A stretch of DNA of 58,261 bases. Origin: Acidimicrobiales bacterium. Lineage in GTDB: Bacteria > Actinomycetota > Acidimicrobiia > Acidimicrobiales > DASWMK01. The notes beneath the pieces were generated by a model. It was not told the origin of the DNA. It searched no databases and saw nothing but the letters and a program-made list of their open reading frames with translations. The position numbers and the translations under genes were made by a program. The stretch lies in assembly GCA_036399815.1 (NCBI GenBank), contig DASWMK010000177.1:1-58261 (forward strand). Direction: 5' to 3'. Every line of letters starts with the position of its first letter. Positions within the stretch are counted from its first letter, which is position 1. Positions 1 through 58,261 of the stretch are shown piece by piece.

Positions 1-89
1 CTCCGCTCGTCGAGGCCCTGGACGACGGTGACGAAGGGGTGGAGGTCGAGCTCGAAGGTGCGGTCGTCGGTCAGCCGGAGGAGGCGCAT
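1..89 (-). CDS. N-terminus of an unidentified protein, cut by window edge
   Basis: An ATG at 89 opens a minus-strand frame that runs off the left edge, so only about 29 N-terminal residues are visible. It begins MRLLRLTDDRTFELDLHPFV and continues with a hydrophobic strand. The pattern resembles the first beta strands of an AAA/SMC-like ATPase, but no Walker motif is visible and this is only a guess. It starts 4 bp after the stop of the 84-residue gene upstream, so it is probably the distal gene of the operon that begins with the ArsA/SRPBCC genes. Confidence 0.55.
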   Translation of the reverse strand, partial: MRLLRLTDDRTFELDLHPFVTVVQGLDER

Positions 90-93
90 GGCG

Positions 94-348
94 TCACGAC
101 ACCCGGATGCGCTGCACGGACCCGCCGCGCTCGCGATCGGCCGGCTCCTCGGTGGCGGCCCGGCCGGCGGCCGCCGCTCCCGTCACCGCGCGCGCCACGG
201 TCGACACCACCGTCGTGACCGCGGCGGCCGTCCCCGGGTCGCGCACCAGGTCCTCGGCCACGTCGAGCAGGGCCCTGGCCGCGGCGATCAGCTCCAGCAC
301 CCCGGCCTGCAGGTGCTCGAGTCCCTCTCGCGCTCGTGCGTCGTCCAC
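94..348 (-). CDS. Small hypothetical helical protein (84 aa)
   Basis: GTG start at 348, 45 bp downstream of the ArsA-family gene and on the same strand. The product is alanine-, arginine- and glutamate-rich with a predicted amphipathic helix in the first 40 residues (EGLEHLQAGVLELIAAAR), followed by a small Ala/Thr/Val segment that could be a weak membrane or packing helix. No domain is recognised. Position between arsA and the next coding start, with tight spacing, argues that it is a real gene of the same transcription unit. Function unknown. Confidence 0.6.
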   Translation of the reverse strand: MDDARAREGLEHLQAGVLELIAAARALLDVAEDLVRDPGTAAAVTTVVSTVARAVTGAAAAGRAATEEPADRERGGSVQRIRVS

Positions 349-393
349 TCGTCCTCCCGTCCCGACCCGGGTCGCGGGCCGGCACTCGTCGCC

Positions 394-1593
394 CTAGCGG
401 GGCGCTCCCCCATCCATCGGCCGGTCCGGCCCATCCTCGAACGTCACGGCCAGGCTTCCGTCCTTGAGGCTCGCGCCGGCCACCTCGCGGCGCCGGAGGG
501 TGTCGGGCAGCAGGACCGCCCGGCGGTAGGCGCCGACCCGGACGAGCAGCTCGTCGCCCCGCCGCCCGAGCTCGAGGTCGTCGCGGTCGGCGAAGGGCAG
601 CGGCAGGGTCAGCACCCACCGGTCGCCGCGCCGGTCGACCCGCAGCGGCGTGCCCTCGTGGAGCCGCTCGGCCGGGTCGACGCCGGCGTACAGGCGGGCG
701 GCGAACTCCCGGAGGAGGTCGACGCCGACCAGCTCGGTGTCGGCCAGCTCGGCCCGCAGCACGGGCAGCGGCGCGAACCCCTCTTCGATGGCGGCCAGGT
801 GGAGCGCATGGGTCTTCTTCCAGCGGTCGAACCAGGGGTCGCTGACGGCGTCGGGCAGGAGGCGGTTGGCGACGACGGCGTCGACGGAGTAGCCGAACAG
901 CGCGAGGTAGGTCGCCGTGCGGCGGGCCTCGGCGATCACCATCCGCTCCGGGTTGACGACGAGCCGGACGCTCGTGCGGGCCGGGTCGGTGAGGACGTCA
1001 CGGATGCCGTCGAGGCGGTCGTAGAAGCGGCGGGTGGCGGCGAACACCTCGTCGCCGGCGACCGGCAGCGACGTCACCCTGGACAGCACGGGCGCCACCA
1101 CCCGGTTCACCCGCCGGCCGAGCGGGAACAGCCGCTCCATGTACCAGGACAGGACGTCGGGGAGCGACAGGAGGCGCAGGGTCTCCGCGGTCGGCGCGCA
1201 GTCGACGACGACGACGTCCCAGTCCCCCGACGTGGCGTAGGCCTTCAGGTCGGCGAGGGCGAAGATCTCGTCGAGGCCGGGCAGCACGGCGAGCTCCTCG
1301 GCCTCGATGGCCTCGACGCCGGCCCAGCGGAAGACCTCGGAGAGCCAGGCCTGGATCTCGGCCCACGAGTCCTCCATGCGCTCCTGGGCGTCGAGCTGCT
1401 GGCCCCAGAGGTGGTCGGTGATCGGCGTCGCGAGCGAGCCCAGCTCGATGTCGAAGGCGTCGGCCAGCGAGTGGGCCGGGTCGGTGGAGAGGACGATGGT
1501 CCGTTGCCCGGCGTCGGCGCAGCGCAGCGCCGTGGCCGCCGCCGTCGTGGTCTTGCCGACGCCGCCCTTGCCGGTGAACAGCAGGACGCGCAC
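394..1593 (-). CDS. ArsA/Get3-family ATPase
   Basis: Cytosolic P-loop ATPase of the SIMIBI class. The N-terminus carries the deviant Walker A motif GKGGVGKTTT (residues about 8-17). A switch I-like DPAHSLADAFD follows, and VVVDCAPTAETLRLLSLP is the family switch II/A-loop region. The last ~75 residues form the HSP20-like C-terminal domain common in actinobacterial ArsA proteins. Length (399 aa) fits a single-domain member. Arsenite-binding cysteines and an arsB neighbour are not seen, so an arsenic role is not supported; such genes in actinobacteria are usually of unknown client specificity. GTG start at 1593, 3 bp after the stop of the SRPBCC gene, so the two are probably co-translated. Confidence 0.9.
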   Translation of the reverse strand: MRVLLFTGKGGVGKTTTAAATALRCADAGQRTIVLSTDPAHSLADAFDIELGSLATPITDHLWGQQLDAQERMEDSWAEIQAWLSEVFRWAGVEAIEAEELAVLPGLDEIFALADLKAYATSGDWDVVVVDCAPTAETLRLLSLPDVLSWYMERLFPLGRRVNRVVAPVLSRVTSLPVAGDEVFAATRRFYDRLDGIRDVLTDPARTSVRLVVNPERMVIAEARRTATYLALFGYSVDAVVANRLLPDAVSDPWFDRWKKTHALHLAAIEEGFAPLPVLRAELADTELVGVDLLREFAARLYAGVDPAERLHEGTPLRVDRRGDRWVLTLPLPFADRDDLELGRRGDELLVRVGAYRRAVLLPDTLRRREVAGASLKDGSLAVTFEDGPDRPMDGGAPR

Positions 1594-1596
1594 CGG

Positions 1597-2061
1597 CTAG
1601 CCGCCGTGGGCGCCGGCGAGCGACTCGACGTGGGCCTTCAGCTCGCGGAGGGCGACGTGGATGATGCGGGCCTCGGCCCGCCGCTTCACGAAGCCGGGGA
1701 GCGGGACCACCAGCTCCACGGCCAGGTGGTACACGACGTCGGTGGCGTCCTCGTCCCCCTCGACCGGCGAGAACTCGTAGGCCCCGTCGAGGCGCCGCAT
1801 GATGTCGCCCTTCACGAGCCGCCACGACAGCCGGTACGGCGCGCCCTCGTAGTCGTAGCAGAGGGTGTACGTCGTGCTCCGGCCCATGGCCGCCGCCCGG
1901 TACTCGACCTCGACCCCCCGGCCCTCCTCGTCGCGGGTGACGACCCGCGCCTCCTTCACGTCCCTGGCCCACTCGGGATAGCGCTCGAACCCGGTCGCCA
2001 CCTCCCAGCACCGCTCAGGGGAGGCGCTGATCGTCGTCCGCTGCGTCGCCTGGTCGGCCAT
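1597..2061 (-). CDS. SRPBCC (polyketide cyclase/START-like) protein
   Basis: 154-residue single-domain protein with the helix-grip fold pattern: an N-terminal strand plus the helix SPERCWEVATGFERYPEWA, which is the typical cyclase/dehydrase-family start. Alternating strands follow (YTLCYDYEGAPYRLSW), then a long C-terminal helix (ARIIHVALRELKAHVESLAG). These folds bind hydrophobic ligands or act as lipid/quinone chaperones. The actual ligand cannot be told from sequence. The ATG at 2061 gives the natural N-terminus MADQATQRTT. It is the first gene of a minus-strand unit that continues into the ArsA-family ATPase. Confidence 0.85.
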   Translation of the reverse strand: MADQATQRTTISASPERCWEVATGFERYPEWARDVKEARVVTRDEEGRGVEVEYRAAAMGRSTTYTLCYDYEGAPYRLSWRLVKGDIMRRLDGAYEFSPVEGDEDATDVVYHLAVELVVPLPGFVKRRAEARIIHVALRELKAHVESLAGAHGG

Positions 2062-2172
2062 GCCTGCATTGTGGTCGATGGCCGCGGTGGCGGGCTCCGT
2101 CCCCGTCCGGTCGTGCGCTTCGCGGCGGCGGGCGGCCGGGTTCCGGGCCGGGGGGCGACGCCCGGCGACGGT

Positions 2173-2266
2173 CAGCCGGGGTCGGTGGCGCCGAGGGGTG
2201 CGCGCCGTCAAGCGGGGTCGGTGGTGCCGAGGGGTTGGCGCCGTCATCCGGGGTCGGTGGTGCCGG
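2173..2266. repeat. 36-bp tandem repeat at the 3' end of a gene
   Basis: Units begin at 2173, 2209 and 2245; the third copy is partial. Each contains the core GGGTCGGTGGYGCCG. The stop codon of the membrane-protein gene on the minus strand (2244-2246) lies at the boundary of units 2 and 3. The repeat therefore forms the extreme C-terminus and the 3' flank of that gene. Confidence 0.85.
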
Positions 2267-2966
2267 GCGGCCGCTCGCTCGTCGAGTCGCCATCGCCCGT
2301 CGCGGCCCTTCCCGAGTCCGTGGGCGCTCCCCGATCTGATGCCGCTCCCCCCCGCCGTCGCCGACCCGCAGACGCGGGCCCGCCCGCCGCCGCCTCGCCC
2401 TTGCGTCCCGCCGACTGCCCGCCAGCCGCCGCCCCCTCGCCCGCCGCCCGCTGCTGGCCAGGCGCGCCGCCCGACGGTGCGTCCGTTCGGCGGCCCGACG
2501 ACGAGGCGGCGGTGCGCCGCCCGCCCTTGGGCGAGGGGTTCCGCGCGGGGAAGGTGCCGTACCGGGCGGCCCAGAGCCCGCAGAGCGCGAGGCCGTAGAC
2601 CGGGGCCAGCACCGAGAACGCCAGGTTCGTGTACGGGCGGATGCTCGCGGCGACGACGGCGACGACGACCTGCGCGAAGAACGACCCGAGCAGCCGGACG
2701 CGCACCGGTCGCGGCGCGCTGCCGGCCAGGAAGTAGAGGCCGCCGATGCCGATGGCGTCGGTGCGGCTGCGGTTGACGGCGATGCCGTACGCCCACAGGA
2801 ACAGCACCGACCCGACGGCCAGCATGGCGACGCCGACGCCCGCGGTCACGACGCCGAGCGTGTCGGCGTCGGCGACCCCGGCGGCGCAGGCGAGGATCAG
2901 CACCGCGGTGCCGGCGAACGAGGCGCGGACGATCGCCCCGCCGACGGTCCCCTCCCGCTCAGCCAC
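2244..2966 (-). CDS. Membrane protein with long low-complexity C-terminal tail
   Basis: GTG start at 2966 gives VAEREGTVGGAIVRASFAG and an 8-bp overlap with the preceding glycosyltransferase gene. About the first 130 residues hold four likely membrane spans: around 10-30, 35-55 (ending in the conserved-looking NRSRTDAIGIGG), 77-97 and 102-122. They are followed by RYGTFPARNP. The remaining ~110 residues are Gly/Ala/Arg/Ser-rich and disordered. The tail ends in a tandem DNA repeat, which suggests it grew by repeat expansion. A similar four-span architecture (SAAAAPYTNAALAALAAFVLV) is seen in the small protein at 18024. Function unknown; co-transcription with the mannosyltransferase suggests an envelope role (inference). 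Confidence 0.7.
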   Translation of the reverse strand: MAEREGTVGGAIVRASFAGTAVLILACAAGVADADTLGVVTAGVGVAMLAVGSVLFLWAYGIAVNRSRTDAIGIGGLYFLAGSAPRPVRVRLLGSFFAQVVVAVVAASIRPYTNLAFSVLAPVYGLALCGLWAARYGTFPARNPSPKGGRRTAASSSGRRTDAPSGGAPGQQRAAGEGAAAGGQSAGRKGEAAAGGPASAGRRRRGGAASDRGAPTDSGRAATGDGDSTSERPPGTTDPG

Positions 2967-4089
2967 GGCCGGCCGCCTCGGCGAGCGCCCCGTGCAGCCG
3001 CCGCGCCAGGTGGTCGTACGAGAACTCGGCGACGGCCCGCTGGCGCGCTGCGCGCCCGAGCGCCTGCCGCCGGTCGGGGTCGTCGAGCAGCGACGCGAGC
3101 GCGTCGGCGACGCGCTCGACGTCGGCCGGCCGGCGAACGACGATGCCCGTCTCGCCGTCGGCGACGGCCTCCGCCGCGCCACCGCTGTCGCCCGCGACCT
3201 GGGGCACACCACACGCCGCCGCCTCGAGGAACACGATGCCGAAGCCCTCCTGCTCCAGGCCGCCCCACCGGTTGCGGCACAGCATGGCGAACACGTCACC
3301 CATGCCGTAGACGGCGGGGAGGCGGTCGTCCGGAACGCGACCGAGGAACCGCACGGGCGCGCCCGTCGAGGCCGCCAGTCGCTCGAGCCGGCCCTGGTCC
3401 CGCCCGCTGCCGGCGATGGCGACCGAGAGGTCCGGACGGTCGGCCGTCAATCGGGCCGCGGCCCGGACGAGGACGTCCATTCCCTTGCGCGGCACGAGCC
3501 GGCTGACGCTGGTGACCAGACGGCCGTCGGGCGGGAGGCCCATGGCCCGCCGGGCCTCGGCGCGGGCCGGCCCGTCGAGCGGTCGGAACCGGTCGACGTC
3601 GGTGCCGGGAGGCACGACTGTCGTCGCCAACGATCGGCCGGCGGCGCGCTCCGCCTCCGCGGCCGGGTACCCGCCTGCGGCGACGACGTGGGTCGCCCCG
3701 CGCAGCACCCGGGCCAGCAGCGGCCGCGTCGCCGGCAGGCGACCGGGGACCGTCACCTCCGCCCCGTGCACGACGACGGCGTAGGGGACCGACAGTCGCG
3801 GCCCGAGGAGCCCGACCGGCAACGCGGGGTCGAGCACGACGAGACCGGCCGAGCGGTCGTGGGCGAGGGCCTCGATCCGGCGGAGGAGCCCGCTCGTCGG
3901 CCACAGGACTCGCTCGCGTGTCCGCACGACCCCGAAGGGCTGGGCGGCGTCGAACTCGGCGGCACCCGGGTGAGGGGTCGTGAGCACCGTGAACTCGTCG
4001 GGCGGCAGCCGGCGCCACAGCTCCCAGAGGTACGACTGGATCCCACCGACCTTCGGCGGGAAGTCGTTGGTGACGAGCAGGTGGTGCAC
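2959..4089 (-). CDS. pimB: GT4 glycosyltransferase, PimB-like mannosyltransferase
   Basis: GT-B fold glycosyltransferase of family 4. The N-terminus LLVTNDFPPKVGGIQSYL is the acceptor-loop signature of the PimB' group, which transfers mannose from GDP-Man to phosphatidylinositol mannoside at the inner face of the membrane. The C-terminal donor-binding domain has VSRLVPRKGMDVLVRAA and the E-x7-E motif in EGFGIVFLEAAACGVPQ. Length (376 aa) is normal. GTG start at 4089, 2 bp after queG. The acceptor could also be another glycolipid, so the gene symbol is a homology-level guess. It lies upstream of and overlaps the membrane protein gene. Confidence 0.85.
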   Translation of the reverse strand: MHHLLVTNDFPPKVGGIQSYLWELWRRLPPDEFTVLTTPHPGAAEFDAAQPFGVVRTRERVLWPTSGLLRRIEALAHDRSAGLVVLDPALPVGLLGPRLSVPYAVVVHGAEVTVPGRLPATRPLLARVLRGATHVVAAGGYPAAEAERAAGRSLATTVVPPGTDVDRFRPLDGPARAEARRAMGLPPDGRLVTSVSRLVPRKGMDVLVRAAARLTADRPDLSVAIAGSGRDQGRLERLAASTGAPVRFLGRVPDDRLPAVYGMGDVFAMLCRNRWGGLEQEGFGIVFLEAAACGVPQVAGDSGGAAEAVADGETGIVVRRPADVERVADALASLLDDPDRRQALGRAARQRAVAEFSYDHLARRLHGALAEAAGRG

Positions 4090-4091
4090 CG

Positions 4092-5249
4092 TCAGCGAGC
4101 GGCGGCAACGGCGACGGCAGGAGGCGCCGATGCCGCCAGCTCGTCACGCACCAACGGGTCGTCGTCGTCGTCGACGGCGTCGACCAGGTCGTGCCGGCCG
4201 AGGCGGCGGGCCGCCCACACGGCGTGGGCACGGAGGAGCGGATCGGCCGACCCCAGGTACCGCCGAACGGTCTCGACCGTCGGCGCGTGGTCGCCCCGCC
4301 CGGCGTTTCCCAGGGCGACGAGCGCGTTGCGGCGGAGGTACCGCGGCTGGCGACGCGGGACGTACCACCGCCCGTGGCGCGCCATGAGCGCGTCGTCGTC
4401 GGCGGCGAGGAGCGCGACGAGGTCGACCTCCGGCGTCGCCCCCGCCGGCGCCGGTGCCGCTGCGACGCGACGCTCCTCCACCCGGTTCGGCGGGCACACC
4501 TCCTGGCACTCGTCGCACCCGTAGATCCGGTCGCCGAGCGCCACCCGGTGCTCGCGTGGGAACACCCCGTCGGCCTGGACCAGCCAGGCGAGGCACCGGC
4601 GGGCGTCGAGGACGCCGGGCGCCACGATGGCGCCGGTGGGGCAGGCGTCGATGCACCGACGGCACGGGCCGCACCCGTCGTCGACGGGCACGCCGGGCGG
4701 GAGCGGCGCGTCCGTGACCACCGACCCGAGGACGAACCAGGAGCCCCGACCGGGGAGGAGCAGGTTGGTGCTCTTGCCGTACCACCCGAGACCGGCCCGG
4801 TGGGCGGCGGCGCGGTCCACGAGCGCGTTGTCGTCGCAGACGACCGTCGCCCGCCAGCCGTCGCCCGCCAACCGGTCCGCGACGGCGCCGAGCGCCGCCC
4901 GGAGGTCGGCGTAGGCATCGAACCAGGCGTACCGGGCGACGCGTGCCGCTGGCGCCGGGACGCGGTCCCCCACCTCGCCCGAGTCGAGCCCGTCGCTCGC
5001 CGGCGACCGGCGGTACCCGAGCGCCCCGACGACGAGCGAGCGGGCCCAGGGGAAGGTCGCTCGCGGGTCGGCCGACCGCTCGGGCTTCCGGTACGTGAAC
5101 TGCATGCCGCCGTGCAGCCCCGCCTCGCGGCGCTCCTCGAGGACGGCGCGCGTGTCCTCGAACGGGTCGGCTGCCGCCACGCCCACCGCGTCGAGCCCCG
5201 CGCCGAGCCCGGTGGCGCGCAGATCCTCGACGTAGTCGGCACCGGGCAC
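4092..5249 (-). CDS. queG: Epoxyqueuosine reductase QueG
   Basis: Cobalamin- and 4Fe-4S-dependent enzyme for the last step of queuosine synthesis on tRNA. The DUF1730 N-terminal domain ends in the pattern AGLGWYGKSTNLLLP. Two [4Fe-4S] clusters follow: CGPCRRCIDACPTGAI and CDECQEVCP. The C-terminus contains HEAT-like repeats (RRNALVALGNAGR, LRAHAVWAARRLGR) used for tRNA binding. Length is about 385 aa, as usual for QueG. No upstream ATG fits; a GTG at 5249 just before the first conserved segment (DYVEDLRATGLGAGLDAVGV) is chosen, so the start is less certain than the rest. No other queuosine genes are in the window, so it may act on salvaged precursor. Confidence 0.9.
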   Translation of the reverse strand: MPGADYVEDLRATGLGAGLDAVGVAAADPFEDTRAVLEERREAGLHGGMQFTYRKPERSADPRATFPWARSLVVGALGYRRSPASDGLDSGEVGDRVPAPAARVARYAWFDAYADLRAALGAVADRLAGDGWRATVVCDDNALVDRAAAHRAGLGWYGKSTNLLLPGRGSWFVLGSVVTDAPLPPGVPVDDGCGPCRRCIDACPTGAIVAPGVLDARRCLAWLVQADGVFPREHRVALGDRIYGCDECQEVCPPNRVEERRVAAAPAPAGATPEVDLVALLAADDDALMARHGRWYVPRRQPRYLRRNALVALGNAGRGDHAPTVETVRRYLGSADPLLRAHAVWAARRLGRHDLVDAVDDDDDPLVRDELAASAPPAVAVAAAR

Positions 5250-5346
5250 GGCGCCATGGTCGCGCCCGGTGCCTGCCGCCGTGCAACCCGCGACAGGACG
5301 CAGGCCGCGACCACGGCGGCCACGGTGACGGCCGCGAGGGCAGCGC

Positions 5347-5553
5347 TCATGCCGACCCGATCCGTCGCCGGTGCCGCAGGTGGGGGGCGAGGCCACCGCG
5401 GCCGAGGACGCGCAGCGCCTGCGCCTCCGCGACGTGGAGGATGACGGCCTCGTCCGGCTCACGGGCGCAGAGGAACGTGACGACGCACTCCTCGCAGGTC
5501 GGCGTGTGCTGCATCACGCACTCGTCGCAGTCGATGCGGAAGGTTCCGTCCAC
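5347..5553 (-). CDS. Small conserved Cys-rich protein
   Basis: 68 residues. The N-terminal half carries four regularly placed cysteines in RIDCDECVMQHTPTCEECVV plus a fifth in TFLCAR, which looks like a metal-binding or redox knuckle. I recognise the pattern CDxCVMQHTxxCxxCVVTF as a recurrent small protein in actinobacteria, but know no assigned function. It sits between the NYN-domain gene and queG on the same strand, about 90 bp from each. ATG start at 5553. Confidence 0.75.
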   Translation of the reverse strand: MDGTFRIDCDECVMQHTPTCEECVVTFLCAREPDEAVILHVAEAQALRVLGRGGLAPHLRHRRRIGSA

Positions 5554-5642
5554 GTCGTCGTCTCCTCGGCAGCGTTCCGGGTGCTCGACGCCACCCGTGG
5601 GGGAACGTACCGAGGGGGTGTGACAGGAACGGTCGGCGCAGG

Positions 5643-7067
5643 TCAGCGGCGCAGGATGGCCAGCAGCTGCTGCGCCGAGACCACGTTCGCCCCCCGCCCG
5701 GCGGCCCCCGCACGGACCCGCCCGTCGCTGGTGGCGACCACGACCGGCCGCTCCGCCGGCACGGACGCGACGAGGTCGAGCACGACATCGTCGGCCTCGA
5801 CCCCCTCCGGAGAGAAGGTGACGCGCACTCGGCGCACACCCCGCCGGCGTGCCGCCGCCGTCGTCTCGGGAGCCGCCCCGTCGAAGACGACGTGCAGGTC
5901 GGCGGCGGTGCGGGCCTCGAGCGCCTCGAGCGCGTCGAGCAACCGCTCCCGCTGCTCGGCGATCGGGAGATGGTCCCAGGCGGAGCGGGAGACGTTGTAG
6001 CCGTCCACCAGGACCGTCGCCGGCTGGCGCACGAGCCAGGCTGCGGCCTCGACGCTGCCCTCCTCGATGCCGCCGGGCAGGCGCAGCGGCCGGCGACGGG
6101 CCGCCGACTGCCCCCGCGGCTGCCGGCTCAGGCGCCGGCCGTCGACGCCCGGACCAGCCGGTTCGCGCCGTCCGCCCGTCGGCTCGTCCTGCGGCGGCCG
6201 GGCGTCGAGCAGCGCGGCGAGCGCGCCCAGCGCACCGGCGAGGTCCTCCGCGGCCCTCGCCGCCGCTCCGACCTGCGCGGCGACGGCGCCCCGGTCCACC
6301 GGTGCGGCGGTGTGGGCGACGGGGGCCGGGTCGCCGTCCGCCTGCAGGTCGGGATCGGCGATGGTCGGCGCTCCGGCGGCCGCCGCGTCCGGGGGTGCCG
6401 TCCGCTGGCCAACGTCGTCAGGAGGGTCGTCGCGCGGGGGTGTGCTCGCGCCCGCCGCCGACCGCAGCCGGGCGACCTCCTCGGCCAGCTGCTTCGCCTC
6501 CGCTCCCTTGGCCGCGAGGCGTCGCTCGGCGTCGCTCGCCCGGCGCTTGGCCCCGAGCGACTCGGCGCGGACACGAGCCAGCTCGGCCTCCAGCTCGGCG
6601 AGCGCCGCCTGCGCCTGGCGACGGGCCCGGTCCGACGCCGCCAGCTCGGCGCGCAGCGCGTCCCGCTCCTCCTCCAGGCTCCGCTGCCGGCGCCGTGCCT
6701 CCCGCTCCGCCTCCCGACGGGCCCGGCGCTCGGCGGCGGCCACGCCGCTCGTGCGCTCCTCGGACGCCGAACGGACCAGGTCGTCCAGCTCCGCCTCCCA
6801 CCCGTCGGGCCGGTGCAGCCAGAGCCAGCCGGCCCGGCCGACGTCGTCCTCGTCGGCCACCATGGCCACCCGGGCGCGGAACCCGTCGTCGGACGCCACG
6901 CCGCGCCGCACGTCCTCCCACGCCGCCGAGGACAGCTTGGCGAACCCGAGCACCCGCTCCACCGGCTTCGGTGCCGGCAACGACGGCTTCACCACCTTGC
7001 CGGCGCGGGCGACGTCGAGCGCCAGGTCCAGGGCGGGCCGCAACAGCCCGGCGAGCTCGTCGCTCAG
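5643..7067 (-). CDS. NYN-domain (PIN-like) predicted RNase with coiled coil
   Basis: Three parts can be seen. An N-terminal helical domain (residues ~1-100) is followed by a strongly charged Glu/Arg/Ala coiled coil of roughly 110 residues (ERRARREAEREARRRQRS and onward). After a proline-rich linker comes a C-terminal NYN domain starting ATVLVDGYNVSRSAW, with the later acidic residues VVFDGA, EADDVVLDLV and VVATSDGRVR. NYN domains are PIN-like, metal-dependent RNases; YacP-type members act in RNA turnover. The downstream end is firm. The start is uncertain: a CTG at 7067 overlaps the stop of the zinc-ribbon gene, and a GTG near 7127 is an alternative. Coupled to the zinc-ribbon gene. Confidence 0.8.
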   Translation of the reverse strand: MSDELAGLLRPALDLALDVARAGKVVKPSLPAPKPVERVLGFAKLSSAAWEDVRRGVASDDGFRARVAMVADEDDVGRAGWLWLHRPDGWEAELDDLVRSASEERTSGVAAAERRARREAEREARRRQRSLEEERDALRAELAASDRARRQAQAALAELEAELARVRAESLGAKRRASDAERRLAAKGAEAKQLAEEVARLRSAAGASTPPRDDPPDDVGQRTAPPDAAAAGAPTIADPDLQADGDPAPVAHTAAPVDRGAVAAQVGAAARAAEDLAGALGALAALLDARPPQDEPTGGRREPAGPGVDGRRLSRQPRGQSAARRRPLRLPGGIEEGSVEAAAWLVRQPATVLVDGYNVSRSAWDHLPIAEQRERLLDALEALEARTAADLHVVFDGAAPETTAAARRRGVRRVRVTFSPEGVEADDVVLDLVASVPAERPVVVATSDGRVRAGAAGRGANVVSAQQLLAILRR

Positions 7068-7291
7068 GCCGCCCCCTCGTTCCCCGGCACGGCCACGACC
7101 TCGACCGCGCCACTCGTGCCGCACCAGCGGCAGGCGACGTCCTCGACCGTCTCGGCCAGCACCGTCTCGTCCTCGACGGTCAGCTCGCCACCGAGGGTGT
7201 AGTGGTGGAAGGAGCGGGTCCGGCGGGTGGCGGTGACGTCGAACCGCGTGAGGTTCCCGCACGACGTGCAGCGGTAGCGGACGGCGCCCAC
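7064..7291 (-). CDS. Small zinc-ribbon protein
   Basis: 75 residues with two CxxC pairs, YRCTSCGNLTRFDV near the N-terminus and ACRWCGTSGAVEVV near the C-terminus, spaced as a four-Cys zinc ribbon. The ligand set is complete. GTG start at 7291. The stop overlaps the likely start of the NYN gene, so the two are probably translated together; a nucleic-acid role for the pair is plausible but inferred. It is divergent from the SOS-type promoter that drives the nuclease gene on the plus strand. Confidence 0.75.
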   Translation of the reverse strand: MGAVRYRCTSCGNLTRFDVTATRRTRSFHHYTLGGELTVEDETVLAETVEDVACRWCGTSGAVEVVAVPGNEGAA

Positions 7292-7333
7292 GCCTCGGGA
7301 CTGTACTGTCGGCCTCCGACGCCGAGCCCTTGC

Positions 7334-7363
7334 TTGACATCGAACGTACGTTCGATCTAGCCT
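7334..7363 (+). promoter_or_regulatory. Promoter with embedded LexA (SOS) box
   Basis: A consensus -35 TTGACA lies at 7334-7339 and a -10-like TAGCCT at 7358-7363. Between them is a perfect 18-bp palindrome ATCGAACGTACGTTCGAT (7339-7356), which matches the Gram-positive/actinobacterial LexA site CGAAC-N4-GTTCG exactly. LexA bound here would occlude RNA polymerase. The start codon of the downstream nuclease gene is at 7371, so the mRNA would be leaderless or nearly so. Site seen directly; SOS control is inferred from the known motif. Confidence 0.85.
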
Positions 7364-7370
7364 CGCCGCC

Positions 7371-9670
7371 ATGCACCGGTGCTCCGACGACCTCGGCACC
7401 CCGCTGGCGGACGTCACGTTCGCCGTCGTGGACGTCGAGACGACAGGCGGCGACCCGTCGTCGGACGCCATCACCGAGATCGGTGCGGTCAAGGTGCGCG
7501 GCGGCGAGCGCCTCGGCACCTTCCAGAGCCTGGTCGACCCGGGCCGCACCATCCCACCGTCGATCACCGTCCTCACGGGGATCACCGAAGCGATGGTGGT
7601 CCGAGCGCCGCGCATCGAGCCCGTCCTGCCCGCCCTGCTCGAGTTCGTCGGTGGGAGCGTCGTCGTCGGGCACAACGTCCGCTTCGACCTGGCCTTCCTC
7701 GGTGCCGCGCTCCTCCGGGCCGGCTACGACCGCCTCGGCAACCCGTCGGTCGACACGTGCGCGCTGGCGCGCCGCCTGCTCGTGGGGGACTTGCCCGACT
7801 GCCGGCTCGGCACGGTCGCCGACGGGCTGCGCCTCGACCACCGCCCGACCCACCGGGCGCTCGACGACGCGCTCGCCACGGTCGACCTGCTGCACGCCCT
7901 GCTCGAGCGGGTCGGCACGCTCGGCGTGACGGGCCTCGACGACCTCCTCCTCCTGCCCACCATCCACGGTCCCGCTCGGCTGGCCAAGCTGCGCCTCACC
8001 GCCCACCTGCCGCGGCGGCCGGGCGTGTACGTCTTCCGCGACGACGGTCGTCGCGTCCTCCACGTCGGCACCGCCTCGAACCTCCGGGCGGCTGCGCGGT
8101 CCTACCTCTCGGGCGGGGGCCGTCGGCAGATGAGCGCGCTCGTGCGGGAGACGGCGACGGTGGACCACGTCGTGTGCGGGGGCACGCTGGAGGCGACGGT
8201 CCTCCGCTCGCGGCTCGCCAGCCGGTTCGTGCCCCGCCACGACCCTGCTGCGGACTGGCGCCGGTACGCCTACGTGAAGCTGAGCCTCGGCGAGCGCTTC
8301 CCGCGGCTCGCGGTGGTCGCCGAGGTACGCGACGACGGTGCCCTGTACCTCGGGCCGCTGCCGTCGCGGCGCGAGGCGCGGCTCGCCGTGGAAGCCGTCG
8401 AGACGGTGGTGCCGCTGCGACGGTGTGGCGCCCGGCCGCCCCGAACGCCGCGACCGGCGCCGTGCGCGCCCGCCCGCCTCGGCGTCGCCACGTGCCCCTG
8501 CGCCAGCGACATCTCGGAGCGGGCCTACGGGTCGCTCGTCGACGTGGTCGTGGGTGGACTGACGTCCGACCCGGAGCTTTTGCTCGCGCCGCTCGACCAG
8601 CGGCTGGACCGTCTCACGGCGGCGGGTCGGTACGAGGACGCGGCCGGCGTGCGGGAACGGGCCGCGGCGCTCGCGTCGGCCATCGCCACGCAGCGACGCC
8701 TCGACGCGCTCCGCCGAGCGGGCCGCACGGTCGTCGAGGGGCCCGGCGGCGAGTGGGCCGAGATCGAGGACGGACGCCTCGTCCGGGCGTGGCGGCCGGC
8801 GCCGGCGACGGCGAGCCAGGCACCGGACGCCGCTCCGGACGCCCTCGAGGACGCGGGCGCCGTGGGGGACGGCGCCCGCCACGGCGGCGACGGCTCGCGG
8901 CGGGCCGTCGCCGCCCACGAACGACCCGCCGTCTCGGCGGGGGCCGTGGCGGTGCGGGCTGCGCCCGCGCCGGGTGCGGTCGACCGGGGCGGGGGGTCGG
9001 GGACCGGCGACGGACCGGGAGGGGCCGTCGCAGCGCACGGGGCGGCAGCCGGAGCGTTCGCGCCCACGCTCCGCCTGGCCGGACCGGCACGGCCTGCGCT
9101 CGGCGGTGGGGGTGGCCGCCGAGCGCGCACGGCGGCCGTCGGGCCGGGCGGTCACGCCCCGCCCGGCCCGGCGGTCCCGCTCGCTCCGGCGGGCGGGGGC
9201 GGCGACCGACCGAGCGACGGCACCGAGCTCGGCCGGTCCTCCGTCACCGGTGAGGGCCGACGCCGACACCCGGACGGCGTCCGCTCTCCCGGTACGGCCG
9301 CCACGGGGCCGTCGAGCGCCGTGTGCGGTCCGACGGTGGTCCCGCCGCCCGGCGAGGAGGCGGCCGGGCGAGGCGCGCTGGCCCCTGTGGGGGCGACGGG
9401 CGACGGGGCGGGGGTGGGAGCCTCCGCGGGCGCTGTCGGCGCGGTCGGCGCCGGCTCGGCTGGTCGGCTCGTCCCGTTGCCGAGGCACGTCGTGGACGAG
9501 GTCGTGTGCGTCGCCCGGTGGCTCGACGACGAGGCATCCCGCGTGCGCGTCGTCCACTCGGAAGGCGGGCTGGCGCACCCGGCCGACCGGCTACGGACGT
9601 TCGCGCCGAGGACGGCGCCACTCGCCCGAACCTCCGGGCCGGAGGAGCGTCGCTACCCTGGCCCGGGTGA
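7371..9670 (+). CDS. DEDDh exonuclease fused to UvrC-like GIY-YIG nuclease; C-terminus disturbed
   Basis: Residues ~15-175 are a DnaQ-type 3'-5' exonuclease: FAVVDVETTGGDP (D21, E23), VGHNVRFDLAFL, and HRALDDALATVDLL with the catalytic His/Asp. Residues ~205-400 resemble the GIY-YIG and following region of UvrC/Cho (RRPGVYVFRDDGRRVLHVGTA). A helix-rich UvrBC-like part follows (DQRLDRLTAAGRYEDAAGVR). A ~220-residue Gly/Ala/Pro linker (8805-9465) is unusual. The conserved C-terminus (VVDEVVCVARWLDDEA to RLRTFAPR) ends near 9612. The reading frame then stays open to 10910 through two other genes. A one-base shift after ~9612 would give a TGA at 9668-9670 forming a GTGA overlap with the next gene, so I place the functional end there. 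Probably a DNA-repair nuclease under SOS control. Confidence 0.75.
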
Positions 9671-10620
9671 GCCCGGTCGAGGTGTTCCTCGTCCTCCTCC
9701 TCCTGTCCATCCTCGTCACCGCGCTCGCGACGGCGTTGGCGTGGCGGCAGGTGGTGCGGCGCAACCGGGTGAGCAGGACTACGCCCACGCCAGCGCCGCT
9801 GTGGTGGCTGGTGTTGCCCTCCGAGGCGGCACGGCTGCATCGCAGGCTGCGGGCCGCGGTGGTCGCCGCCCGGCTCGTCGCGCCGGCCGGGCGCCGCCGC
9901 CAGCGAGCGCCCCGGTCGCCGATCGCCGAGATGGTGGACGACCTGGAGGCGCAGGCGGTGGCGGTCGACCTCCAGGTCGTCGCGGCCGCCCGGGCGACGG
10001 CGCGCGACCGGCGGCAGCGTCTCCGGGCGCTCGATGGGCACGTGCGGCGGATCGAGGACCTGTCGGCCCGCCTGGTCGCCGCCGGGGTGGCGGCGTCGGC
10101 GCACCGGCAGCCGAGCCACCAGGCGTCGCCGCTCGACGCCATCGGCGAGCGCCTCGACGCACTGGAGGCGGCGAGGGACGAGCTCGCGGCGATCGAGGCT
10201 GCGTTGGGGCTGGCGCCCTCCGGTGTCCCGGTCGCCCCGCCGTCGACCGCGGGCCTGCCCGGCGCGGGGGTGTCGATCCCGTCCTTCATCCCCGGTGGGA
10301 ACCGGGTCGACAGTGGGGGCGTCGCGTCGGCGGCCCCGGCACGATCGTCCGCCCACCTGCCGCCTCCCCCGCCGACGATGTCCTCGGCACCATCGCCCGC
10401 GCCGCCGCCACCGCCGTCGTCCTCGGCTTCTCCCCCGCCGCCGCCGATCTCCTCCGCCCAACCACCTCCTCCCCCGCCGCCGCCGGCGCCGGCCGTCCTC
10501 CCGGCGCCGCCACCTGCGGCGACAACGCCGATCCCGCCGATCCCTCCGCCCCCGGTCGGCGTGCCCCGGCGCCCGGGGCGGCGATCGGCGCCACCGGACG
10601 GCGATCGGCGCCACCGGTAG
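9667..10620 (+). CDS. Single-span membrane protein with coiled coil and proline-rich tail
   Basis: GTG at 9667 preceded by GGAGGAG (9641-9647). Residues ~4-25 form one clear transmembrane helix (VFLVLLLLSILVTALATALA). A basic cytosolic segment and a ~130-residue Ala/Arg/Leu/Glu helical region likely to be coiled coil (AVAVDLQVVAAARATARDRR and RIEDLSARLVAAG) follow. The last ~110 residues are extremely Pro/Ser-rich. 317 aa in total. No known family. Such anchored coiled-coil/proline-rich proteins are often scaffolds, but the role here is unknown. Confidence 0.7.
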   Translation: MSPVEVFLVLLLLSILVTALATALAWRQVVRRNRVSRTTPTPAPLWWLVLPSEAARLHRRLRAAVVAARLVAPAGRRRQRAPRSPIAEMVDDLEAQAVAVDLQVVAAARATARDRRQRLRALDGHVRRIEDLSARLVAAGVAASAHRQPSHQASPLDAIGERLDALEAARDELAAIEAALGLAPSGVPVAPPSTAGLPGAGVSIPSFIPGGNRVDSGGVASAAPARSSAHLPPPPPTMSSAPSPAPPPPPSSSASPPPPPISSAQPPPPPPPPAPAVLPAPPPAATTPIPPIPPPPVGVPRRPGRRSAPPDGDRRHR

Positions 10621-10631
10621 CCTTCGCCGCC

Positions 10632-10910
10632 ATGGTGTCCGCCTTCGTCCTGATCAAGGCCGTGCCGGCCCGCATCGCGGCGCTGGCGTCGGAGCTGGCG
10701 GAGGTGGACGGCGTCGCCGAGGTGTACTCCGTGTCCGGCGACGAGGACCTGGTCGTCGTGGTGCGGGTCCGCAAGCACGAGGACCTCGCCGACGTCGTCA
10801 CCCGCCGTATCGCCGGGCACGAGGGCATCCTCGCCACCCGGACGCTCATCGCCTTCCGCTCCTACAGCCGCCACGATCTCGAGGCGATGTGGAGCCTCGG
10901 CGTGCAGTAG
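10632..10910 (+). CDS. Stand-alone AsnC/Lrp ligand-binding (RAM) domain protein
   Basis: 92 residues covering only the effector/dimerisation domain of Lrp/AsnC regulators. It begins SAFVLIKAVPARIAALASEL, has the loop VYSVSGDEDLVVVVRVRKHE, and ends LATRTLIAFRSYSRHDLE. No helix-turn-helix is present. Free-standing RAM domains (SraA-like) form octameric rings that bind amino acids and are typical of actinobacteria and archaea. ATG at 10632, 11 bp after the stop of the membrane-protein gene. It happens to share the reading frame of the upstream nuclease gene; I interpret this as coincidence or damage, not fusion. Confidence 0.85.
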   Translation: MVSAFVLIKAVPARIAALASELAEVDGVAEVYSVSGDEDLVVVVRVRKHEDLADVVTRRIAGHEGILATRTLIAFRSYSRHDLEAMWSLGVQ

Positions 10911-11000
10911 CGCCGCCGGCCCACCCGGCGTCGTAGCGCTACGCGGGCTCCGCCCCGGCCGCTCGTCCGGGGCCGGAGCGGCGGCGACGTCGAGGGCGGC

Positions 11001-12062
11001 TCAGCCGCCGGCGGTGCGCGCCGCGGTCGAAATGTCCACGAGGCGGTCCAACGTCGCCGCCGCCCGGCCCTCGTCGATCGAGGACGCGGCCAGCACCAGG
11101 CCGTCGACGAGGTCGTCGGCCAGGCCGGCGGCCACCAGCCCGGCTGCGGCGTTGAGCAGCACGACGTCGCGCCGCGGGCCTGGCTCGCCGCCGAGGACCG
11201 CACGGGCCAGCGACGCGTTCGTCGCCGCATCCCCGCCCTTCAGCTCGGCCGGGTCGGCAGGCGCGAGGCCGAGCTCGCCGGGGTCGACCACGTAGGTCCG
11301 CAGACCGCCGTCGCGCAGCTCGAGCACGGTCGAGGTGGTCGTCGTGGTCAGCTCGTCCAGCCCGTCGTGGCCGTAGACGACCAGCGCCCGCTCGGCGCCG
11401 TTGGCCCCGAGCACCTGCGCCATCCGCTCGGCCATGGACGGGTCGCTCACCCCGAGCACCTGGCGCCGAACCCGGGCCGGGTTGGCCATCGGCCCGAGGA
11501 AGTTGAACACGGTCGGCACGCCGAGCTCCCGCCGGGCGGGACCGGCGTGGCGCATGGCCGGGTGGAACCGGGGGGCAAAGCAGAACCCGATCCCGACCTC
11601 CTCGATGCAGCGGGCGACGCCGGCGGGGCCGAGGTCGATGGCGACACCGAGCGCCTCGAGGAGGTCGGCCGAGCCGCAGGCCGACGACGCGGCCCGGTTG
11701 CCGTGCTTGCACACCCGCCCGCCGGCGCCGGCCACGACCAGCGCGGCGATGGTCGACACGTTGATCGTGCGGCTGCGGTCGCCGCCCGTGCCGCAGGTGT
11801 CGACGAGGCCGTCGGTGGACGCCAACGGCACCGGCTCGGCCGCCGCCAGCATGGCGGTGAGCAGGCCGACGAGCTCCTCGACCGTCTCGCCCTTCATGCG
11901 CAGGGCGACGATGAACCCGGCCAGCTGGGCCGGCGTCGCCGCCCCCTCGAGCACCTCGGCCATCGCCGCCTCGGCCAGCACCGACGTGAGCGACCGGCCC
12001 GACGTCAGCGGTCCGAGCACGGCCGGCCAGCCGCCGAGGTCGGTGAGGGTCAGGGCGCCCAC
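11001..12062 (-). CDS. trpD: Anthranilate phosphoribosyltransferase
   Basis: Second step of tryptophan synthesis: anthranilate + PRPP to phosphoribosylanthranilate. Visible signatures are VDTCGTGGDRSRTINVSTIAA (GTGGD PRPP loop), CKHGNRAASSACGSADLLEALG (KHGNR), and VFNFLGPMANPA for the anthranilate region. Length of 353 aa fits. The GTG at 12062 places VGALTLTDLGGWPAVL at the N-terminus; an ATG at 12104 would add 14 residues without homology. No other trp gene is adjacent, so the pathway is scattered in this genome. Confidence 0.93.
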   Translation of the reverse strand: MGALTLTDLGGWPAVLGPLTSGRSLTSVLAEAAMAEVLEGAATPAQLAGFIVALRMKGETVEELVGLLTAMLAAAEPVPLASTDGLVDTCGTGGDRSRTINVSTIAALVVAGAGGRVCKHGNRAASSACGSADLLEALGVAIDLGPAGVARCIEEVGIGFCFAPRFHPAMRHAGPARRELGVPTVFNFLGPMANPARVRRQVLGVSDPSMAERMAQVLGANGAERALVVYGHDGLDELTTTTTSTVLELRDGGLRTYVVDPGELGLAPADPAELKGGDAATNASLARAVLGGEPGPRRDVVLLNAAAGLVAAGLADDLVDGLVLAASSIDEGRAAATLDRLVDISTAARTAGG

Positions 12063-12624
12063 GCCCGCGACCGTAGCGGCGGCCCCGCACCCGGGCGCCA
12101 CCACGCCGCACGGGCGACCGGCGGACCGGAGCAGGCAGCGGCGAACGAGGAGACGACGCGATGACGCCGTCGAAGGTCGGCGGCATCCACCCGGCCGGCC
12201 GGGCCAACGTCCGACGACGCCCGCCCGGGCCCGGACGGCACGATGGCGCCGGTCGTGCCCGACGCTCCGGCAGGGAGTGGCGGACCGCAGGGCGGGTCGG
12301 CAACGGCCGGGCCGACCGCAGGGCGGGTCGGCAATGGCCGGGCCGACCGCAGGGCGGGTCGCCAGCGGGTCGGTCGCCTACCGGACGACCGGGTCGCGAG
12401 CGGACCGATCGCGAACCGGGCGACGGGTCGCGAACCGGCGGGCGGCGGGCTGGACGACGGGTCGCCCATCGGGGCGGTCGTCAACCTGCTGGACGACGAC
12501 TCGCCATCCGCCCGGTCGTCAACAGGCCCCTCGTCACGGGCCCCTCGCGGACGGCCCGACCAGCGACGGCCCGACCGTCGCCGGCCGACCACCCACCCCT
12601 GGCCAGCCAGCCGGGGCTACGGCG
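12063..12624. repeat. Gene-free region with 31-bp tandem repeat and related GC-rich repeats
   Basis: 562 bp without a credible gene between trpD and the acyl-CoA dehydrogenase. Three copies of a 31-bp unit start at 12283, 12314 and 12345, sharing the core GACCGCAGGGCGGGTCGGCA; the third copy is imperfect at its end. From about 12370 to 12550 there are degenerate echoes of GGGTCGCGAACCGG and GACGACGGGTCGCC. Open frames here have repeat-driven composition and no protein-like features. The trpD promoter is probably inside this interval, but no convincing -35/-10 pair is visible. Confidence 0.75.
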
Positions 12625-13794
12625 TCAGTCCCACCAGAGGTCGCCGTCCAGCACGCCCCTCGCCACGAGGCCGAGCTGGATCTGGCTGGTGCCCTCCACG
12701 ATCGTCAGCTGCTTGGCGTCCCGGTAGTACAGCTCCATCGGGTGGTCCTTCATGTACCCGGCCGCGCCGAGCATCTGGAGGCACACGTTCGACGCCCGCA
12801 CGGCGACCTCGGTGGCGTAGTACTTCGCCATCGACAGGAACGGCACGTGCTCCTTGTGGAACTGGCCCCGGTCGGCCATCCACGCCGAGCGGTAGGTGAG
12901 CAGCCGGGCCGCCTCGATCTCGGTCGCCAGCTTGGCGATCTCCCACTGCACGCCCTGGAAGTCGGCGATCGTCTTCGTGAACGCCGCCCGCTGCTTCACG
13001 TACTCGGTGGCGTACATGAGCGCGCCCTCGGCCAGCCCGATCCCTCGGGCGGCCACGATCGGCCGCATCGAGTTGAGCCCGAGCATGGCCAGCCGGAACC
13101 CGCCGATCTCGCCGATCACGTTCTCGGGCGGCACCCGCACGTCGGTGAGCACGAGCTCGCCGGTGTCGACCCCCCTGACCCCCATCTTGCGGTCGATCGA
13201 CCCGAGCTCGACTCCGTCCCAGGACCGCTCGACGATGAACGCGGAGACGGCGTCGTGGCGGCGGGACGTCACGTCGTCGGCCGTCTTGGCGAACACCGTG
13301 TACCAGTCGGCCTGGCGCACGCCCGAGATCCAGCACTTCGTCCCGTTCAGCACCCAGTCGTCGCCGCGCCGGACGGCCTTGGTGCGCATGCCCATCACGT
13401 CGCTGCCCGCCTGGGGCTCGGACAAGCAGAACGACGCCCGCAGGGACCCGTCGGCGATCGGGGCCACGTACCGCTCGTTCTGCTCGCGGGACCCGGCGAT
13501 CATCACCGGGCCGGTCGGCAGCCGGGTGAGCAGCAGCATCAGGGCCGCGGCGTTCGAGTACTTCGCCACCTCCTCGATGGCGAGGGTGAGCCCGAGGATG
13601 CCGGCGCCGGAGCCGCCGAGGTCCTCGGGAATGCACAGGCCGAGGAGGCCGGCGTCCCGGAAGATCTCGAACAGGTCCTGCGGGTACTCCTCGGTCTCGT
13701 CGATCTCCCGTGCCCTCGGCTTGACCTTGTCCTGCGCGATGCGCCGGCAGGTCTCCTGGAGGGCCTGGAGCTCCTCGGAGAGCTCGAAGTCCAT
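12625..13794 (-). CDS. Acyl-CoA dehydrogenase
   Basis: FAD-dependent alpha,beta-dehydrogenation of acyl-CoA, cytosolic, electrons going to ETF. Start ATG at 13794 gives MDFELSEELQALQETCRRIA. Family signatures are ASFCLSEPQAGSDV (FAD/substrate loop), NGTKCWISG, and the C-terminal RDAKQLTIVEGTSQIQ. The last holds the Glu that is the catalytic base in short/medium-chain enzymes. 389 aa, normal length. Chain length and substrate cannot be assigned. The whiB gene lies just upstream on the same strand, 14 bp away. Confidence 0.92.
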   Translation of the reverse strand: MDFELSEELQALQETCRRIAQDKVKPRAREIDETEEYPQDLFEIFRDAGLLGLCIPEDLGGSGAGILGLTLAIEEVAKYSNAAALMLLLTRLPTGPVMIAGSREQNERYVAPIADGSLRASFCLSEPQAGSDVMGMRTKAVRRGDDWVLNGTKCWISGVRQADWYTVFAKTADDVTSRRHDAVSAFIVERSWDGVELGSIDRKMGVRGVDTGELVLTDVRVPPENVIGEIGGFRLAMLGLNSMRPIVAARGIGLAEGALMYATEYVKQRAAFTKTIADFQGVQWEIAKLATEIEAARLLTYRSAWMADRGQFHKEHVPFLSMAKYYATEVAVRASNVCLQMLGAAGYMKDHPMELYYRDAKQLTIVEGTSQIQLGLVARGVLDGDLWWD

Positions 13795-13808
13795 CGCCCG
13801 CGCCGCCC

Positions 13809-14039
13809 TCAGGCGGTGCGGCGGCGTTGACGGATGATGCGCCGGCGCTCCTTCTCCGTGGCGCCGCCCCACACCCCGTCACGTTCACGCGCCCCCAGCG
13901 CGTGCTCCAGGCACGCTTGGCGGACCGCGCACCCGGAGCAGACGGACTTGGCCTGGTCGGCCTCCTCGTCGGACACCGGGTAGAAGATCTCGGGGTCGAG
14001 ACCTCGGCAAGCGGCGGCGTCGCGCCAGGTGAGCTTCAT
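13809..14039 (-). CDS. WhiB-family iron-sulfur transcription factor
   Basis: 76-residue Wbl protein. The four [4Fe-4S] cysteines are C11, C34, C37 and C43 (AAACRG; SVCSGCAVRQAC). The turn GVWGG is followed by the basic C-terminus EKERRRIIRQRRR expected to contact DNA. The ATG at 14039 is 14 residues before the conserved FYP segment. Wbl proteins bind primary sigma factor domain 4 and control development or redox responses in actinobacteria. The exact Wbl subclass is not assigned. A 15-bp palindrome lies upstream (14165-14179). Confidence 0.93.
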   Translation of the reverse strand: MKLTWRDAAACRGLDPEIFYPVSDEEADQAKSVCSGCAVRQACLEHALGARERDGVWGGATEKERRRIIRQRRRTA

Positions 14040-14400
14040 CGTCGGGGGTTCACTCCGCGTTCGTTCGACTTCGATTCGGGCCAGTCCCTGCGGTCCGCCA
14101 CCGACAGCTGGCGATGGGAGGGCGCCAACGTCGGCTTGTCGCGCGAACCCCTGCACGACCGGTCCGAGACCTGGTCTCGCCTCGTCGCCGGGAGCCCTTC
14201 GCAACGAAATCGCAAGTATTGCCGGTCACCCTGGCCCTGTCCAGGCTGGACCGCCCGATCCGTCCCCCGGGCCACCGGCCGACCACGCTTCGTGAACGCT
14301 CACCCCCGACGACCACGCCCCGCCACCTTCGCCGGGGCGCGCCTCGGCGGCTGCTCGCCCGCCCCGCTCCGACGGTCGAGCAGCCGGGCAGGCGCTGGGC
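14040..14400. promoter_or_regulatory. Gene-free region upstream of whiB with 15-bp palindrome
   Basis: 361 bp with no protein-like frame. It must hold the whiB promoter (minus strand). A perfect palindrome CGAGACCTGGTCTCG occupies 14165-14179, about 126 bp upstream of the whiB start, and could be an operator. An A/T-richer patch near 14206-14222 (AACGAAATCGCAAGTAT) is a candidate promoter zone for the minus strand. Nothing else recognised. Confidence 0.4.
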
Positions 14401-14763
14401 TCAGGGCGCCTCGATGACGACGGCCTCGTCGACCATCGCCGGTTCCTGCACGGTCTGGAGCAACGTCCTCACCGCGTCCGCCGGGTACCGTCGGTGACCG
14501 CCGGGCGTGCGGACCGATGGGATGCGGCCCTTCCTCGCCCAGTCGGTCACGGCCCGCTCGGACACCTGGAACAGGATCGCGACCTCGCGCGTCCGTAACA
14601 GTCGTCCGCTCGGCCCGGTGCCCGTATTCGAGAACAACTCCGTCACGAGCGCTGCCCGCTCTTCCGCCTGTTTCACCACGTCGTAGCTGTCCCTGGTCCG
14701 CCGGCTAGCGACACCGGTCGGTGCCGCCGATACCAACCTATCCCGGACGATGCGGCCCGACAT
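14401..14763 (-). CDS. BldC-like MerR-type DNA-binding protein
   Basis: The C-terminal 70 residues are a winged HTH of the MerR/excisionase type: LLRTREVAILFQVSERAVTD and RIPSVRTPGGHRRYPADAVR. The GGHRRY wing is the BldC hallmark. BldC binds DNA as cooperative head-to-tail arrays and represses development in Streptomyces. About 45 N-terminal residues precede the domain; the true start could be internal (a GTG at the VVKQAEERAALVTELF segment). Divergent from glpD with 50 bp between starts, so it may share or control that promoter region. Confidence 0.88.
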   Translation of the reverse strand: MSGRIVRDRLVSAAPTGVASRRTRDSYDVVKQAEERAALVTELFSNTGTGPSGRLLRTREVAILFQVSERAVTDWARKGRIPSVRTPGGHRRYPADAVRTLLQTVQEPAMVDEAVVIEAP

Positions 14764-14813
14764 GGAGGAACGCGAGGTTCGGGCTTTGCGGGGCCGGCTT
14801 CTAGGATGCCGGG

Positions 14814-16502
14814 GTGCTCGCCAGCCCCTTCGAGCGGGCCGCCGCCCTCGCCCGGCTGGCCGACGACCCCTTCGACGTCCTCGTCGTCGGCGGCGGGATC
14901 ACGGGGACCGGCGTCGCCCTCGACGCCGCCGCCCGCGGCCTGCGCGTCGCCCTCGTCGACAAGGGCGACCTGGCGTCGGGCACGTCGTCGAAGTCGTCGA
15001 AGATGGTCCACGGCGGCCTGCGCTACCTCCAGCAGGGCGACGTCCGCCTCGTCTACCAGGCCCTCGCCGAGCGCCAGCGGCTGCGCCGCAACGCCCCCCA
15101 CCTGGTCAAGCTGCTGCCGTTCCTCGTCCCCGTGTTCAGCAGGGACGGGATCATCAGCCGCAAGCTGGCCCGGGCGCTCGGCACGGCCATGTGGATGTAC
15201 GACCTGACCGGCGGCGCCCGCATCGGCAAGCTGCACGAGAAGCTCTCCGCCGAGGAGTGCCTCGAGCAGATGCCGACCCTCCGGCGGGACCGGGTGGCCG
15301 GCGGCTACCTCTACTACGACGCCCAGGCCGACGACGCCCGGCTGACCCTGGCCGTCGCCCGCACCGCCGTCCTCGACCACGGCGCCGTCGTGGCCACGTA
15401 CGCGTCGGTGGTCGGGCTCGACAAGGGCGACGACGGCCGCCTCCGCGGCGCCACGGTGCTGGCCGACGGCGAGGAGGTCCACGTCCGGGCCTCCGTCGTC
15501 GTCAACGCCACCGGCGTGTGGTCGGACCGCTTCCGGGCCGTCGACGAGGTCGGCCGGCCCCGCACGATCCGCCCGGCCAAGGGGGTGCACGTCACCGTCC
15601 CGTGGTCGAAGGTGCGCAACCGGATCGCCGCCGTCGTGCCCGTCCCCAAGGACCGGCGCACCGTGTTCGTGGTGCCGTGGGGCGACCTGACCTACGTCGG
15701 CACAACCGACACCGACTACGACGGCCCGCTCGACGACCCCCGGTGCACCGGCGAGGACGTCGCCTACCTGCTGCGGGCGCTGAACGCCTCGATCGAGGAG
15801 CCCGTGACCGAGGACGACGTGGTCGGCACGTGGGCCGGCCTCCGCCCCCTCGTCCGGGACGCCAACAGCGCCCGCACCGCGGACCTCTCCCGCCGCCACC
15901 GGGTCGAGCACTCGGCCAGCGGACTGGTGACGATCAGCGGCGGCAAGCTCACGACCTACCGGCAGATGGCCGCCGACACGGTCGACGAGGTGCTGCCGCT
16001 GCTGCCCGAGCGGGACCGGGCCCGGGCCCGGCGGCGGACGCCGACCGCCGACCTGCGCCTCCGCGGCGCCGACGGCTACGACGACCTGGTCGCCTCGGCC
16101 ACCACCCAGCCGGGGGTCGACCCGGCCGTGCTCACCCACCTCGCCGACCGCTACGGCGGCGAGGCCCGCACCGTGCTCGCCATGCTGGCCGCCGACCCCG
16201 ACCTCGCCCGCCCGCTCGTCCCCGGCCTGCCCTACCTGCGGGCCGAGGCCCGCTACGCCGTCCGCTACGAGATGGCGACCACGCTCGACGACGTCCTGAG
16301 CCGGCGCACCCGGGCCCGGATCCTGGCCAGGGACGCCACCGCGGCCGCCGCCGAGGACGTCGCCGCGCTGGTCGCGCCCGACCTCGGGTGGGACGAGGCG
16401 ACGGTCGCCGCGCAGGTCGCGTCCTTCCGGGCGTCGGTCGACGAGGAGCGGGAGGCGGCCGGGCTGCCGCCGAGCCCGGTCGACCTGCTGGCCGGGGCCT
16501 GA
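14814..16502 (+). CDS. glpD: Glycerol-3-phosphate dehydrogenase (FAD, GlpD)
   Basis: Membrane-associated flavoenzyme oxidising sn-glycerol-3-phosphate to dihydroxyacetone phosphate, passing electrons to quinone. N-terminal FAD dinucleotide fold VLVVGGGITGTGVALDAAAR, then the GlpD signature SSKSSKMVHGGLRYLQQGD. The DAO fold continues with VVNATGVWSDRF and the C-terminal cap domain (KLTTYRQMAADTVDEVLP). 562 aa, normal. GTG start at 14814. It leads a tightly packed operon with an alkyl-DHAP-synthase-like protein and a sugar kinase, which suggests DHAP/G3P feeds a lipid route. Confidence 0.93.
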   Translation: MLASPFERAAALARLADDPFDVLVVGGGITGTGVALDAAARGLRVALVDKGDLASGTSSKSSKMVHGGLRYLQQGDVRLVYQALAERQRLRRNAPHLVKLLPFLVPVFSRDGIISRKLARALGTAMWMYDLTGGARIGKLHEKLSAEECLEQMPTLRRDRVAGGYLYYDAQADDARLTLAVARTAVLDHGAVVATYASVVGLDKGDDGRLRGATVLADGEEVHVRASVVVNATGVWSDRFRAVDEVGRPRTIRPAKGVHVTVPWSKVRNRIAAVVPVPKDRRTVFVVPWGDLTYVGTTDTDYDGPLDDPRCTGEDVAYLLRALNASIEEPVTEDDVVGTWAGLRPLVRDANSARTADLSRRHRVEHSASGLVTISGGKLTTYRQMAADTVDEVLPLLPERDRARARRRTPTADLRLRGADGYDDLVASATTQPGVDPAVLTHLADRYGGEARTVLAMLAADPDLARPLVPGLPYLRAEARYAVRYEMATTLDDVLSRRTRARILARDATAAAAEDVAALVAPDLGWDEATVAAQVASFRASVDEEREAAGLPPSPVDLLAGA

Positions 16503-16509
16503 CCGCGGC

Positions 16510-18027
16510 ATGGCCGAGCCCGCTCCCCTGCCGCCGCCCGGCCCGGGCGCGCCCACCCCGCCGATCGCCTTCGGCGGCGCCGGCCCCGTCACCGCCCGGC
16601 TGGCGACGCCGGCCGTCGAGGTCCCGGACGCCTTCGTCGAGCGGCTGCGCGGGGTCTGCGCCGAGGTCGACGCCGAGCCGGCGGGGCTCGCCGAGGCCAG
16701 CCGGGACTGGTGGCCGCTGGCCATGACGTGGGCGACCGGCGGGCAGGTCGGCGGGCTCGCCGCGCTCGTAGCCCGGCCCCGGACGGCCGGCGAGGTGGCC
16801 GCCGTCCTCGCCGCCTGCTCCGACGCCCGAGTGCCGGTGACGGCCGCCGCCGGTCGCAGCGGGGTGTGCGGCGCCAGCGTCCCGGTGTTCGGCGGGGTCG
16901 TCCTCGACCTGTGCGGCGTCGCCGGCGTGGTGGACGTGGACGACGCCTCGCTGACCGTCGACGTCCGGCCCGGCACCTTCGGCGACCGCCTCGAGGCCGA
17001 GCTGCGGGACCAGGGGCTCACCCTGGGGCACTGGCCGCAGTCGATGGCCCTGTCCACCGTCGGCGGGTGGCTGGCCTGCCGGTCGGCCGGCCAGCTGTCG
17101 ACCCGCTACGGCAAGATCGAGGACCTGGTCACCGGGCTCGACGTGGCCCTGGCCGACGGCACCGTGATCACCACCGGCGGCGCGCCCCGGGCGGCGGTCG
17201 GGCCCGACCTCACCCAGCTGTTCGTGGGGTCCGAGGGCACGCTCGGCGTGATCACCGGCGCCCGCCTCCGCCTGCACGCGGCGCCGACGGCCGAGCGCCG
17301 GGAGGCGTGGGCCTTCGCCTCGTTCGCCGACGGGCTCGACGCCTGCCGGCGCATCGTCCGGCGGGGCGCCCGGCCGGCCGTCCTCCGCCTCTACGACGCG
17401 GCGGAGGCCCAGCGCAGCTACGGGACCGGCGACCTCCACCTCCTCCTCGTGCTGGACGAGGGCGACCGGGCGCTCGTCGAGCCGACCATGGAGGTCGTCG
17501 CCGAGGAGTGCAGCGGGTCGGCCGCGCCGCTCGACGCCGGGCTCGTCGGGCGGTGGCTCGAGCACCGCAACGACGTGTCGGCGCTCGAGGCGCTGATCGG
17601 CCGGGGGTACGTGGTCGACACGATGGAGGTGGCCGCCCGCTGGGCCGACCTGCCCGCCGTGTACGAGCGGACCACGGCGGCGATCGCCGGCGTCGAGCAC
17701 ACGCTCGCGGCGTCGGCCCACCAGTCCCACGCCTACGGCGACGGCGCCTGCCTGTACTTCAGCTTCGGCGGCGTGCCGCCGGCCGAGGAGCGGGACGCCT
17801 ACTACCGGGCGGTGTGGGACGCCGGCACGCGGGCCGCCCTCTCGGCCGGCGCCGTGCTCAGCCACCACCACGGCGTCGGGCTCAACCGGGCCCGGTTCGT
17901 GGAGGAGGCGCTGGGTCCGGCGTTCGGCGTGCTCGCCGCCGTCAAGGCCGCGCTCGACCCGGCCGGCGTCCTCAACCCCGGCAAGCTCGGCCTCCCCAGC
18001 CCGTTCGGGGCGGTCGGCTGGCCGTGA
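16510..18027 (+). CDS. FAD-linked oxidase, alkyl-dihydroxyacetonephosphate synthase-like
   Basis: VAO/PCMH-type flavoprotein. FAD domain: VTAAAGRSGVCGASVPVFGG, DVRPGTFGDRLEAEL and the GSEGTLGVITGARLRL loop. The C-terminal oxidase domain includes SHQSHAYGDGACLYFSFGG and SAGAVLSHHHGVGLNR; the HHH triplet and the preceding Tyr match the active site of alkyl-DHAP synthase. AGPS swaps the acyl group of acyl-DHAP for a fatty alcohol, making the ether bond. The homology is clear, but other FAD-linked oxidases (glycolate/lactate) are close, so the reaction is inferred. Starts 7 bp after glpD; its TGA overlaps the next GTG. Confidence 0.82.
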   Translation: MAEPAPLPPPGPGAPTPPIAFGGAGPVTARLATPAVEVPDAFVERLRGVCAEVDAEPAGLAEASRDWWPLAMTWATGGQVGGLAALVARPRTAGEVAAVLAACSDARVPVTAAAGRSGVCGASVPVFGGVVLDLCGVAGVVDVDDASLTVDVRPGTFGDRLEAELRDQGLTLGHWPQSMALSTVGGWLACRSAGQLSTRYGKIEDLVTGLDVALADGTVITTGGAPRAAVGPDLTQLFVGSEGTLGVITGARLRLHAAPTAERREAWAFASFADGLDACRRIVRRGARPAVLRLYDAAEAQRSYGTGDLHLLLVLDEGDRALVEPTMEVVAEECSGSAAPLDAGLVGRWLEHRNDVSALEALIGRGYVVDTMEVAARWADLPAVYERTTAAIAGVEHTLAASAHQSHAYGDGACLYFSFGGVPPAEERDAYYRAVWDAGTRAALSAGAVLSHHHGVGLNRARFVEEALGPAFGVLAAVKAALDPAGVLNPGKLGLPSPFGAVGWP

Positions 18028-18398
18028 GGGACGTCGACGGGCGGGCCGTCCTCCTCGGCGCGGCGACCGCCCTGCTCGTGTGCGTGCCGGCCGCCGTGAT
18101 CGGCCAGGTGCTGACCGACCGGGAGTCCGACGCCGTCGTCCTCCCCTTCCTCGCCGTGCTGCTGGGCCTGGCCGCCGGCGGGTACGCCGCGGCCCGGTCG
18201 GCGGCGGCCGCGCCCTACACGAACGCCGCGCTCGCCGCCCTGGCCGCGTTCGTCCTCGTCCAGGCCGTCGGCGTCGTGCTGCGGGTGGTGCGGGACGACC
18301 CCATCCGGGTCACCCAGATGGTGTTCAGCGCGCTGATCGCGTACGCGTCGGGGCTGCTGGGCGGCGTGGTGGCGGTGTCGAGGGGGGCGAGGCGGTGA
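18024..18398 (+). CDS. Small four-span membrane protein
   Basis: 124 residues, nearly all hydrophobic, with four likely helices: AVLLGAATALLVCVPAAVIG, AVVLPFLAVLLGLAAGGYAA, TNAALAALAAFVLVQAVGVV, and VFSALIAYASGLLGGVVAV. Both ends use GTGA overlaps, with the upstream oxidase and the downstream kinase, so it is locked into the operon. No family recognised. Possibly an accessory of the glycerol-lipid route (inference). Confidence 0.75.
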   Translation: MRDVDGRAVLLGAATALLVCVPAAVIGQVLTDRESDAVVLPFLAVLLGLAAGGYAAARSAAAAPYTNAALAALAAFVLVQAVGVVLRVVRDDPIRVTQMVFSALIAYASGLLGGVVAVSRGARR

Positions 18399-19837
18399 GC
18401 GTGCTCGTCGTCGACGTCGGCACCAGCGGCGTGCGGGCCGCCGTCGTCCGCCCGGACGCGAGCGTGGTCGGCGAGACCTACCGCGAGGTGCTCCCGTCCT
18501 CGCCGGCGCCGGGGTTCGTGGAGTTCGACGCCGCGGCCATGGCCGCGGCCGTCCTCGAGGTGGCCACGGCCGCGCTCGAGCGGGGCGGCCCGGTGGCCGG
18601 CGTCGGCATCGCCAACCAGCGGGCGTCGACGATCGTGTGGGACCGGGCGACGGGCGAGCCGGTCGGGCCCGGCGTCGGGTGGCAGGACCTGCGCACGGCC
18701 GGCATGTGCCTGATGCTCCAGCAGCAGGGGCTGCGGCTGGCGCCGAACCTGTCGGCCACCAAGCTGGCGTTCCTGCTCGACCTGGCCGACCCCGACCGCA
18801 CCCGTGACCTGTGCTTCGGCACGGTGGACACGTGGGTGGCGTGGACGTTGTCGGGCGGGCGCCTCCACGTGACCGAGCCGTCGAACGCGGCCGTGACCGG
18901 GCTGCTGACGAGCGACGCCGCCGGCTGGGACGACCACGTGCTGTCGGCGCTGCGCATCCCCGAGGCCGTCCTGCCCGAGGTGGTCGACTCCGCCGGCGTG
19001 GTCGGCGAGGCGTCGGCGCTCCCGGGCGCGCCGCCGATCGCCGGGATCGCCGGCGACCAGCAGGCGTCGCTCGCCGGGCAGGCCTGCCTGTGGCCGGGCA
19101 TGGCGAAGGCGACGTTCGGGACCGGCGGGATGCTCGACGTCTGCCTCGGGCCCGAGCGGCCGGCGTTCGAGACGTGGGGCGAGGGCGGCACGTTCCCGAT
19201 CGTCGCCTGGCGGCGCGGCGGCCAGCTGACGTGGGGGGTCGAGGGGGTGGTGCTGTCGGCCGGCTCCAACGTCGAGTGGCTGCGGGACGACCTCGGGATC
19301 ATCTCCTCGGCGGCCGAGTCGGCGGAGGTGGCGGCGTCCGTCCCCGACAGCGGCGGCGTCTGGTACGTCCCCGCCCTGCTCGGGCTGGGCACGCCGGCCT
19401 GGGACTACGGGGCGCGGGGGACGCTGCTCGGGCTGACGAGGGGCACCGAGCGGGCCCACGTCGTGCGGGCCGTGCTGGAGGGAGTCGCCCACCGCGGCGC
19501 CGACCTCGTCGAGGCGGCCGAGGCCGACGGCGGCGTGCAGATCGCGTCCCTGCGGGTCGACGGCGGGATGAGCGCCAACCCCACGTTCGTCCAGGCGCTG
19601 GCCGACGCCGCGCAGCGCCCGGTCGAGGTGTCGCCGGTGACCGAGGCGACCACGCTCGGCGCCGCCTTCCTGGCCGGCACCGCGCTCGGCGTGTGGTCGG
19701 GCGACGAGGAGGTGGCGTCGCTGTGGTCGCCGAGGGTCGTCGTGGAGCCGGGCCGGGTGACCGACCGCGACCGCTGGCGGGAGGCGTGCCGGCGGGCCGG
19801 CGGATGGGTGCCGGAGCTGTCGGCGCTGCACTTCTGA
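18395..19837 (+). CDS. FGGY-family carbohydrate kinase (glycerol kinase-like)
   Basis: ASKHA-fold kinase. N-terminal phosphate-1 loop VLVVDVGTSGVRAAVV; substrate region GIANQRASTIVWDRATGEP and DTWVAWTLSGG; ATP site AKATFGTGGMLDVC; adenosine loop LRVDGGMSANPTFVQALAD. The NQR-x-ST segment matches glycerol/xylulose kinases. Context with glpD favours glycerol or a related triol. GTG at 18395 overlaps the stop of the membrane protein. 480 aa, normal. Last gene before rnpB. Confidence 0.87.
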   Translation: MSVLVVDVGTSGVRAAVVRPDASVVGETYREVLPSSPAPGFVEFDAAAMAAAVLEVATAALERGGPVAGVGIANQRASTIVWDRATGEPVGPGVGWQDLRTAGMCLMLQQQGLRLAPNLSATKLAFLLDLADPDRTRDLCFGTVDTWVAWTLSGGRLHVTEPSNAAVTGLLTSDAAGWDDHVLSALRIPEAVLPEVVDSAGVVGEASALPGAPPIAGIAGDQQASLAGQACLWPGMAKATFGTGGMLDVCLGPERPAFETWGEGGTFPIVAWRRGGQLTWGVEGVVLSAGSNVEWLRDDLGIISSAAESAEVAASVPDSGGVWYVPALLGLGTPAWDYGARGTLLGLTRGTERAHVVRAVLEGVAHRGADLVEAAEADGGVQIASLRVDGGMSANPTFVQALADAAQRPVEVSPVTEATTLGAAFLAGTALGVWSGDEEVASLWSPRVVVEPGRVTDRDRWREACRRAGGWVPELSALHF

Positions 19838-19871
19838 GGGGCGGGCCGGGCGGCCCGGCGGGCCCTCGACC

Positions 19872-19877
19872 TAGAGT
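19872..19877 (+). promoter_or_regulatory. Likely -10 element of rnpB
   Basis: TAGAGT, ending 7 bp before the first base of the rnpB P1 helix at 19885, is at the right distance for a transcription start at 19884/19885. No clear -35 hexamer is visible in the preceding GC-rich sequence. Confidence 0.4.
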
Positions 19878-19884
19878 GGAGGTC

Positions 19885-20241
<357 letters not shown>

Positions 20242-20245
20242 GATA

Positions 20246-20264
20246 ACCGCTTTGACCTGCGGTT
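20246..20264 (+). terminator. Possible weak hairpin terminator of rnpB
   Basis: AACCGC (20246-20251) can pair with GCGGTT (20259-20264) around an 8-base loop and is followed by TTCT. The stem is short and the T-run poor. It lies on the element side of attL, so the original rnpB 3' flank was replaced on integration. Confidence 0.3.
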
Positions 20265-20280
20265 TCTAGCCGCTGGAGGG

Positions 20281-20305
20281 GCCGGCGCGACACGCCTGCG
20301 ACACA
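20281..20305. repeat. Left integrase arm-type repeat
   Basis: GCCGGCGCGACAC, a variable 4-base spacer, then GCGACACA. The two GCGACAC heptamers (20287-20293 and 20298-20304) are 11 bp apart, one DNA turn. The same arrangement recurs near the other end at 30325-30349 in the same orientation. Likely arm-type binding sites for the tyrosine integrase. Confidence 0.6.
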
Positions 20306-20314
20306 TTCGGCCCG

Positions 20315-20772
20315 CTACGCGACCCTAATGTCGAACGTCCCGGTTGCCTTCACGCGGTCACCGTTGCCAAGCCATACCGTCGCGGTGGCCTGCACGCTCC
20401 CGACGCTGGCGTCGACACCGGCAGCGATCGCCTGCGCGAGCTGCTCAGCATCGAACGCCACCATCTCGGTGGAGAGGCCGGCGAGCACGAACGGGAACCG
20501 CCACTGGAGCCCTTGTTTCTCGATGAGCCGGTGCTGCCACTGCGGCTCCGGCTCGAAGTAGACGCTCCGCACCTGGATTGCGCCTCGACCGGTGTTCTTG
20601 ATTGCGACACAGACATGCGGCCCGGCCTCGGTGTCGCCGGGCCGGCGGCGTCCTTCAGCCATCGGTATGACGCCGGCGGTCACCTCTGCGCCCGACTCCC
20701 GCCAGGTGATGATCTGCCACGCGAGGCTGACGACTGAAGCACGAGGGCCGCCACGGCGACGAAGGTGGTCAC
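20315..20772 (-). pseudogene. Frameshifted one-span membrane protein, coupled to the integrase
   Basis: GTG at 20772 overlaps the integrase stop (GTGA) and begins VTTFVAVAALVLQ, half of a membrane helix. That frame hits TGA at 20680-20682. In another frame the protein-like sequence continues as VVSLAWQIITWRESGAEV, then a 120-residue soluble part with strand-rich segments (HVCVAIKNTGRGAIQVRSVY, ATATVWLGNGDRVKATGTFD). Adding one G at about 20734 (CAGTC to CAGGTC) would join both into an uninterrupted protein of ~152 aa with one N-terminal membrane span. Either a recent pseudogene or a sequencing error; if intact, a membrane-anchored beta-sandwich-like protein of unknown function. Confidence 0.65.
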
Positions 20773-21875
20773 CGCCGAGCCCTTCCCTCGGTACCCGTGA
20801 CCATCACTCCTACGCCGAGCACCGCGTCGACCGCGGCCCGCGTGCGGTCCTCGGCATCGGGCCACAGGTGCGAGTAGGTGTCCAGCGTCTCGGCCGCCGA
20901 GGCGTGGCCGAGCCGGTCCTGAACGACCTTGACGCTCTCCCCGTGGCGGATCAGGAGGGAGGCGTAGAAGTGCCGGAGCGCGTGGAAGTCCGCGCCGACG
21001 GGCACGCCGACCGCCCGCACGGCGGCCCGCCAGACTTCCCCGAACCGGTTGCGGCGGATCGGCCGGCCGGCCTCGTCGGTGAACACGTGGCCGTCCGGGC
21101 CGGCCGGGTAAGCGGCCAGGTGGGCGGCCAGGGCGTCCACCACGACGCTCGGGAGGGGCACGGTGCGGCGGCTGGCCTCGGTCTTGGGCGGGGCGAGCGT
21201 CGGCGGCCCGCCGGGCAGGAGGAGGAGCTGGCGGTCCACCCGGACGGTGCGGCGCAGGAAGTCGACGCGGTCGACGGTCAGGCCGAAGGCCTCGCCCTGG
21301 CGCAGCCCGGTCCCGGCGGCCAGGGCGACGAGGGCGCGGTAGCGGGGCGGGAGGGCGGCGGCGATGGCCTCGACGGCCTCGACGGCCAGCGGCTCGACCG
21401 TCGCCCGCTCGGCCCTCGGGAGCGTGACCCGGGCGGCCGGGCTGGTGGCGACCACCCGGTCGGCCACGGCGGCGCGGAAGATGGCGGCTACGTACCGGTA
21501 GACGACCTCGACGGTGGCGGGGGCGAGCGTGTCGGCCAGGCCCCGGACCCACGCTTGGACGTGCGACGGGCGGATGGCCGCGATGGGCCGGTCGCCCAGC
21601 GCCGGGTAGGCGTGGCGGCGCAGGTTGCCCTCCACCTGGGCGGCGGTGCTGGGGCGGTGCACCTGGGCGGCCCGCCACTCCTCGGCGTAGGCGCGGAAGG
21701 TGACCCGGCCGGCCCGGGCGTCCACGTAGGCACCCGTGGCCTTCGTGTGCTCGACGGTCGCCAGGTGGCGCCGGGCGTCGGCCCGCCGGTCGAAGTGCTT
21801 GCACCGGCTGGCGCCGTCGGGCGTGCGCCAGCGGGCGCGGTACTTCCCATTGGGAAGCTTGTCGATGGAGGCCAT
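20769..21875 (-). CDS. int: Tyrosine-recombinase integrase
   Basis: 368 residues with all catalytic residues of the family: R192 (GTGLRQGEAFGL), K231 (KTEASRRTVPL), H298/R301 (HALRHFYAS), H324 (RLGHAS) and nucleophile Y334 (LDTYSHLW). The N-terminal Arm-binding-like segment is KLPNGKYRARWRTPDG, followed by a SAM-like core-binding domain (~60-140). ATG at 21875 overlaps the stop of the RHH-like gene by one base. It reads toward attL, the usual arrangement for an island integrase, and is predicted to recombine the 32-bp rnpB core. Confidence 0.95.
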   Translation of the reverse strand: MASIDKLPNGKYRARWRTPDGASRCKHFDRRADARRHLATVEHTKATGAYVDARAGRVTFRAYAEEWRAAQVHRPSTAAQVEGNLRRHAYPALGDRPIAAIRPSHVQAWVRGLADTLAPATVEVVYRYVAAIFRAAVADRVVATSPAARVTLPRAERATVEPLAVEAVEAIAAALPPRYRALVALAAGTGLRQGEAFGLTVDRVDFLRRTVRVDRQLLLLPGGPPTLAPPKTEASRRTVPLPSVVVDALAAHLAAYPAGPDGHVFTDEAGRPIRRNRFGEVWRAAVRAVGVPVGADFHALRHFYASLLIRHGESVKVVQDRLGHASAAETLDTYSHLWPDAEDRTRAAVDAVLGVGVMVTGTEGRARR

Positions 21876-22315
21876 CAGGCCCGGGCCTCGGCCATCAGGG
21901 CCTCCACGGTGGTGCCCCGCCGGGCGGCCTCCTGGTCGGCGTAGCGCAGGAGGGCGTCGCCCGCCCCGGCGGCGGCCAGGATGCCCCGGCGGGCGCTGCC
22001 CCGGATGATCTGGTCGATGACGTTCTGGAGGTAGCCGAGGGCCGACACGAGGACCGCCATGTCCTCGCTCAGGGTCCGCATGCCGCCGTCCCGAGCGAGC
22101 AACCGGTCGATCTCGCCCTGCTCGGCGGCGGGGCCGAGGTCGTCGGCCACCAGCTCGCCCTTGGCGATGGCGCTTTGCACCAGCCACCTGGTCACGTCGG
22201 CCATGGTGCGGGCCTTGCTGGCGGCGAACGCCTTCAGCATTTCGTAGTCCGCGGGGTCCAGGCGGAGGCCCACCTGGCGCAGCTTCTCGTCGTCGGGCTT
22301 GGCGGGGCGGGGCAT
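21875..22315 (-). CDS. Ribbon-helix-helix-like regulator / excision-accessory protein
   Basis: 146 residues. The N-terminal QVGLRLDPADYEMLKAFAAS followed by ARTMADVTRWLVQSAI has the strand-helix-helix pattern of RHH (Arc/MetJ, plasmid mobilisation MobC-like) proteins. The rest is helical (DMAVLVSALGYLQNVIDQII). It is directly upstream of int with one-base overlap and divergent from the early plus-strand genes. It therefore probably regulates the integrase/early promoters or assists excision; neither role is proven by sequence. No partner toxin is visible. Confidence 0.65.
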   Translation of the reverse strand: MPRPAKPDDEKLRQVGLRLDPADYEMLKAFAASKARTMADVTRWLVQSAIAKGELVADDLGPAAEQGEIDRLLARDGGMRTLSEDMAVLVSALGYLQNVIDQIIRGSARRGILAAAGAGDALLRYADQEAARRGTTVEALMAEARA

Positions 22316-22339
22316 CCGCGATCCTCTCGGGTTGGCGAC

Positions 22340-22363
22340 GTACCGTTACGCGCAATAGTACCG
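22340..22363. promoter_or_regulatory. Possible operator between the RHH gene and the early genes
   Basis: The 64-bp divergent gap holds two direct copies of GTACCG (22340-22345 and 22358-22363), 18 bp apart, in a locally AT-richer patch (GTTACGCGCAATAGTA). RHH proteins commonly bind short direct or inverted repeats in such positions. Weak evidence. Confidence 0.3.
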
Positions 22364-22379
22364 ACGACGGAGGTTCGGC

Positions 22380-22892
22380 GTGCGGATGGTAAACCGCAGT
22401 GGTGAAGATCGAGGCGAGGCGGCGGGAGGGCCTCTCCGGGCAGACCGGCTCACCCCAGAACGGGAAGACGCGTGGTGGCAGTGGATGGACGACACCACCG
22501 TCCGGTACCGCCACGTGCCCGACCGGGAGCTGGCCGGGGTCGTGGGCGATCTGTGGGCCTCTTGGCCGCCCGAGGTGGAGGCGGCGTTCCTGGCCTTCGT
22601 CGCCCGCCTGCACCCGGTGCAGCAGGCCCGGCTCCACCGGGAGCACCCGTACTTCCGGGCGCGGCTGCGGGCCGTGCGGCGGGCCGCCGCCGAAGTGGAC
22701 GAGCACCGGGCCGACCTGGTGCGGCGGGCCAAGCGGGGCGACCGGGCGGCGCGGGCCGAGCTGGACGGGTGGACGTGGCCGTGCGACCTGCTGGGCCGGC
22801 CGATAGACCGCTCGCCGGCCGGCGTCGAGCGGGGGGCGCAGGCCTTCCGGGCGACGACCGGCTTTGAGCCGATGCCGGACGTGGCGGCGTGA
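22380..22892 (+). CDS. Element early-region protein, unknown function
   Basis: 170 residues, GTG at 22380 after a good ribosome site GGAGG (about 7 bp upstream). Tryptophan-rich start of the core (DAWWQWMDDTTVRYRHVP), then a helical, Arg-rich body (ARLRAVRRAAAEVDEHRADL). No recognised domain. Its stop overlaps the GTG of the next gene, so these two form the element's plus-strand early operon, divergent from RHH/int. A role in replication or transfer control is possible but unsupported. Confidence 0.65.
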   Translation: MRMVNRSGEDRGEAAGGPLRADRLTPEREDAWWQWMDDTTVRYRHVPDRELAGVVGDLWASWPPEVEAAFLAFVARLHPVQQARLHREHPYFRARLRAVRRAAAEVDEHRADLVRRAKRGDRAARAELDGWTWPCDLLGRPIDRSPAGVERGAQAFRATTGFEPMPDVAA

Positions 22893-23629
22893 CCGTCCGC
22901 GACGTGCACGCGCTGTCCGAGCCCGAGCTGGAGCGGGAGATGGACCGGCGGCGGTCCGAGCGGGCGCTGGAGGCGACCGACGACGCCGCGCTCCTGATTC
23001 CGGCGGCGAGCGACGCCATGGGCCTGTCTCGCCGGAAGCTGGTCGACGTAGTGCAGTACTTGAGCGAACCGCCGGTCTGGCGGCTGGTGTTCGACAACGG
23101 GGCGGCCGTCAACCTGTCCACCGAGGAGCTGTGCTCGCTGCCCAAGGCCCGGGCGAGGATCGCGGAGGCGGCCCGGGAGACGGTGAAGTCCCGGGCGACC
23201 GACTGGCTGGGCGTGGCCGACCTGATCATGCGGGCTGCCAGCGACGAGTCCATCGGGCGAGAGGCCACCGACGGGGGCCTGTGCGCGTCGTGGCTGGAGG
23301 AGTTCCTGAGCGAGCGGCCCCCGATGGCCGACGAGGACGAGGCCGTGGCCCTCGGCTTCCCGTTCGCCTACGACGGCGACTTGTACGTCCACGGCCCCGC
23401 GCTGCGGAAGTGGCTCCACGTGGCCCGGGGCGACAACGTCACCCCTCGCCGCATGGGGGTCGTGCTCCGGGCCGGCGGGTGCGTATCCATGAAGCTCGAC
23501 CGGCGCCGCCAGGGCGGCGGTACGCGGGACTGGTGGCGGCTGCCCGAGGACGTGGCGCTCGACGTGCCGACGGCCGCCACCCCTAGTACCGCCAGCCGTA
23601 CGAGCAAAGTCGTGTCCAGGTCGGGGTGA
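22889..23629 (+). CDS. Element protein, unknown function (possible replication accessory)
   Basis: 246 residues, GTG at 22889 with a GTGA overlap. A central segment VWRLVFDNGAAVNLSTEELC followed by KARARIAEAARE resembles short modules found next to primase/helicase genes in actinobacterial phages and ICEs. The C-terminal third (DLYVHGPALRKWLHVARGDN) looks like a winged-helix-type region. There is no Walker motif or primase zinc site. Replication accessory is a low-confidence inference; hypothetical protein is the safe call. A 189-bp gap without a credible gene follows. Confidence 0.65.
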   Translation: MTVRDVHALSEPELEREMDRRRSERALEATDDAALLIPAASDAMGLSRRKLVDVVQYLSEPPVWRLVFDNGAAVNLSTEELCSLPKARARIAEAARETVKSRATDWLGVADLIMRAASDESIGREATDGGLCASWLEEFLSERPPMADEDEAVALGFPFAYDGDLYVHGPALRKWLHVARGDNVTPRRMGVVLRAGGCVSMKLDRRRQGGGTRDWWRLPEDVALDVPTAATPSTASRTSKVVSRSG

Positions 23630-23818
23630 TAGGGGTGATAGCGGTGGCACCGCAGGTCAGAGGGGGTGCGTGTTCCACAAGCAGAGGTGGCGTAGAGGTG
23701 GATGTAGACAGGGTTAGGGGTGGCGCGCAGGTAGCGGCGCCAGTCGCGAAGGTAGGGGCTGTGCGGCCGGCGTTACTAAGGCCCTTGTGGGAACGGGGGC
23801 GCGGCCACACTTGGCGGC

Positions 23819-24151
23819 GTGGACACGCCGGTGCCGTGCCTGACCTGTGGGACGCCGACGTCGCCCGGGCCGCGCTGCGCCGACTGTGGCAACTACCGCC
23901 GGCACGTTCGGTCCAGCTCCGCCCGCGGCTACGGGGGGGCTTGGCGCCAGACCAGCCAGCGGGCGCGCCAGCTCCAGCCGTTTTGCCAGGACTGCGGCGC
24001 CACCGGACGGGGAGCTGACCTCACCCTCGACCACCTGCCGGGCGCGTGGGAGCGGGTCCAGCGGGGCGAGCGCCTGCGGCTCGGCGTGGACGTGGAGGTC
24101 GTGTGCCGCGCGTGCAACGGCCGTCGCGGCCCTCGGCGCGGCGGGGGGTGA
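23819..24151 (+). CDS. HNH endonuclease
   Basis: 110 residues. N-terminal zinc knuckle PCLTCGTPTSPGPRCADC, then the phage-type HNH core RGYGGAWRQTSQRARQ, FCQDCGATGRGADLTLDHLP and VVCRACNGRRG. The catalytic His is in LDHLP; the CxxC pairs supply the structural zinc. Small HNH proteins beside terminase genes cooperate with TerL in packaging-site cleavage in many HK97-type phages, and this one precedes terL by one gene. GTG start at 23819. Confidence 0.88.
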   Translation: MDTPVPCLTCGTPTSPGPRCADCGNYRRHVRSSSARGYGGAWRQTSQRARQLQPFCQDCGATGRGADLTLDHLPGAWERVQRGERLRLGVDVEVVCRACNGRRGPRRGGG

Positions 24152-24243
24152 CCCGCTTCGCGAGTCTCGTCACGACCGCCCCCCTAGCCCGGAAGCCGAA
24201 CCCACCCGGCACCGCCGAACGGCCCCCCATAGCATCCGCCGTT

Positions 24244-24702
24244 GTGACGACGTGGTTGGTGTTCCTAGCGGGCGTTCTCGTCTCCGCGGTACTCACGGTC
24301 GCCCAGGTGCTTTGGGGCGACAAATTGAAAGCGTGGTGGTCACGACGGAGCGCGTCTCGGGCCGCCGCTGCGGCGCGTCGGCGGGAACGCCAAGCGCTCG
24401 TTGAGGCGACGATGACAGCCGGTAACACCGCGATAATGACTGCCTACTTATTCTCACATCTTACCGCCTTCATTGTTGCGATGCTAGGACAAGTCCTCAT
24501 CATCATAGTCACGAATACGAGCAACCAATCTGTCATATTGTCTGTCTTTTATGCTATCTCCCTGGGGTTATTTATGGCTTTCGCCTTCTTTTTCCTCCGA
24601 CGCATTCTCCACGTGTATGTCCGCATACGAAAGAGCTTGTGGGAGGAAGCTCGACGACCCGACTCTCTAAGGAGAGACGAAGAGCCCTCGGAATCTGTTT
24701 GA
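24244..24702 (+). CDS. AT-rich membrane protein, probable cargo (moron) gene
   Basis: 152 residues, GTG at 24244. Three likely membrane helices: TWLVFLAGVLVSAVLTVAQV near the N-terminus, then a basic linker (SRRSASRAAAAARRRERQ), and two helices AFIVAMLGQVLIIIVT and YAISLGLFMAFAFFFLRRIL. By hand count only 79 of 180 bases between 24421 and 24600 are G/C (44%), against a clearly >70% surrounding. Codon use is therefore foreign to both host and the rest of the element. It sits in the gap between HNH and the convergent terL, a typical cargo position. Function unknown. Confidence 0.75.
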   Translation: MTTWLVFLAGVLVSAVLTVAQVLWGDKLKAWWSRRSASRAAAAARRRERQALVEATMTAGNTAIMTAYLFSHLTAFIVAMLGQVLIIIVTNTSNQSVILSVFYAISLGLFMAFAFFFLRRILHVYVRIRKSLWEEARRPDSLRRDEEPSESV

Positions 24703-24724
24703 ATGCCCTCTACCTCGATCCCCG

Positions 24725-26200
24725 TCAACGGAACACGTGGACCCGCCCCGAGCGGCGGGGCCGGCTCCGGTGCCAGGCGGCCCTGTCGTGGGCGACGATG
24801 GCCGCAACGGCGGCGTCGATCTTGAGCGGCGAGGACTTGGCCTGCTTGTGGACGAGGTCGCCCACCGGCGTGGACCGAGCCCGGCAGTTGTTGACGTGGC
24901 GCGCCAGGTCGGCGTTGCCGGCGTGGCTGACCGTCCGGTCCAGAACGGCCTGGTACATGCGGTCGGTCGCCGGCCCCATGCGGCTGCCGACGCTCGTCGG
25001 CCACTCGACCACCCGGCCCGGCCACCGGGCCGCCCAGCGGGCGATGGAGTCGCGCCAGCCCCACGGGTCGCAGGCCAGCTCGCGCACGTCCCAGGTGGCG
25101 AAGGCCCGCTCCACGGCGGCGTCGACCAGGCTCCGGTCCACTCGCCAGCCCCGGTCGCCCGGGTTCTCCCACAGGCCGACGAGGAACACGTGGGGCGGCG
25201 TGTCGTCGTCGCCGAGCGTGCACCCGACGGCCGCCGTGCTATCCCCGCTCGCCGACCCGTCGAAGCCGAGGACGACCGGCGTGCCGGGCGGGACGGTGCG
25301 CTCGGGGTCGGCGCACGCCTCCCAGGCGCCGAACGGCAGCCACACGTCGTCGGCGGCCGTCGTCCACTGGCCGAGGCAGTACCGGCGGAACGCCTCAGGC
25401 CGGAGCGTGGTGAGCTTCGACCGTACAGCGGAGCGCGAGCAGAAATCGTCCAGGGCCGGCATGGCGGCCTCCCAGGCGGCCTCGTCGGCCACGTCGCACC
25501 CGTCGGGGGCGGCGTACTCGACCAGCCGGTGGAGGGCGTCGGGGGCCTCGCGGCGGGCCTTGACTAGCCGCCACATGAGGGAGTCCTCGGAGCTGGCCGG
25601 CGTGGAGATGGCGACCACCAGGGAGGCGGGCCGCTTGCCGGCGTAGCCGACCAGTGACTCCCACACGTCCTCCCGGACGTGCCCGAGTTCATCGACCACT
25701 ACCAGACTCGGGTCGTAGCCCTCCACGGCGGCGGGGTCCGAGGGGAGCGTGAGCACCTGCGCGTCTGTGCCGGGGACGACGAGGCGGTCCCGGTAGACCT
25801 GGGTCCGGTCGGCCAGCTCGGGGGAGGCGGCCGTCATGCGGGCGGCCTGGCCGAGGACAATGGCGGCCTGGCGCTCGCCGGAGGCGGCCACGCACAGGAC
25901 CTCGGCCGAGGGCGGGCCGGCGTGGGCCTCAGCGAGGGCGAGGACGGCGGCCAGGGTGGACTTGCCCTGGGCGCGGGGCAGGGAGAGCACGGCGGTCCAC
26001 GGCCGGGGGGCGTCGAACAGCTGGCAGGCGATGCGGTGCTGCCAGGACCGGAGGACCAGCGGCTCGCCGACGCCGTGGCCGCGGGGGACGGTGAGGTACC
26101 GCTCGGCGAAGGCGGCGACGCGGTCGCCGCCGGCCGGCGGGAGGTCGTCCAGGCCGGGGAGGGGGTCGAGCCGGACGGGGGCCTTGGGGCCGCGCTTCAC
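24725..26200 (-). CDS. terL: Phage terminase large subunit
   Basis: 491-residue DNA-packaging motor. ATPase domain: adenine/Walker A LPRAQGKST (residues 74-82) and Walker B LVVVDELG (166-173), then coupling motif AISTP. C-terminal RNase H-fold nuclease: LGFDGSASGDS with D314 and D320, then LACDPWGW and a late Asp in LKIDAAVAAIVAH. No small terminase gene is found beside it; the HNH protein may substitute in cutting. Minus strand, last gene of the capsid-connector-terL unit, convergent with the AT-rich gene. Confidence 0.93.
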   Translation of the reverse strand: MKRGPKAPVRLDPLPGLDDLPPAGGDRVAAFAERYLTVPRGHGVGEPLVLRSWQHRIACQLFDAPRPWTAVLSLPRAQGKSTLAAVLALAEAHAGPPSAEVLCVAASGERQAAIVLGQAARMTAASPELADRTQVYRDRLVVPGTDAQVLTLPSDPAAVEGYDPSLVVVDELGHVREDVWESLVGYAGKRPASLVVAISTPASSEDSLMWRLVKARREAPDALHRLVEYAAPDGCDVADEAAWEAAMPALDDFCSRSAVRSKLTTLRPEAFRRYCLGQWTTAADDVWLPFGAWEACADPERTVPPGTPVVLGFDGSASGDSTAAVGCTLGDDDTPPHVFLVGLWENPGDRGWRVDRSLVDAAVERAFATWDVRELACDPWGWRDSIARWAARWPGRVVEWPTSVGSRMGPATDRMYQAVLDRTVSHAGNADLARHVNNCRARSTPVGDLVHKQAKSSPLKIDAAVAAIVAHDRAAWHRSRPRRSGRVHVFR

Positions 26201-26203
26201 TGC

Positions 26204-26794
26204 TCAGGCGGCGACGGAGGCCCAGCGCCGCCGGTAGCGGTCGAGGACGATCCGCTCGGCCAGCGTCCAGCCGGCCCAGGCGCCCCGGTAGACGTTCCCG
26301 GCGCGGTCGTCCTGGCTGCCGTAGTTGTGGCCGTCGTGGACGACGGGGCCGCCGTAGGAGCGGTAGTCGTACTGGCCGGGGTTGGGGGCCAGGCGCAGGG
26401 CGGCGGCGAGGACGACGGCGGCCAGGTCGCCCGGCACCGTCTCCCACCCGTGGTCGTAGGTGACGGCCACCTCCGCGTCCGGGCCGCCCCAGCCGGCGCC
26501 GTCGCGGCGCAGCAGGAGGCCGGAGCGGCGCCAGGCGTAGCCCGACGACGCCAGTGCGGTCCCGTCGACCGACACGGCCGTCACGGCGGTGACCGGCAGC
26601 TCGGGGAGGGCGAGCCTCGCCCCGAGGGTGCCGGGCAGGTGCACGGTGTCGTCGGCCACGGCGGTGACGGTCAGGCGCAGGTAGCCCCGGGCCATGTCCG
26701 AGGCCATCCGCACGGCGTCCACGGCCCACTGGTCGAGGTCGGCCCCGAAGGCCTCGGCCACCTTCCCCGGCGAGGCGAGGAGGGGGAGGGGCAC
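26204..26794 (-). CDS. Head-tail connector protein (HK97 gp6-like)
   Basis: 196 residues with the pattern of phage adaptor proteins: N-terminal helical DLDQWAVDAVRMASDMARGY, a beta-hairpin region with LPELPVTAVTAVSVDGTALA, VAVTYDHGWETVPGDLAAVV, and a helical C-terminus. These form a 12-mer ring under the portal and provide the docking site for a tail or stopper. GTG at 26794, one base after the capsid stop; stop 3 bp before terL. Confidence 0.78.
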   Translation of the reverse strand: MPLPLLASPGKVAEAFGADLDQWAVDAVRMASDMARGYLRLTVTAVADDTVHLPGTLGARLALPELPVTAVTAVSVDGTALASSGYAWRRSGLLLRRDGAGWGGPDAEVAVTYDHGWETVPGDLAAVVLAAALRLAPNPGQYDYRSYGGPVVHDGHNYGSQDDRAGNVYRGAWAGWTLAERIVLDRYRRRWASVAA

Positions 26795-26795
26795 G

Positions 26796-27692
26796 TCAGG
26801 CAGCGGGCTGGAGGACGACGACGCCCTCGGGGTTCAGGAGGCCCACGTCCCAGCGGGACACGACCCGAATGCCAACCTCGTCGGTCGTGGCGAACGTCTC
26901 CCTGAGAATGGCGACCGAGGCGTCGACATCGCGAGCGACGGCAACCTGCCGCATGTCGGCGAGGACCAGCTGGCCAGCCGGTACCTGCGTGCTCACGCGG
27001 GCCGGGATGCCGAGGAGGCGCATGGTGGCGGCCTCGGTCGGGTCGGGCTGGAGGAGGTACTGCCCCGTTCCCGGTCCGGCGCCCGAGTCCTCGCGCTGCT
27101 TGGCCAGAGTGGTGAAGTCGTCCGGGTGGACGAACCAGACGTTGGGCTCGGCGTTGGCCGCCATGGCGAGGGCGCGGGCGTCGATGAGGTCGTCCACCGT
27201 CGGGCCGCCGGCCCCGTAGTCCTCCGACTGCGTCCCGGGCGTGTTGAGGATGCCGAGGGGCGTGTCGTTGTCGCCAGTGCCGGCGATGAAGACGGAGTCG
27301 AGGGCGAGCGCAATCCGCCGGACGAGCGCCGAGCGGAGGACGTTCACGACGTCGATCACGGCGTGCCGGGCTAGCTCTGCACTAACGCGGTGGATCACCT
27401 TGATAGAGCGGAGGCTCGACGGCAGGAGCACCAGCTCCGAGAACGTGGCCTCCGCCTGGCCGATCGGTTCCGACTCGCCAACCCAATACGTGGCCGAGGC
27501 GCCGGTGCCGACGCCGATCGGAAACTCGACCAGCTTGGGGACGCGGATCGGGACGCCACCCGAGGCCGTGAACAGTCGTGGGCCGGAGCGCAGGATGATG
27601 CTCTCGGCCATGAGGGGCTCGATCAAGAGCCCGGCCACGGCCTCACGAACGAGTTCAGCTCCGGCGCCGGGGGTGTTGAAGGACGAGGGCAC
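26796..27692 (-). CDS. HK97-fold major capsid protein
   Basis: 298 residues. The order ELVREAVAGLLIEPLMAESI (N-arm), VPKLVEFPIGVGTGASATYW and SIKVIHRVSAELARHAVIDV (spine helix region), ALDSVFIAGTGDNDTPLGIL (P-domain), NAEPNVWFVHPDDFTTLAKQ and VLADMRQVAVARDVDASVAI (A-domain and C-terminal strands) is typical of unprocessed HK97-family capsids. It lacks an N-terminal delta/scaffold extension, which agrees with a separate scaffold gene and no protease gene. GTG start at 27692. First gene of the minus-strand head unit, divergent from the portal gene. Confidence 0.88.
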   Translation of the reverse strand: MPSSFNTPGAGAELVREAVAGLLIEPLMAESIILRSGPRLFTASGGVPIRVPKLVEFPIGVGTGASATYWVGESEPIGQAEATFSELVLLPSSLRSIKVIHRVSAELARHAVIDVVNVLRSALVRRIALALDSVFIAGTGDNDTPLGILNTPGTQSEDYGAGGPTVDDLIDARALAMAANAEPNVWFVHPDDFTTLAKQREDSGAGPGTGQYLLQPDPTEAATMRLLGIPARVSTQVPAGQLVLADMRQVAVARDVDASVAILRETFATTDEVGIRVVSRWDVGLLNPEGVVVLQPAA

Positions 27693-27981
27693 TGCGCGGA
27701 CCTCCGCGGGTGGTGAGCGGAAGCCCGAGGCCGGCCCGGGCGGGCGGGGCGGCGCGCCTGGCGCCTGCTCCCCGACGAGGCCGCCAGCCCGGTGGAGACG
27801 AGGACACCACTGGCGACCCCGTGCGGGGTGCGCTTCGTCGCCCGCCCGGGGGCCGCGGTGCCCAGGTGCTGTGCGCCCCGCGGCCCTCGGTGGGTGAGCG
27901 ACGGCACCACTGTAGCGACGCCATCGGCTGTGGCGATGGACCGTCCGGTGTCCATCGCTCCTGCCGATCTAGGCTGGCCGG
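27693..27981. promoter_or_regulatory. Divergent control region between capsid and portal genes
   Basis: 289 bp with no credible gene. An inverted repeat GCGATGGAC (27933-27941), 8-base spacer, GTCCATCGC (27950-27958) ends 23 bp before the portal start. A further CCATCG at 27921-27926 pairs with the same CGATGG, so three copies of the hexamer lie within 37 bp. This could be an operator for late-gene control of both divergent units or a leader hairpin. No consensus -35/-10 found. Confidence 0.45.
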
Positions 27982-29349
27982 GTGGCGACCGTGGCCGAGG
28001 TGACCGACCTGCTCTCCCGCCGGCTGGACGACGCCGGCCCCCGCCTGTCCCGGCTCGACCGCTACTACGAGGGCACTGCGCCTCTCGCGCTGGCCGCCGA
28101 GCGGCTGCGAACGGCCAAGCTCTCCGGCCTGGCCGGCCTGACGACCAACTGGCTTCGCTTGGCCTGCGATGCCCTCTCGGAGCGGCTGGAGGTCGTCGGG
28201 TTCCGGCTGGCCGGCTCGACCGAGGCCAGCGAGGACGTGTGGAACACCTGGGAGGAGGCCGGCGGGTCCGACGCGCTGGCCCTCGCCCTGCCCGAGGCCC
28301 TACTCCACGGCCGGTCGTTCCTGACCGTGTGGGGCGACGAGGCCGGCCGGCCGGTCGTCAGCGCGGAGTCGGCCCACCAGGTGGCCGCCTTCATCGACCC
28401 GGCCCAGCGCGGCGCCCGGCGGGTCACAGCCGCCCTCAAGCGGTGGGCCGACCCCGACGCGAAGCTGGCCCGGGCCACCCTCTACCTGCCCGAGGCCGTC
28501 TACCGGCTGGCCTCCGAGCGGCCGTTCACCGACGGGATGAGCCTGGAGACGGTGCGGAACTGGCAGACCGTCGAAGTCGTCCGGAACCCGCTCGGCGTCG
28601 TCCCCGTGGTGGAGCTGGCCAACCGGCAGCGGCTCATGGGGTCGGGCGAGAGTGAGCTGACGCCGGGCGTCCTGGCTCTCCAGGACCTTCTCGGCCACCT
28701 GGTGTCGTCGCTGGCCGTCGGGGCCGAGGCCTACGCGCTCCCGAGGCGGTGGGCCACCGGCGTGGAGGTACCGGTCGATCCCGAGACGGGTGCCGCCATC
28801 GACCCGTTCGGGGACGCCGGCCCCGGCCGGCTGTACGTGGTCGAGTCCGAGCAGGCGAAGCTCGGCCAGTTCCCGGCCGCCGACCTGGCCGCCCTCCTGG
28901 CCGCCATCGACGCGGCCACCGCCCACCTGCTCTCCCAGGCCGCCGTCCCGCCCCACCTGGCCCTCGGGGCGTACAAGGGCCAGCAGGTGTCGGCCGAGTC
29001 GGTGCGGGCCGCCGAGGCCGGCCTGGTGGCCAAGGCCCGCCGCCGGCAGCGGACGTTCGCCCCGCCCGTCGAGCAGGCCGCCCGGCTCGCCCTCCTCGTG
29101 CGCGACGGCCGCCTGCCGGCCGGCGCCGAGCGCATGGAGTGCGTGTGGCGCGACCCGAGGACCGAGGCCGAGGCGGCCCAGGCCGACGCCGCGCTGAAGA
29201 AGTCTCAGGTGGGCGTGCCGTGGGCGCAGCTCATGGCCGACCTCGGCTACTCGCCCGAGACGGTGAGCCTCATGCGCGCCCAGCGGCGCCAGGAGGCTCT
29301 GGACGGAGCCGGCGTGGACGTGAGGGCACTGGAGGCCCTGCTGCCGTGA
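27982..29349 (+). CDS. Phage portal protein (SPP1 gp6-like)
   Basis: 455 residues. Family landmarks are RLSRLDRYYEGTAPLALAAE at the N-terminus, TTNWLRLACDALSERLEVVG, the wing region SAHQVAAFIDPAQRGARRVT, GVVPVVELANRQRLMGSGES, and the crown/stem helices LSQAAVPPHLALGAYKGQQV and KARRRQRTFAPPVEQAARLA. Portals form the 12-mer DNA entry vertex and bind TerL. GTG at 27982; the stop overlaps the next GTG. Confidence 0.92.
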   Translation: MATVAEVTDLLSRRLDDAGPRLSRLDRYYEGTAPLALAAERLRTAKLSGLAGLTTNWLRLACDALSERLEVVGFRLAGSTEASEDVWNTWEEAGGSDALALALPEALLHGRSFLTVWGDEAGRPVVSAESAHQVAAFIDPAQRGARRVTAALKRWADPDAKLARATLYLPEAVYRLASERPFTDGMSLETVRNWQTVEVVRNPLGVVPVVELANRQRLMGSGESELTPGVLALQDLLGHLVSSLAVGAEAYALPRRWATGVEVPVDPETGAAIDPFGDAGPGRLYVVESEQAKLGQFPAADLAALLAAIDAATAHLLSQAAVPPHLALGAYKGQQVSAESVRAAEAGLVAKARRRQRTFAPPVEQAARLALLVRDGRLPAGAERMECVWRDPRTEAEAAQADAALKKSQVGVPWAQLMADLGYSPETVSLMRAQRRQEALDGAGVDVRALEALLP

Positions 29350-29873
29350 GGGGACCGGTACAGGCCCTCTCAGAGGCCACGGCGGCCGCCGTGGTCGCCC
29401 TCCTCGGCCTCGGCCTGGCGCCGGCCCTCCTCGTCGCCCTGGCCGCCGCCGCCGTGGCCCGGGCCGACGCTCGGGCCTACGCGCTGGCCGACCTGTCGGC
29501 CGCCGCCACCCTCACCGTCACGTTCGGCCGCCCCGAGGTCGTCCTCGGCCTGGCCCCGCCGCCCGACGACCTGGAGCGCCTGCACCGGGCGTTCGCCACG
29601 CTGGAGGCCGAGCGGGGCGACGTGCCCCGCTGGCAGCGGGTGGCCATGGCCGAGCCGATGAGCGCGGCCCAGGCCGCCTACCTGCTGGCCCTGACCGAGC
29701 GCCACGTCAACTGGACGCGGCAGACCGCCCCCGGGGCGTGCGAGCGGTGCCGGGCGTGGGCGGCCACCGAGCCGGCCGAGGGCATCGCCCCCGCCGAACC
29801 GTTCTGGCACCACCCCGGCTGCCGCTGCCGGCCCCGCCCCGTCGTCACCGAGCGCCCAGGAGGCCACCCTTGA
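29346..29873 (+). CDS. Phage minor head protein (MuF-like)
   Basis: 175 residues, GTG at 29346 in GTGA overlap with the portal gene. An N-terminal Ala/Leu helical part is followed by the C-terminal cysteine/histidine pattern CERCRAW ... FWHHPGCRCRPRPV, the zinc-like ending seen in head-morphogenesis (MuF/SPP1 gp7) proteins, which are ejected with DNA or help capsid assembly. It is shorter than classical MuF proteins. Identification rests on the C-terminal motif and the position right after the portal. Confidence 0.75.
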   Translation: MRGPVQALSEATAAAVVALLGLGLAPALLVALAAAAVARADARAYALADLSAAATLTVTFGRPEVVLGLAPPPDDLERLHRAFATLEAERGDVPRWQRVAMAEPMSAAQAAYLLALTERHVNWTRQTAPGACERCRAWAATEPAEGIAPAEPFWHHPGCRCRPRPVVTERPGGHP

Positions 29874-30301
29874 CCGACCAGCCCACCGACCCGACCCCCG
29901 GGGCCCCCGAGGCCGACGCCGACCCGCCCGAGGACGCGGACACCTTCCCCCGCAGCTACGTCGAGCGGCTGCGGGCCGAGGCCGCCGACCGGCGCACCGC
30001 CGCCCGCGACGCCGAGGCGAGGGCCGAGGCCCTGACCCGCCGCCTGCTGACCGCCGAGGTCGCCCGGGCCGTGGACGGCGTCCTGGCCGACGGCGACGAC
30101 CTCACCGCCCACGTCCCGGCCGCCGAGCTGGTGGGCGAGGACGGCCTGCCCGACGCCGAGCGGATCAGGGCGGCGGCCGAGGCGCTGGCCGAGCGCAAGC
30201 CCCACCTGGCCGCCCGCCGGTTCGGGGAGGCCGACCTCGGGGTGCGCCGCCAGGCCCCGAGCTTCGACCTGGCCGCCGTCCTGCGGGACGCGGCGGGCTA
30301 G
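29870..30301 (+). CDS. Phage scaffolding protein
   Basis: 143 residues, TTG start at 29870 overlapping the previous stop (TTGA), with ribosome site AGGAGG (29858-29863) that decides this start. Acidic, Pro-rich N-terminus, then a long charged helix (YVERLRAEAADRRTAARDAE) and a C-terminal helical region. This is the normal composition of scaffold proteins that guide HK97-type procapsid assembly. Last gene before attR. Confidence 0.78.
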   Translation: MTDQPTDPTPGAPEADADPPEDADTFPRSYVERLRAEAADRRTAARDAEARAEALTRRLLTAEVARAVDGVLADGDDLTAHVPAAELVGEDGLPDAERIRAAAEALAERKPHLAARRFGEADLGVRRQAPSFDLAAVLRDAAG

Positions 30302-30324
30302 TGGAGGCCGAGGGCGGCGGCGAG

Positions 30325-30349
30325 GCCGGCGCGACACAGGCGCGACACA
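30325..30349. repeat. Right integrase arm-type repeat
   Basis: GCCGGCGCGACAC, 4 variable bases, then GCGACACA; heptamers GCGACAC at 30331-30337 and 30342-30348, again 11 bp apart. Same orientation as the left copy at 20281-20305. Just to its right, GGCCCTGGTCA occurs twice (30408-30418, 30430-30440), 22 bp apart, a second candidate set of recombination-protein sites. Confidence 0.6.
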
Positions 30350-30464
30350 ATCCGTCGCCCGCCGGGCAGGTCCGGGGTCAGGGCCGCTGGCATTGCTACC
30401 AGCCGTAGGCCCTGGTCAACGCCGGTTTCGGCCCTGGTCACGGCGTGCGCCGAGCCGGTGAGGC

Positions 30465-30496
30465 CAGAACCCCGCCTACAGGCCGGCTCACCGTCG
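30465..30496. repeat. attR: 32-bp direct repeat, right copy
   Basis: Identical to 20211-20242. Here it is an isolated fragment of the rnpB 3' end with no upstream RNase P sequence, marking the right boundary of the element. The chromosome that originally followed rnpB resumes at 30497. Confidence 0.92.
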
Positions 30497-30532
30497 CCCG
30501 CCTGCAAGGCGAGTCGGTCGCTCGGAGGCGGC

Positions 30533-30661
30533 CTACTTGGTGTTCCAGCCCTTCCGGGCGTCCTTCTGTTGCTCCTGCTTCGCGTGCTTCGCGGCGCGCT
30601 TCTCTTTGAGGCTGCGGCTCGGCTTCTTCGGCGAGCTCGACGGTGTCGACTTGCTTCCCAT
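30533..30661 (-). CDS. Small highly basic protein (42 aa)
   Basis: ATG at 30661. The product starts MGSKSTPSSSPKKPSRSLKE and ends KDARKGWNTK. It is Lys/Ser/Ala-rich with the segment SLKEKRAAKHAKQEQQK, a pattern I associate with a small conserved actinobacterial protein of unknown role. It is convergent with rnpB in the ancestral order, its stop lying 37 bp beyond attR. Confidence 0.6.
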   Translation of the reverse strand: MGSKSTPSSSPKKPSRSLKEKRAAKHAKQEQQKDARKGWNTK

Positions 30662-30843
30662 CACCCGAGCGTACGTGGGCACGAAGCGTCGGAGCCGCCG
30701 CCCAGGTCGCCGACCACGTGACGCCAGCGGGTGGCGATGACGTCGGTGGTGGCGGCGCGGCGGGCTCGAAGTGGGCGCGTCGACTCGGGACCGGCGCGGT
30801 GTGACGACGCCGGCCGAGCCGCGGACGATCTACGGTCCGTGCC

Positions 30844-31854
30844 ATGGACGATCCTGCCGGGGCGCTCGACCGCGCGGCTGCCGAGACCGACTTCTCGGGC
30901 GTCGTGCGGGTCGACGTCGACGGCACGGTGGTGCTCGAGCGGGCCTACGGGATGGCGGACCGGGCGCACCGGATCCCGAACACCGTCGACACCCGGTTCG
31001 GCATCGCCAGCGGCACGAAGGGCCTGACCGCCCTGACCGTCGTCAGCCTCGTCGAGGACGGACGGCTCGATCCTGCGACGACGGCCCGCTCCCTGCTGGG
31101 TGACGACCTGCCGATGGTCGACGACGGCGTGACCGTCGAGCACCTGCTCGCCCACCGGTCGGGCATCGGCGACTACGTGGACGAGGAGTCGGACCTCGAC
31201 GTGGACGGCTACGTGCTGACCGTCCCGGTCCACGAGCTGGCCACCACCGAGCAGTACGTGCGCGTGCTCGACGGCCGCCCGTCGAAGTTCCCGCCCGGTG
31301 AGCGGTTCTCGTACAGCAACAGCGGCTACGTGCTGCTCGCGCTCCTCGCCGAGCGGGCCACGGGCACACCGTTCGCCGACCTCGTGGACGAGCGCGTCTG
31401 CCGGCCGGCGGGCATGGCGGCCACCGCCTTCCTCCGCTCCGACGAGCTCCCCGGCGACGCGGCGGTCGGGTACCTCACCCCCGACCAGCCGAGGACGAAC
31501 GTGTTCCACCTCCCCGTCCGGGGCAGCGGCGACGGCGGCATCTACTCGACCGCGGCCGACGTCCACGCCCTCTGGTCGTCCTTCCTCGCCGGCCGGATCG
31601 TGTCGCCGGGCTGGGTCGCCGAGATGGTCCGCCCTCGCAGCGACGTGCCGTCGGAGGGCATGCGCTACGGCCTCGGGCTCTGGCTCCACGAGTCGCGTGA
31701 CACCGTGCGCCTGGAGGGTTGGGACGCCGGCGTCCGGTTCCGCTCCGAGACCGACCCCGCTCGGCGGTCGACGTGGACCATGCTGTCCAACACGACCGTC
31801 GCCCGGGCGTTCTCCCGGCTCCTCGACGAGCTCGTCGAGCAGCTCGTCACCTGA
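30844..31854 (+). CDS. Serine hydrolase, class C beta-lactamase-like family
   Basis: 336 residues. Active-site SxxK in FGIASGTKGLTALTVVS, second motif YSNSGY (YxN), and the region VEHLLAHRSGIGDY. These are penicillin-binding-protein/esterase family marks. No signal peptide, so it is probably a cytosolic esterase or peptidase, not a resistance enzyme. The third motif (usually HxG) appears as LEGWDAGV, so the canonical His is not obvious. ATG at 30844. Substrate unknown. Confidence 0.85.
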   Translation: MDDPAGALDRAAAETDFSGVVRVDVDGTVVLERAYGMADRAHRIPNTVDTRFGIASGTKGLTALTVVSLVEDGRLDPATTARSLLGDDLPMVDDGVTVEHLLAHRSGIGDYVDEESDLDVDGYVLTVPVHELATTEQYVRVLDGRPSKFPPGERFSYSNSGYVLLALLAERATGTPFADLVDERVCRPAGMAATAFLRSDELPGDAAVGYLTPDQPRTNVFHLPVRGSGDGGIYSTAADVHALWSSFLAGRIVSPGWVAEMVRPRSDVPSEGMRYGLGLWLHESRDTVRLEGWDAGVRFRSETDPARRSTWTMLSNTTVARAFSRLLDELVEQLVT

Positions 31855-31948
31855 CGGGCGGGACCGGTCACCGCGCCACCCTCGGCCCCGGTGGGCGCGC
31901 CGCGCTGCTGAGCGCCGCCGGTGAGCGACGCCCCGGGAGCTCGCCGGC

Positions 31949-33094
31949 TCAGATCCGGTCTGCCGCGAGGACGAGGGTGCGGTCGTAGGCGCTCGGGGTG
32001 GGGCGGTAGCTGCCGACGGCGACGAGGTGGCCGGGGCCGGGGGTGGCCACGCCGAGGAGGGTGTTGTCGCCCGAGCCGGCGTTCGGGCTGGGGACCACCC
32101 GCCACCCGGTGCCGTCGTACCGGAGGGTGGCCGTGCGGACCACGCCGCCGGCGGTGAAGTCCCGGGCGCCGCCGACGGCCCACACCTCGGTGGGCGACAC
32201 GGCGGCCACGCCGGTGAGGAAGTTGGTGCCGCTGCTCGTCGCCAGCGGGTCCGGGCTCGGGACGACCGACCACGCCGAGCCGTCCCAGTGCTCGGTCAGA
32301 GTGGAGCTGCCGACCCGGCCGACGGCCCAGATGTCGTCGGCCGCCAGGGCCGACACCGCGTGCAGCGAGTCCTCACCGGCGAGCGGCGGGGTGCGCACGA
32401 CCCGCCACCTGGTGCCGTCCCAGTGCTCCACCAGCGCGGCGTCGCCGTCGTCGCCGGTGCCGCCCACGGCCCACACGTCGTCGGGGGCCAGGGCCACGAC
32501 GGCGTCGAGGAACCCGCCGCCCGGCGGCTCGGGGGTGGGCACCACCGTCCACGCCGACCCGTCGAAGTGCATGGCCAGCGGGGCGAAGGTGTAGTCCCCG
32601 GTCGAGGCGCCGACGGCCCACACGTCATAGGGGGTCACCGAGGCCACCCCCCGCAGCGCGTTGTCGCCCGGCCCGACGTTGGGGGTGGGGGTCGTCGACC
32701 ACCCGGCCCCGTTGAAGTGCAGGGCCAGGGTGTGGTCCACCGAGCCGGTGAAGGCCCGGCCGACGGCCCACGCGTTGCCGGCCGACGTGCCGTGCACGGC
32801 CAGGAGCTCGTTGGTCGACGAGCCGACCGAGGGGCTGCTCACCTGCCGCCAACCGGTGCCGTCGTCGTGCAGGATCAGCGTCCGGTACCGGCCCGACCGG
32901 CGGGCGAGGCCGACGGCCCAGGCGTCGTTCGAGAACACCGCCGTCACCGCGTTCAGGCGGTTGAAGTCCCTGCCCGAGCTCGGGCTGGGCACGATCGTCC
33001 ACGGCGTCGCCGCCGCCGCCGGCGTGGCGACGAGCACCACCACGGCCAGGACGCAGGTCGGCACCACGAGCCATCGCCGGGCGGTGGAACGCAT
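31949..33094 (-). CDS. Secreted repeat protein, beta-propeller-like
   Basis: 381 residues. ATG at 33094 follows GGAGGCGAACC, a strong ribosome site. Signal peptide: STARRWLVVPTCVLAVVVLV ending ATPAAAA. The mature part is built of about six to seven repeats of ~50 residues, each with a strand DxWAVG (NDAWAVG, GNAWAVG, YDVWAVG, DDVWAVG, DDIWAVG, TEVWAVG) followed by a W-D/N-G-x-x-W strand (EHWDGTRWRVV). This is the layout of Kelch/YCF48-like propellers. Extracellular; function unknown. Confidence 0.85.
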   Translation of the reverse strand: MRSTARRWLVVPTCVLAVVVLVATPAAAATPWTIVPSPSSGRDFNRLNAVTAVFSNDAWAVGLARRSGRYRTLILHDDGTGWRQVSSPSVGSSTNELLAVHGTSAGNAWAVGRAFTGSVDHTLALHFNGAGWSTTPTPNVGPGDNALRGVASVTPYDVWAVGASTGDYTFAPLAMHFDGSAWTVVPTPEPPGGGFLDAVVALAPDDVWAVGGTGDDGDAALVEHWDGTRWRVVRTPPLAGEDSLHAVSALAADDIWAVGRVGSSTLTEHWDGSAWSVVPSPDPLATSSGTNFLTGVAAVSPTEVWAVGGARDFTAGGVVRTATLRYDGTGWRVVPSPNAGSGDNTLLGVATPGPGHLVAVGSYRPTPSAYDRTLVLAADRI

Positions 33095-33766
33095 GGTTCG
33101 CCTCCTCCTCGAGAAGGACCCGCACGGAGCGCGCCCTCGACGACCTGTCCTACGGCTGCCGCACCGCGAGGGATTCAACAACGCCGCCGATCCGTCGCCG
33201 CCCACGGCGACGCGAGGGACGGGCCGCGCCCCGAGCACCCGCGCGCCCGGCGTCTGGGGCGAGCCACGCCGGTGCCCGCCGGAGCGGCGCGACGGTGCAC
33301 GGCCCCGCCCGTTCGTCGATCAGCTCGTCACCGGGCCACCCTCGACCGCCGTGTCCGCGCCGCGCTGCGACGGGCTGGCGGTGGTCGGCAACGCTGGCGT
33401 CGCCGTGGGTCGCCGAGCTCGTCCGCATCACCGCCCGAGGGCCGTCGGCGCGCGCTCGGCCGGTGTCCGATCAGCCGCCCGAGCCGCTCGGGCGGGGGGC
33501 GACGGCCGGCTGGTCAGGCCGCGGTGTGCCTGCCTCGTCGCCTGCGAGACGGGGCGCGCCGACGGGCTGGCGCGGCGTCCGGGCAGCGTTTGGTGCGAAA
33601 TGGCGACCCGCGGGTCGAGGTGATCGTCGGGACATCGGGTCGGATGGGAGAAATCGCGTTGGCCCAGCGCCCGATGGGCAGGACAGGCGCGGCGCGGGGG
33701 CGGCGCTGGGCGGCGCAGGCACGAGGGCGGAGCACCAGTCCCACGACGAATCGGAGTTGCACCCTC
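33095..33766. other. Gene-free region with a degenerate copy of downstream-hydrolase sequence
   Basis: 672 bp between divergent genes without a convincing gene. Bases ~33308-33366 resemble ~31829-31906 (the 3' end and flank of the serine hydrolase) with a gap: TCGAtCAGCTCGTCACC, GCCACCCTCG and CGCGCCGCGCTGC recur in the same order. The promoter of the CHRD gene must lie near 33600-33740, where the sequence is less GC-rich (GTGCGAAATGG, GGAGAAATCGCG), but no hexamers are convincing. Confidence 0.4.
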
Positions 33767-34546
33767 ATGAAGCGCGTCCTCTTCGGCACTGCTGCGGCCG
33801 TCGGCCTCGGCCTCGCCCTCGCCCCCGCAGCGTCCGCCCAGGAAGCCGGCCAGCAGCTCCAGGCCGACCTCACCGAGCAGAACGGGTCCGGCGCCCAGGC
33901 GACGGTGACCGTGACCGTGAACGGCACGGAGATGACCGTGAAGATCGAGGGCAGCGGCTTCACGCCCGGCGAGTCGCCGCACGCCCAGCACATCCACGGC
34001 GTGGTCGGCGGCGACAACAGCTGCCCCACCGCGGCCGAGGACGCCGACGGCGACGGCATCGTCACGACCACCGAGGGCGCCGTCCGGTACGGCCCCATCC
34101 TCGTGTCGCTGACCACCGAGGGGGGCATGGCCCCCGACGCCGACGCCCTGGCCGTGGACCGGATGCCGGTCGCCGACGCCAACGGCAACCTGGCCTACAG
34201 CCGCACGTTCGAGGTGCCCGCCGAGGTGGCCGACAACATCGACGCCCTCCACGTCGTCCAGCACGGCGTGGACTTCGACGGCAGCGGCGCCTACGACGGC
34301 GACCGCGTGAGCGACCTCGACCCGTCGCTCCCGGCCGAGGCCACCGATCCGGCCGACTGCGGCGAGCTCGTCGCCATGCCGACCGGCGGCGTGCAGACGG
34401 GCGGCGGCGCCATGGCCGCCCACGACCACGCGACGCACGGCTCGGGCTCGGGCTCGGGGTCCGACGGCACGGTGATCGCCCTGGGCGCCGGTGGCGCCGT
34501 CCTCGCTGCCGCCGGTGGCATCGCCCTGCGACGCCGGGCCGCCTGA
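33767..34546 (+). CDS. Secreted CHRD-domain protein with C-terminal membrane anchor
   Basis: 259 residues. Signal peptide VLFGTAAAVGLGLALAPAAS ending in SAQ. The CHRD-type beta-sandwich is seen in ATVTVTVNGTEMTVKIEGSG, PHAQHIHGVVGG and the strand IDALHVVQHGVDFDGSGAYD, with several His/Asp that could bind metal. After a His/Gly/Ser linker comes VIALGAGGAVLAAAGGIALR and a basic end RRRAA, a wall/membrane sorting-type tail but without a clear LPxTG. The neighbouring sortase gene makes it a candidate sortase substrate (inference). Confidence 0.82.
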   Translation: MKRVLFGTAAAVGLGLALAPAASAQEAGQQLQADLTEQNGSGAQATVTVTVNGTEMTVKIEGSGFTPGESPHAQHIHGVVGGDNSCPTAAEDADGDGIVTTTEGAVRYGPILVSLTTEGGMAPDADALAVDRMPVADANGNLAYSRTFEVPAEVADNIDALHVVQHGVDFDGSGAYDGDRVSDLDPSLPAEATDPADCGELVAMPTGGVQTGGGAMAAHDHATHGSGSGSGSDGTVIALGAGGAVLAAAGGIALRRRAA

Positions 34547-34578
34547 CCACCACGCACTCCACACCGGCGTCCCGCACG

Positions 34579-35220
34579 ATGCGGTTCCGCGCCACCGGCC
34601 TCGCGGTCGCCGTGGTGCTCACGGCGTGCGCCGGGAACGACGAGACCGGGGACCGGGCCTCGACCCGGTCCCCCGCCTCGTCGTCCACGTCGGCCCCGGC
34701 GCCGTCGTCCACCAGCGTGACGTCGCCGGCCGCCACGCCCACCACCGCCCCGCCGGCGACGGCCGAGGCCGACGGGATGGCGAGCGGCACGCCCGCCCGG
34801 GTCAGGATCCCCCGGATCGGGGTCGACGCCCCGGTGGTCGACCTCGGGAAGAACCCTGACGGCACGCTGGAGGTGCCCGACTGGCAGGACGCCGGCTGGT
34901 GGGAACGGGGGCCGCAACCGGGTGAGCGGGGCCCCGCCGTCATCGTCGCCCACGTCGACTCCACGGCCGGCCCCGCCGCGTTCTACCGCCTGCGCGAGGT
35001 CGTGCCCGGTGACGTCGTCGAGGTCGACCTCGACGGCGGGGGCACGGCCCGGTTCGTGGTCCAGCGGCTGGAGCGCTTCCCGAAGGACGCCTTCCCGACC
35101 TTCGACGTGTACGGCCTCACCCCCGGCCCGGAGCTGCGCCTGATCACCTGCGACGGCGAGTTCGACGCGTCCACCGGCCACTACGTCGACAACCTCGTCG
35201 TCTTCGCCACCCCGGGCTGA
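34579..35220 (+). CDS. Class F-type sortase, lipoprotein-anchored
   Basis: 213 residues. N-terminus MRFRATGLAVAVVLTACAGN has a lipobox (LTAC), so the enzyme is predicted to be a lipoprotein instead of having a membrane helix. A Ser/Thr/Pro linker leads to the sortase barrel: VRIPRIGVDAPVVDLG, catalytic His in AVIVAHVDSTAGPAAFYRL, catalytic Cys in LRLITCDGEF, last strand YVDNLVVFATPG. The catalytic Arg usually near the last strand is not evident in this segment. It follows the CHRD gene by 32 bp. Confidence 0.83.
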   Translation: MRFRATGLAVAVVLTACAGNDETGDRASTRSPASSSTSAPAPSSTSVTSPAATPTTAPPATAEADGMASGTPARVRIPRIGVDAPVVDLGKNPDGTLEVPDWQDAGWWERGPQPGERGPAVIVAHVDSTAGPAAFYRLREVVPGDVVEVDLDGGGTARFVVQRLERFPKDAFPTFDVYGLTPGPELRLITCDGEFDASTGHYVDNLVVFATPG

Positions 35221-35246
35221 CGGCGCCGACGCCCGTCCGGTCCCGG

Positions 35247-35867
35247 CTATGCGCCGGGCGGGGCGAGGAGCTGGTCGACGAGGGTGTCGGTGAGCCACCG
35301 CTCGTAGCGCTCCGGGGGCCAGCCCCGGTCGACGACGAGGAGCCCGTACACCTCGGGCGACATCAGGGCGTGGACGATGTCGCCGGCGTCGCGCTCGCGC
35401 AGGCCGGGCCGCAGCGCGCCGGCGCGGGCCAACGAACGGGCCAGCCGGCCCTGGCCCTGTTGGCGCTCGCGGGTCAGGTCGTCGAGCACCGTCGCGGCAT
35501 CGGGGTCGGAGGCTGCCGCGCTCACGAGGATGCGGTAGATGGGCGCCGTCCTCGAGTTCACCTGGGCGGCGACGGCGACGAAGCCCGCCACCCTGTTCCT
35601 CGGGTCGGGGTCGGCGAGGAGCGACCGGACGGGAGGGCGGTCGGCCAGTGGCACGGCCTCGTCGTCGCCGGCGATCGAGACGTCGAGGAGGGCCTTGAGG
35701 ATCCCGCGCTTGGACGAGAACAGCCGGTACACGGTCGCCGGCGGGACGTCCGAGCGGGCGCTGATGGCCTCGACGGTCGTCGCGCCGTAGCCGCGCTCGG
35801 TGAACAGCGCCCTGGCGGCCTCGACCACCGCGGCCCGGGCCAGGCGGGTCCTCGCCTGCGTCGCCAC
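35247..35867 (-). CDS. TetR-family transcriptional regulator
   Basis: 206 residues. N-terminal HTH: AAVVEAARALFTERGYGATT, then VEAISARSDVPPATVYRLFS and SKRGILKALL, a canonical TetR DNA-binding domain. The C-terminal helical ligand domain is not diagnostic. GTG at 35867. A perfect 19-bp palindrome 14 bp upstream is its likely operator, controlling itself and the divergent VOC/DUF1801 genes. Confidence 0.9.
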   Translation of the reverse strand: MATQARTRLARAAVVEAARALFTERGYGATTVEAISARSDVPPATVYRLFSSKRGILKALLDVSIAGDDEAVPLADRPPVRSLLADPDPRNRVAGFVAVAAQVNSRTAPIYRILVSAAASDPDAATVLDDLTRERQQGQGRLARSLARAGALRPGLRERDAGDIVHALMSPEVYGLLVVDRGWPPERYERWLTDTLVDQLLAPPGA

Positions 35868-35880
35868 AACATGAGACTAG

Positions 35881-35899
35881 TACTCTCGATTCGAGAGTA
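35881..35899. promoter_or_regulatory. TetR-type operator, 19-bp palindrome
   Basis: TACTCTCGATTCGAGAGTA is perfectly symmetrical around 35890. TAGTACT-like sequence flanks it on both sides. It lies between the tetR start (35867) and the VOC start (35950), the expected place for a divergent operator. Confidence 0.8.
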
Positions 35900-35949
35900 G
35901 TACTATCACTTGTGTCCCCGACCGCCGCACCGGCACCCAGGAGCGACCG

Positions 35950-36306
35950 ATGACCACCTCCACGACCCTCGGCATCAGGACCGTCCTCCATCCCGTCGCC
36001 GACCTCACGACGGCCAAGGCCGTCTACACCGCCCTGCTCGGCGTGCCCCCCCAGGCGGACGGCCCGTACTACGTGGGCTTCGACGTCGACGGCCAGCACA
36101 TCGGGCTGGTGCCCCGCGGTGGGCCGCGCGAGATGACCTCGCCGGTGGCGTTCTGGCACGTCACGGACATCGAGGCGACGCTCGCCGCCGTCACCGCCGC
36201 CGGCGCCAGGATCGAGGAGCCGGCCCACGACGTCGGCGGCGGTCGCCTCGTCGCCACCGTCACCGACCCGGACGGCAACGTCCTCGGCCTGCTCCAGGAC
36301 CGATGA
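35950..36306 (+). CDS. VOC-family (glyoxalase/bleomycin-resistance-like) protein
   Basis: 118 residues with the paired beta-alpha-beta-beta-beta modules of the vicinal oxygen chelate fold: [56 protein letters not shown], and [20 protein letters not shown]. Candidate metal ligands are H13 and the late positions, but Glu at the usual end is replaced, so enzymatic activity is uncertain. Divergent from tetR across the operator; ATGA overlap with the next gene. Confidence 0.87.
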
Positions 36307-36788
36307 CGATGGCCACCGGGAAGAAGGCCGCGACGAGCACCACCAAAAAGAAGGCGTCGTCCGGCTTCACGGCCGAGGAACGGGCCGCCATGAAGGAGCG
36401 GGCGAAGGAGCTGAAGGAGGAGACCCGCCGCGCCGGCAAGGCGGACGCCGAGGCGGCCGTCGTCGCCAAGATCGCCGAGATGCCCGAGCCGGATCGGGCC
36501 ATGGCCGAGCGGCTCCACGCCATCGTCAAGGAGAGCGCGCCGGTCCTCGAGCCGAAGCTCTGGTACGGGATGCCGGCCTACGCCAGGGACGGCAAGGTCG
36601 TCTGCTTCTTCCAGAGCGCCGACAAGTTCAAGGCGAGGTACGCGACGTTGGGGTTCAATGACGCCGCCCACCTCGACGACGGCCCCATGTGGCCCACGTC
36701 CTTCGCGCTGAAGGAGCTGACCGCCGCCAGCGAGGCCTCCATCCGGGCCCTCGTGCAGAAGGCGGTCAGACCGTCAGCAGCGTCTTGA
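36303..36788 (+). CDS. DUF1801-type protein with basic N-terminal extension
   Basis: 161 residues. N-terminus is Lys/Ala/Thr-rich ([20 protein letters not shown]), followed by a charged helix. The DUF1801/YdhG-like core has [40 protein letters not shown] and [21 protein letters not shown]1801 proteins are small, of uncertain function (iron-chaperone-like name only). Translationally coupled to the VOC gene and probably under the TetR operator. The 3' end overlaps the convergent alcohol dehydrogenase gene by 23 bp. Confidence 0.82.
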
Positions 36789-37788
36789 CGGCCCGGCGCT
36801 CGTCCATGGCCCGGTAGCCCTCGGCGACCTCCGCCAGCGGCAGGGTGAGGTCGAAGACCCTGCCCGGGTCGATCCGGCCGGTCGAGACCCGGTCGATCAG
36901 GTCCGGGAGGAACCGGCGCACCGGAGCCGGGCCGCCGTGCAGGTGCACGTGGGAGAAGAACAGCTCGTCGCCGGGCAGGTGCACGTCGTGGGCGACGCCG
37001 ACGAAGCCGACGTGCCCGCCCGGACGGGTGGCCCGGATGGCCTGGAGCATGGACTCCTGGGTGCCGACCGCCTCGATCACGGAGTGGGCGCCGAGCCCGT
37101 CGGTGAGGTCCCTGATCCGGGCGACGCCGTCGTCGCCCCGCTCCTCGACGACGTCGGTGGCGCCGAAGTCCCGGGCCAGCCGCTGGCGGGGCTCGTGGCG
37201 GCTCATGGCGATGATGCGCTCGGCCCCGAGCTCGCGGGCGGCGAGGACGCCGAGGAGCCCGACGGCGCCGTCGCCGACGACGGCGACGGTCCTACCGGGG
37301 CCGGCCTCGGCGGCGACGGCGGCGAACCAGCCGGTGCCGAGGACGTCGGAGGCGGCGAGGAAGCTCGGGACCAGCTCGGCCGGCGGCACCTCGGGAGTGG
37401 CGACGAGCGTGCCGTCGGCCAGCGGGACGCGGGCCAGCTCCGCCTGCGTGCCGATGGCGCCCATGGGCCGGCGGTGGACGCAGGAGCTCTGGTAGCCGGC
37501 CCGGCAGATCGCGCAGGTGTTGTCCGACGCGAAGAACGAGCCGACGACGAACTGGCCGGGCTCGATCGTGTGGACGTCGGGGCCGACCGCCTCGACGATG
37601 CCGACGTACTCGTGGCCCATCGGCACGGCGCCGTCGACGGCCTCGACGCCGCGGTAGGGCCACAGGTCGGACCCGCAGACGCAGGTCGCCGAGAGCCGGA
37701 CGATGGCGTCGGTCGGCTCCTCGATGGTCGGGTCGTCCCTCGTCTCGAGCCGGATGTCGCCGGGGCTGTGGAGCACCGCTCCGCGCAT
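36766..37788 (-). CDS. Zinc-dependent alcohol dehydrogenase (MDR family)
   Basis: 340 residues. Catalytic zinc site: Cys in [15 protein letters not shown] and His/Glu in [11 protein letters not shown]. Structural-zinc lobe [16 protein letters not shown] has Asp in place of the first of four Cys, as in some MDR subfamilies. NAD(P) fold: [23 protein letters not shown] at 37788. The substrate is unknown. Divergent from the XRE regulator gene (117 bp between starts), a common local-regulator arrangement. Confidence 0.9.
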
Positions 37789-37888
37789 GGTCGGTTCCCT
37801 TCGGTGGTGGCCGTCCCGAGGATGGCGCGGCGCCGGGCGGCGAGGGAGGCGACGCTGGTGGGGGTGCCGGCAGCCCCTCCTTCCGCTG

Positions 37889-37904
37889 GGTAGGCCTCCC
37901 TACC
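37889..37904. promoter_or_regulatory. Inverted repeat abutting the XRE regulator start
   Basis: GGTAGG-CCTC-CCTACC, directly adjacent to the GTG start at 37905 and between the divergent ADH and XRE genes. It could be the operator of the regulator. If the mRNA is leaderless, binding here would block transcription. Confidence 0.4.
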
Positions 37905-38774
37905 GTGGCGAACGTGGCCGGGAACGGGGTCAGGGAGTTCCTCACCACCCGCCGCGCCCGGATCACCCCGGCACAGGCGGGGCTCCGGGCCTACGGCGGC
38001 CGGCGCCGGGTGAAGGGGCTCCGCCGGGACGAGGTGGCGATGCTCGCCGGGATCAGCGTCGAGTACTACACCCAGCTCGAGCGGGGCGCCGTGGGCGGCG
38101 TCTCCGACGACGTCCTCGACGCCATCGGCCGGGCCCTCCAGCTCGACGACGTCGAGCGCACGCACCTCGCCGACCTGGTGCACGCGGCCAAGCAGCGCCC
38201 GACCCGGCGGCGGCGACCGCCGGCCCAGGTGCGCCCGGGCGTCCAGCGGGTCCTCGACGCCGTCACCGACGCGGCGGCGTTCGTGCGCAACGGCCGGCTC
38301 GACGTCCTGTCGGCCAACCGTCTGGGCGACGCGCTGTACTCGGAGGCGTTCGCCGACCCGGAGCGCCCCGTGAACCTGGCCCGCTTCGTGTTCCTCGACC
38401 CGCGCTCGCGCGCCTTCTACCGGGGCTGGGACGGGATCGCCGACGCCGCCGTCGGCAGCCTCCGGGCCGAGGCCGGGCGCGACCCCTACGGCCGCGAGCT
38501 GACCGAGCTCGTCGGCCGGCTGTCGGTGCGGAGCGACGACTTCCGGGCCCGCTGGGCGACCCACGACGTCCGCCTCTACGCCACCGGCGAGCAGCGGTTC
38601 CACCACCCCCTCGTCGGCGACCTGAACCTGGGCTACGAAGCGCTCGACCTCGTCGCCGACGTCGGGCTCACGCTCGTCGTCTACGCCGCCGAGCCCGGGT
38701 CGCCCTCGCAGGACGCGCTCCGCCGCCTCGCCGGGTGGGGAGCGAGCCGGCCGGCGCCCGAGCGCCCTGGCTGA
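37905..38774 (+). CDS. XRE-family regulator, MmyB-like
   Basis: 289 residues. N-terminal HTH: VREFLTTRRARITPAQAGLR, VKGLRRDEVAMLAGISVEYY, TQLERGAV, an XRE domain with the GLRR(D/E)EVA signature typical of MmyB-like actinobacterial regulators. The C-terminal PAS-like MLTR domain (VLSANRLGDALYSEAFADPE ... NLARFVFLDPRSRAFYRGWD) is thought to bind a fatty or small ligand. GTG start at 37905. Divergent from the alcohol dehydrogenase, the probable target. Confidence 0.92.
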   Translation: MANVAGNGVREFLTTRRARITPAQAGLRAYGGRRRVKGLRRDEVAMLAGISVEYYTQLERGAVGGVSDDVLDAIGRALQLDDVERTHLADLVHAAKQRPTRRRRPPAQVRPGVQRVLDAVTDAAAFVRNGRLDVLSANRLGDALYSEAFADPERPVNLARFVFLDPRSRAFYRGWDGIADAAVGSLRAEAGRDPYGRELTELVGRLSVRSDDFRARWATHDVRLYATGEQRFHHPLVGDLNLGYEALDLVADVGLTLVVYAAEPGSPSQDALRRLAGWGASRPAPERPG

Positions 38775-38807
38775 CCCGGGGAGGGGGCGCGGACGCGGCC
38801 CTCGCGC

Positions 38808-39239
38808 TCAGCCGGGCGGGCCGGCGTCGCCGGGCGGGTCGAGGTCGATCCTGACCGACAGCAGGTCGGTGCCCATGGCCCGGACCATGGCGGCGTTGAC
38901 CGGGTGGCCGATCGAGCGGAGGCGGCGGTGGGGGTCGTCGTCGGGCAGGAGGTGGGCGACGCCGGTCCGCCAGGTGCGGCCGACGCGGACGCGGACGTGC
39001 GGGTCGGCCTCGATGTTGCGGACGTAGGCGGCGGCGCGGCCGTGCTCGGCGACGATCCAGAACGTCGACCCGTCGGCGGCCAGGCCGTTGCCCACGGGGT
39101 TCTGGCGGGGCCGGCCCGAGCGGCGACCGGTCGTCTCGAGCAGCGCGTGGGTGGGCGGGAGGACGCCGAGCCGCAGCGCGAGGCGGACGGGCGGGTTCAC
39201 CAGGTACTTCTGCACGAGGCGGACGAGGCGGCGCTTCAC
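38808..39239 (-). CDS. Deazaflavin (F420)-dependent nitroreductase-like protein
   Basis: 143 residues of the Ddn/Rv3547-like split-barrel family: LLETTGRRSGRPRQNPVGNG, GSTFWIVAEHGRAAAYVRNI, PHVRVRVGRTWRTG and the conserved end HLLPDDDP. Family members use F420H2 or act as quinone/nitro reductases; cofactor use here is inferred from family. GTG at 39239 overlaps the stop of the CPBP gene. Confidence 0.88.
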   Translation of the reverse strand: MKRRLVRLVQKYLVNPPVRLALRLGVLPPTHALLETTGRRSGRPRQNPVGNGLAADGSTFWIVAEHGRAAAYVRNIEADPHVRVRVGRTWRTGVAHLLPDDDPHRRLRSIGHPVNAAMVRAMGTDLLSVRIDLDPPGDAGPPG

Positions 39240-39952
39240 GACCCGGAGGCCACCAGGCCGGGCAGGTTGCCGCCGGCGTGGAAGGCGACGGGCGCGAGCA
39301 CGCTGCGGAAGCGCAGCCGGGCCCACAGCAGCAGCACCGCCGTGCCCGCCGGGACGGCCACCTCCCACCACCGGAGCCCGTCGGCGTGGGTGGCGGCGGC
39401 GGCGTGCCAGGCGCCGAACGTGACCACGTTGGCGGCCACGACGGCGCGCCCGCCGACCGGGGTCGCCGCCCACAGGGCGAGGAGCACGCTGCGGTGGACG
39501 ACCTCCTCGCCGGCCGCCGTGCCAAGGACCAGCCGCACCACGGCGAGGCGGGTGTCGCCCGGTCCGGCGACCAGGCCGACGACCGCCCCGCCCACGGCCA
39601 CGGCCGTCGCCGCCACCAGCCAGGCGAGCGGCTGCGCCCGAGGCGGCTCGGCCGACGGCCAGTCGAGCCCGAGGTCGCGCCAGGTCCACCCCGCCCACCG
39701 GAGGGCGGCGAGGCCGGCGGCCGCCAGCGCCGGCACGGCGACCAGGGTGACGGCGTCGTCGTGGCCCAGGCGGCGCCCGGCGACGACGGTGCCATTGCCC
39801 CAGGCCACGGCGAGGACGGACGCGACGACGGCGACGACGACGGGCACCCGGACGCCGGCCCGCCCGCGGAGCCGGTCGAGCTCGGCTCGGCACTGCCGGA
39901 GCTCGACGGCGACGGCCCGGCGCACCGCCCGCGGCCACGTCGACGGCGTCAC
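39236..39952 (-). CDS. CPBP-family intramembrane metalloprotease
   Basis: 238 residues with about seven hydrophobic helices. Glutamate-zinc motif: GTAAGEEVVHRSVLLALW (EExxxR-like with His), then FGAWHAAAATH, and AFHAGGNLPGLVA near the end. The full CAAX-protease/Abi motif set is present. Such proteins cleave prenylated or other membrane substrates or regulate in actinobacteria; the client is unknown. GTG at 39952. Confidence 0.82.
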   Translation of the reverse strand: MTPSTWPRAVRRAVAVELRQCRAELDRLRGRAGVRVPVVVAVVASVLAVAWGNGTVVAGRRLGHDDAVTLVAVPALAAAGLAALRWAGWTWRDLGLDWPSAEPPRAQPLAWLVAATAVAVGGAVVGLVAGPGDTRLAVVRLVLGTAAGEEVVHRSVLLALWAATPVGGRAVVAANVVTFGAWHAAAATHADGLRWWEVAVPAGTAVLLLWARLRFRSVLAPVAFHAGGNLPGLVASGS

Positions 39953-40019
39953 CGGCCCATCATCCCAGCAGGACGGTGGAGACTCGGCCGGTCCGGTGTG
40001 GGCGACGAGGGAGGCGGCG

Positions 40020-40556
40020 ATGGCGTCGGGCGACGAGACGGTGGTGCGGGACGCCGCGCCGGACGACGTCCGGGCCATCTGTGGCTTCGGGGAGGCGCAC
40101 GTCCGGGCCCACTACGCGCCGCTGATCGGGGCCGCCGCCGCGGACGAGCAGGTCGCCCGGTGGTGGAACGAGGAGCAGATCGGGGCGGCGGTCGCCGCCG
40201 GGCTCGTCGTGGTGGCCGAGGCCGGCGGGGAGGTGGTCGGCGTCGGCCAGCGCGGGCGCCGGGGTGACGACCACGTCGTCTACAAGCTCTACGTCCACCC
40301 CGGGCATCGCGACCGCCGGCTCGGCCCGCGGCTGCTCGACGCGCTCACCGGGCAGCTGCCGGCCGACGCCGACCGGCTGTACGTCGAGCACTTCGCGGCC
40401 AACGAGCGGGCCGGCGCCTTCTACGAGCGCGAGGGCTTCGCCGTCGACCGGGTGGAGCCGAGCGCCACCGGCGACCTCGCCCTCGGCGTCGTGTGGCGCT
40501 CGCGCCCGGTCCCGCCGGGGACCGGCGCAGGGGAGGCCCGTCACCCGGCGACGTGA
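40020..40556 (+). CDS. GNAT-family N-acetyltransferase
   Basis: 178 residues. GNAT core with a DAAPDDVRAICGFGEAHVRA start, YKLYVHPGHRDRRLGPRLLD as motif A (acetyl-CoA loop, here HRDRRLG in place of RGxGxG), and YVEHFAANERAGAFYEREGF as motif B. The region VVVAEAGGEVVGVGQ is the central sheet. Acceptor substrate not deducible. The 3' end overlaps the convergent small gene by 16 bp. Confidence 0.87.
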   Translation: MASGDETVVRDAAPDDVRAICGFGEAHVRAHYAPLIGAAAADEQVARWWNEEQIGAAVAAGLVVVAEAGGEVVGVGQRGRRGDDHVVYKLYVHPGHRDRRLGPRLLDALTGQLPADADRLYVEHFAANERAGAFYEREGFAVDRVEPSATGDLALGVVWRSRPVPPGTGAGEARHPAT

Positions 40557-40789
40557 GCGAGGAGGTCGGCGTCGCCGGGGAACTCGGCGGCGTGCTCGAG
40601 GGCGAGGCCGGCACCGCGCTGGCGGTCGCGGCGGGTGGCGGGGCGGGCCTCCCGCCGGGCCCGGCCGGCGTGGTGGCGCGCCGCCGCTCCGTCGCCCCGC
40701 TCGACCGCGGCGAGGGCGAGCACGGCGTGCTCGACGGCGCTCGTCGCGGGAGGACGAGGCGCCGGCGCGGCGGGGATCGTTGGCGTCAT
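40541..40789 (-). CDS. Small hypothetical protein (82 aa)
   Basis: ATG at 40789. Ala/Arg/His-rich with two helical segments (SAVEHAVLALAAVERGDGAA and LALEHAAEFPGDADLLAHVA). No recognised domain. Lies between convergent/divergent neighbours and near the start of the SARP-like gene. Real-gene status is moderate. Confidence 0.45.
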   Translation of the reverse strand: MTPTIPAAPAPRPPATSAVEHAVLALAAVERGDGAAARHHAGRARREARPATRRDRQRGAGLALEHAAEFPGDADLLAHVAG

Positions 40790-40870
40790 GGCCCGAGGGT
40801 GCGCCCTGCGGCTGACGCCCGGCTGACGCCGGACTGAGAGGTCGGGCCCGGCCGGGGCTACGGTCGCCCG

Positions 40871-43800
40871 GTGCGCGTCGGGTTGCTGGGTGAGCTCGAG
40901 GTGCGCGACGACGACGGTCGGGACGTCGTCGTGACGGGGGCCAAGCTGCGCGCCCTCCTCGCCGTGCTCGCCCTGCACGCCGGCCGGGTGGTCCCGACCG
41001 ACCAGCTCGTCGAGGCCCTCTGGGGCGAGCACCCGCCGGGCGCGGTGCGCAACGGGCTCCAGGGGCTGGCCTCCCGGCTGCGGCGCACCCTGGGCTCGGC
41101 CGACGCCGTCGCCATGCGGAGCGGGGGCTACGCGCTGGAGCTGCCGGCCGACGCCGTCGACGTGCACCGGTACGAGGCGCTCGTCGCCGCCGGCCGGGCG
41201 GCGGCCGCCGACGGCGACCCGGGCCGGGCCGTCGCCCTCCTGGCCGAGGCGGACTCCCTGTGGCGGGGCGAGCCCCTGGCCGACTTCGCCTACGAGGACT
41301 TCGCGGCCGCGGCCGTCACGAGGTTGTCCGAGCTGCGCCTCGCCGCCGTCGAGGAGCGGCTCGACCTCGAGCTCCGGTGCGGCCGGCACCACGGCGCCGT
41401 CGTCCAGCTGGAGGCGCTCGTCGCCGCCCATCCGCTCCGCGAGCGCCTCCGCTGGCTGCTGATGCTGGCCCTGTACCGCGGCGGCCGGCAGGCGGACGCC
41501 CTGGCGGCGTTCCAGGAGGGCCGCCGGATCCTCGCCGACGACCTGGGCCTGGAGCCGGGCCACGAGCTGCGGGCGCTCGAGGCGGCGATCCTCGCCCAGG
41601 ACCGGTCGCTCGACGCCCCGCCGGCCGGCCCCGGCCCGAGCGCCGCTCCGGCGGCGCGGCCCGGTCGCCGCCCGCCCATCCCCGAGGCGCTCACGCCGCT
41701 GATCGGCCGCGACGCCGAGCGGCGGGCCCTCGTCGCGCTGGTCGCCGACCACCGCTTCGTCACCCTCGTCGGGCCGGGAGGGGTGGGCAAGACCCGGCTG
41801 GCGCTGGAGGTGGCCAGGGCCGCGGCCGGCGACCTGGGCGTCGAGGGCTGCGTGGTCGAGCTGGCGCCGGTGGGCGACCCCGGTGGCGTCCGGGCCGCCG
41901 TCGCCGCCGCGCTCGAGCTGCCCGACCCCCGGCGCCTGGCCGAGCTGATCGGCGACCGGGAGCTGCTCGTCGTGCTGGACAACTGCGAGCACGTGATCGA
42001 CACGGCGGCCGAGGTGGCCGAGGAGCTGTTGCGGCGCTGCCCGAGCCTGCGCGTCCTCGCCACCAGCCGCGAGGGGCTGCGCGTCGGCGGCGAGACGATC
42101 TGGCCGGTGCCGCCGCTCGCCGCCGACGACGCCGTGCGCCTCTTCGTCACCCGAGCCAGGGCGGCGGGGGCGCCGCTCGAGCCGACGCCGGAGCAGGCCG
42201 CCGTCATCGCCGGCGTCTGCGCCCGCCTCGACGGCCTGCCGCTCGCCATCGAGCTGGCCGCCGCCCGGGCCAGGGCGTTCCCGATCGCCCGGATCGCCGC
42301 CCGCCTGGACGACCGGTTCCGGCTGCTGACGGGCGGGTCCCGCACCGCCCTCCCCCGCCAGCAGACCCTCCGGGCCGTGGTCGACTGGAGCTACGACCTG
42401 CTCTTCGACGACGAGCGGCGGGTGTTCGAGCGGCTGTCGGTGTTCCCCGGCGGCTGCGACCTGGCCACGGCCGAGGCGGTCTGCGCCGACGGGGACATCG
42501 CCGAGGCCGACGTCGCCGACCACGTCCACGCCCTTGTCGACAAGTCGCTGGTCCTCGCCGTGCCGGCCGGCGACGGGCTGCGGTTCACCCAGCTCCAGAC
42601 CCTCGCCGAGTACGGCAGGGAGCGGCTCACCGAACGGGGCGACGCCGCCCGCGTCCGCGACGCCATGGCCCGGCACTTCGCCCGCCTGTGCGCGGAGAGC
42701 GCCGCCGCCTTCACGGGCGACCGGCAGCGGGCCTGGCTGACGGCGATGGACGAGGAGCACGACAACCTCAGGGCGGCGCTCGACTGGGCCGTCGCCGGGG
42801 ACGACGCCGAGACGGCGCTGACCATCGCCGGCGGCGCCAGCTGGCCCCACTGGCTGGCCGGCCGGGTGATCGACGGCAAGCGCTGGCTCGACGACGCCTT
42901 CGCCTGCGGCGGCCCGGCCGACGAGCGGACGGTGGCGCTCGCGCTCACCGGCCGCGGGCTGCTCGACTTCCTGGCCGGCGCACCGGAGCACACCGACGCG
43001 GACCTGGAGGCGGCGCTCGAGGTCTTCGGCCGCCACGGGGACGTCGAGTCGATGGCGCTGGCCCACTCCTTCTACGCCGAGCAGGCCGCCGTGCGGGGCG
43101 ACCTCGCCGAGGCCCGCCGCCGTCGGCTGGTCGTGCTCGACTTCTACGGGCGCTCGCCGGAGGAGCCGTTCGCGATCGCGGCCCGCTCGTACTCGCGGGC
43201 GAAGCTGGCCATCCTCGACGGCGACCTCGCCGAGGCCGAGCGCCACTACCGGGCCGCGGCCGACGGGTTCTCCCGGCTCGACCGACCGGTGATGCGGTCG
43301 ATGACCCTCGACGTGGTGGCCGACTTCGACGAGCGGGCCGGCGACCACGCGGCCGCCGCCAGGGCGTTGGAGGAGGCGATCGCCACCAACGAGTCGTGCG
43401 GCCTCCGGGGGTTCACCGGCTCGCTGCTCGCCCGCCTCGGATGGGTGCGCCTGCACGTGGGCGACGTCGCCGGGGCCGGGGAGGCCTACGGGCGGGCGCT
43501 CGACGGCGCCCGGCGGATCGGGAACGCGCCGGTCGTGTTCCTCGCCCTCACCGGGATGGCCGTCCTGCACCGGCGCCACGGCCGCGACGAGGCGGCCCGC
43601 GCCGCGGCCGAGGAGGCGCTCGAGGTCCACCGCGCCGGGGACCCCCGCCGGTTCCGCAACCGCATCGACCCCCGCAACGAGGGCCGCGCCGCGGCGGCCG
43701 CGTGCTGCACCGTGCTCGCCGCCGTCGCCGCCGAGGGCGACGAGCCGGCCCGGGCGGCGACCCTGCTCGGGCGGGCGGCCCGCCTCCGCGCCGACGCCGG

Positions 43801-43936
43801 CGCCGAGGTGCCCCCGTTCCAGCGGGCGGATCTCGACCGGGCCAGGGCGGCGGCGGTGGCGGCGCTCGGACGCACGGCGTTCGACGCCGCCTTCGACCGC
43901 GGCCGGCTGGCCGACGAGGTGCCGGCCGCCTCCTGA
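40871..43936 (+). CDS. Large SARP/AfsR-like regulator (BTAD + NB-ARC + TPR)
   Basis: 1021 residues. Order: OmpR-type winged HTH (LGELEVRDDDGRDVVVTGAK, VVPTDQLVEALWGEHPPGAV); BTAD domain (VDVHRYEALVAAGRAAAADG and QADALAAFQEGRRILADDLG); NB-ARC P-loop VTLVGPGGVGKTRLALEVAR with Walker B LLVVLDNCEHV and the sensor VLATSREGL; then a long TPR-like helical C-terminus. Such proteins activate secondary-metabolite or stress genes. GTG at 40871. It precedes the MMPL transporter, which may be a target; no biosynthetic cluster is seen nearby. Confidence 0.92.
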   Translation: MRVGLLGELEVRDDDGRDVVVTGAKLRALLAVLALHAGRVVPTDQLVEALWGEHPPGAVRNGLQGLASRLRRTLGSADAVAMRSGGYALELPADAVDVHRYEALVAAGRAAAADGDPGRAVALLAEADSLWRGEPLADFAYEDFAAAAVTRLSELRLAAVEERLDLELRCGRHHGAVVQLEALVAAHPLRERLRWLLMLALYRGGRQADALAAFQEGRRILADDLGLEPGHELRALEAAILAQDRSLDAPPAGPGPSAAPAARPGRRPPIPEALTPLIGRDAERRALVALVADHRFVTLVGPGGVGKTRLALEVARAAAGDLGVEGCVVELAPVGDPGGVRAAVAAALELPDPRRLAELIGDRELLVVLDNCEHVIDTAAEVAEELLRRCPSLRVLATSREGLRVGGETIWPVPPLAADDAVRLFVTRARAAGAPLEPTPEQAAVIAGVCARLDGLPLAIELAAARARAFPIARIAARLDDRFRLLTGGSRTALPRQQTLRAVVDWSYDLLFDDERRVFERLSVFPGGCDLATAEAVCADGDIAEADVADHVHALVDKSLVLAVPAGDGLRFTQLQTLAEYGRERLTERGDAARVRDAMARHFARLCAESAAAFTGDRQRAWLTAMDEEHDNLRAALDWAVAGDDAETALTIAGGASWPHWLAGRVIDGKRWLDDAFACGGPADERTVALALTGRGLLDFLAGAPEHTDADLEAALEVFGRHGDVESMALAHSFYAEQAAVRGDLAEARRRRLVVLDFYGRSPEEPFAIAARSYSRAKLAILDGDLAEAERHYRAAADGFSRLDRPVMRSMTLDVVADFDERAGDHAAAARALEEAIATNESCGLRGFTGSLLARLGWVRLHVGDVAGAGEAYGRALDGARRIGNAPVVFLALTGMAVLHRRHGRDEAARAAAEEALEVHRAGDPRRFRNRIDPRNEGRAAAAACCTVLAAVAAEGDEPARAATLLGRAARLRADAGAEVPPFQRADLDRARAAAVAALGRTAFDAAFDRGRLADEVPAAS

Positions 43937-44032
43937 GCCGGCCGGCCTCAGCGCCGGCGCGGCCCCGTGTCAGCGCGGCCAGGGATGGTGCTCCCGTCCC
44001 GCAGAGCGCGGGGCGAGACGCAGGAGGATCCC

Positions 44033-46213
44033 GTGAGCGCACTTCTCTACCGCCTCGGCCGCAGCAGCGCCCGGCACCCCTTGCGGGTCCTGGGCCTCTG
44101 GCTGGTGGCCGCCGTCGCCATCGTGGCGCTGCAGGGCGCCGCCGGCGGCGAGTTCGACGACAGCTTCCGCGTGCCCGGCGTCGAGTCGCAGCACGCGGCC
44201 GACGTCCTGAACGACCGGTTCCCGAGCCGGGGCGGCCAGTCCGCCCGCCTCGTCCTCCACGCCGACGAGGGTCGCCTCGACGACCCCGGCCCCGCCGCCA
44301 CCGTCGCCCTGGCCCGCCGGCAGCTGGCCGGCGGCCGGGCCGTCGCCGGCGTCACCGACCCGTTCGCGCCGGAGGCCGCCGCCGTGAGCGCCGACGGCCG
44401 CACGGCGTACGTGGACGTCGCCTACGCGGTGGACAAGCTGACCGCCGCCCAGCTCGACGACGCCACGGCGGTGGCCGAGCGGGCCGGCGCCGGCGGCGTG
44501 CAGGTCGAGCTGACCGGCGCCCTCGCCCAGCTCGCCCAGGACGACCCCAGCAGCGAGCTGATCGGCGTCGGCGTGGCCGTCGTCGTCCTCCTCGTGGCCT
44601 TCGGCTCGGTCGTCGCCATGGGGCTCCCGATCGTCACCGCCCTGCTCGGCATCTTCGTCGGCGCCGCCGGCGTCGGGGTGCTGTCCGCCGTCATGGACGT
44701 CCCCGAGTTCTCCCTGATCCTGTGCATGATGATCGGCCTCGGCGTCGGCATCGACTACGCGCTGTTCATCGTCACCCGGCACCGCCAGCACCTGCACGAC
44801 GGCATGAGCGTGGCCGACGCGGCGGGCACGGCCAACGCCACCGCCGGGCAGGCCGTGCTGTTCGCCGGCACCACCGTGGTCGTCGCCATCCTCGGCCTGT
44901 TCCTCGCCGGCCTCCCGGCCATCAGCTCCATGGGCGTGTCGGTGGCGCTGGTCGTCTCCGTGGCCATGGCGGCCGCCGTCACCCTGCTCCCCGGCCTGCT
45001 CGGCCTGGCCGGCACGAGGATCGACCGGCTGTCGATCCACCGCCGGCGCCGGGTCGCCAAGCCGGCGGGCGAGACGTTCTCCGGCCGCTGGGCCCACCAC
45101 GTCGGGAGCCACCCCGTCCGCTACGCGATCCTGAGCCTCGCCGCCCTGTGCGCCATCGCCGTCCCGGCCCTCGGCATGCGGATCGGCACGCCCGACGACG
45201 GCAACGCCGCCCGGCACACCACCCAGCGCACGGCCTACGACCAGCTGGCCGAGGGCTTCGGCGCCGGGTTCAACGGGCCCATCCAGGTCGTGGTCGAGGT
45301 CACCGGGCCGGCCGACCTGGCCGCCGTCGACCGGGTCCACGACGCCCTCCGGGCCGACCCCGGGGTCGCCGCGGTGACGGCGCCGGTGCTCAACCCGGCC
45401 GGCGACACCGCCGTCCTCACGGCCAACCCGACCACGGCGCCGCAGGACGAGCGCACCGACGACCTCGTCCACCACCTCCGGTCCGACGTGCTGCCCGCCG
45501 CGGTCGACGGCACCGGGGCGACCGTCTCGCTGACCGGCCAGGCCATGGTCACCGACCTCACCGACCGCATCACGAGCCGGCTCCCCGTGTTCATCGCCGC
45601 CATCGTGGCGATGTCGTTCGTCCTGCTGATGATCGTGTTCCGCTCGGTGCTCGTGCCCCTGAAGGCCGCCGTGATGAACCTGCTGTCGATCGCCGCGGCC
45701 TACGGCGTGCTCGTCGCCGTGTTCCAGTGGGGGTGGGGCAACGAGCTGATCGGGCTCGAGAGCACCATGCCGATCAACCCGTTCCTGCCGCTCATGATGT
45801 TCGCCATCCTCTTCGGGCTGTCGATGGACTACGAGGTGTTCCTCCTCACCCGCATCCGTGAGGAGTACGTGGCGTCGGGCGACAACCACGGGTCCGTGGT
45901 GCGAGGCCTCTCGTCCACCGCCCGGGTCATCTCGTCGGCGGCGCTGATCATGATCAGCGTGTTCGGCGCCTTCGTCCTGAGCGACGACCCCAACGGCAAG
46001 CTGTTCGGGGTCGGCCTCTCCGTCGCCGTGCTCCTCGACGCCACGCTCGTCCGCATGGTCCTCGTCCCGGCGACGATGAGCCTCGTGGGCCGGGCCAACT
46101 GGTGGCTCCCCCGCTGGCTCGACCGGATCCTCCCCCACCTCGACCTCGAGGGCGGGCCGCAGGACGCGCCGGGGACCGACCGCGAGCCGGAGCGCGAGCT
46201 CGTCGCCGCCTGA
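44033..46213 (+). CDS. MMPL-family RND transporter
   Basis: 726 residues, GTG at 44033 after AGGAGG (44022-44027). Two homologous halves, each with a large periplasmic loop after TM1 and TM7, and a cluster of five helices (e.g. GVGVAVVVLLVAFGSVVAMG, SLILCMMIGLGVGIDYALFI, MMFAILFGLSMDYEVFLLTR). The GID(Y) and SMDY acidic dyads are the proton-relay signatures. Probably exports a lipid or toxic compound; the actinobacterial relatives move mycolyl or siderophore lipids. Substrate unknown. Follows the SARP gene by 97 bp. Confidence 0.92.
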   Translation: MSALLYRLGRSSARHPLRVLGLWLVAAVAIVALQGAAGGEFDDSFRVPGVESQHAADVLNDRFPSRGGQSARLVLHADEGRLDDPGPAATVALARRQLAGGRAVAGVTDPFAPEAAAVSADGRTAYVDVAYAVDKLTAAQLDDATAVAERAGAGGVQVELTGALAQLAQDDPSSELIGVGVAVVVLLVAFGSVVAMGLPIVTALLGIFVGAAGVGVLSAVMDVPEFSLILCMMIGLGVGIDYALFIVTRHRQHLHDGMSVADAAGTANATAGQAVLFAGTTVVVAILGLFLAGLPAISSMGVSVALVVSVAMAAAVTLLPGLLGLAGTRIDRLSIHRRRRVAKPAGETFSGRWAHHVGSHPVRYAILSLAALCAIAVPALGMRIGTPDDGNAARHTTQRTAYDQLAEGFGAGFNGPIQVVVEVTGPADLAAVDRVHDALRADPGVAAVTAPVLNPAGDTAVLTANPTTAPQDERTDDLVHHLRSDVLPAAVDGTGATVSLTGQAMVTDLTDRITSRLPVFIAAIVAMSFVLLMIVFRSVLVPLKAAVMNLLSIAAAYGVLVAVFQWGWGNELIGLESTMPINPFLPLMMFAILFGLSMDYEVFLLTRIREEYVASGDNHGSVVRGLSSTARVISSAALIMISVFGAFVLSDDPNGKLFGVGLSVAVLLDATLVRMVLVPATMSLVGRANWWLPRWLDRILPHLDLEGGPQDAPGTDREPERELVAA

Positions 46214-46236
46214 CCCGGCCCGGGACGGGAGGGTCG

Positions 46237-47667
46237 TCAGGGGCGGGACGACGGCCCGTCGGTGGCGGTCGCCGGTTCGGCGAGGACGTGGCGCTCGATG
46301 CGGGCGCCGCTCCCGCCGAGGCCGGCGACCGTCACCGCGTCGTAGGCGAGGACGTCGAGGGTGTCGGGGTCGAGGTAGAGCACCGAAGCCGTCAGCGGCT
46401 CGGGCTCGTCGCCCTGGAGGCCGCGCAGGCCGGCGCCGCCCGTCGACCCCTGCACGAGGAGGACGGCCTCGCCGATGCTCGACTGGCGGGCCGCGTGGGT
46501 GTGCCCGCTGAGGACGAGGGGCACGAGCGAGCCGAGCCCGGTGGCCACCCTGGCGTCGTGCACGAGGACGACGTCGGGCGGCTCGGGCTCGGCGGCGACG
46601 GCGGCCTCGACCTCGTCGGCGAAGGCGGCGGCGGCCGCCGCCTCGGCCTCGGGGCCGTCCGGCGCCGACTTGTCGGGCGTGTACCGGGGGTCGCCGATCC
46701 CCCAGAACCGCACGCCGGCGACGACCTCGCTCCCGCCGTCGAGGACGACGGCGTTGGGCTGGGACGCCACCGCCGCCTGGGTCACGGCCGAGTCGTGGTT
46801 GCCCCGCACGTAGACGTAGGGGATGTCGAGGGCGCCGATGCGGTCGATGAACCGGTTCTCCGGCGGCGTGCCCCAGTCGGTGAGGTCGCCGGTGTCGACG
46901 ACCACGTCGACGGCGAAGGAGTCGATCAGGCGCTCGGCCAGGTCGAAGGCCTGCGGGTTGAGGTGGATGTCGCTGACGTGGAGGACGCGGATGGCCTCGT
47001 CGCCCGGCCGGAACGTCGGCAGCCCCTGGGCGGCCTGGTAGACGGTGGCGAGGTTGTCGACCAGCTCGGCCAGCTGGGCCCGGTACTCGCCGAACCGGTC
47101 GATCAGCACCTGGGCGTCGCCGACCGCCCTCGGGGCCACGCCGAGCAGGCCGGTGTACTCGGGCTCGGCCAGCGCCTCCGGTCGCCACGTCGCCGCGGTG
47201 GCGCCGCCGACCCCGCCGGCGGCCAGCCCGGCCACGACCAGGCCGGTGGCCACGGCCCGCCAGTGGAAGGCGGCGACGGCGCCGCCCACGATGCCGCCGA
47301 CCAGGGCGGCCAGGGCCGAGCGCAGCGCCAGCGACCGGACGGCGTCGCGGGCGTCGCCGGCCAGCTCCTCCTCGATGGTGCCGAGCACCGACGGGTTCGA
47401 GGCGATGCGCTCGGCCTCGGCCACCCGGAGCTCGTCGATCCTCGCCTCGACGGCGACCGGCGCGTCGTGGGTGTCGACCCGGATGGTCCCGAGGGGGCCG
47501 AGCCGGACGAGGGTGTCGCCCTCGATCGACGGCCGCAGCCAGAGCGTCGCGTCGAACGGACCGATCTCGACCGGCTGGCGGGCCCCGACCCACAGGCCGA
47601 GCGCCGCCCCGGCCAGGCCGAACAGGACGGCCCGCGCCCTCCACCGGCGACGGGCCCGTTCCCTCAC
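46237..47667 (-). CDS. Membrane-anchored metallophosphoesterase
   Basis: 476 residues. N-terminal membrane helix (AVLFGLAGAALGLWVGARQP) and two more near residues 118-160 (LRSALAALVGGIVGGAVAAF, ATGLVVAGLAAGGVGGATAA). The C-terminal calcineurin-like domain has the five motifs: LHVSDIHLNP, DTGDLTDWG, RGNHDS, VLVHDA and LSGHTHAARQS. Dinuclear-metal phosphodiesterase/phosphatase acting at the membrane; substrate unknown. GTG at 47667. Confidence 0.88.
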   Translation of the reverse strand: MRERARRRWRARAVLFGLAGAALGLWVGARQPVEIGPFDATLWLRPSIEGDTLVRLGPLGTIRVDTHDAPVAVEARIDELRVAEAERIASNPSVLGTIEEELAGDARDAVRSLALRSALAALVGGIVGGAVAAFHWRAVATGLVVAGLAAGGVGGATAATWRPEALAEPEYTGLLGVAPRAVGDAQVLIDRFGEYRAQLAELVDNLATVYQAAQGLPTFRPGDEAIRVLHVSDIHLNPQAFDLAERLIDSFAVDVVVDTGDLTDWGTPPENRFIDRIGALDIPYVYVRGNHDSAVTQAAVASQPNAVVLDGGSEVVAGVRFWGIGDPRYTPDKSAPDGPEAEAAAAAAFADEVEAAVAAEPEPPDVVLVHDARVATGLGSLVPLVLSGHTHAARQSSIGEAVLLVQGSTGGAGLRGLQGDEPEPLTASVLYLDPDTLDVLAYDAVTVAGLGGSGARIERHVLAEPATATDGPSSRP

Positions 47668-47715
47668 CCGGCCGAGCCTGCCCCCGATGGGCGGCCCCGA
47701 TTCGGGGACGCCGGC

Positions 47716-49428
47716 CTAGTGGATCCGGCGCTCGAGGGCCCGCAGGCCGAGGGCGAGGAGCGAGGCGAGGGCGACCATCACCAGGATCACGGCCATCATC
47801 TCCTCGTACTGGCCCTGGCCGTAGGTGCGCATGACGACGCGGCCGAGGCCCGAGCGGGTGGCGACGATCTCCGACACCACCACCCCGATCACGGCCAGGC
47901 TGGTCCCCAGCCGGCAGCCGACCACCAGCGGGCGGCGGATGGCGGGGACGACGACGGTGGCGAGGCGCCGGGCCCGCCCGAGCTCCAGGGTCCTGGCCAG
48001 GTCGTCGAGCACGGGCGGCACGGCCTGGGCGCCGACCGACACGTTGATCATCACCGGGAAGAAGGCGAACAGGGCGCCCATCGCCACCTGGGCGTCCGGG
48101 CCGAAGCCGAGGATGCCGACGAGGGCGGGGTAGAGGACGAGCTTCGGCACGGCGTTGAGCGCGTCGAGGTAGGCCTGGAGCAGCCGGCGGAGGAGGGTCA
48201 CCCGGCCGAGGGCGAACCCGGCGGCGGCGCCGAGGGCGGTGCCCAGCAGCGCGGCGACGACGACCTTGCCGGCCGTGGCGGTCAGGTTGGTGCGGAACTC
48301 GGCGTCGCCGAACAGCCGGACGAGGGCGGCCGCGGTGGCCGGCGGGGTGGGGACGACGAGGTTGACGGCGCCGACCACCCACCACGCGGCGACCAGCACG
48401 GCGGCGATGGCGGCCAGGCCGCGGGCGCCGGGGCGGGGCGCGTCGGGCGGCGGCTCGGCCACCCCCCTCGGCCGGGCCCGATGGGCGGCGACGAGCAGCT
48501 CGAGCGCCGCCAGCACGCCGGCCATGGCGACGGCCAGCACGAACACGATGGCGATGTAGGCGTACATGCCGGTGTCGTCGAAGATCTCGTACAGGTAGCG
48601 GATGCGGAAGCCGAGGCCCGACGGCGCGGCGACGAACTCCATGGCGATGACGCCGACGACGACGTACACCGCGGCGAGGCGCAGCCCGGCGACGATGTGG
48701 GGCGCGGCCGACGGGGCGGCCACGCGGACCAGGCGGGCGGCCCGGGACAGCCCCAGGGTGTCGGCCAGCTTCAGCTGCACGGCGGGCACCGAGCCGAGGC
48801 CGACCCAGGTGCTGAGCGCGCACGGGATCGACGCCATCACGCCGGCCAGGATCATGATCGGCCGCTCGTTGATGCCGAGGACGACGAACAGGGCCGGATA
48901 GAACAGCACGAGCGGCACCGACATCCCGGCCACGAGGAACGGCTCGGCGGCGAGGCCCAGCCGGGGCCAGCGCCAGAGCGCGGCGCCGACCGCGCACCCC
49001 ACGACGGCCCCGCCGAGCAGGGCGACGACGACGGCTCGGGCGGTGGGCAGGAGGTCGGCGCCGAGGTCGCCCTCCTGCACCACGAGGCGGGCCCGCTCGA
49101 AGACGGCGCCGGCGTCGGGCACGTTGCCGGTGGACCGGGCGTACGCGTCCCACGCCAGGGTGGCGAGGACGAGGCAGGCGAGGAGGCCGCCGGCCTCGAC
49201 CGCCCACCCCGGCCGCCGCCCCCGGCGGGTGGTCGGCGTGAGGGCGACGGCGTCCGCGGCCGGCGGCGGGCCGGGACGGGCCTCGCTTTCGGTCGCGTCG
49301 GTGGCCTGGGGGCGGGCCGGGCCGTCGGCGGGGTCGACCGCGGCGCCGGCCCCTCCGCCGGCCGCCGCGCCCGTGCCGGCGCCGGCCCCGGCCCCGGCGC
49401 CGCCCCCGGCCCCGGCCCCGGCGGTCAT
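47716..49428 (-). CDS. ABC importer, fused double permease (SsuC-like)
   Basis: 570 residues containing two BPD_transp_1 domains. First: helices around ~75-290 with the EAA-like loop ADTLGLSRAARLVRVAAPSA and end EFVAAPSGLGFRIRYLYEIF. Second: ~330-560 with LARTLELGRARRLATVVVPA and end EIVATRSGLGRVVMRTYGQG. The N-terminal ~60 residues are a Gly/Ala/Pro low-complexity extension. Normally this family uses a homodimer of one-domain permeases; here the two halves are on one chain. ATG at 49428 overlaps the ATPase stop. Confidence 0.9.
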   Translation of the reverse strand: MTAGAGAGGGAGAGAGAGTGAAAGGGAGAAVDPADGPARPQATDATESEARPGPPPAADAVALTPTTRRGRRPGWAVEAGGLLACLVLATLAWDAYARSTGNVPDAGAVFERARLVVQEGDLGADLLPTARAVVVALLGGAVVGCAVGAALWRWPRLGLAAEPFLVAGMSVPLVLFYPALFVVLGINERPIMILAGVMASIPCALSTWVGLGSVPAVQLKLADTLGLSRAARLVRVAAPSAAPHIVAGLRLAAVYVVVGVIAMEFVAAPSGLGFRIRYLYEIFDDTGMYAYIAIVFVLAVAMAGVLAALELLVAAHRARPRGVAEPPPDAPRPGARGLAAIAAVLVAAWWVVGAVNLVVPTPPATAAALVRLFGDAEFRTNLTATAGKVVVAALLGTALGAAAGFALGRVTLLRRLLQAYLDALNAVPKLVLYPALVGILGFGPDAQVAMGALFAFFPVMINVSVGAQAVPPVLDDLARTLELGRARRLATVVVPAIRRPLVVGCRLGTSLAVIGVVVSEIVATRSGLGRVVMRTYGQGQYEEMMAVILVMVALASLLALGLRALERRIH

Positions 49429-50222
49429 GCCGGGCCGGCCGTCGAGGCGAGGAAGCCGCGGACGGACTCGGCCCGCAGGCGCTCCCACACCCGGGCGGCG
49501 AGGGCGGCGAAGGCGGGGGTGGAGGCGATGGCGGCGTCGCGCCGGTCGTCGAGGTCGACGTCGATCACGTCGATCACCCGGCCGGGTCGGAAGGCCATCA
49601 CCCACACCTGCTCGGAGAGGAGCAGCGCCTCGTTGATGTCGTGGGTGACGAACAGCACGGTGGTGCCGGTCGCCTGCCACAGCCGGCGCACCTCGGTGCC
49701 GACCATGAGCCGGGTCTGGGGGTCGAGGGCCCCGAACGGCTCGTCCATGAGCAGCACCGACGGGGCGAGGGCCAGGGTCCTGGCGATGGCGACCCGCTGG
49801 CGCATGCCGCCCGACAGGGTCGCCGGGTAGGCGTCCTCGAAGCCCTGGAGGCCGACGAGGCGGACCATCTCGGCGATCCGCGCCGCCCGCTGCGCCTTCG
49901 GCCAGCCCGCCGCCTTCAGCGCGAAGGCCACGTTGCCGGCGACCGTCTTCCAGGGCAGGGTCGAGTCCTCCTGGAACACGACGCCGACGTCGCGACTGGG
50001 CGCGGTCACCACCCGGTCGCCGACCAGGGCCCGGCCGGTGGTCGGGCGGCGCAGGCCGGCGACGACGTCGAGCAGGGTGGACTTGCCGCACCCGCTCGGG
50101 CCGACGATCGAGACGAAGCCGCCGACCGGCACCGTCCCGGACACGCCGTCGAGCGCCTGGACCGTCGCTCCGCCGGCGCCGGTGAAGCGCACGCCCACGT
50201 CGTCGATCTCGATCGCCTTCAC
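49425..50222 (-). CDS. ABC importer ATPase (SsuB/NrtD-like)
   Basis: 265 residues. Walker A FVSIVGPSGCGKSTLLDVVA, Q-loop GVVFQEDSTLPWKTVAGN, signature LSGGMRQRVAIARTLA, Walker B VLLMDEPFGALD, and H-switch VLFVTHDINEALLL. Type matches nitrate/sulfonate/aliphatic-compound importers. GTG start at 50222. Coupled to the permease by ATGA overlap; upstream lies a 310-bp repeat-filled gap to the binding-protein gene. Confidence 0.93.
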   Translation of the reverse strand: MKAIEIDDVGVRFTGAGGATVQALDGVSGTVPVGGFVSIVGPSGCGKSTLLDVVAGLRRPTTGRALVGDRVVTAPSRDVGVVFQEDSTLPWKTVAGNVAFALKAAGWPKAQRAARIAEMVRLVGLQGFEDAYPATLSGGMRQRVAIARTLALAPSVLLMDEPFGALDPQTRLMVGTEVRRLWQATGTTVLFVTHDINEALLLSEQVWVMAFRPGRVIDVIDVDLDDRRDAAIASTPAFAALAARVWERLRAESVRGFLASTAGPA

Positions 50223-50532
50223 CGCAGCCGCGCCTTCCGTTCCCCGCCGGTTGCCGCTGGGCTACCGGTCCCGCGCGCCGGGTTCGCCGCCACCGCAGCC
50301 GCGCCGTCGTGCCTCGCGCCGCCGACGACGGCGGCTGGGCTGCCGGCCCCGCGGACCTCGGTCGCCGCCACCGCAGCCGCGCCGTCCCGCTCGCCGCCGG
50401 CCCGGTTGACCTGGGTCACTGCAGCCGGTCCGTGCCGTGCGCGGCCGGCGACCGCGACGGCGGCTGCGCCGGGCCTGCGGGCCTCGGTCGCCGGCACTGC
50501 AGCCGCGCCCTCTCGCGCGCCGGCCGGCCGGG
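50221..50532. repeat. Imperfect repeat array between binding-protein and ATPase genes
   Basis: The motif ACYGCAGCCGCGCC begins at 50221, 50292, 50370, 50418 (degenerate, ACTGCAGCCGGTCC) and 50496, i.e. spacings of 71, 78, 48 and 78 bp. CCTCGGTCGCCG often precedes it. The array fills the whole intercistronic gap in an otherwise tightly coupled ABC operon. Its first copy overlaps the start codon of the ATPase gene. No gene inside. Confidence 0.75.
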
Positions 50533-51531
50533 TCAGAGGTCGGCCCGGGCGTCGTCGGGCAGGTACTGCTGGTCGAGCAGCTCGCTCCAGTCGATCGGCT
50601 CGTCGATCTGCCCGGTCGACACCATCAGGTCCGACAGGTTGGCCAGCGCGTCGGGCACGACCGTCAGCGAGTACGCCTGGTCGAGCTCGGGGGTCTCCTC
50701 GAGCCCGCGCTGGACGAGGCCGGCGTCGAGCCCCATCACCTCGGCGATGTCGGCGGCGGCGTCCTCGGTGTCGTCGACGACGTAGTCGAAGGCCCGGTCG
50801 GTCACCTCGAAGAACGTGCGCAGCTCGTCGGCGTGGTCCTCGGCGTAGTCGCTGTTGACGGCGACCAGGTTCATCGGGAAGTCGCCGATCTCGTCCCTGG
50901 CGTCGACCAGCACGGTCCCGCCCGCCTCCACCTTCTCGGTGATGAACGGGTGCAGCGCCCACGCCGCGGTGACCTGGCCCGACTCGGCGGCCACCCACGA
51001 GTCGGCCGGCTGGCCGACCTGCTGGCCGGTGATCCCGAGGTCGGGGTGCTCGTTGGCGATGGCCTGGATGGTCAGCTCGCTCGTCGACCCGGCCCGGGAG
51101 AACGCCAGCACGGCGCCGTCCAGGGTGGCGTCGGCGTCGGGCGTGATGAACGAGATGTCGTTCACCTGGAACCACGGCGCGACCACGGTCAGGTTCGAGT
51201 CCGGCTGCTGGGCGGCCAGCACGACCGCGGTGTTGCCGGCGATGGCCATGTCGGCCTCGCCGCTCGTGGCGATGCGGAGGGTGTCGCCGCCGCCACCACC
51301 CGAGAAGAGGGACACGTCGAGGCCCTCCTCCTCGTACCAGCCCTTGTCGATGGCGACCTGGAGGATGGCCATGAACGGGATCGAGTCCGCTCCCGTCGCC
51401 GCGATCACGAGGCTGGTGGTGCCGTCGCCGTTCGCGTCGTCGCCGCCACCCCCGTCGTCACCGCAGCCCGCCACCGCCAGCAGCGCCAGCACGCCGAGCA
51501 CCGCCACGACCTTGCCGAGCCATCCCCGCAT
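50533..51531 (-). CDS. ABC substrate-binding lipoprotein (NMT1/SsuA-like)
   Basis: 332 residues. Signal and lipobox: KVVAVLGVLALLAVAGCGDD. The mature protein is a type II periplasmic-binding fold: LVIAATGADSIPFMAILQVA, DKGWYEEEGLDVSLFSGGGG, GDTLRIATSGEADMAIAGNT, TEKVEAGGTVLVDARDEIGD. It matches the sulfonate/nitrate/thiamine-precursor binding group. The specific ligand is not assignable. ATG at 51531 is the operon's first gene. 205 bp upstream to Lhr contains no riboswitch I can recognise. Confidence 0.9.
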   Translation of the reverse strand: MRGWLGKVVAVLGVLALLAVAGCGDDGGGGDDANGDGTTSLVIAATGADSIPFMAILQVAIDKGWYEEEGLDVSLFSGGGGGDTLRIATSGEADMAIAGNTAVVLAAQQPDSNLTVVAPWFQVNDISFITPDADATLDGAVLAFSRAGSTSELTIQAIANEHPDLGITGQQVGQPADSWVAAESGQVTAAWALHPFITEKVEAGGTVLVDARDEIGDFPMNLVAVNSDYAEDHADELRTFFEVTDRAFDYVVDDTEDAAADIAEVMGLDAGLVQRGLEETPELDQAYSLTVVPDALANLSDLMVSTGQIDEPIDWSELLDQQYLPDDARADL

Positions 51532-51736
51532 CCCCGCTCCCCCTCCCCACCCGGCCGGCCGAGGGCGTCGGGCGGGAGCCGGGCGACGAGTGCAGAGCGC
51601 CGAGCCGGCGCTCCCCCTGCAGCATCCTCGCCTCACGCACCCCGCGCCGAGCGTGACCGCCGGTGTTCTTCGAGTGCCGGTCGCATCATACGCGCCCGAG
51701 GTGCGGCGGGTCAGCGCGCCCCCGGCGCCCCGGCGG

Positions 51737-54700
51737 TCAGCGGCGGTCGGCGGCGACCTCCTCGGCCACGCCGTCCACGTAGACGACCTGGTTGGTGCGC
51801 ACGGCGGGGACGGTGTCGCCGGGGACCACGAGGCCGACGAGGTTGAGCGGGTCGGTGGCGTTGACGGCGACCCGCTCCCCCGTCCTCGGCACCTTGCGCA
51901 CGTGGGCCAGCTGCTCGGCGGCCGCCGGCAGCGCGTACTGCTCGCCGGAGAACCCGCCGACGAAGCGCCCGCCCCGGACGAGGCCCCGGTCCTCCAGCCG
52001 GCGCAGCGCCCACTGCAGCTCGCGCCACGGCAGGCGCAGCGAGTCGCGGACGGCGAGGTCGCGGAACACGACCCCCCACCGGTTCAGCAGCTGCTCGGCG
52101 ACCGCCTCGGCCAGCTCGTCGCGGTCCAGGTCGGCGCCGGCCGGCGGCACCAGCGACCAGCGCCCCGGCGACGCCCCCGTGCCGGCCGCCACCCGGCCCA
52201 GCCGGGACATGCGGCGGGGGCGGGCCGGCGCCCGGTTGCCGGCCACCCTGGCCCGGATCGGGGCGAACCCGTCGGACATCACGAGGCCGCGGGCCACGCC
52301 GTCCCACAGGCCCCGCTCGACGTCGTCGGGCAGGCGGCGGGTGGCGGCGGCGAGGTCGCCGGCGAAGCAGGCGCCCCGCTCCCGCAACACCTCCACGACC
52401 TCGGCCGTCGCGCCGACGCTGGGCCACCGCGGCTCGCCCCCGGCGTGGGCGGCGGCGAGCAGCCAGGGCAGGTCGCCGCGGAAGACCACCGAGATCGGCG
52501 TCGCCTTGCTCGGCGCCGCGGGCGGGGCGGCGGCGTCGTCGCCCGTCCTCGGGGTGAGCCGCAGCCAGGCGACGTCCCCGTCGTGGCACCGCCGGTCCAG
52601 CCAGGCCGGCTCGTAGTGGCGCACGCGGCGGGCGAACAGCTCGGCCTCCCACGCCGCCGCGGCCGCCTCCCAGCCCTGGAGCTGCTCGAGCGCGGTGACC
52701 AGCCCGGCGTCGCCGGCCAGCTGGGTGCCGGGGGCGACGTGCTGCCACCGGAGCAGGAAGCGCATGAAGTCCTGCGCGGTGACGGCCTCGACGCCCTCCC
52801 GCCTCGACCGCCGGGAGTAGGCGTGCATGCGGGCCAGCAGGCGGCGCGCCACCCACTGGGGCCCGTCGGCGCCGTCCGTGTAGCGGCCCTGGAGGGCGAA
52901 CCCCTCGTGCTGGAGGGCGGCCAGCCCGGCCGCGACCCGGCGGACGGGCAGCGCGGTCGCCTCGGCCAGCCGCTCGGCCGTGGTGACCCCGCTCAGCTCC
53001 AGGTGCCCGCGAACGACCTTGGCGACGGCGGCCTCGTCCCCGGCCAGCGCCCGGTGGGCGTCCTCCACCGCCTCGGTGGCGCACCACAGGCCCTCGACGG
53101 CCTGCACCCGGCCCCGGGCGGCCAGCTGGGACCACAGCTCGCGCCAGCCGAGGCGGGGCCGCAGGACGACGACCGAGCAGAGGAGGTCGTGGAGGTCGTC
53201 CGCCGACGTGGGCACGGGGTCGATCTCGGCGTGCACCCGCTCGACGGCCTCGGGGTCGAGCGCGCCGATCGACGCCAGGTCGACGGCGAGGCCCCGCCGG
53301 AGGCGGACGGCGTTCGTGCGCCGGTTCTGGAACTCCTCGTCGTCGAGGAAGGCGTAGGGGCGGGCGGTGACGATCTCGTGGGCGAGGACGGACGGCTCGG
53401 TGGTGTCGACGCAGTGGACCCGCACCTCGCCGGCCTCGATCCGGCGCAGCAGGTCCTCCAGCCCGTCGGCGTCGAGGGCCTCGTGGAGCGTGTCGTCGAT
53501 GGTCTGGCGGACGAGGAGGTGGTCGGGGATGTCGATCGGCCCGGTGACGTTCTCCTGGCAGGCGGCCGCCTGGGGGAACACGGCCGCCAGCAGGTCGTCG
53601 GACTCCATGCGCTGGATGGGCGGCGGGTTGCGGCGGCCGTTGCGGTAGCGGAGGACGAGGAGCGCCCGGTTGAGGTTCCACCGCCACCGGGCCTGGAACA
53701 TCGGCGAGTCGAGGATGGCGTGCTCGAGCGTGTCGCGCACCGTCCGGCTCGACACGTACCGGGGCACCTCGTCGAGCGGGAAGCTGTGGTGCGGGCCGAG
53801 CGAGAGGACGACGGCGTCGTCCGTGGCCGCCGCCTGGAGCTCGAAGTTGAACGTGCGGCAGAACTTCTTGCGCAGCGCCAGCCCGAGGGCGCGGTTGACC
53901 CTGCCCCCGAACGGCGAGTGGACGACCAGCTGCATGCCGCCGGTGTCGTCGAAGAACCGCTCGAGGACCAGGCACTCCTGGGTGGGCATGGCGCCGAGGG
54001 CGGCCCGGCCGACGGCCAGGTAGTCGACGATCATCGTGGCCGCCGCCCCGTCGATGCCGGCCGCCTCGGCGAGCCACGCCCTCGCCCCGTCCGGGTCGCC
54101 GGCGGCCAGGTGCGTGTCGACCCGGCGGCGCAGCGCCGACACCTGGGCAGACAGCTCGGCCGTCCTGGCCGGGGCCTCGCCGAGCCAGAACGGGATCGTC
54201 GGCGGCGTGTCGCCCGCGTCCCGCACCCGGACGACCCCGGCCTCCACCCGGCGGATCTGCCAGGAGTGGGTGCCGAGCAGGAAGATGTCGCCCGCCGTGG
54301 ACTCGACGGCCCAGTCCTCGTTGACGGTGCCGATGAACGTGTCGTCGGGCTCGGCCACCACCCGGTAGTCGCCGGTCTCGGGGATGGCGCCGCCGGACAT
54401 CACCGCCGCCAGCCGGGCGCCCTTGCGGCTGCGGAGCTCGCCGTTGACGGCGTCGTGGTGCAGGTAGGCGCCCCGCCGGCCCCGGCCGGTCTCGATCCCG
54501 TCGGCCACGAGGGCGACCAGCTCGTCGAAGCGTTCCCTCGTCAGCCCGGTGTACGGGGCCGCCCGGCGGACGAGGTCGAACAGCCCGTCGGTGGTCCACT
54601 CCTTGGCCGCCACCTCGGCGACGATCTGCTGGGCGGCGATGTCGAGCGGCACGAGCGACGGCACGATGGCGTCGAGCTCGCCCGACCGCACGGCGAGCAG

Positions 54701-55906
54701 CAGCGCCGTGCACTCGACCAGCTCGTCCCTCGTCGTCGGGAACAGGCGGCCCCTCGGGGTGCCCGACCGGCTGTGGTTGGAACGCCCGACCCGCTGGAGG
54801 AACGTGGCGATGCTGCGGGGCGAGCCGACCTGGCACACGAGCTCGACCGGCCCGATGTCGATGCCGAGCTCGAGGGAGGCCGTGGCCACCAGCGCCTTCA
54901 GCTCGCCGGCCCGCAGCCGGGTCTCGACCCGGTGCCGGCGCTCCTTCGACAGGCTGCCGTGGTGCGCGGCGACCACGTCGTCCCCGAGCCGCTCGCCCAG
55001 CTGGTGGGCCAGCCGCTCGGCCAGCCGGCGGGTGTTGACGAACACCAGCGTCGTCCGGTGGCCGCCGACCAGCGCGGCGATGCGGTCGACCATGTCCGCC
55101 ATCTGCTCGGCCGACGCCACCGCCTCCAGCTCGCCGTCCGGCAGCTCGAGGCCGAGGTCGAGGCGGCGCTGGTGGCCGACGTCCACCACCGCCGGCAGGG
55201 GGCGGGCGCCGACGAGGAGCCGGCCGACCGTCTCGATCGGCCGCTGGGTGGCCGACAGCCCGACCCGCACGGGCCGGCGGTCGCACAGCGCCTCCAGCCG
55301 CTCGAGGGTGAGCGCCAGGTGCGATCCCCGCTTGTCCCTCGCGACGGCGTGGATCTCGTCCACGATCACGGTCTCAACGGTGCGCAGCGCCTCCCGGCCC
55401 CGGCCGCTGGTGACGAGCAGGTAGAGCGACTCCGGGGTGGTGACGACGAAGCTCGGCGGCCGCCGGAGCATCGACGCCCGCTCGGCGCTCGTGGTGTCGC
55501 CCGTGCGCACGGCCACCCGGATCGGGGCCGGGCGGACGCCGAGCTCCGCCGCCACCGCGGCGATCTCGGCCAGGGGCCGCTCCAGGTTCTCGGCGATGTC
55601 CACGGCGAGCGCTTTCAGCGGCGAGACGTACACGACGCGTGCCCGGTCGGCGACGGGCTCGCCCGCGTCGTGCGCCCGGTACAGCGCGTCGATGGCGACG
55701 AGGAACCCGGCCAGGGTCTTGCCCGAGCCGGTGGGCGCGGCGATCAGCGTGTCGACCCCCGACCTGATCAGCGGCCACCCCTGCTCCTGGGGCGGGGTGG
55801 GCCCCTGGGGGAAGCGCCGCGCGAACCAGGTGCCGACGGCCGGGTGGAACCCGCCGACCGCGCCGGCCGGCCCGGCGAAGGGGAGCTCGAGCGGCATCGC
55901 GACCAC
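51737..55906 (-). CDS. lhr: Lhr-type ATP-dependent DNA helicase
   Basis: 1389 residues. SF2 helicase core: FPQGPTPPQEQGWPLIRSGV (Q-motif), Walker A IAAPTGSGKTLAGFL, DExH VIVDEIHAVARDKRGSHLAL, SAT motif VGLSATQRPI, and helicase C motif QRVGRSNHSRSG. Lhr-specific WH and Domain 4 and a long Lhr-C-like extension follow (VEAVTAQDFMRFLLRWQHVA). Used in DNA repair (mitomycin resistance in mycobacteria). Start near 55906 (VAMPLELPFAG). Divergent from the DUF4349 gene. Confidence 0.93.
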   Translation of the reverse strand: MVAMPLELPFAGPAGAVGGFHPAVGTWFARRFPQGPTPPQEQGWPLIRSGVDTLIAAPTGSGKTLAGFLVAIDALYRAHDAGEPVADRARVVYVSPLKALAVDIAENLERPLAEIAAVAAELGVRPAPIRVAVRTGDTTSAERASMLRRPPSFVVTTPESLYLLVTSGRGREALRTVETVIVDEIHAVARDKRGSHLALTLERLEALCDRRPVRVGLSATQRPIETVGRLLVGARPLPAVVDVGHQRRLDLGLELPDGELEAVASAEQMADMVDRIAALVGGHRTTLVFVNTRRLAERLAHQLGERLGDDVVAAHHGSLSKERRHRVETRLRAGELKALVATASLELGIDIGPVELVCQVGSPRSIATFLQRVGRSNHSRSGTPRGRLFPTTRDELVECTALLLAVRSGELDAIVPSLVPLDIAAQQIVAEVAAKEWTTDGLFDLVRRAAPYTGLTRERFDELVALVADGIETGRGRRGAYLHHDAVNGELRSRKGARLAAVMSGGAIPETGDYRVVAEPDDTFIGTVNEDWAVESTAGDIFLLGTHSWQIRRVEAGVVRVRDAGDTPPTIPFWLGEAPARTAELSAQVSALRRRVDTHLAAGDPDGARAWLAEAAGIDGAAATMIVDYLAVGRAALGAMPTQECLVLERFFDDTGGMQLVVHSPFGGRVNRALGLALRKKFCRTFNFELQAAATDDAVVLSLGPHHSFPLDEVPRYVSSRTVRDTLEHAILDSPMFQARWRWNLNRALLVLRYRNGRRNPPPIQRMESDDLLAAVFPQAAACQENVTGPIDIPDHLLVRQTIDDTLHEALDADGLEDLLRRIEAGEVRVHCVDTTEPSVLAHEIVTARPYAFLDDEEFQNRRTNAVRLRRGLAVDLASIGALDPEAVERVHAEIDPVPTSADDLHDLLCSVVVLRPRLGWRELWSQLAARGRVQAVEGLWCATEAVEDAHRALAGDEAAVAKVVRGHLELSGVTTAERLAEATALPVRRVAAGLAALQHEGFALQGRYTDGADGPQWVARRLLARMHAYSRRSRREGVEAVTAQDFMRFLLRWQHVAPGTQLAGDAGLVTALEQLQGWEAAAAAWEAELFARRVRHYEPAWLDRRCHDGDVAWLRLTPRTGDDAAAPPAAPSKATPISVVFRGDLPWLLAAAHAGGEPRWPSVGATAEVVEVLRERGACFAGDLAAATRRLPDDVERGLWDGVARGLVMSDGFAPIRARVAGNRAPARPRRMSRLGRVAAGTGASPGRWSLVPPAGADLDRDELAEAVAEQLLNRWGVVFRDLAVRDSLRLPWRELQWALRRLEDRGLVRGGRFVGGFSGEQYALPAAAEQLAHVRKVPRTGERVAVNATDPLNLVGLVVPGDTVPAVRTNQVVYVDGVAEEVAADRR

Positions 55907-56019
55907 GGGCCGATCGTAGGCAGGGGGTGTGACAGGAACCGGCCGCCGCCGCCGGAGGGCGTCACCGACCCGTAACGGGCGGCGGGAACCGGCACGGACC
56001 GGACGGACGTCACACCGGC

Positions 56020-56904
56020 ATGACCCGACGACTCCTGTGGTGCCTGCTGGCGGTCGTGCTCGGCGGAGGCCTCGTCGTCGCGGGGTGCTCGGCCGGCGAC
56101 GAGGACGAGGACGGGACCGCGGCGAGTGGCGGGGACGCGGCCGCGCTCGACGAGGGCGGCGGCGAGTCCGTGGAGGGCGGCGGCACCGGCGGGGACGCGG
56201 TCGCCCTGCCCGAGGGGCAGCCGATCAGCCTCGAGCGGTCGCTCGTCTTCACCGCCCAGGTCCGCCTGGAGGCCGAGGACGTGCACCGGACCGCCGACCG
56301 GGCGGTCGCCATCGCCGAGACGGCCGGCGGGTTCGCGGCCGACGACCGGCGCTCGGCGGGCGAGGAGCCGTCGGCCGACCTCGTGCTGCGCGTCCCGGCA
56401 CCCCGCTACGCCGAGACGTTGGTGGAGGTGAGCGACCTGGGCGAGGTCGTCGAGCAGTCGGCGTCGGCCGAGGACGTGAGCGAGCAGGTCGTCGACCTCG
56501 AGGGCCGGATCGCGACCGCGAGGACGAGCGTCGAGCGCCTGCGCGGCTTCCTCGACCGGGCGGCCACCGTGACCGACATCGCCAGCCTGGAGGGCGAGCT
56601 GTCCCGCCGGGAGGCCGAGCTGGAGTCGCTCGAGGGCCGCCTCGCCGTGCTCGACGACCAGGTGCAGCTGTCGACGATCAGCGTCTCGATCGACGGTCCC
56701 GGCCAGGCGGCGCCCGCCGAGGAGGACGAGGGCGGGTTCGTCGGCGGGCTGAGGAAGGGCTGGCGGGCGCTCCAGGCGACCACGGCGGGGACCCTGGTGG
56801 TCATCGGCGCCCTGCTCCCGTTCGTGCCGATCGCCTTCGCGCTGGCGCTGGCCTGGCGCCTCGTCGACCGCCGCCGCCACCCGAGGACGGTCGCCGCCGA
56901 CTGA
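56020..56904 (+). CDS. DUF4349 lipoprotein
   Basis: 294 residues. Lipobox signal LAVVLGGGLVVAGCSAGDED, Gly/Glu/Asp-rich spacer, then the DUF4349 core: RSLVFTAQVRLEAEDVHRTA, LVLRVPAPRYAETLVEVSDL, GEVVEQSASAEDVSEQVVDL, a coiled coil (SLEGELSRREAELESLEGRL), and a C-terminal membrane helix (TTAGTLVVIGALLPFVPIAF). Function unknown; cell-envelope location. ATG at 56020. Confidence 0.9.
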   Translation: MTRRLLWCLLAVVLGGGLVVAGCSAGDEDEDGTAASGGDAAALDEGGGESVEGGGTGGDAVALPEGQPISLERSLVFTAQVRLEAEDVHRTADRAVAIAETAGGFAADDRRSAGEEPSADLVLRVPAPRYAETLVEVSDLGEVVEQSASAEDVSEQVVDLEGRIATARTSVERLRGFLDRAATVTDIASLEGELSRREAELESLEGRLAVLDDQVQLSTISVSIDGPGQAAPAEEDEGGFVGGLRKGWRALQATTAGTLVVIGALLPFVPIAFALALAWRLVDRRRHPRTVAAD

Positions 56905-56910
56905 GGCGGC

Positions 56911-57513
56911 ATGCTGGTCGGCATGGAGATCGTCCAGGCCGGCCACCCGCTGCTCCGGGTGGCGGCGCCGCCAGTCGCCCGGGACGACCTCGGCTCGCTG
57001 GGGCCGCTCGTCGCCGACATGGTCGAGACCCTGCGAGCGGCGCCCGGGGTCGGCCTGGCCGCCAACCAGGTGGCGAGGCCCGAGCGGCTGGCGGTGATCG
57101 AGGACCGCGCCGAGTACCACACGGACCTGCCGCCGTCGCTCCTCGCCGAGCAGGAGCGGGCGCCATTCGACCTCCGCGTCCTCGTGAACCCCGTGTACGA
57201 GCCGGTCGGCACCGAGGTGGCCCACTGGTTCGAGGCCTGCCTGAGCGTCCAGGGGTACGCGGCGATCGTCCCCCGGTGGCGGCGGGTCCGGCTCTCGGCC
57301 GTCGACGTCGGCGGCGAGCCGGTGACGCTGGAGCTGTCGGGCTGGCCGGCGCGGGTGGTCCAGCACGAGGTCGACCACCTCGACGGGATGCTCTACGTCG
57401 ACCGCATGCTGACCCGCTCGTTCGTCTCGCGGGAGGCGTACCTGGCGACGTGGCGGCACCACCCGATCGCCGGGTGCCTCGAGGCGTTCGGCATCGCCGC
57501 CCCGGGGGCGTGA
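56911..57513 (+). CDS. def: Peptide deformylase
   Basis: 200 residues. Removes the formyl group from nascent N-terminal Met. The three motifs are GVGLAANQV (GxGLAAxQ), EACLSVQGY (EGCLS with Gly replaced by Ala, metal Cys retained) and VVQHEVDHLDG (HExxH metal site). Two start options exist: ATG 56911 or the internal ATG at 56923 (MEIVQAGHPLLRVAA), the latter fitting typical def N-termini better. Follows DUF4349 by 6 bp. Confidence 0.93.
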   Translation: MLVGMEIVQAGHPLLRVAAPPVARDDLGSLGPLVADMVETLRAAPGVGLAANQVARPERLAVIEDRAEYHTDLPPSLLAEQERAPFDLRVLVNPVYEPVGTEVAHWFEACLSVQGYAAIVPRWRRVRLSAVDVGGEPVTLELSGWPARVVQHEVDHLDGMLYVDRMLTRSFVSREAYLATWRHHPIAGCLEAFGIAAPGA

Positions 57514-57516
57514 GGC

Positions 57517-58261
57517 TCAGCGGGCGGGGCCGGGGGGTGGGGCGGCGCCTCGAGGGGGGACGTCGACGCGGTCGATCACGTGGGGCTGCGGCTCGGCGCC
57601 GGGCTCGGGGGTGAGCCAGCTGGCGGTCCGATCGGCGTCGGGGGCGAAGCGCCACCGCTTGCAGACCTTGTCGACGCCGATGGCGTAGACGGTCAGGCCG
57701 CCGTCGGGTCGGACGTGCAGGCGCAGGAAGTTCTTGTACCTGGTCCTGCGCATGGCCGAGAACGCCTCGTTGCCGTGGCTGCCTCTGGCCGGCAGGTTGG
57801 CGAGCGCGAGGTAGGCGCCGAACACGGCGCCGCCGGCCACGCCGCCGACGACGAAGGCGACGACGGCGGCGAGGGGGGACGACTCCTGGTCGGTGACGAG
57901 GTCGACGACGTCGATGGCGAGGAGCGACACGGCGGCGACGGTGGCGACCTGGGCGGCCGCGTGGGCCAGGCCCATCAGGGCCCGCACGGCGAGGCGGAGC
58001 CAGCCGGCCCGGATCGCCGGGGGCGGCTTGGCGAAGCCGACGAGCGCGCCGGCCAGCGACAGGACGAGGAACAGCGAGAACGGGTCGCGCACGAGGCCGA
58101 GCAGCAGGTCGGCAAACCCGAGCTCGCCGTCCCCGGCCGCGCCGCCGGCCCGGCGGCCGAACTGGTTGCTGCGCAGCAGCACGACGTGGAAGGCGCCGAG
58201 CAGCGCGGCGAAGGTCGGGTTGCGGAGGGGCAGGGCGATCGACCCGGCGAGCAGGCGCCGG
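57517..58261 (-). CDS. C-terminal part of a membrane protein, metallophosphoesterase-like tail; cut by window end
   Basis: The frame is open to the right edge, so the start is outside. Visible: hydrophobic helices (DPFSLFLVLSLAGALVGFAK, VATVAAVSLLAIDVVDLV, LAAVVAFVVGGVAGGAVFGA), then HGNEAFSAMRRTRYKNFLRL and VRPDGGLTVYAIGVDKVCKR. I recognise the HGNEAFSA...YKNFLR...TVY.IG segment as the C-terminal end of actinobacterial membrane-linked metallophosphoesterases, whose catalytic domain would be outside. Converges with def. Confidence 0.7.
   Translation of the reverse strand, partial: RRLLAGSIALPLRNPTFAALLGAFHVVLLRSNQFGRRAGGAAGDGELGFADLLLGLVRDPFSLFLVLSLAGALVGFAKPPPAIRAGWLRLAVRALMGLAHAAAQVATVAAVSLLAIDVVDLVTDQESSPLAAVVAFVVGGVAGGAVFGAYLALANLPARGSHGNEAFSAMRRTRYKNFLRLHVRPDGGLTVYAIGVDKVCKRWRFAPDADRTASWLTPEPGAEPQPHVIDRVDVPPRGAAPPPGPAR

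Follow-up and report, generated by a model that had tools for sequence, protein, structure and literature searches.

A perfect LexA box lying between the -35 and -10 elements of a gene that joins a DEDDh exonuclease to a UvrC-like half raises two questions: whether the gene belongs to the SOS response, and what its product would do on damaged DNA. We addressed both for such a locus in an Acidimicrobiales MAG, within a contig of 58,261 nucleotides that was analysed as a whole and is called the window below. The DnaQ-UvrC fusion has been known in Actinobacteria for two decades, and a tested role for it was not found in the literature searched. Our overall explanation, to which we give a probability of roughly 0.6, is that the locus encodes a LexA-repressed, damage-induced exonuclease with a non-cutting UvrC-like targeting half.

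The -35 hexamer agrees with the consensus at 6/6 positions, and its final A is also the first base of a perfect 18-bp palindrome, ATCGAACGTACGTTCGAT (Table 1). Within this palindrome lies the perfect LexA 16-mer TCGAACGTACGTTCGA, which corresponds to the complete actinobacterial SOS box, TCGAAC-N4-GTTCGA. The spacer between TTGACA and TAGCCT is 18 bp, and the ATG of the fusion gene stands 15 bp 3' of the box. An earlier, sequence-only reading of this DNA had placed a perfect palindrome exactly between these two hexamers and 15 bp before the gene start, and both placements are borne out. Its further description of the promoter as consensus holds for the -35 and is slightly generous for the -10, because TAGCCT matches TATAAT at only 3/6 positions, the TAnnnT core; this is also why a consensus scan lists no sigma-70 promoter at the locus. 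Judging from the position of the -10, the mRNA of the fusion gene is probably leaderless.

Table 1. Positions in the window of the promoter elements, the parts of the fusion gene and the two divergent genes upstream.
Feature	Position	Strand	Basis or remark
-35, TTGACA	7334..7339	+	sequence; TTG enriched at the same offset in orthologues
LexA/SOS box, TCGAACGTACGTTCGA	7340..7355	+	perfect palindrome extends over 7339-7356; genome counts, conservation
-10, TAGCCT (TAnnnT)	7358..7363	+	sequence; corresponding place A/T-enriched in orthologues
Predicted transcription start and ATG (7371), putatively leaderless mRNA	7370..7373	+	-10 position
DEDDh exonuclease/UvrC-like fusion gene, conserved extent	7371..9614	+	frame open until 10910
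DEDDh exonuclease domain (RNase_T, aa 19-174)	7425..7892	+	catalytic D21, E23, D106, H161, D166 intact
UvrC-like GIY-YIG domain (aa 208-292)	7992..8246	+	fold retained; replaced catalytic positions: H231, T234, A241, R279, D291
Four-cysteine region (C352, C365, C375, C377)	8424..8501	+	orthologue alignment
UVR/UvrBb-like helical hairpin (aa 402-449)	8574..8717	+	uvrC models aa 211-441; predicted helices
Ala/Gly/Pro/Arg-rich low-complexity linker, ~215 aa	8796..9440	+	linker of orthologues much shorter
Conserved C-terminal segment (VVDEVVCVARWLDDEA...RTFAPR)	9441..9614	+	orthologue comparison
Divergent four-cysteine Zn-ribbon gene	7064..7291	-	
YacP-like NYN-domain gene	5643..7076	-	coiled-coil-like long N-terminal part

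The gene is a member of a known family, the actinobacterial 'Cho-like+Exo' class, in which a DnaQ-type (DEDDh) exonuclease is joined to a UvrC/Cho-like GIY-YIG half. Its product scores 484 bits against NCBIfam NF005907 (PRK07883, 'DEDD exonuclease domain-containing protein'; cut-off 454), and NCBIfam and Pfam confirm the DEDDh and UvrC-like fusion that had been read from the letters. The uvrC models match aa 211-441 of the protein; Pfam UVR gives no score on it, and a helical hairpin is predicted in the corresponding region. All five DEDDh residues are kept and all four cysteines are present. The exonuclease part of a predicted structural model matches structures of DnaQ, DinG, PolC and ExoX. 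We also considered whether the MAG has another, active copy of the fusion, and rejected this: the protein is single-copy, and the only other match is the canonical UvrC, which keeps its own GIY-YIG residues.

The GIY-YIG domain of the fusion protein has lost nearly all of its catalytic residues. Aligned to T. maritima UvrC, and in the numbering of that protein, it carries Y29H, K32T, R39A, E76R and N88D, and among the catalytic Tyr/Arg/Glu/Asn set only Y19 is kept. Y29, R39, E76 and N88 are invariant across the 168 other aligned orthologues, while K32T is found in some of them. Among columns conserved at 95% or more, the window protein has lost 5/13 in the GIY-YIG domain (four of them catalytic), 1/32 in the exonuclease and 0/7 in the Cys/UVR region. 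Median identity to Acidimicrobiia is 0.48 against 0.63 for the GIY-YIG domain, the lowest of all Acidimicrobiia members, and is ordinary elsewhere (0.68 against 0.70 for the exonuclease, 0.52 against 0.53 for the C4/UVR region). By these measures, the relaxation is limited to the GIY-YIG domain. The fold itself is supported by a sequence match to 1yd6/1ycz and by the predicted model (pLDDT 88.6), in which the strands and helices of the domain appear as expected; a PDB fold search, in which the matches listed are exonucleases, neither adds to nor contradicts this. By residue criteria, the GIY-YIG half is very likely unable to cut in this species. The word nuclease, which the sequence-only reading applied to the whole protein, thus stands for the DEDDh half by the same criteria and is unsupported for the UvrC-like half, because its catalytic residues are lost, a point that reading had missed.

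No similarly dead GIY-YIG was found among the 29 orthologues nearest to the domain, drawn from 397 genomes of the order. Two of these (L242 and L245) read Q at the last catalytic position, probably through an alignment shift. Degeneracy as a clade trait was rejected, being absent from the 168 aligned and the 29 nearest orthologues. The substitutions are known from one MAG and are unconfirmed in a second strain, because the genomes searched include no other of its family.

The gene could be decaying or broken here, through loss of function or through sequence error, with the perfect box left as a relic. Beyond its conserved extent the frame stays open up to a stop at 10910, running through a membrane-protein-like gene that begins at about 9669 in a different frame and ending inside an Lrp/AsnC-type gene, in whose ligand-binding domain (ATG near 10632) it is in frame. 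Codon-position GC is coding-like to about 9614 and places the gene end at ~9614-9670, so that a stop has been lost or an indel is present; the open frame 7371-10910 reflects either a missing stop, an indel or an assembly error. An other-frame stop at 9668-9670 overlaps the GTG of the next gene. The low-complexity insertion that forms the linker reaches a local GC of 86% and, like the missing stop, fits decay or assembly error as well, in a sequence that comes from a MAG assembly. Against a broken gene, however, no internal stop or frameshift is found through the conserved extent, the box is perfect, and sequencing error does not look like single substitutions at five catalytic positions. Because the exonuclease and C4/UVR parts evolve at ordinary rates and keep all of their catalytic residues, a pseudogene is not favoured as the main reading, and we regard it as unlikely. 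A narrower version is that the UvrC-type GIY-YIG could simply be decaying in this protein.

A different possibility is that the GIY-YIG domain cuts in addition to the DEDDh domain, as in other, ordinary family members, so that the gene encodes an SOS-controlled two-nuclease repair enzyme in which the odd residues are tolerated. The family architecture and the kept fold speak for this, as do the retained Y19 of UvrC and the fact that K32T by itself is frequent among Mycobacterium-like members. Such an enzyme would nevertheless have to work with four otherwise invariant residues replaced, the metal-binding Glu included, in the least conserved GIY-YIG domain of all Acidimicrobiia members, and we consider it improbable. 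Since the GIY-YIG is dead by residue criteria, the fusion would most likely work as an induced exonuclease.

We turn to the evidence that the box is a LexA site. In the window, TCGAACGTACGTTCGA is the sole match at up to 3 mismatches, and its own mismatches number zero. Across the 4.16-Mb MAG, CGAACRNNYGTTCG occurs at eight sites and TCGAACNNNNGTTCGA at two, and the reversed pattern of each at none. The exact box core lies upstream of recA, of dnaE2 and of a RecA-like (ImuA'-type) gene, the latter two named from sequence with no family search, and the same MAG has a lexA gene, with several degenerate boxes next to it. LexA sites of Streptomyces venezuelae share a half-site with TCGAACGTACGTTCGA, the published SOS box being TCGAAC-N4-GTTC (PMC9380542).

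The sequence-only reading had pointed to conservation upstream of orthologues as a check on LexA control. In 79 Acidimicrobiia loci, with protein identities of 49-64% in their best segments, the exact core CGAACNNNNGTTCG lies within -150..+20 in 67/79, and the other 12/79 have it with one mismatch. The reversed pattern in the same interval gives none at up to one mismatch; windows of equal size taken within the gene give 0 exact cores and 5/79 with one mismatch; and elsewhere in the 79 loci the exact core occurs only 4 times in ~507,000 positions. The first in-frame start codon follows the box by 12-15 nt in 50/79 loci, and the orthologue profile has TTG just before the box and T/A enrichment just after it. 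Spacing and flanks are as one would expect if a repressor occupied the interval between the -35 and -10 elements of a promoter for leaderless mRNA. Conservation among orthologues, together with the boxes at recA, dnaE2 and the RecA-like gene, supports the LexA/SOS control that had been proposed, and we conclude that the fusion gene is almost certainly under LexA control, as a putative member of the SOS regulon.

It is very improbable that the palindrome is instead the site of a non-LexA regulator or mainly serves the divergent Zn-ribbon gene. The latter is present upstream in 40/79 loci, with its start as close as 24-40 bp to the box; yet its distance from the box ranges over 24-143 bp, whereas the spacing to the exonuclease start is tight, and a non-LexA regulator does not agree with a motif that recurs at recA, dnaE2 and the RecA-like gene and matches the published box (PMC9380542). 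A chance palindrome, conceivable in that 18/100 shuffled windows hold at least one match at up to 3 mismatches, is rejected at practically no remaining probability by the perfect match, the promoter position and conservation at no more than one mismatch in 79/79 testable orthologues.

Outside Acidimicrobiia the box is patchy and is present in several other actinobacterial classes. Among 90 further orthologues sampled across the phylum, the exact core lies upstream in 43/90, and a one-mismatch site was accepted in 7 more; one further such site (L208) was left out of the count, since the box is otherwise missing from its family. Whole families in this sample lack it upstream, including f87, f75, f78 and f81, the first of which we presume to be Mycobacterium-like. 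A gene tree from which the GIY-YIG columns had been left out explains the presence of the box with 9 changes; shuffled labels need 36. Exonuclease-only orthologues without the GIY-YIG half were found three times (L117, L118 and L221), at the same locus as judged by the Zn-ribbon gene, and they show that the exonuclease can persist without that half. Of these complete exonuclease-only forms, L221 has the box, so that the idea that loss of the GIY-YIG always entails loss of the box was not upheld; L117 and L118 are without it, and SOS control therefore does not always stay with the exonuclease.

Rv2191 is the mycobacterial member of 'Cho-like+Exo' (PRK07883). In the literature searched, including PMC8151990 and PMC9380542, no link between LexA and Rv2191 was found, and neither Rv2191 nor its Streptomyces counterpart was among the LexA targets. 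The absence of the box in the presumed Mycobacterium-like family agrees with this. Elsewhere Rv2191 is mentioned only in passing, in one paper with an H2O2-linked activation, and there too no LexA link was found. For LexA control of the DnaQ-UvrC fusion in general, no report was found in the literature searched, the coverage of which is incomplete.

These elements suggest how the locus might work. LexA would occupy the box between the -35 and -10 and thereby block RNA polymerase; upon damage, RecA filaments on the DNA would provoke LexA self-cleavage, and the mRNA would then be made. The product would combine an active-looking 3'-5' DEDDh exonuclease with the N-terminal half of UvrC, that is, its GIY-YIG, Cys cluster and putative UvrB-binding hairpin. 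Both nuclease sites appear intact in most orthologues, whose protein would nick near the lesion and then degrade the strand that carries it. In this species, the UvrC-like half would only place the exonuclease at UvrB/DNA, the separate, intact UvrC would make the cut, and the fusion protein would remove the strand. We infer the adaptor role of the UvrC-like half, and we propose the targeted-exonuclease role of the fusion protein tentatively, at somewhat short of even odds. Still more tentative is a joint reading, in which SOS control of the fusion is an old and widespread trait of non-model actinobacterial classes that is absent from Mycobacterium-like genomes, and a UvrC-type GIY-YIG that has become non-cutting in this lineage targets an SOS-induced 3'-5' exonuclease that divides its labour with UvrC.

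Several known systems resemble parts of this one. UvrC has GIY-YIG, Cys region and UvrBb (here a predicted hairpin) in the same order; the window protein differs in lacking the EndoV/HhH half, in having a DEDDh exonuclease and in its dead GIY-YIG, whereas the UvrC of the same MAG is intact. E. coli cho is under SOS control, and Cho (YdjQ) is thus alike both in regulation and as a homologue of the UvrC half. Unlike the window protein, however, Cho is without an exonuclease domain, has another C-terminal domain and is catalytically active (PMC1564403). In Salmonella, ydjQ is listed in a table of SOS genes (PMC8072944). MrfB of Bacillus subtilis, a DEDDh exonuclease for mitomycin repair, is likewise a DnaQ-superfamily exonuclease in DNA-damage repair, a likeness drawn from the exonuclease fold only; it differs in being genetically paired with the MrfA helicase, and no UvrC-like half is reported for it (PMC10889028). 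The 'Cho-like+Exo' class of Actinobacteria, described in a phylogenomic analysis (PMC1564403), shares the N-terminal DEDDh exonuclease, the UvrC-like GIY-YIG, the Cys cluster and, as predicted here, the UvrBb-like hairpin; an older proposal quoted there has the GIY-YIG domain nick and the exonuclease digest the damaged strand. The window protein departs from the class in its lost GIY-YIG catalytic residues and long linker, and from the presumed Mycobacterium-like members in its LexA box, none having been found upstream of theirs.

Conservation of the LexA box, in Acidimicrobiia as well as in other classes, would assign the family to the DNA-damage response and points to organisms for tests. 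Natural GIY-YIG-dead and exonuclease-only variants are ready-made separation-of-function forms for each half.

Three further exact-core boxes were seen in the same MAG (L231:1501-1514, L232:1501-1514 and L228:1501-1514). Their neighbours, named from sequence only, are a nitroreductase-like gene, a DUF4188-like gene and an unidentified gene, and these are possible additional SOS genes. About four degenerate LexA boxes are clustered at L096:2144-2265, between lexA and a divergent LysM-protein/NrdR pair; other Gram-positive bacteria have a lexA-LysM arrangement that this cluster resembles. In the window, the YacP-like gene adjoins the Zn-ribbon gene on the minus strand.
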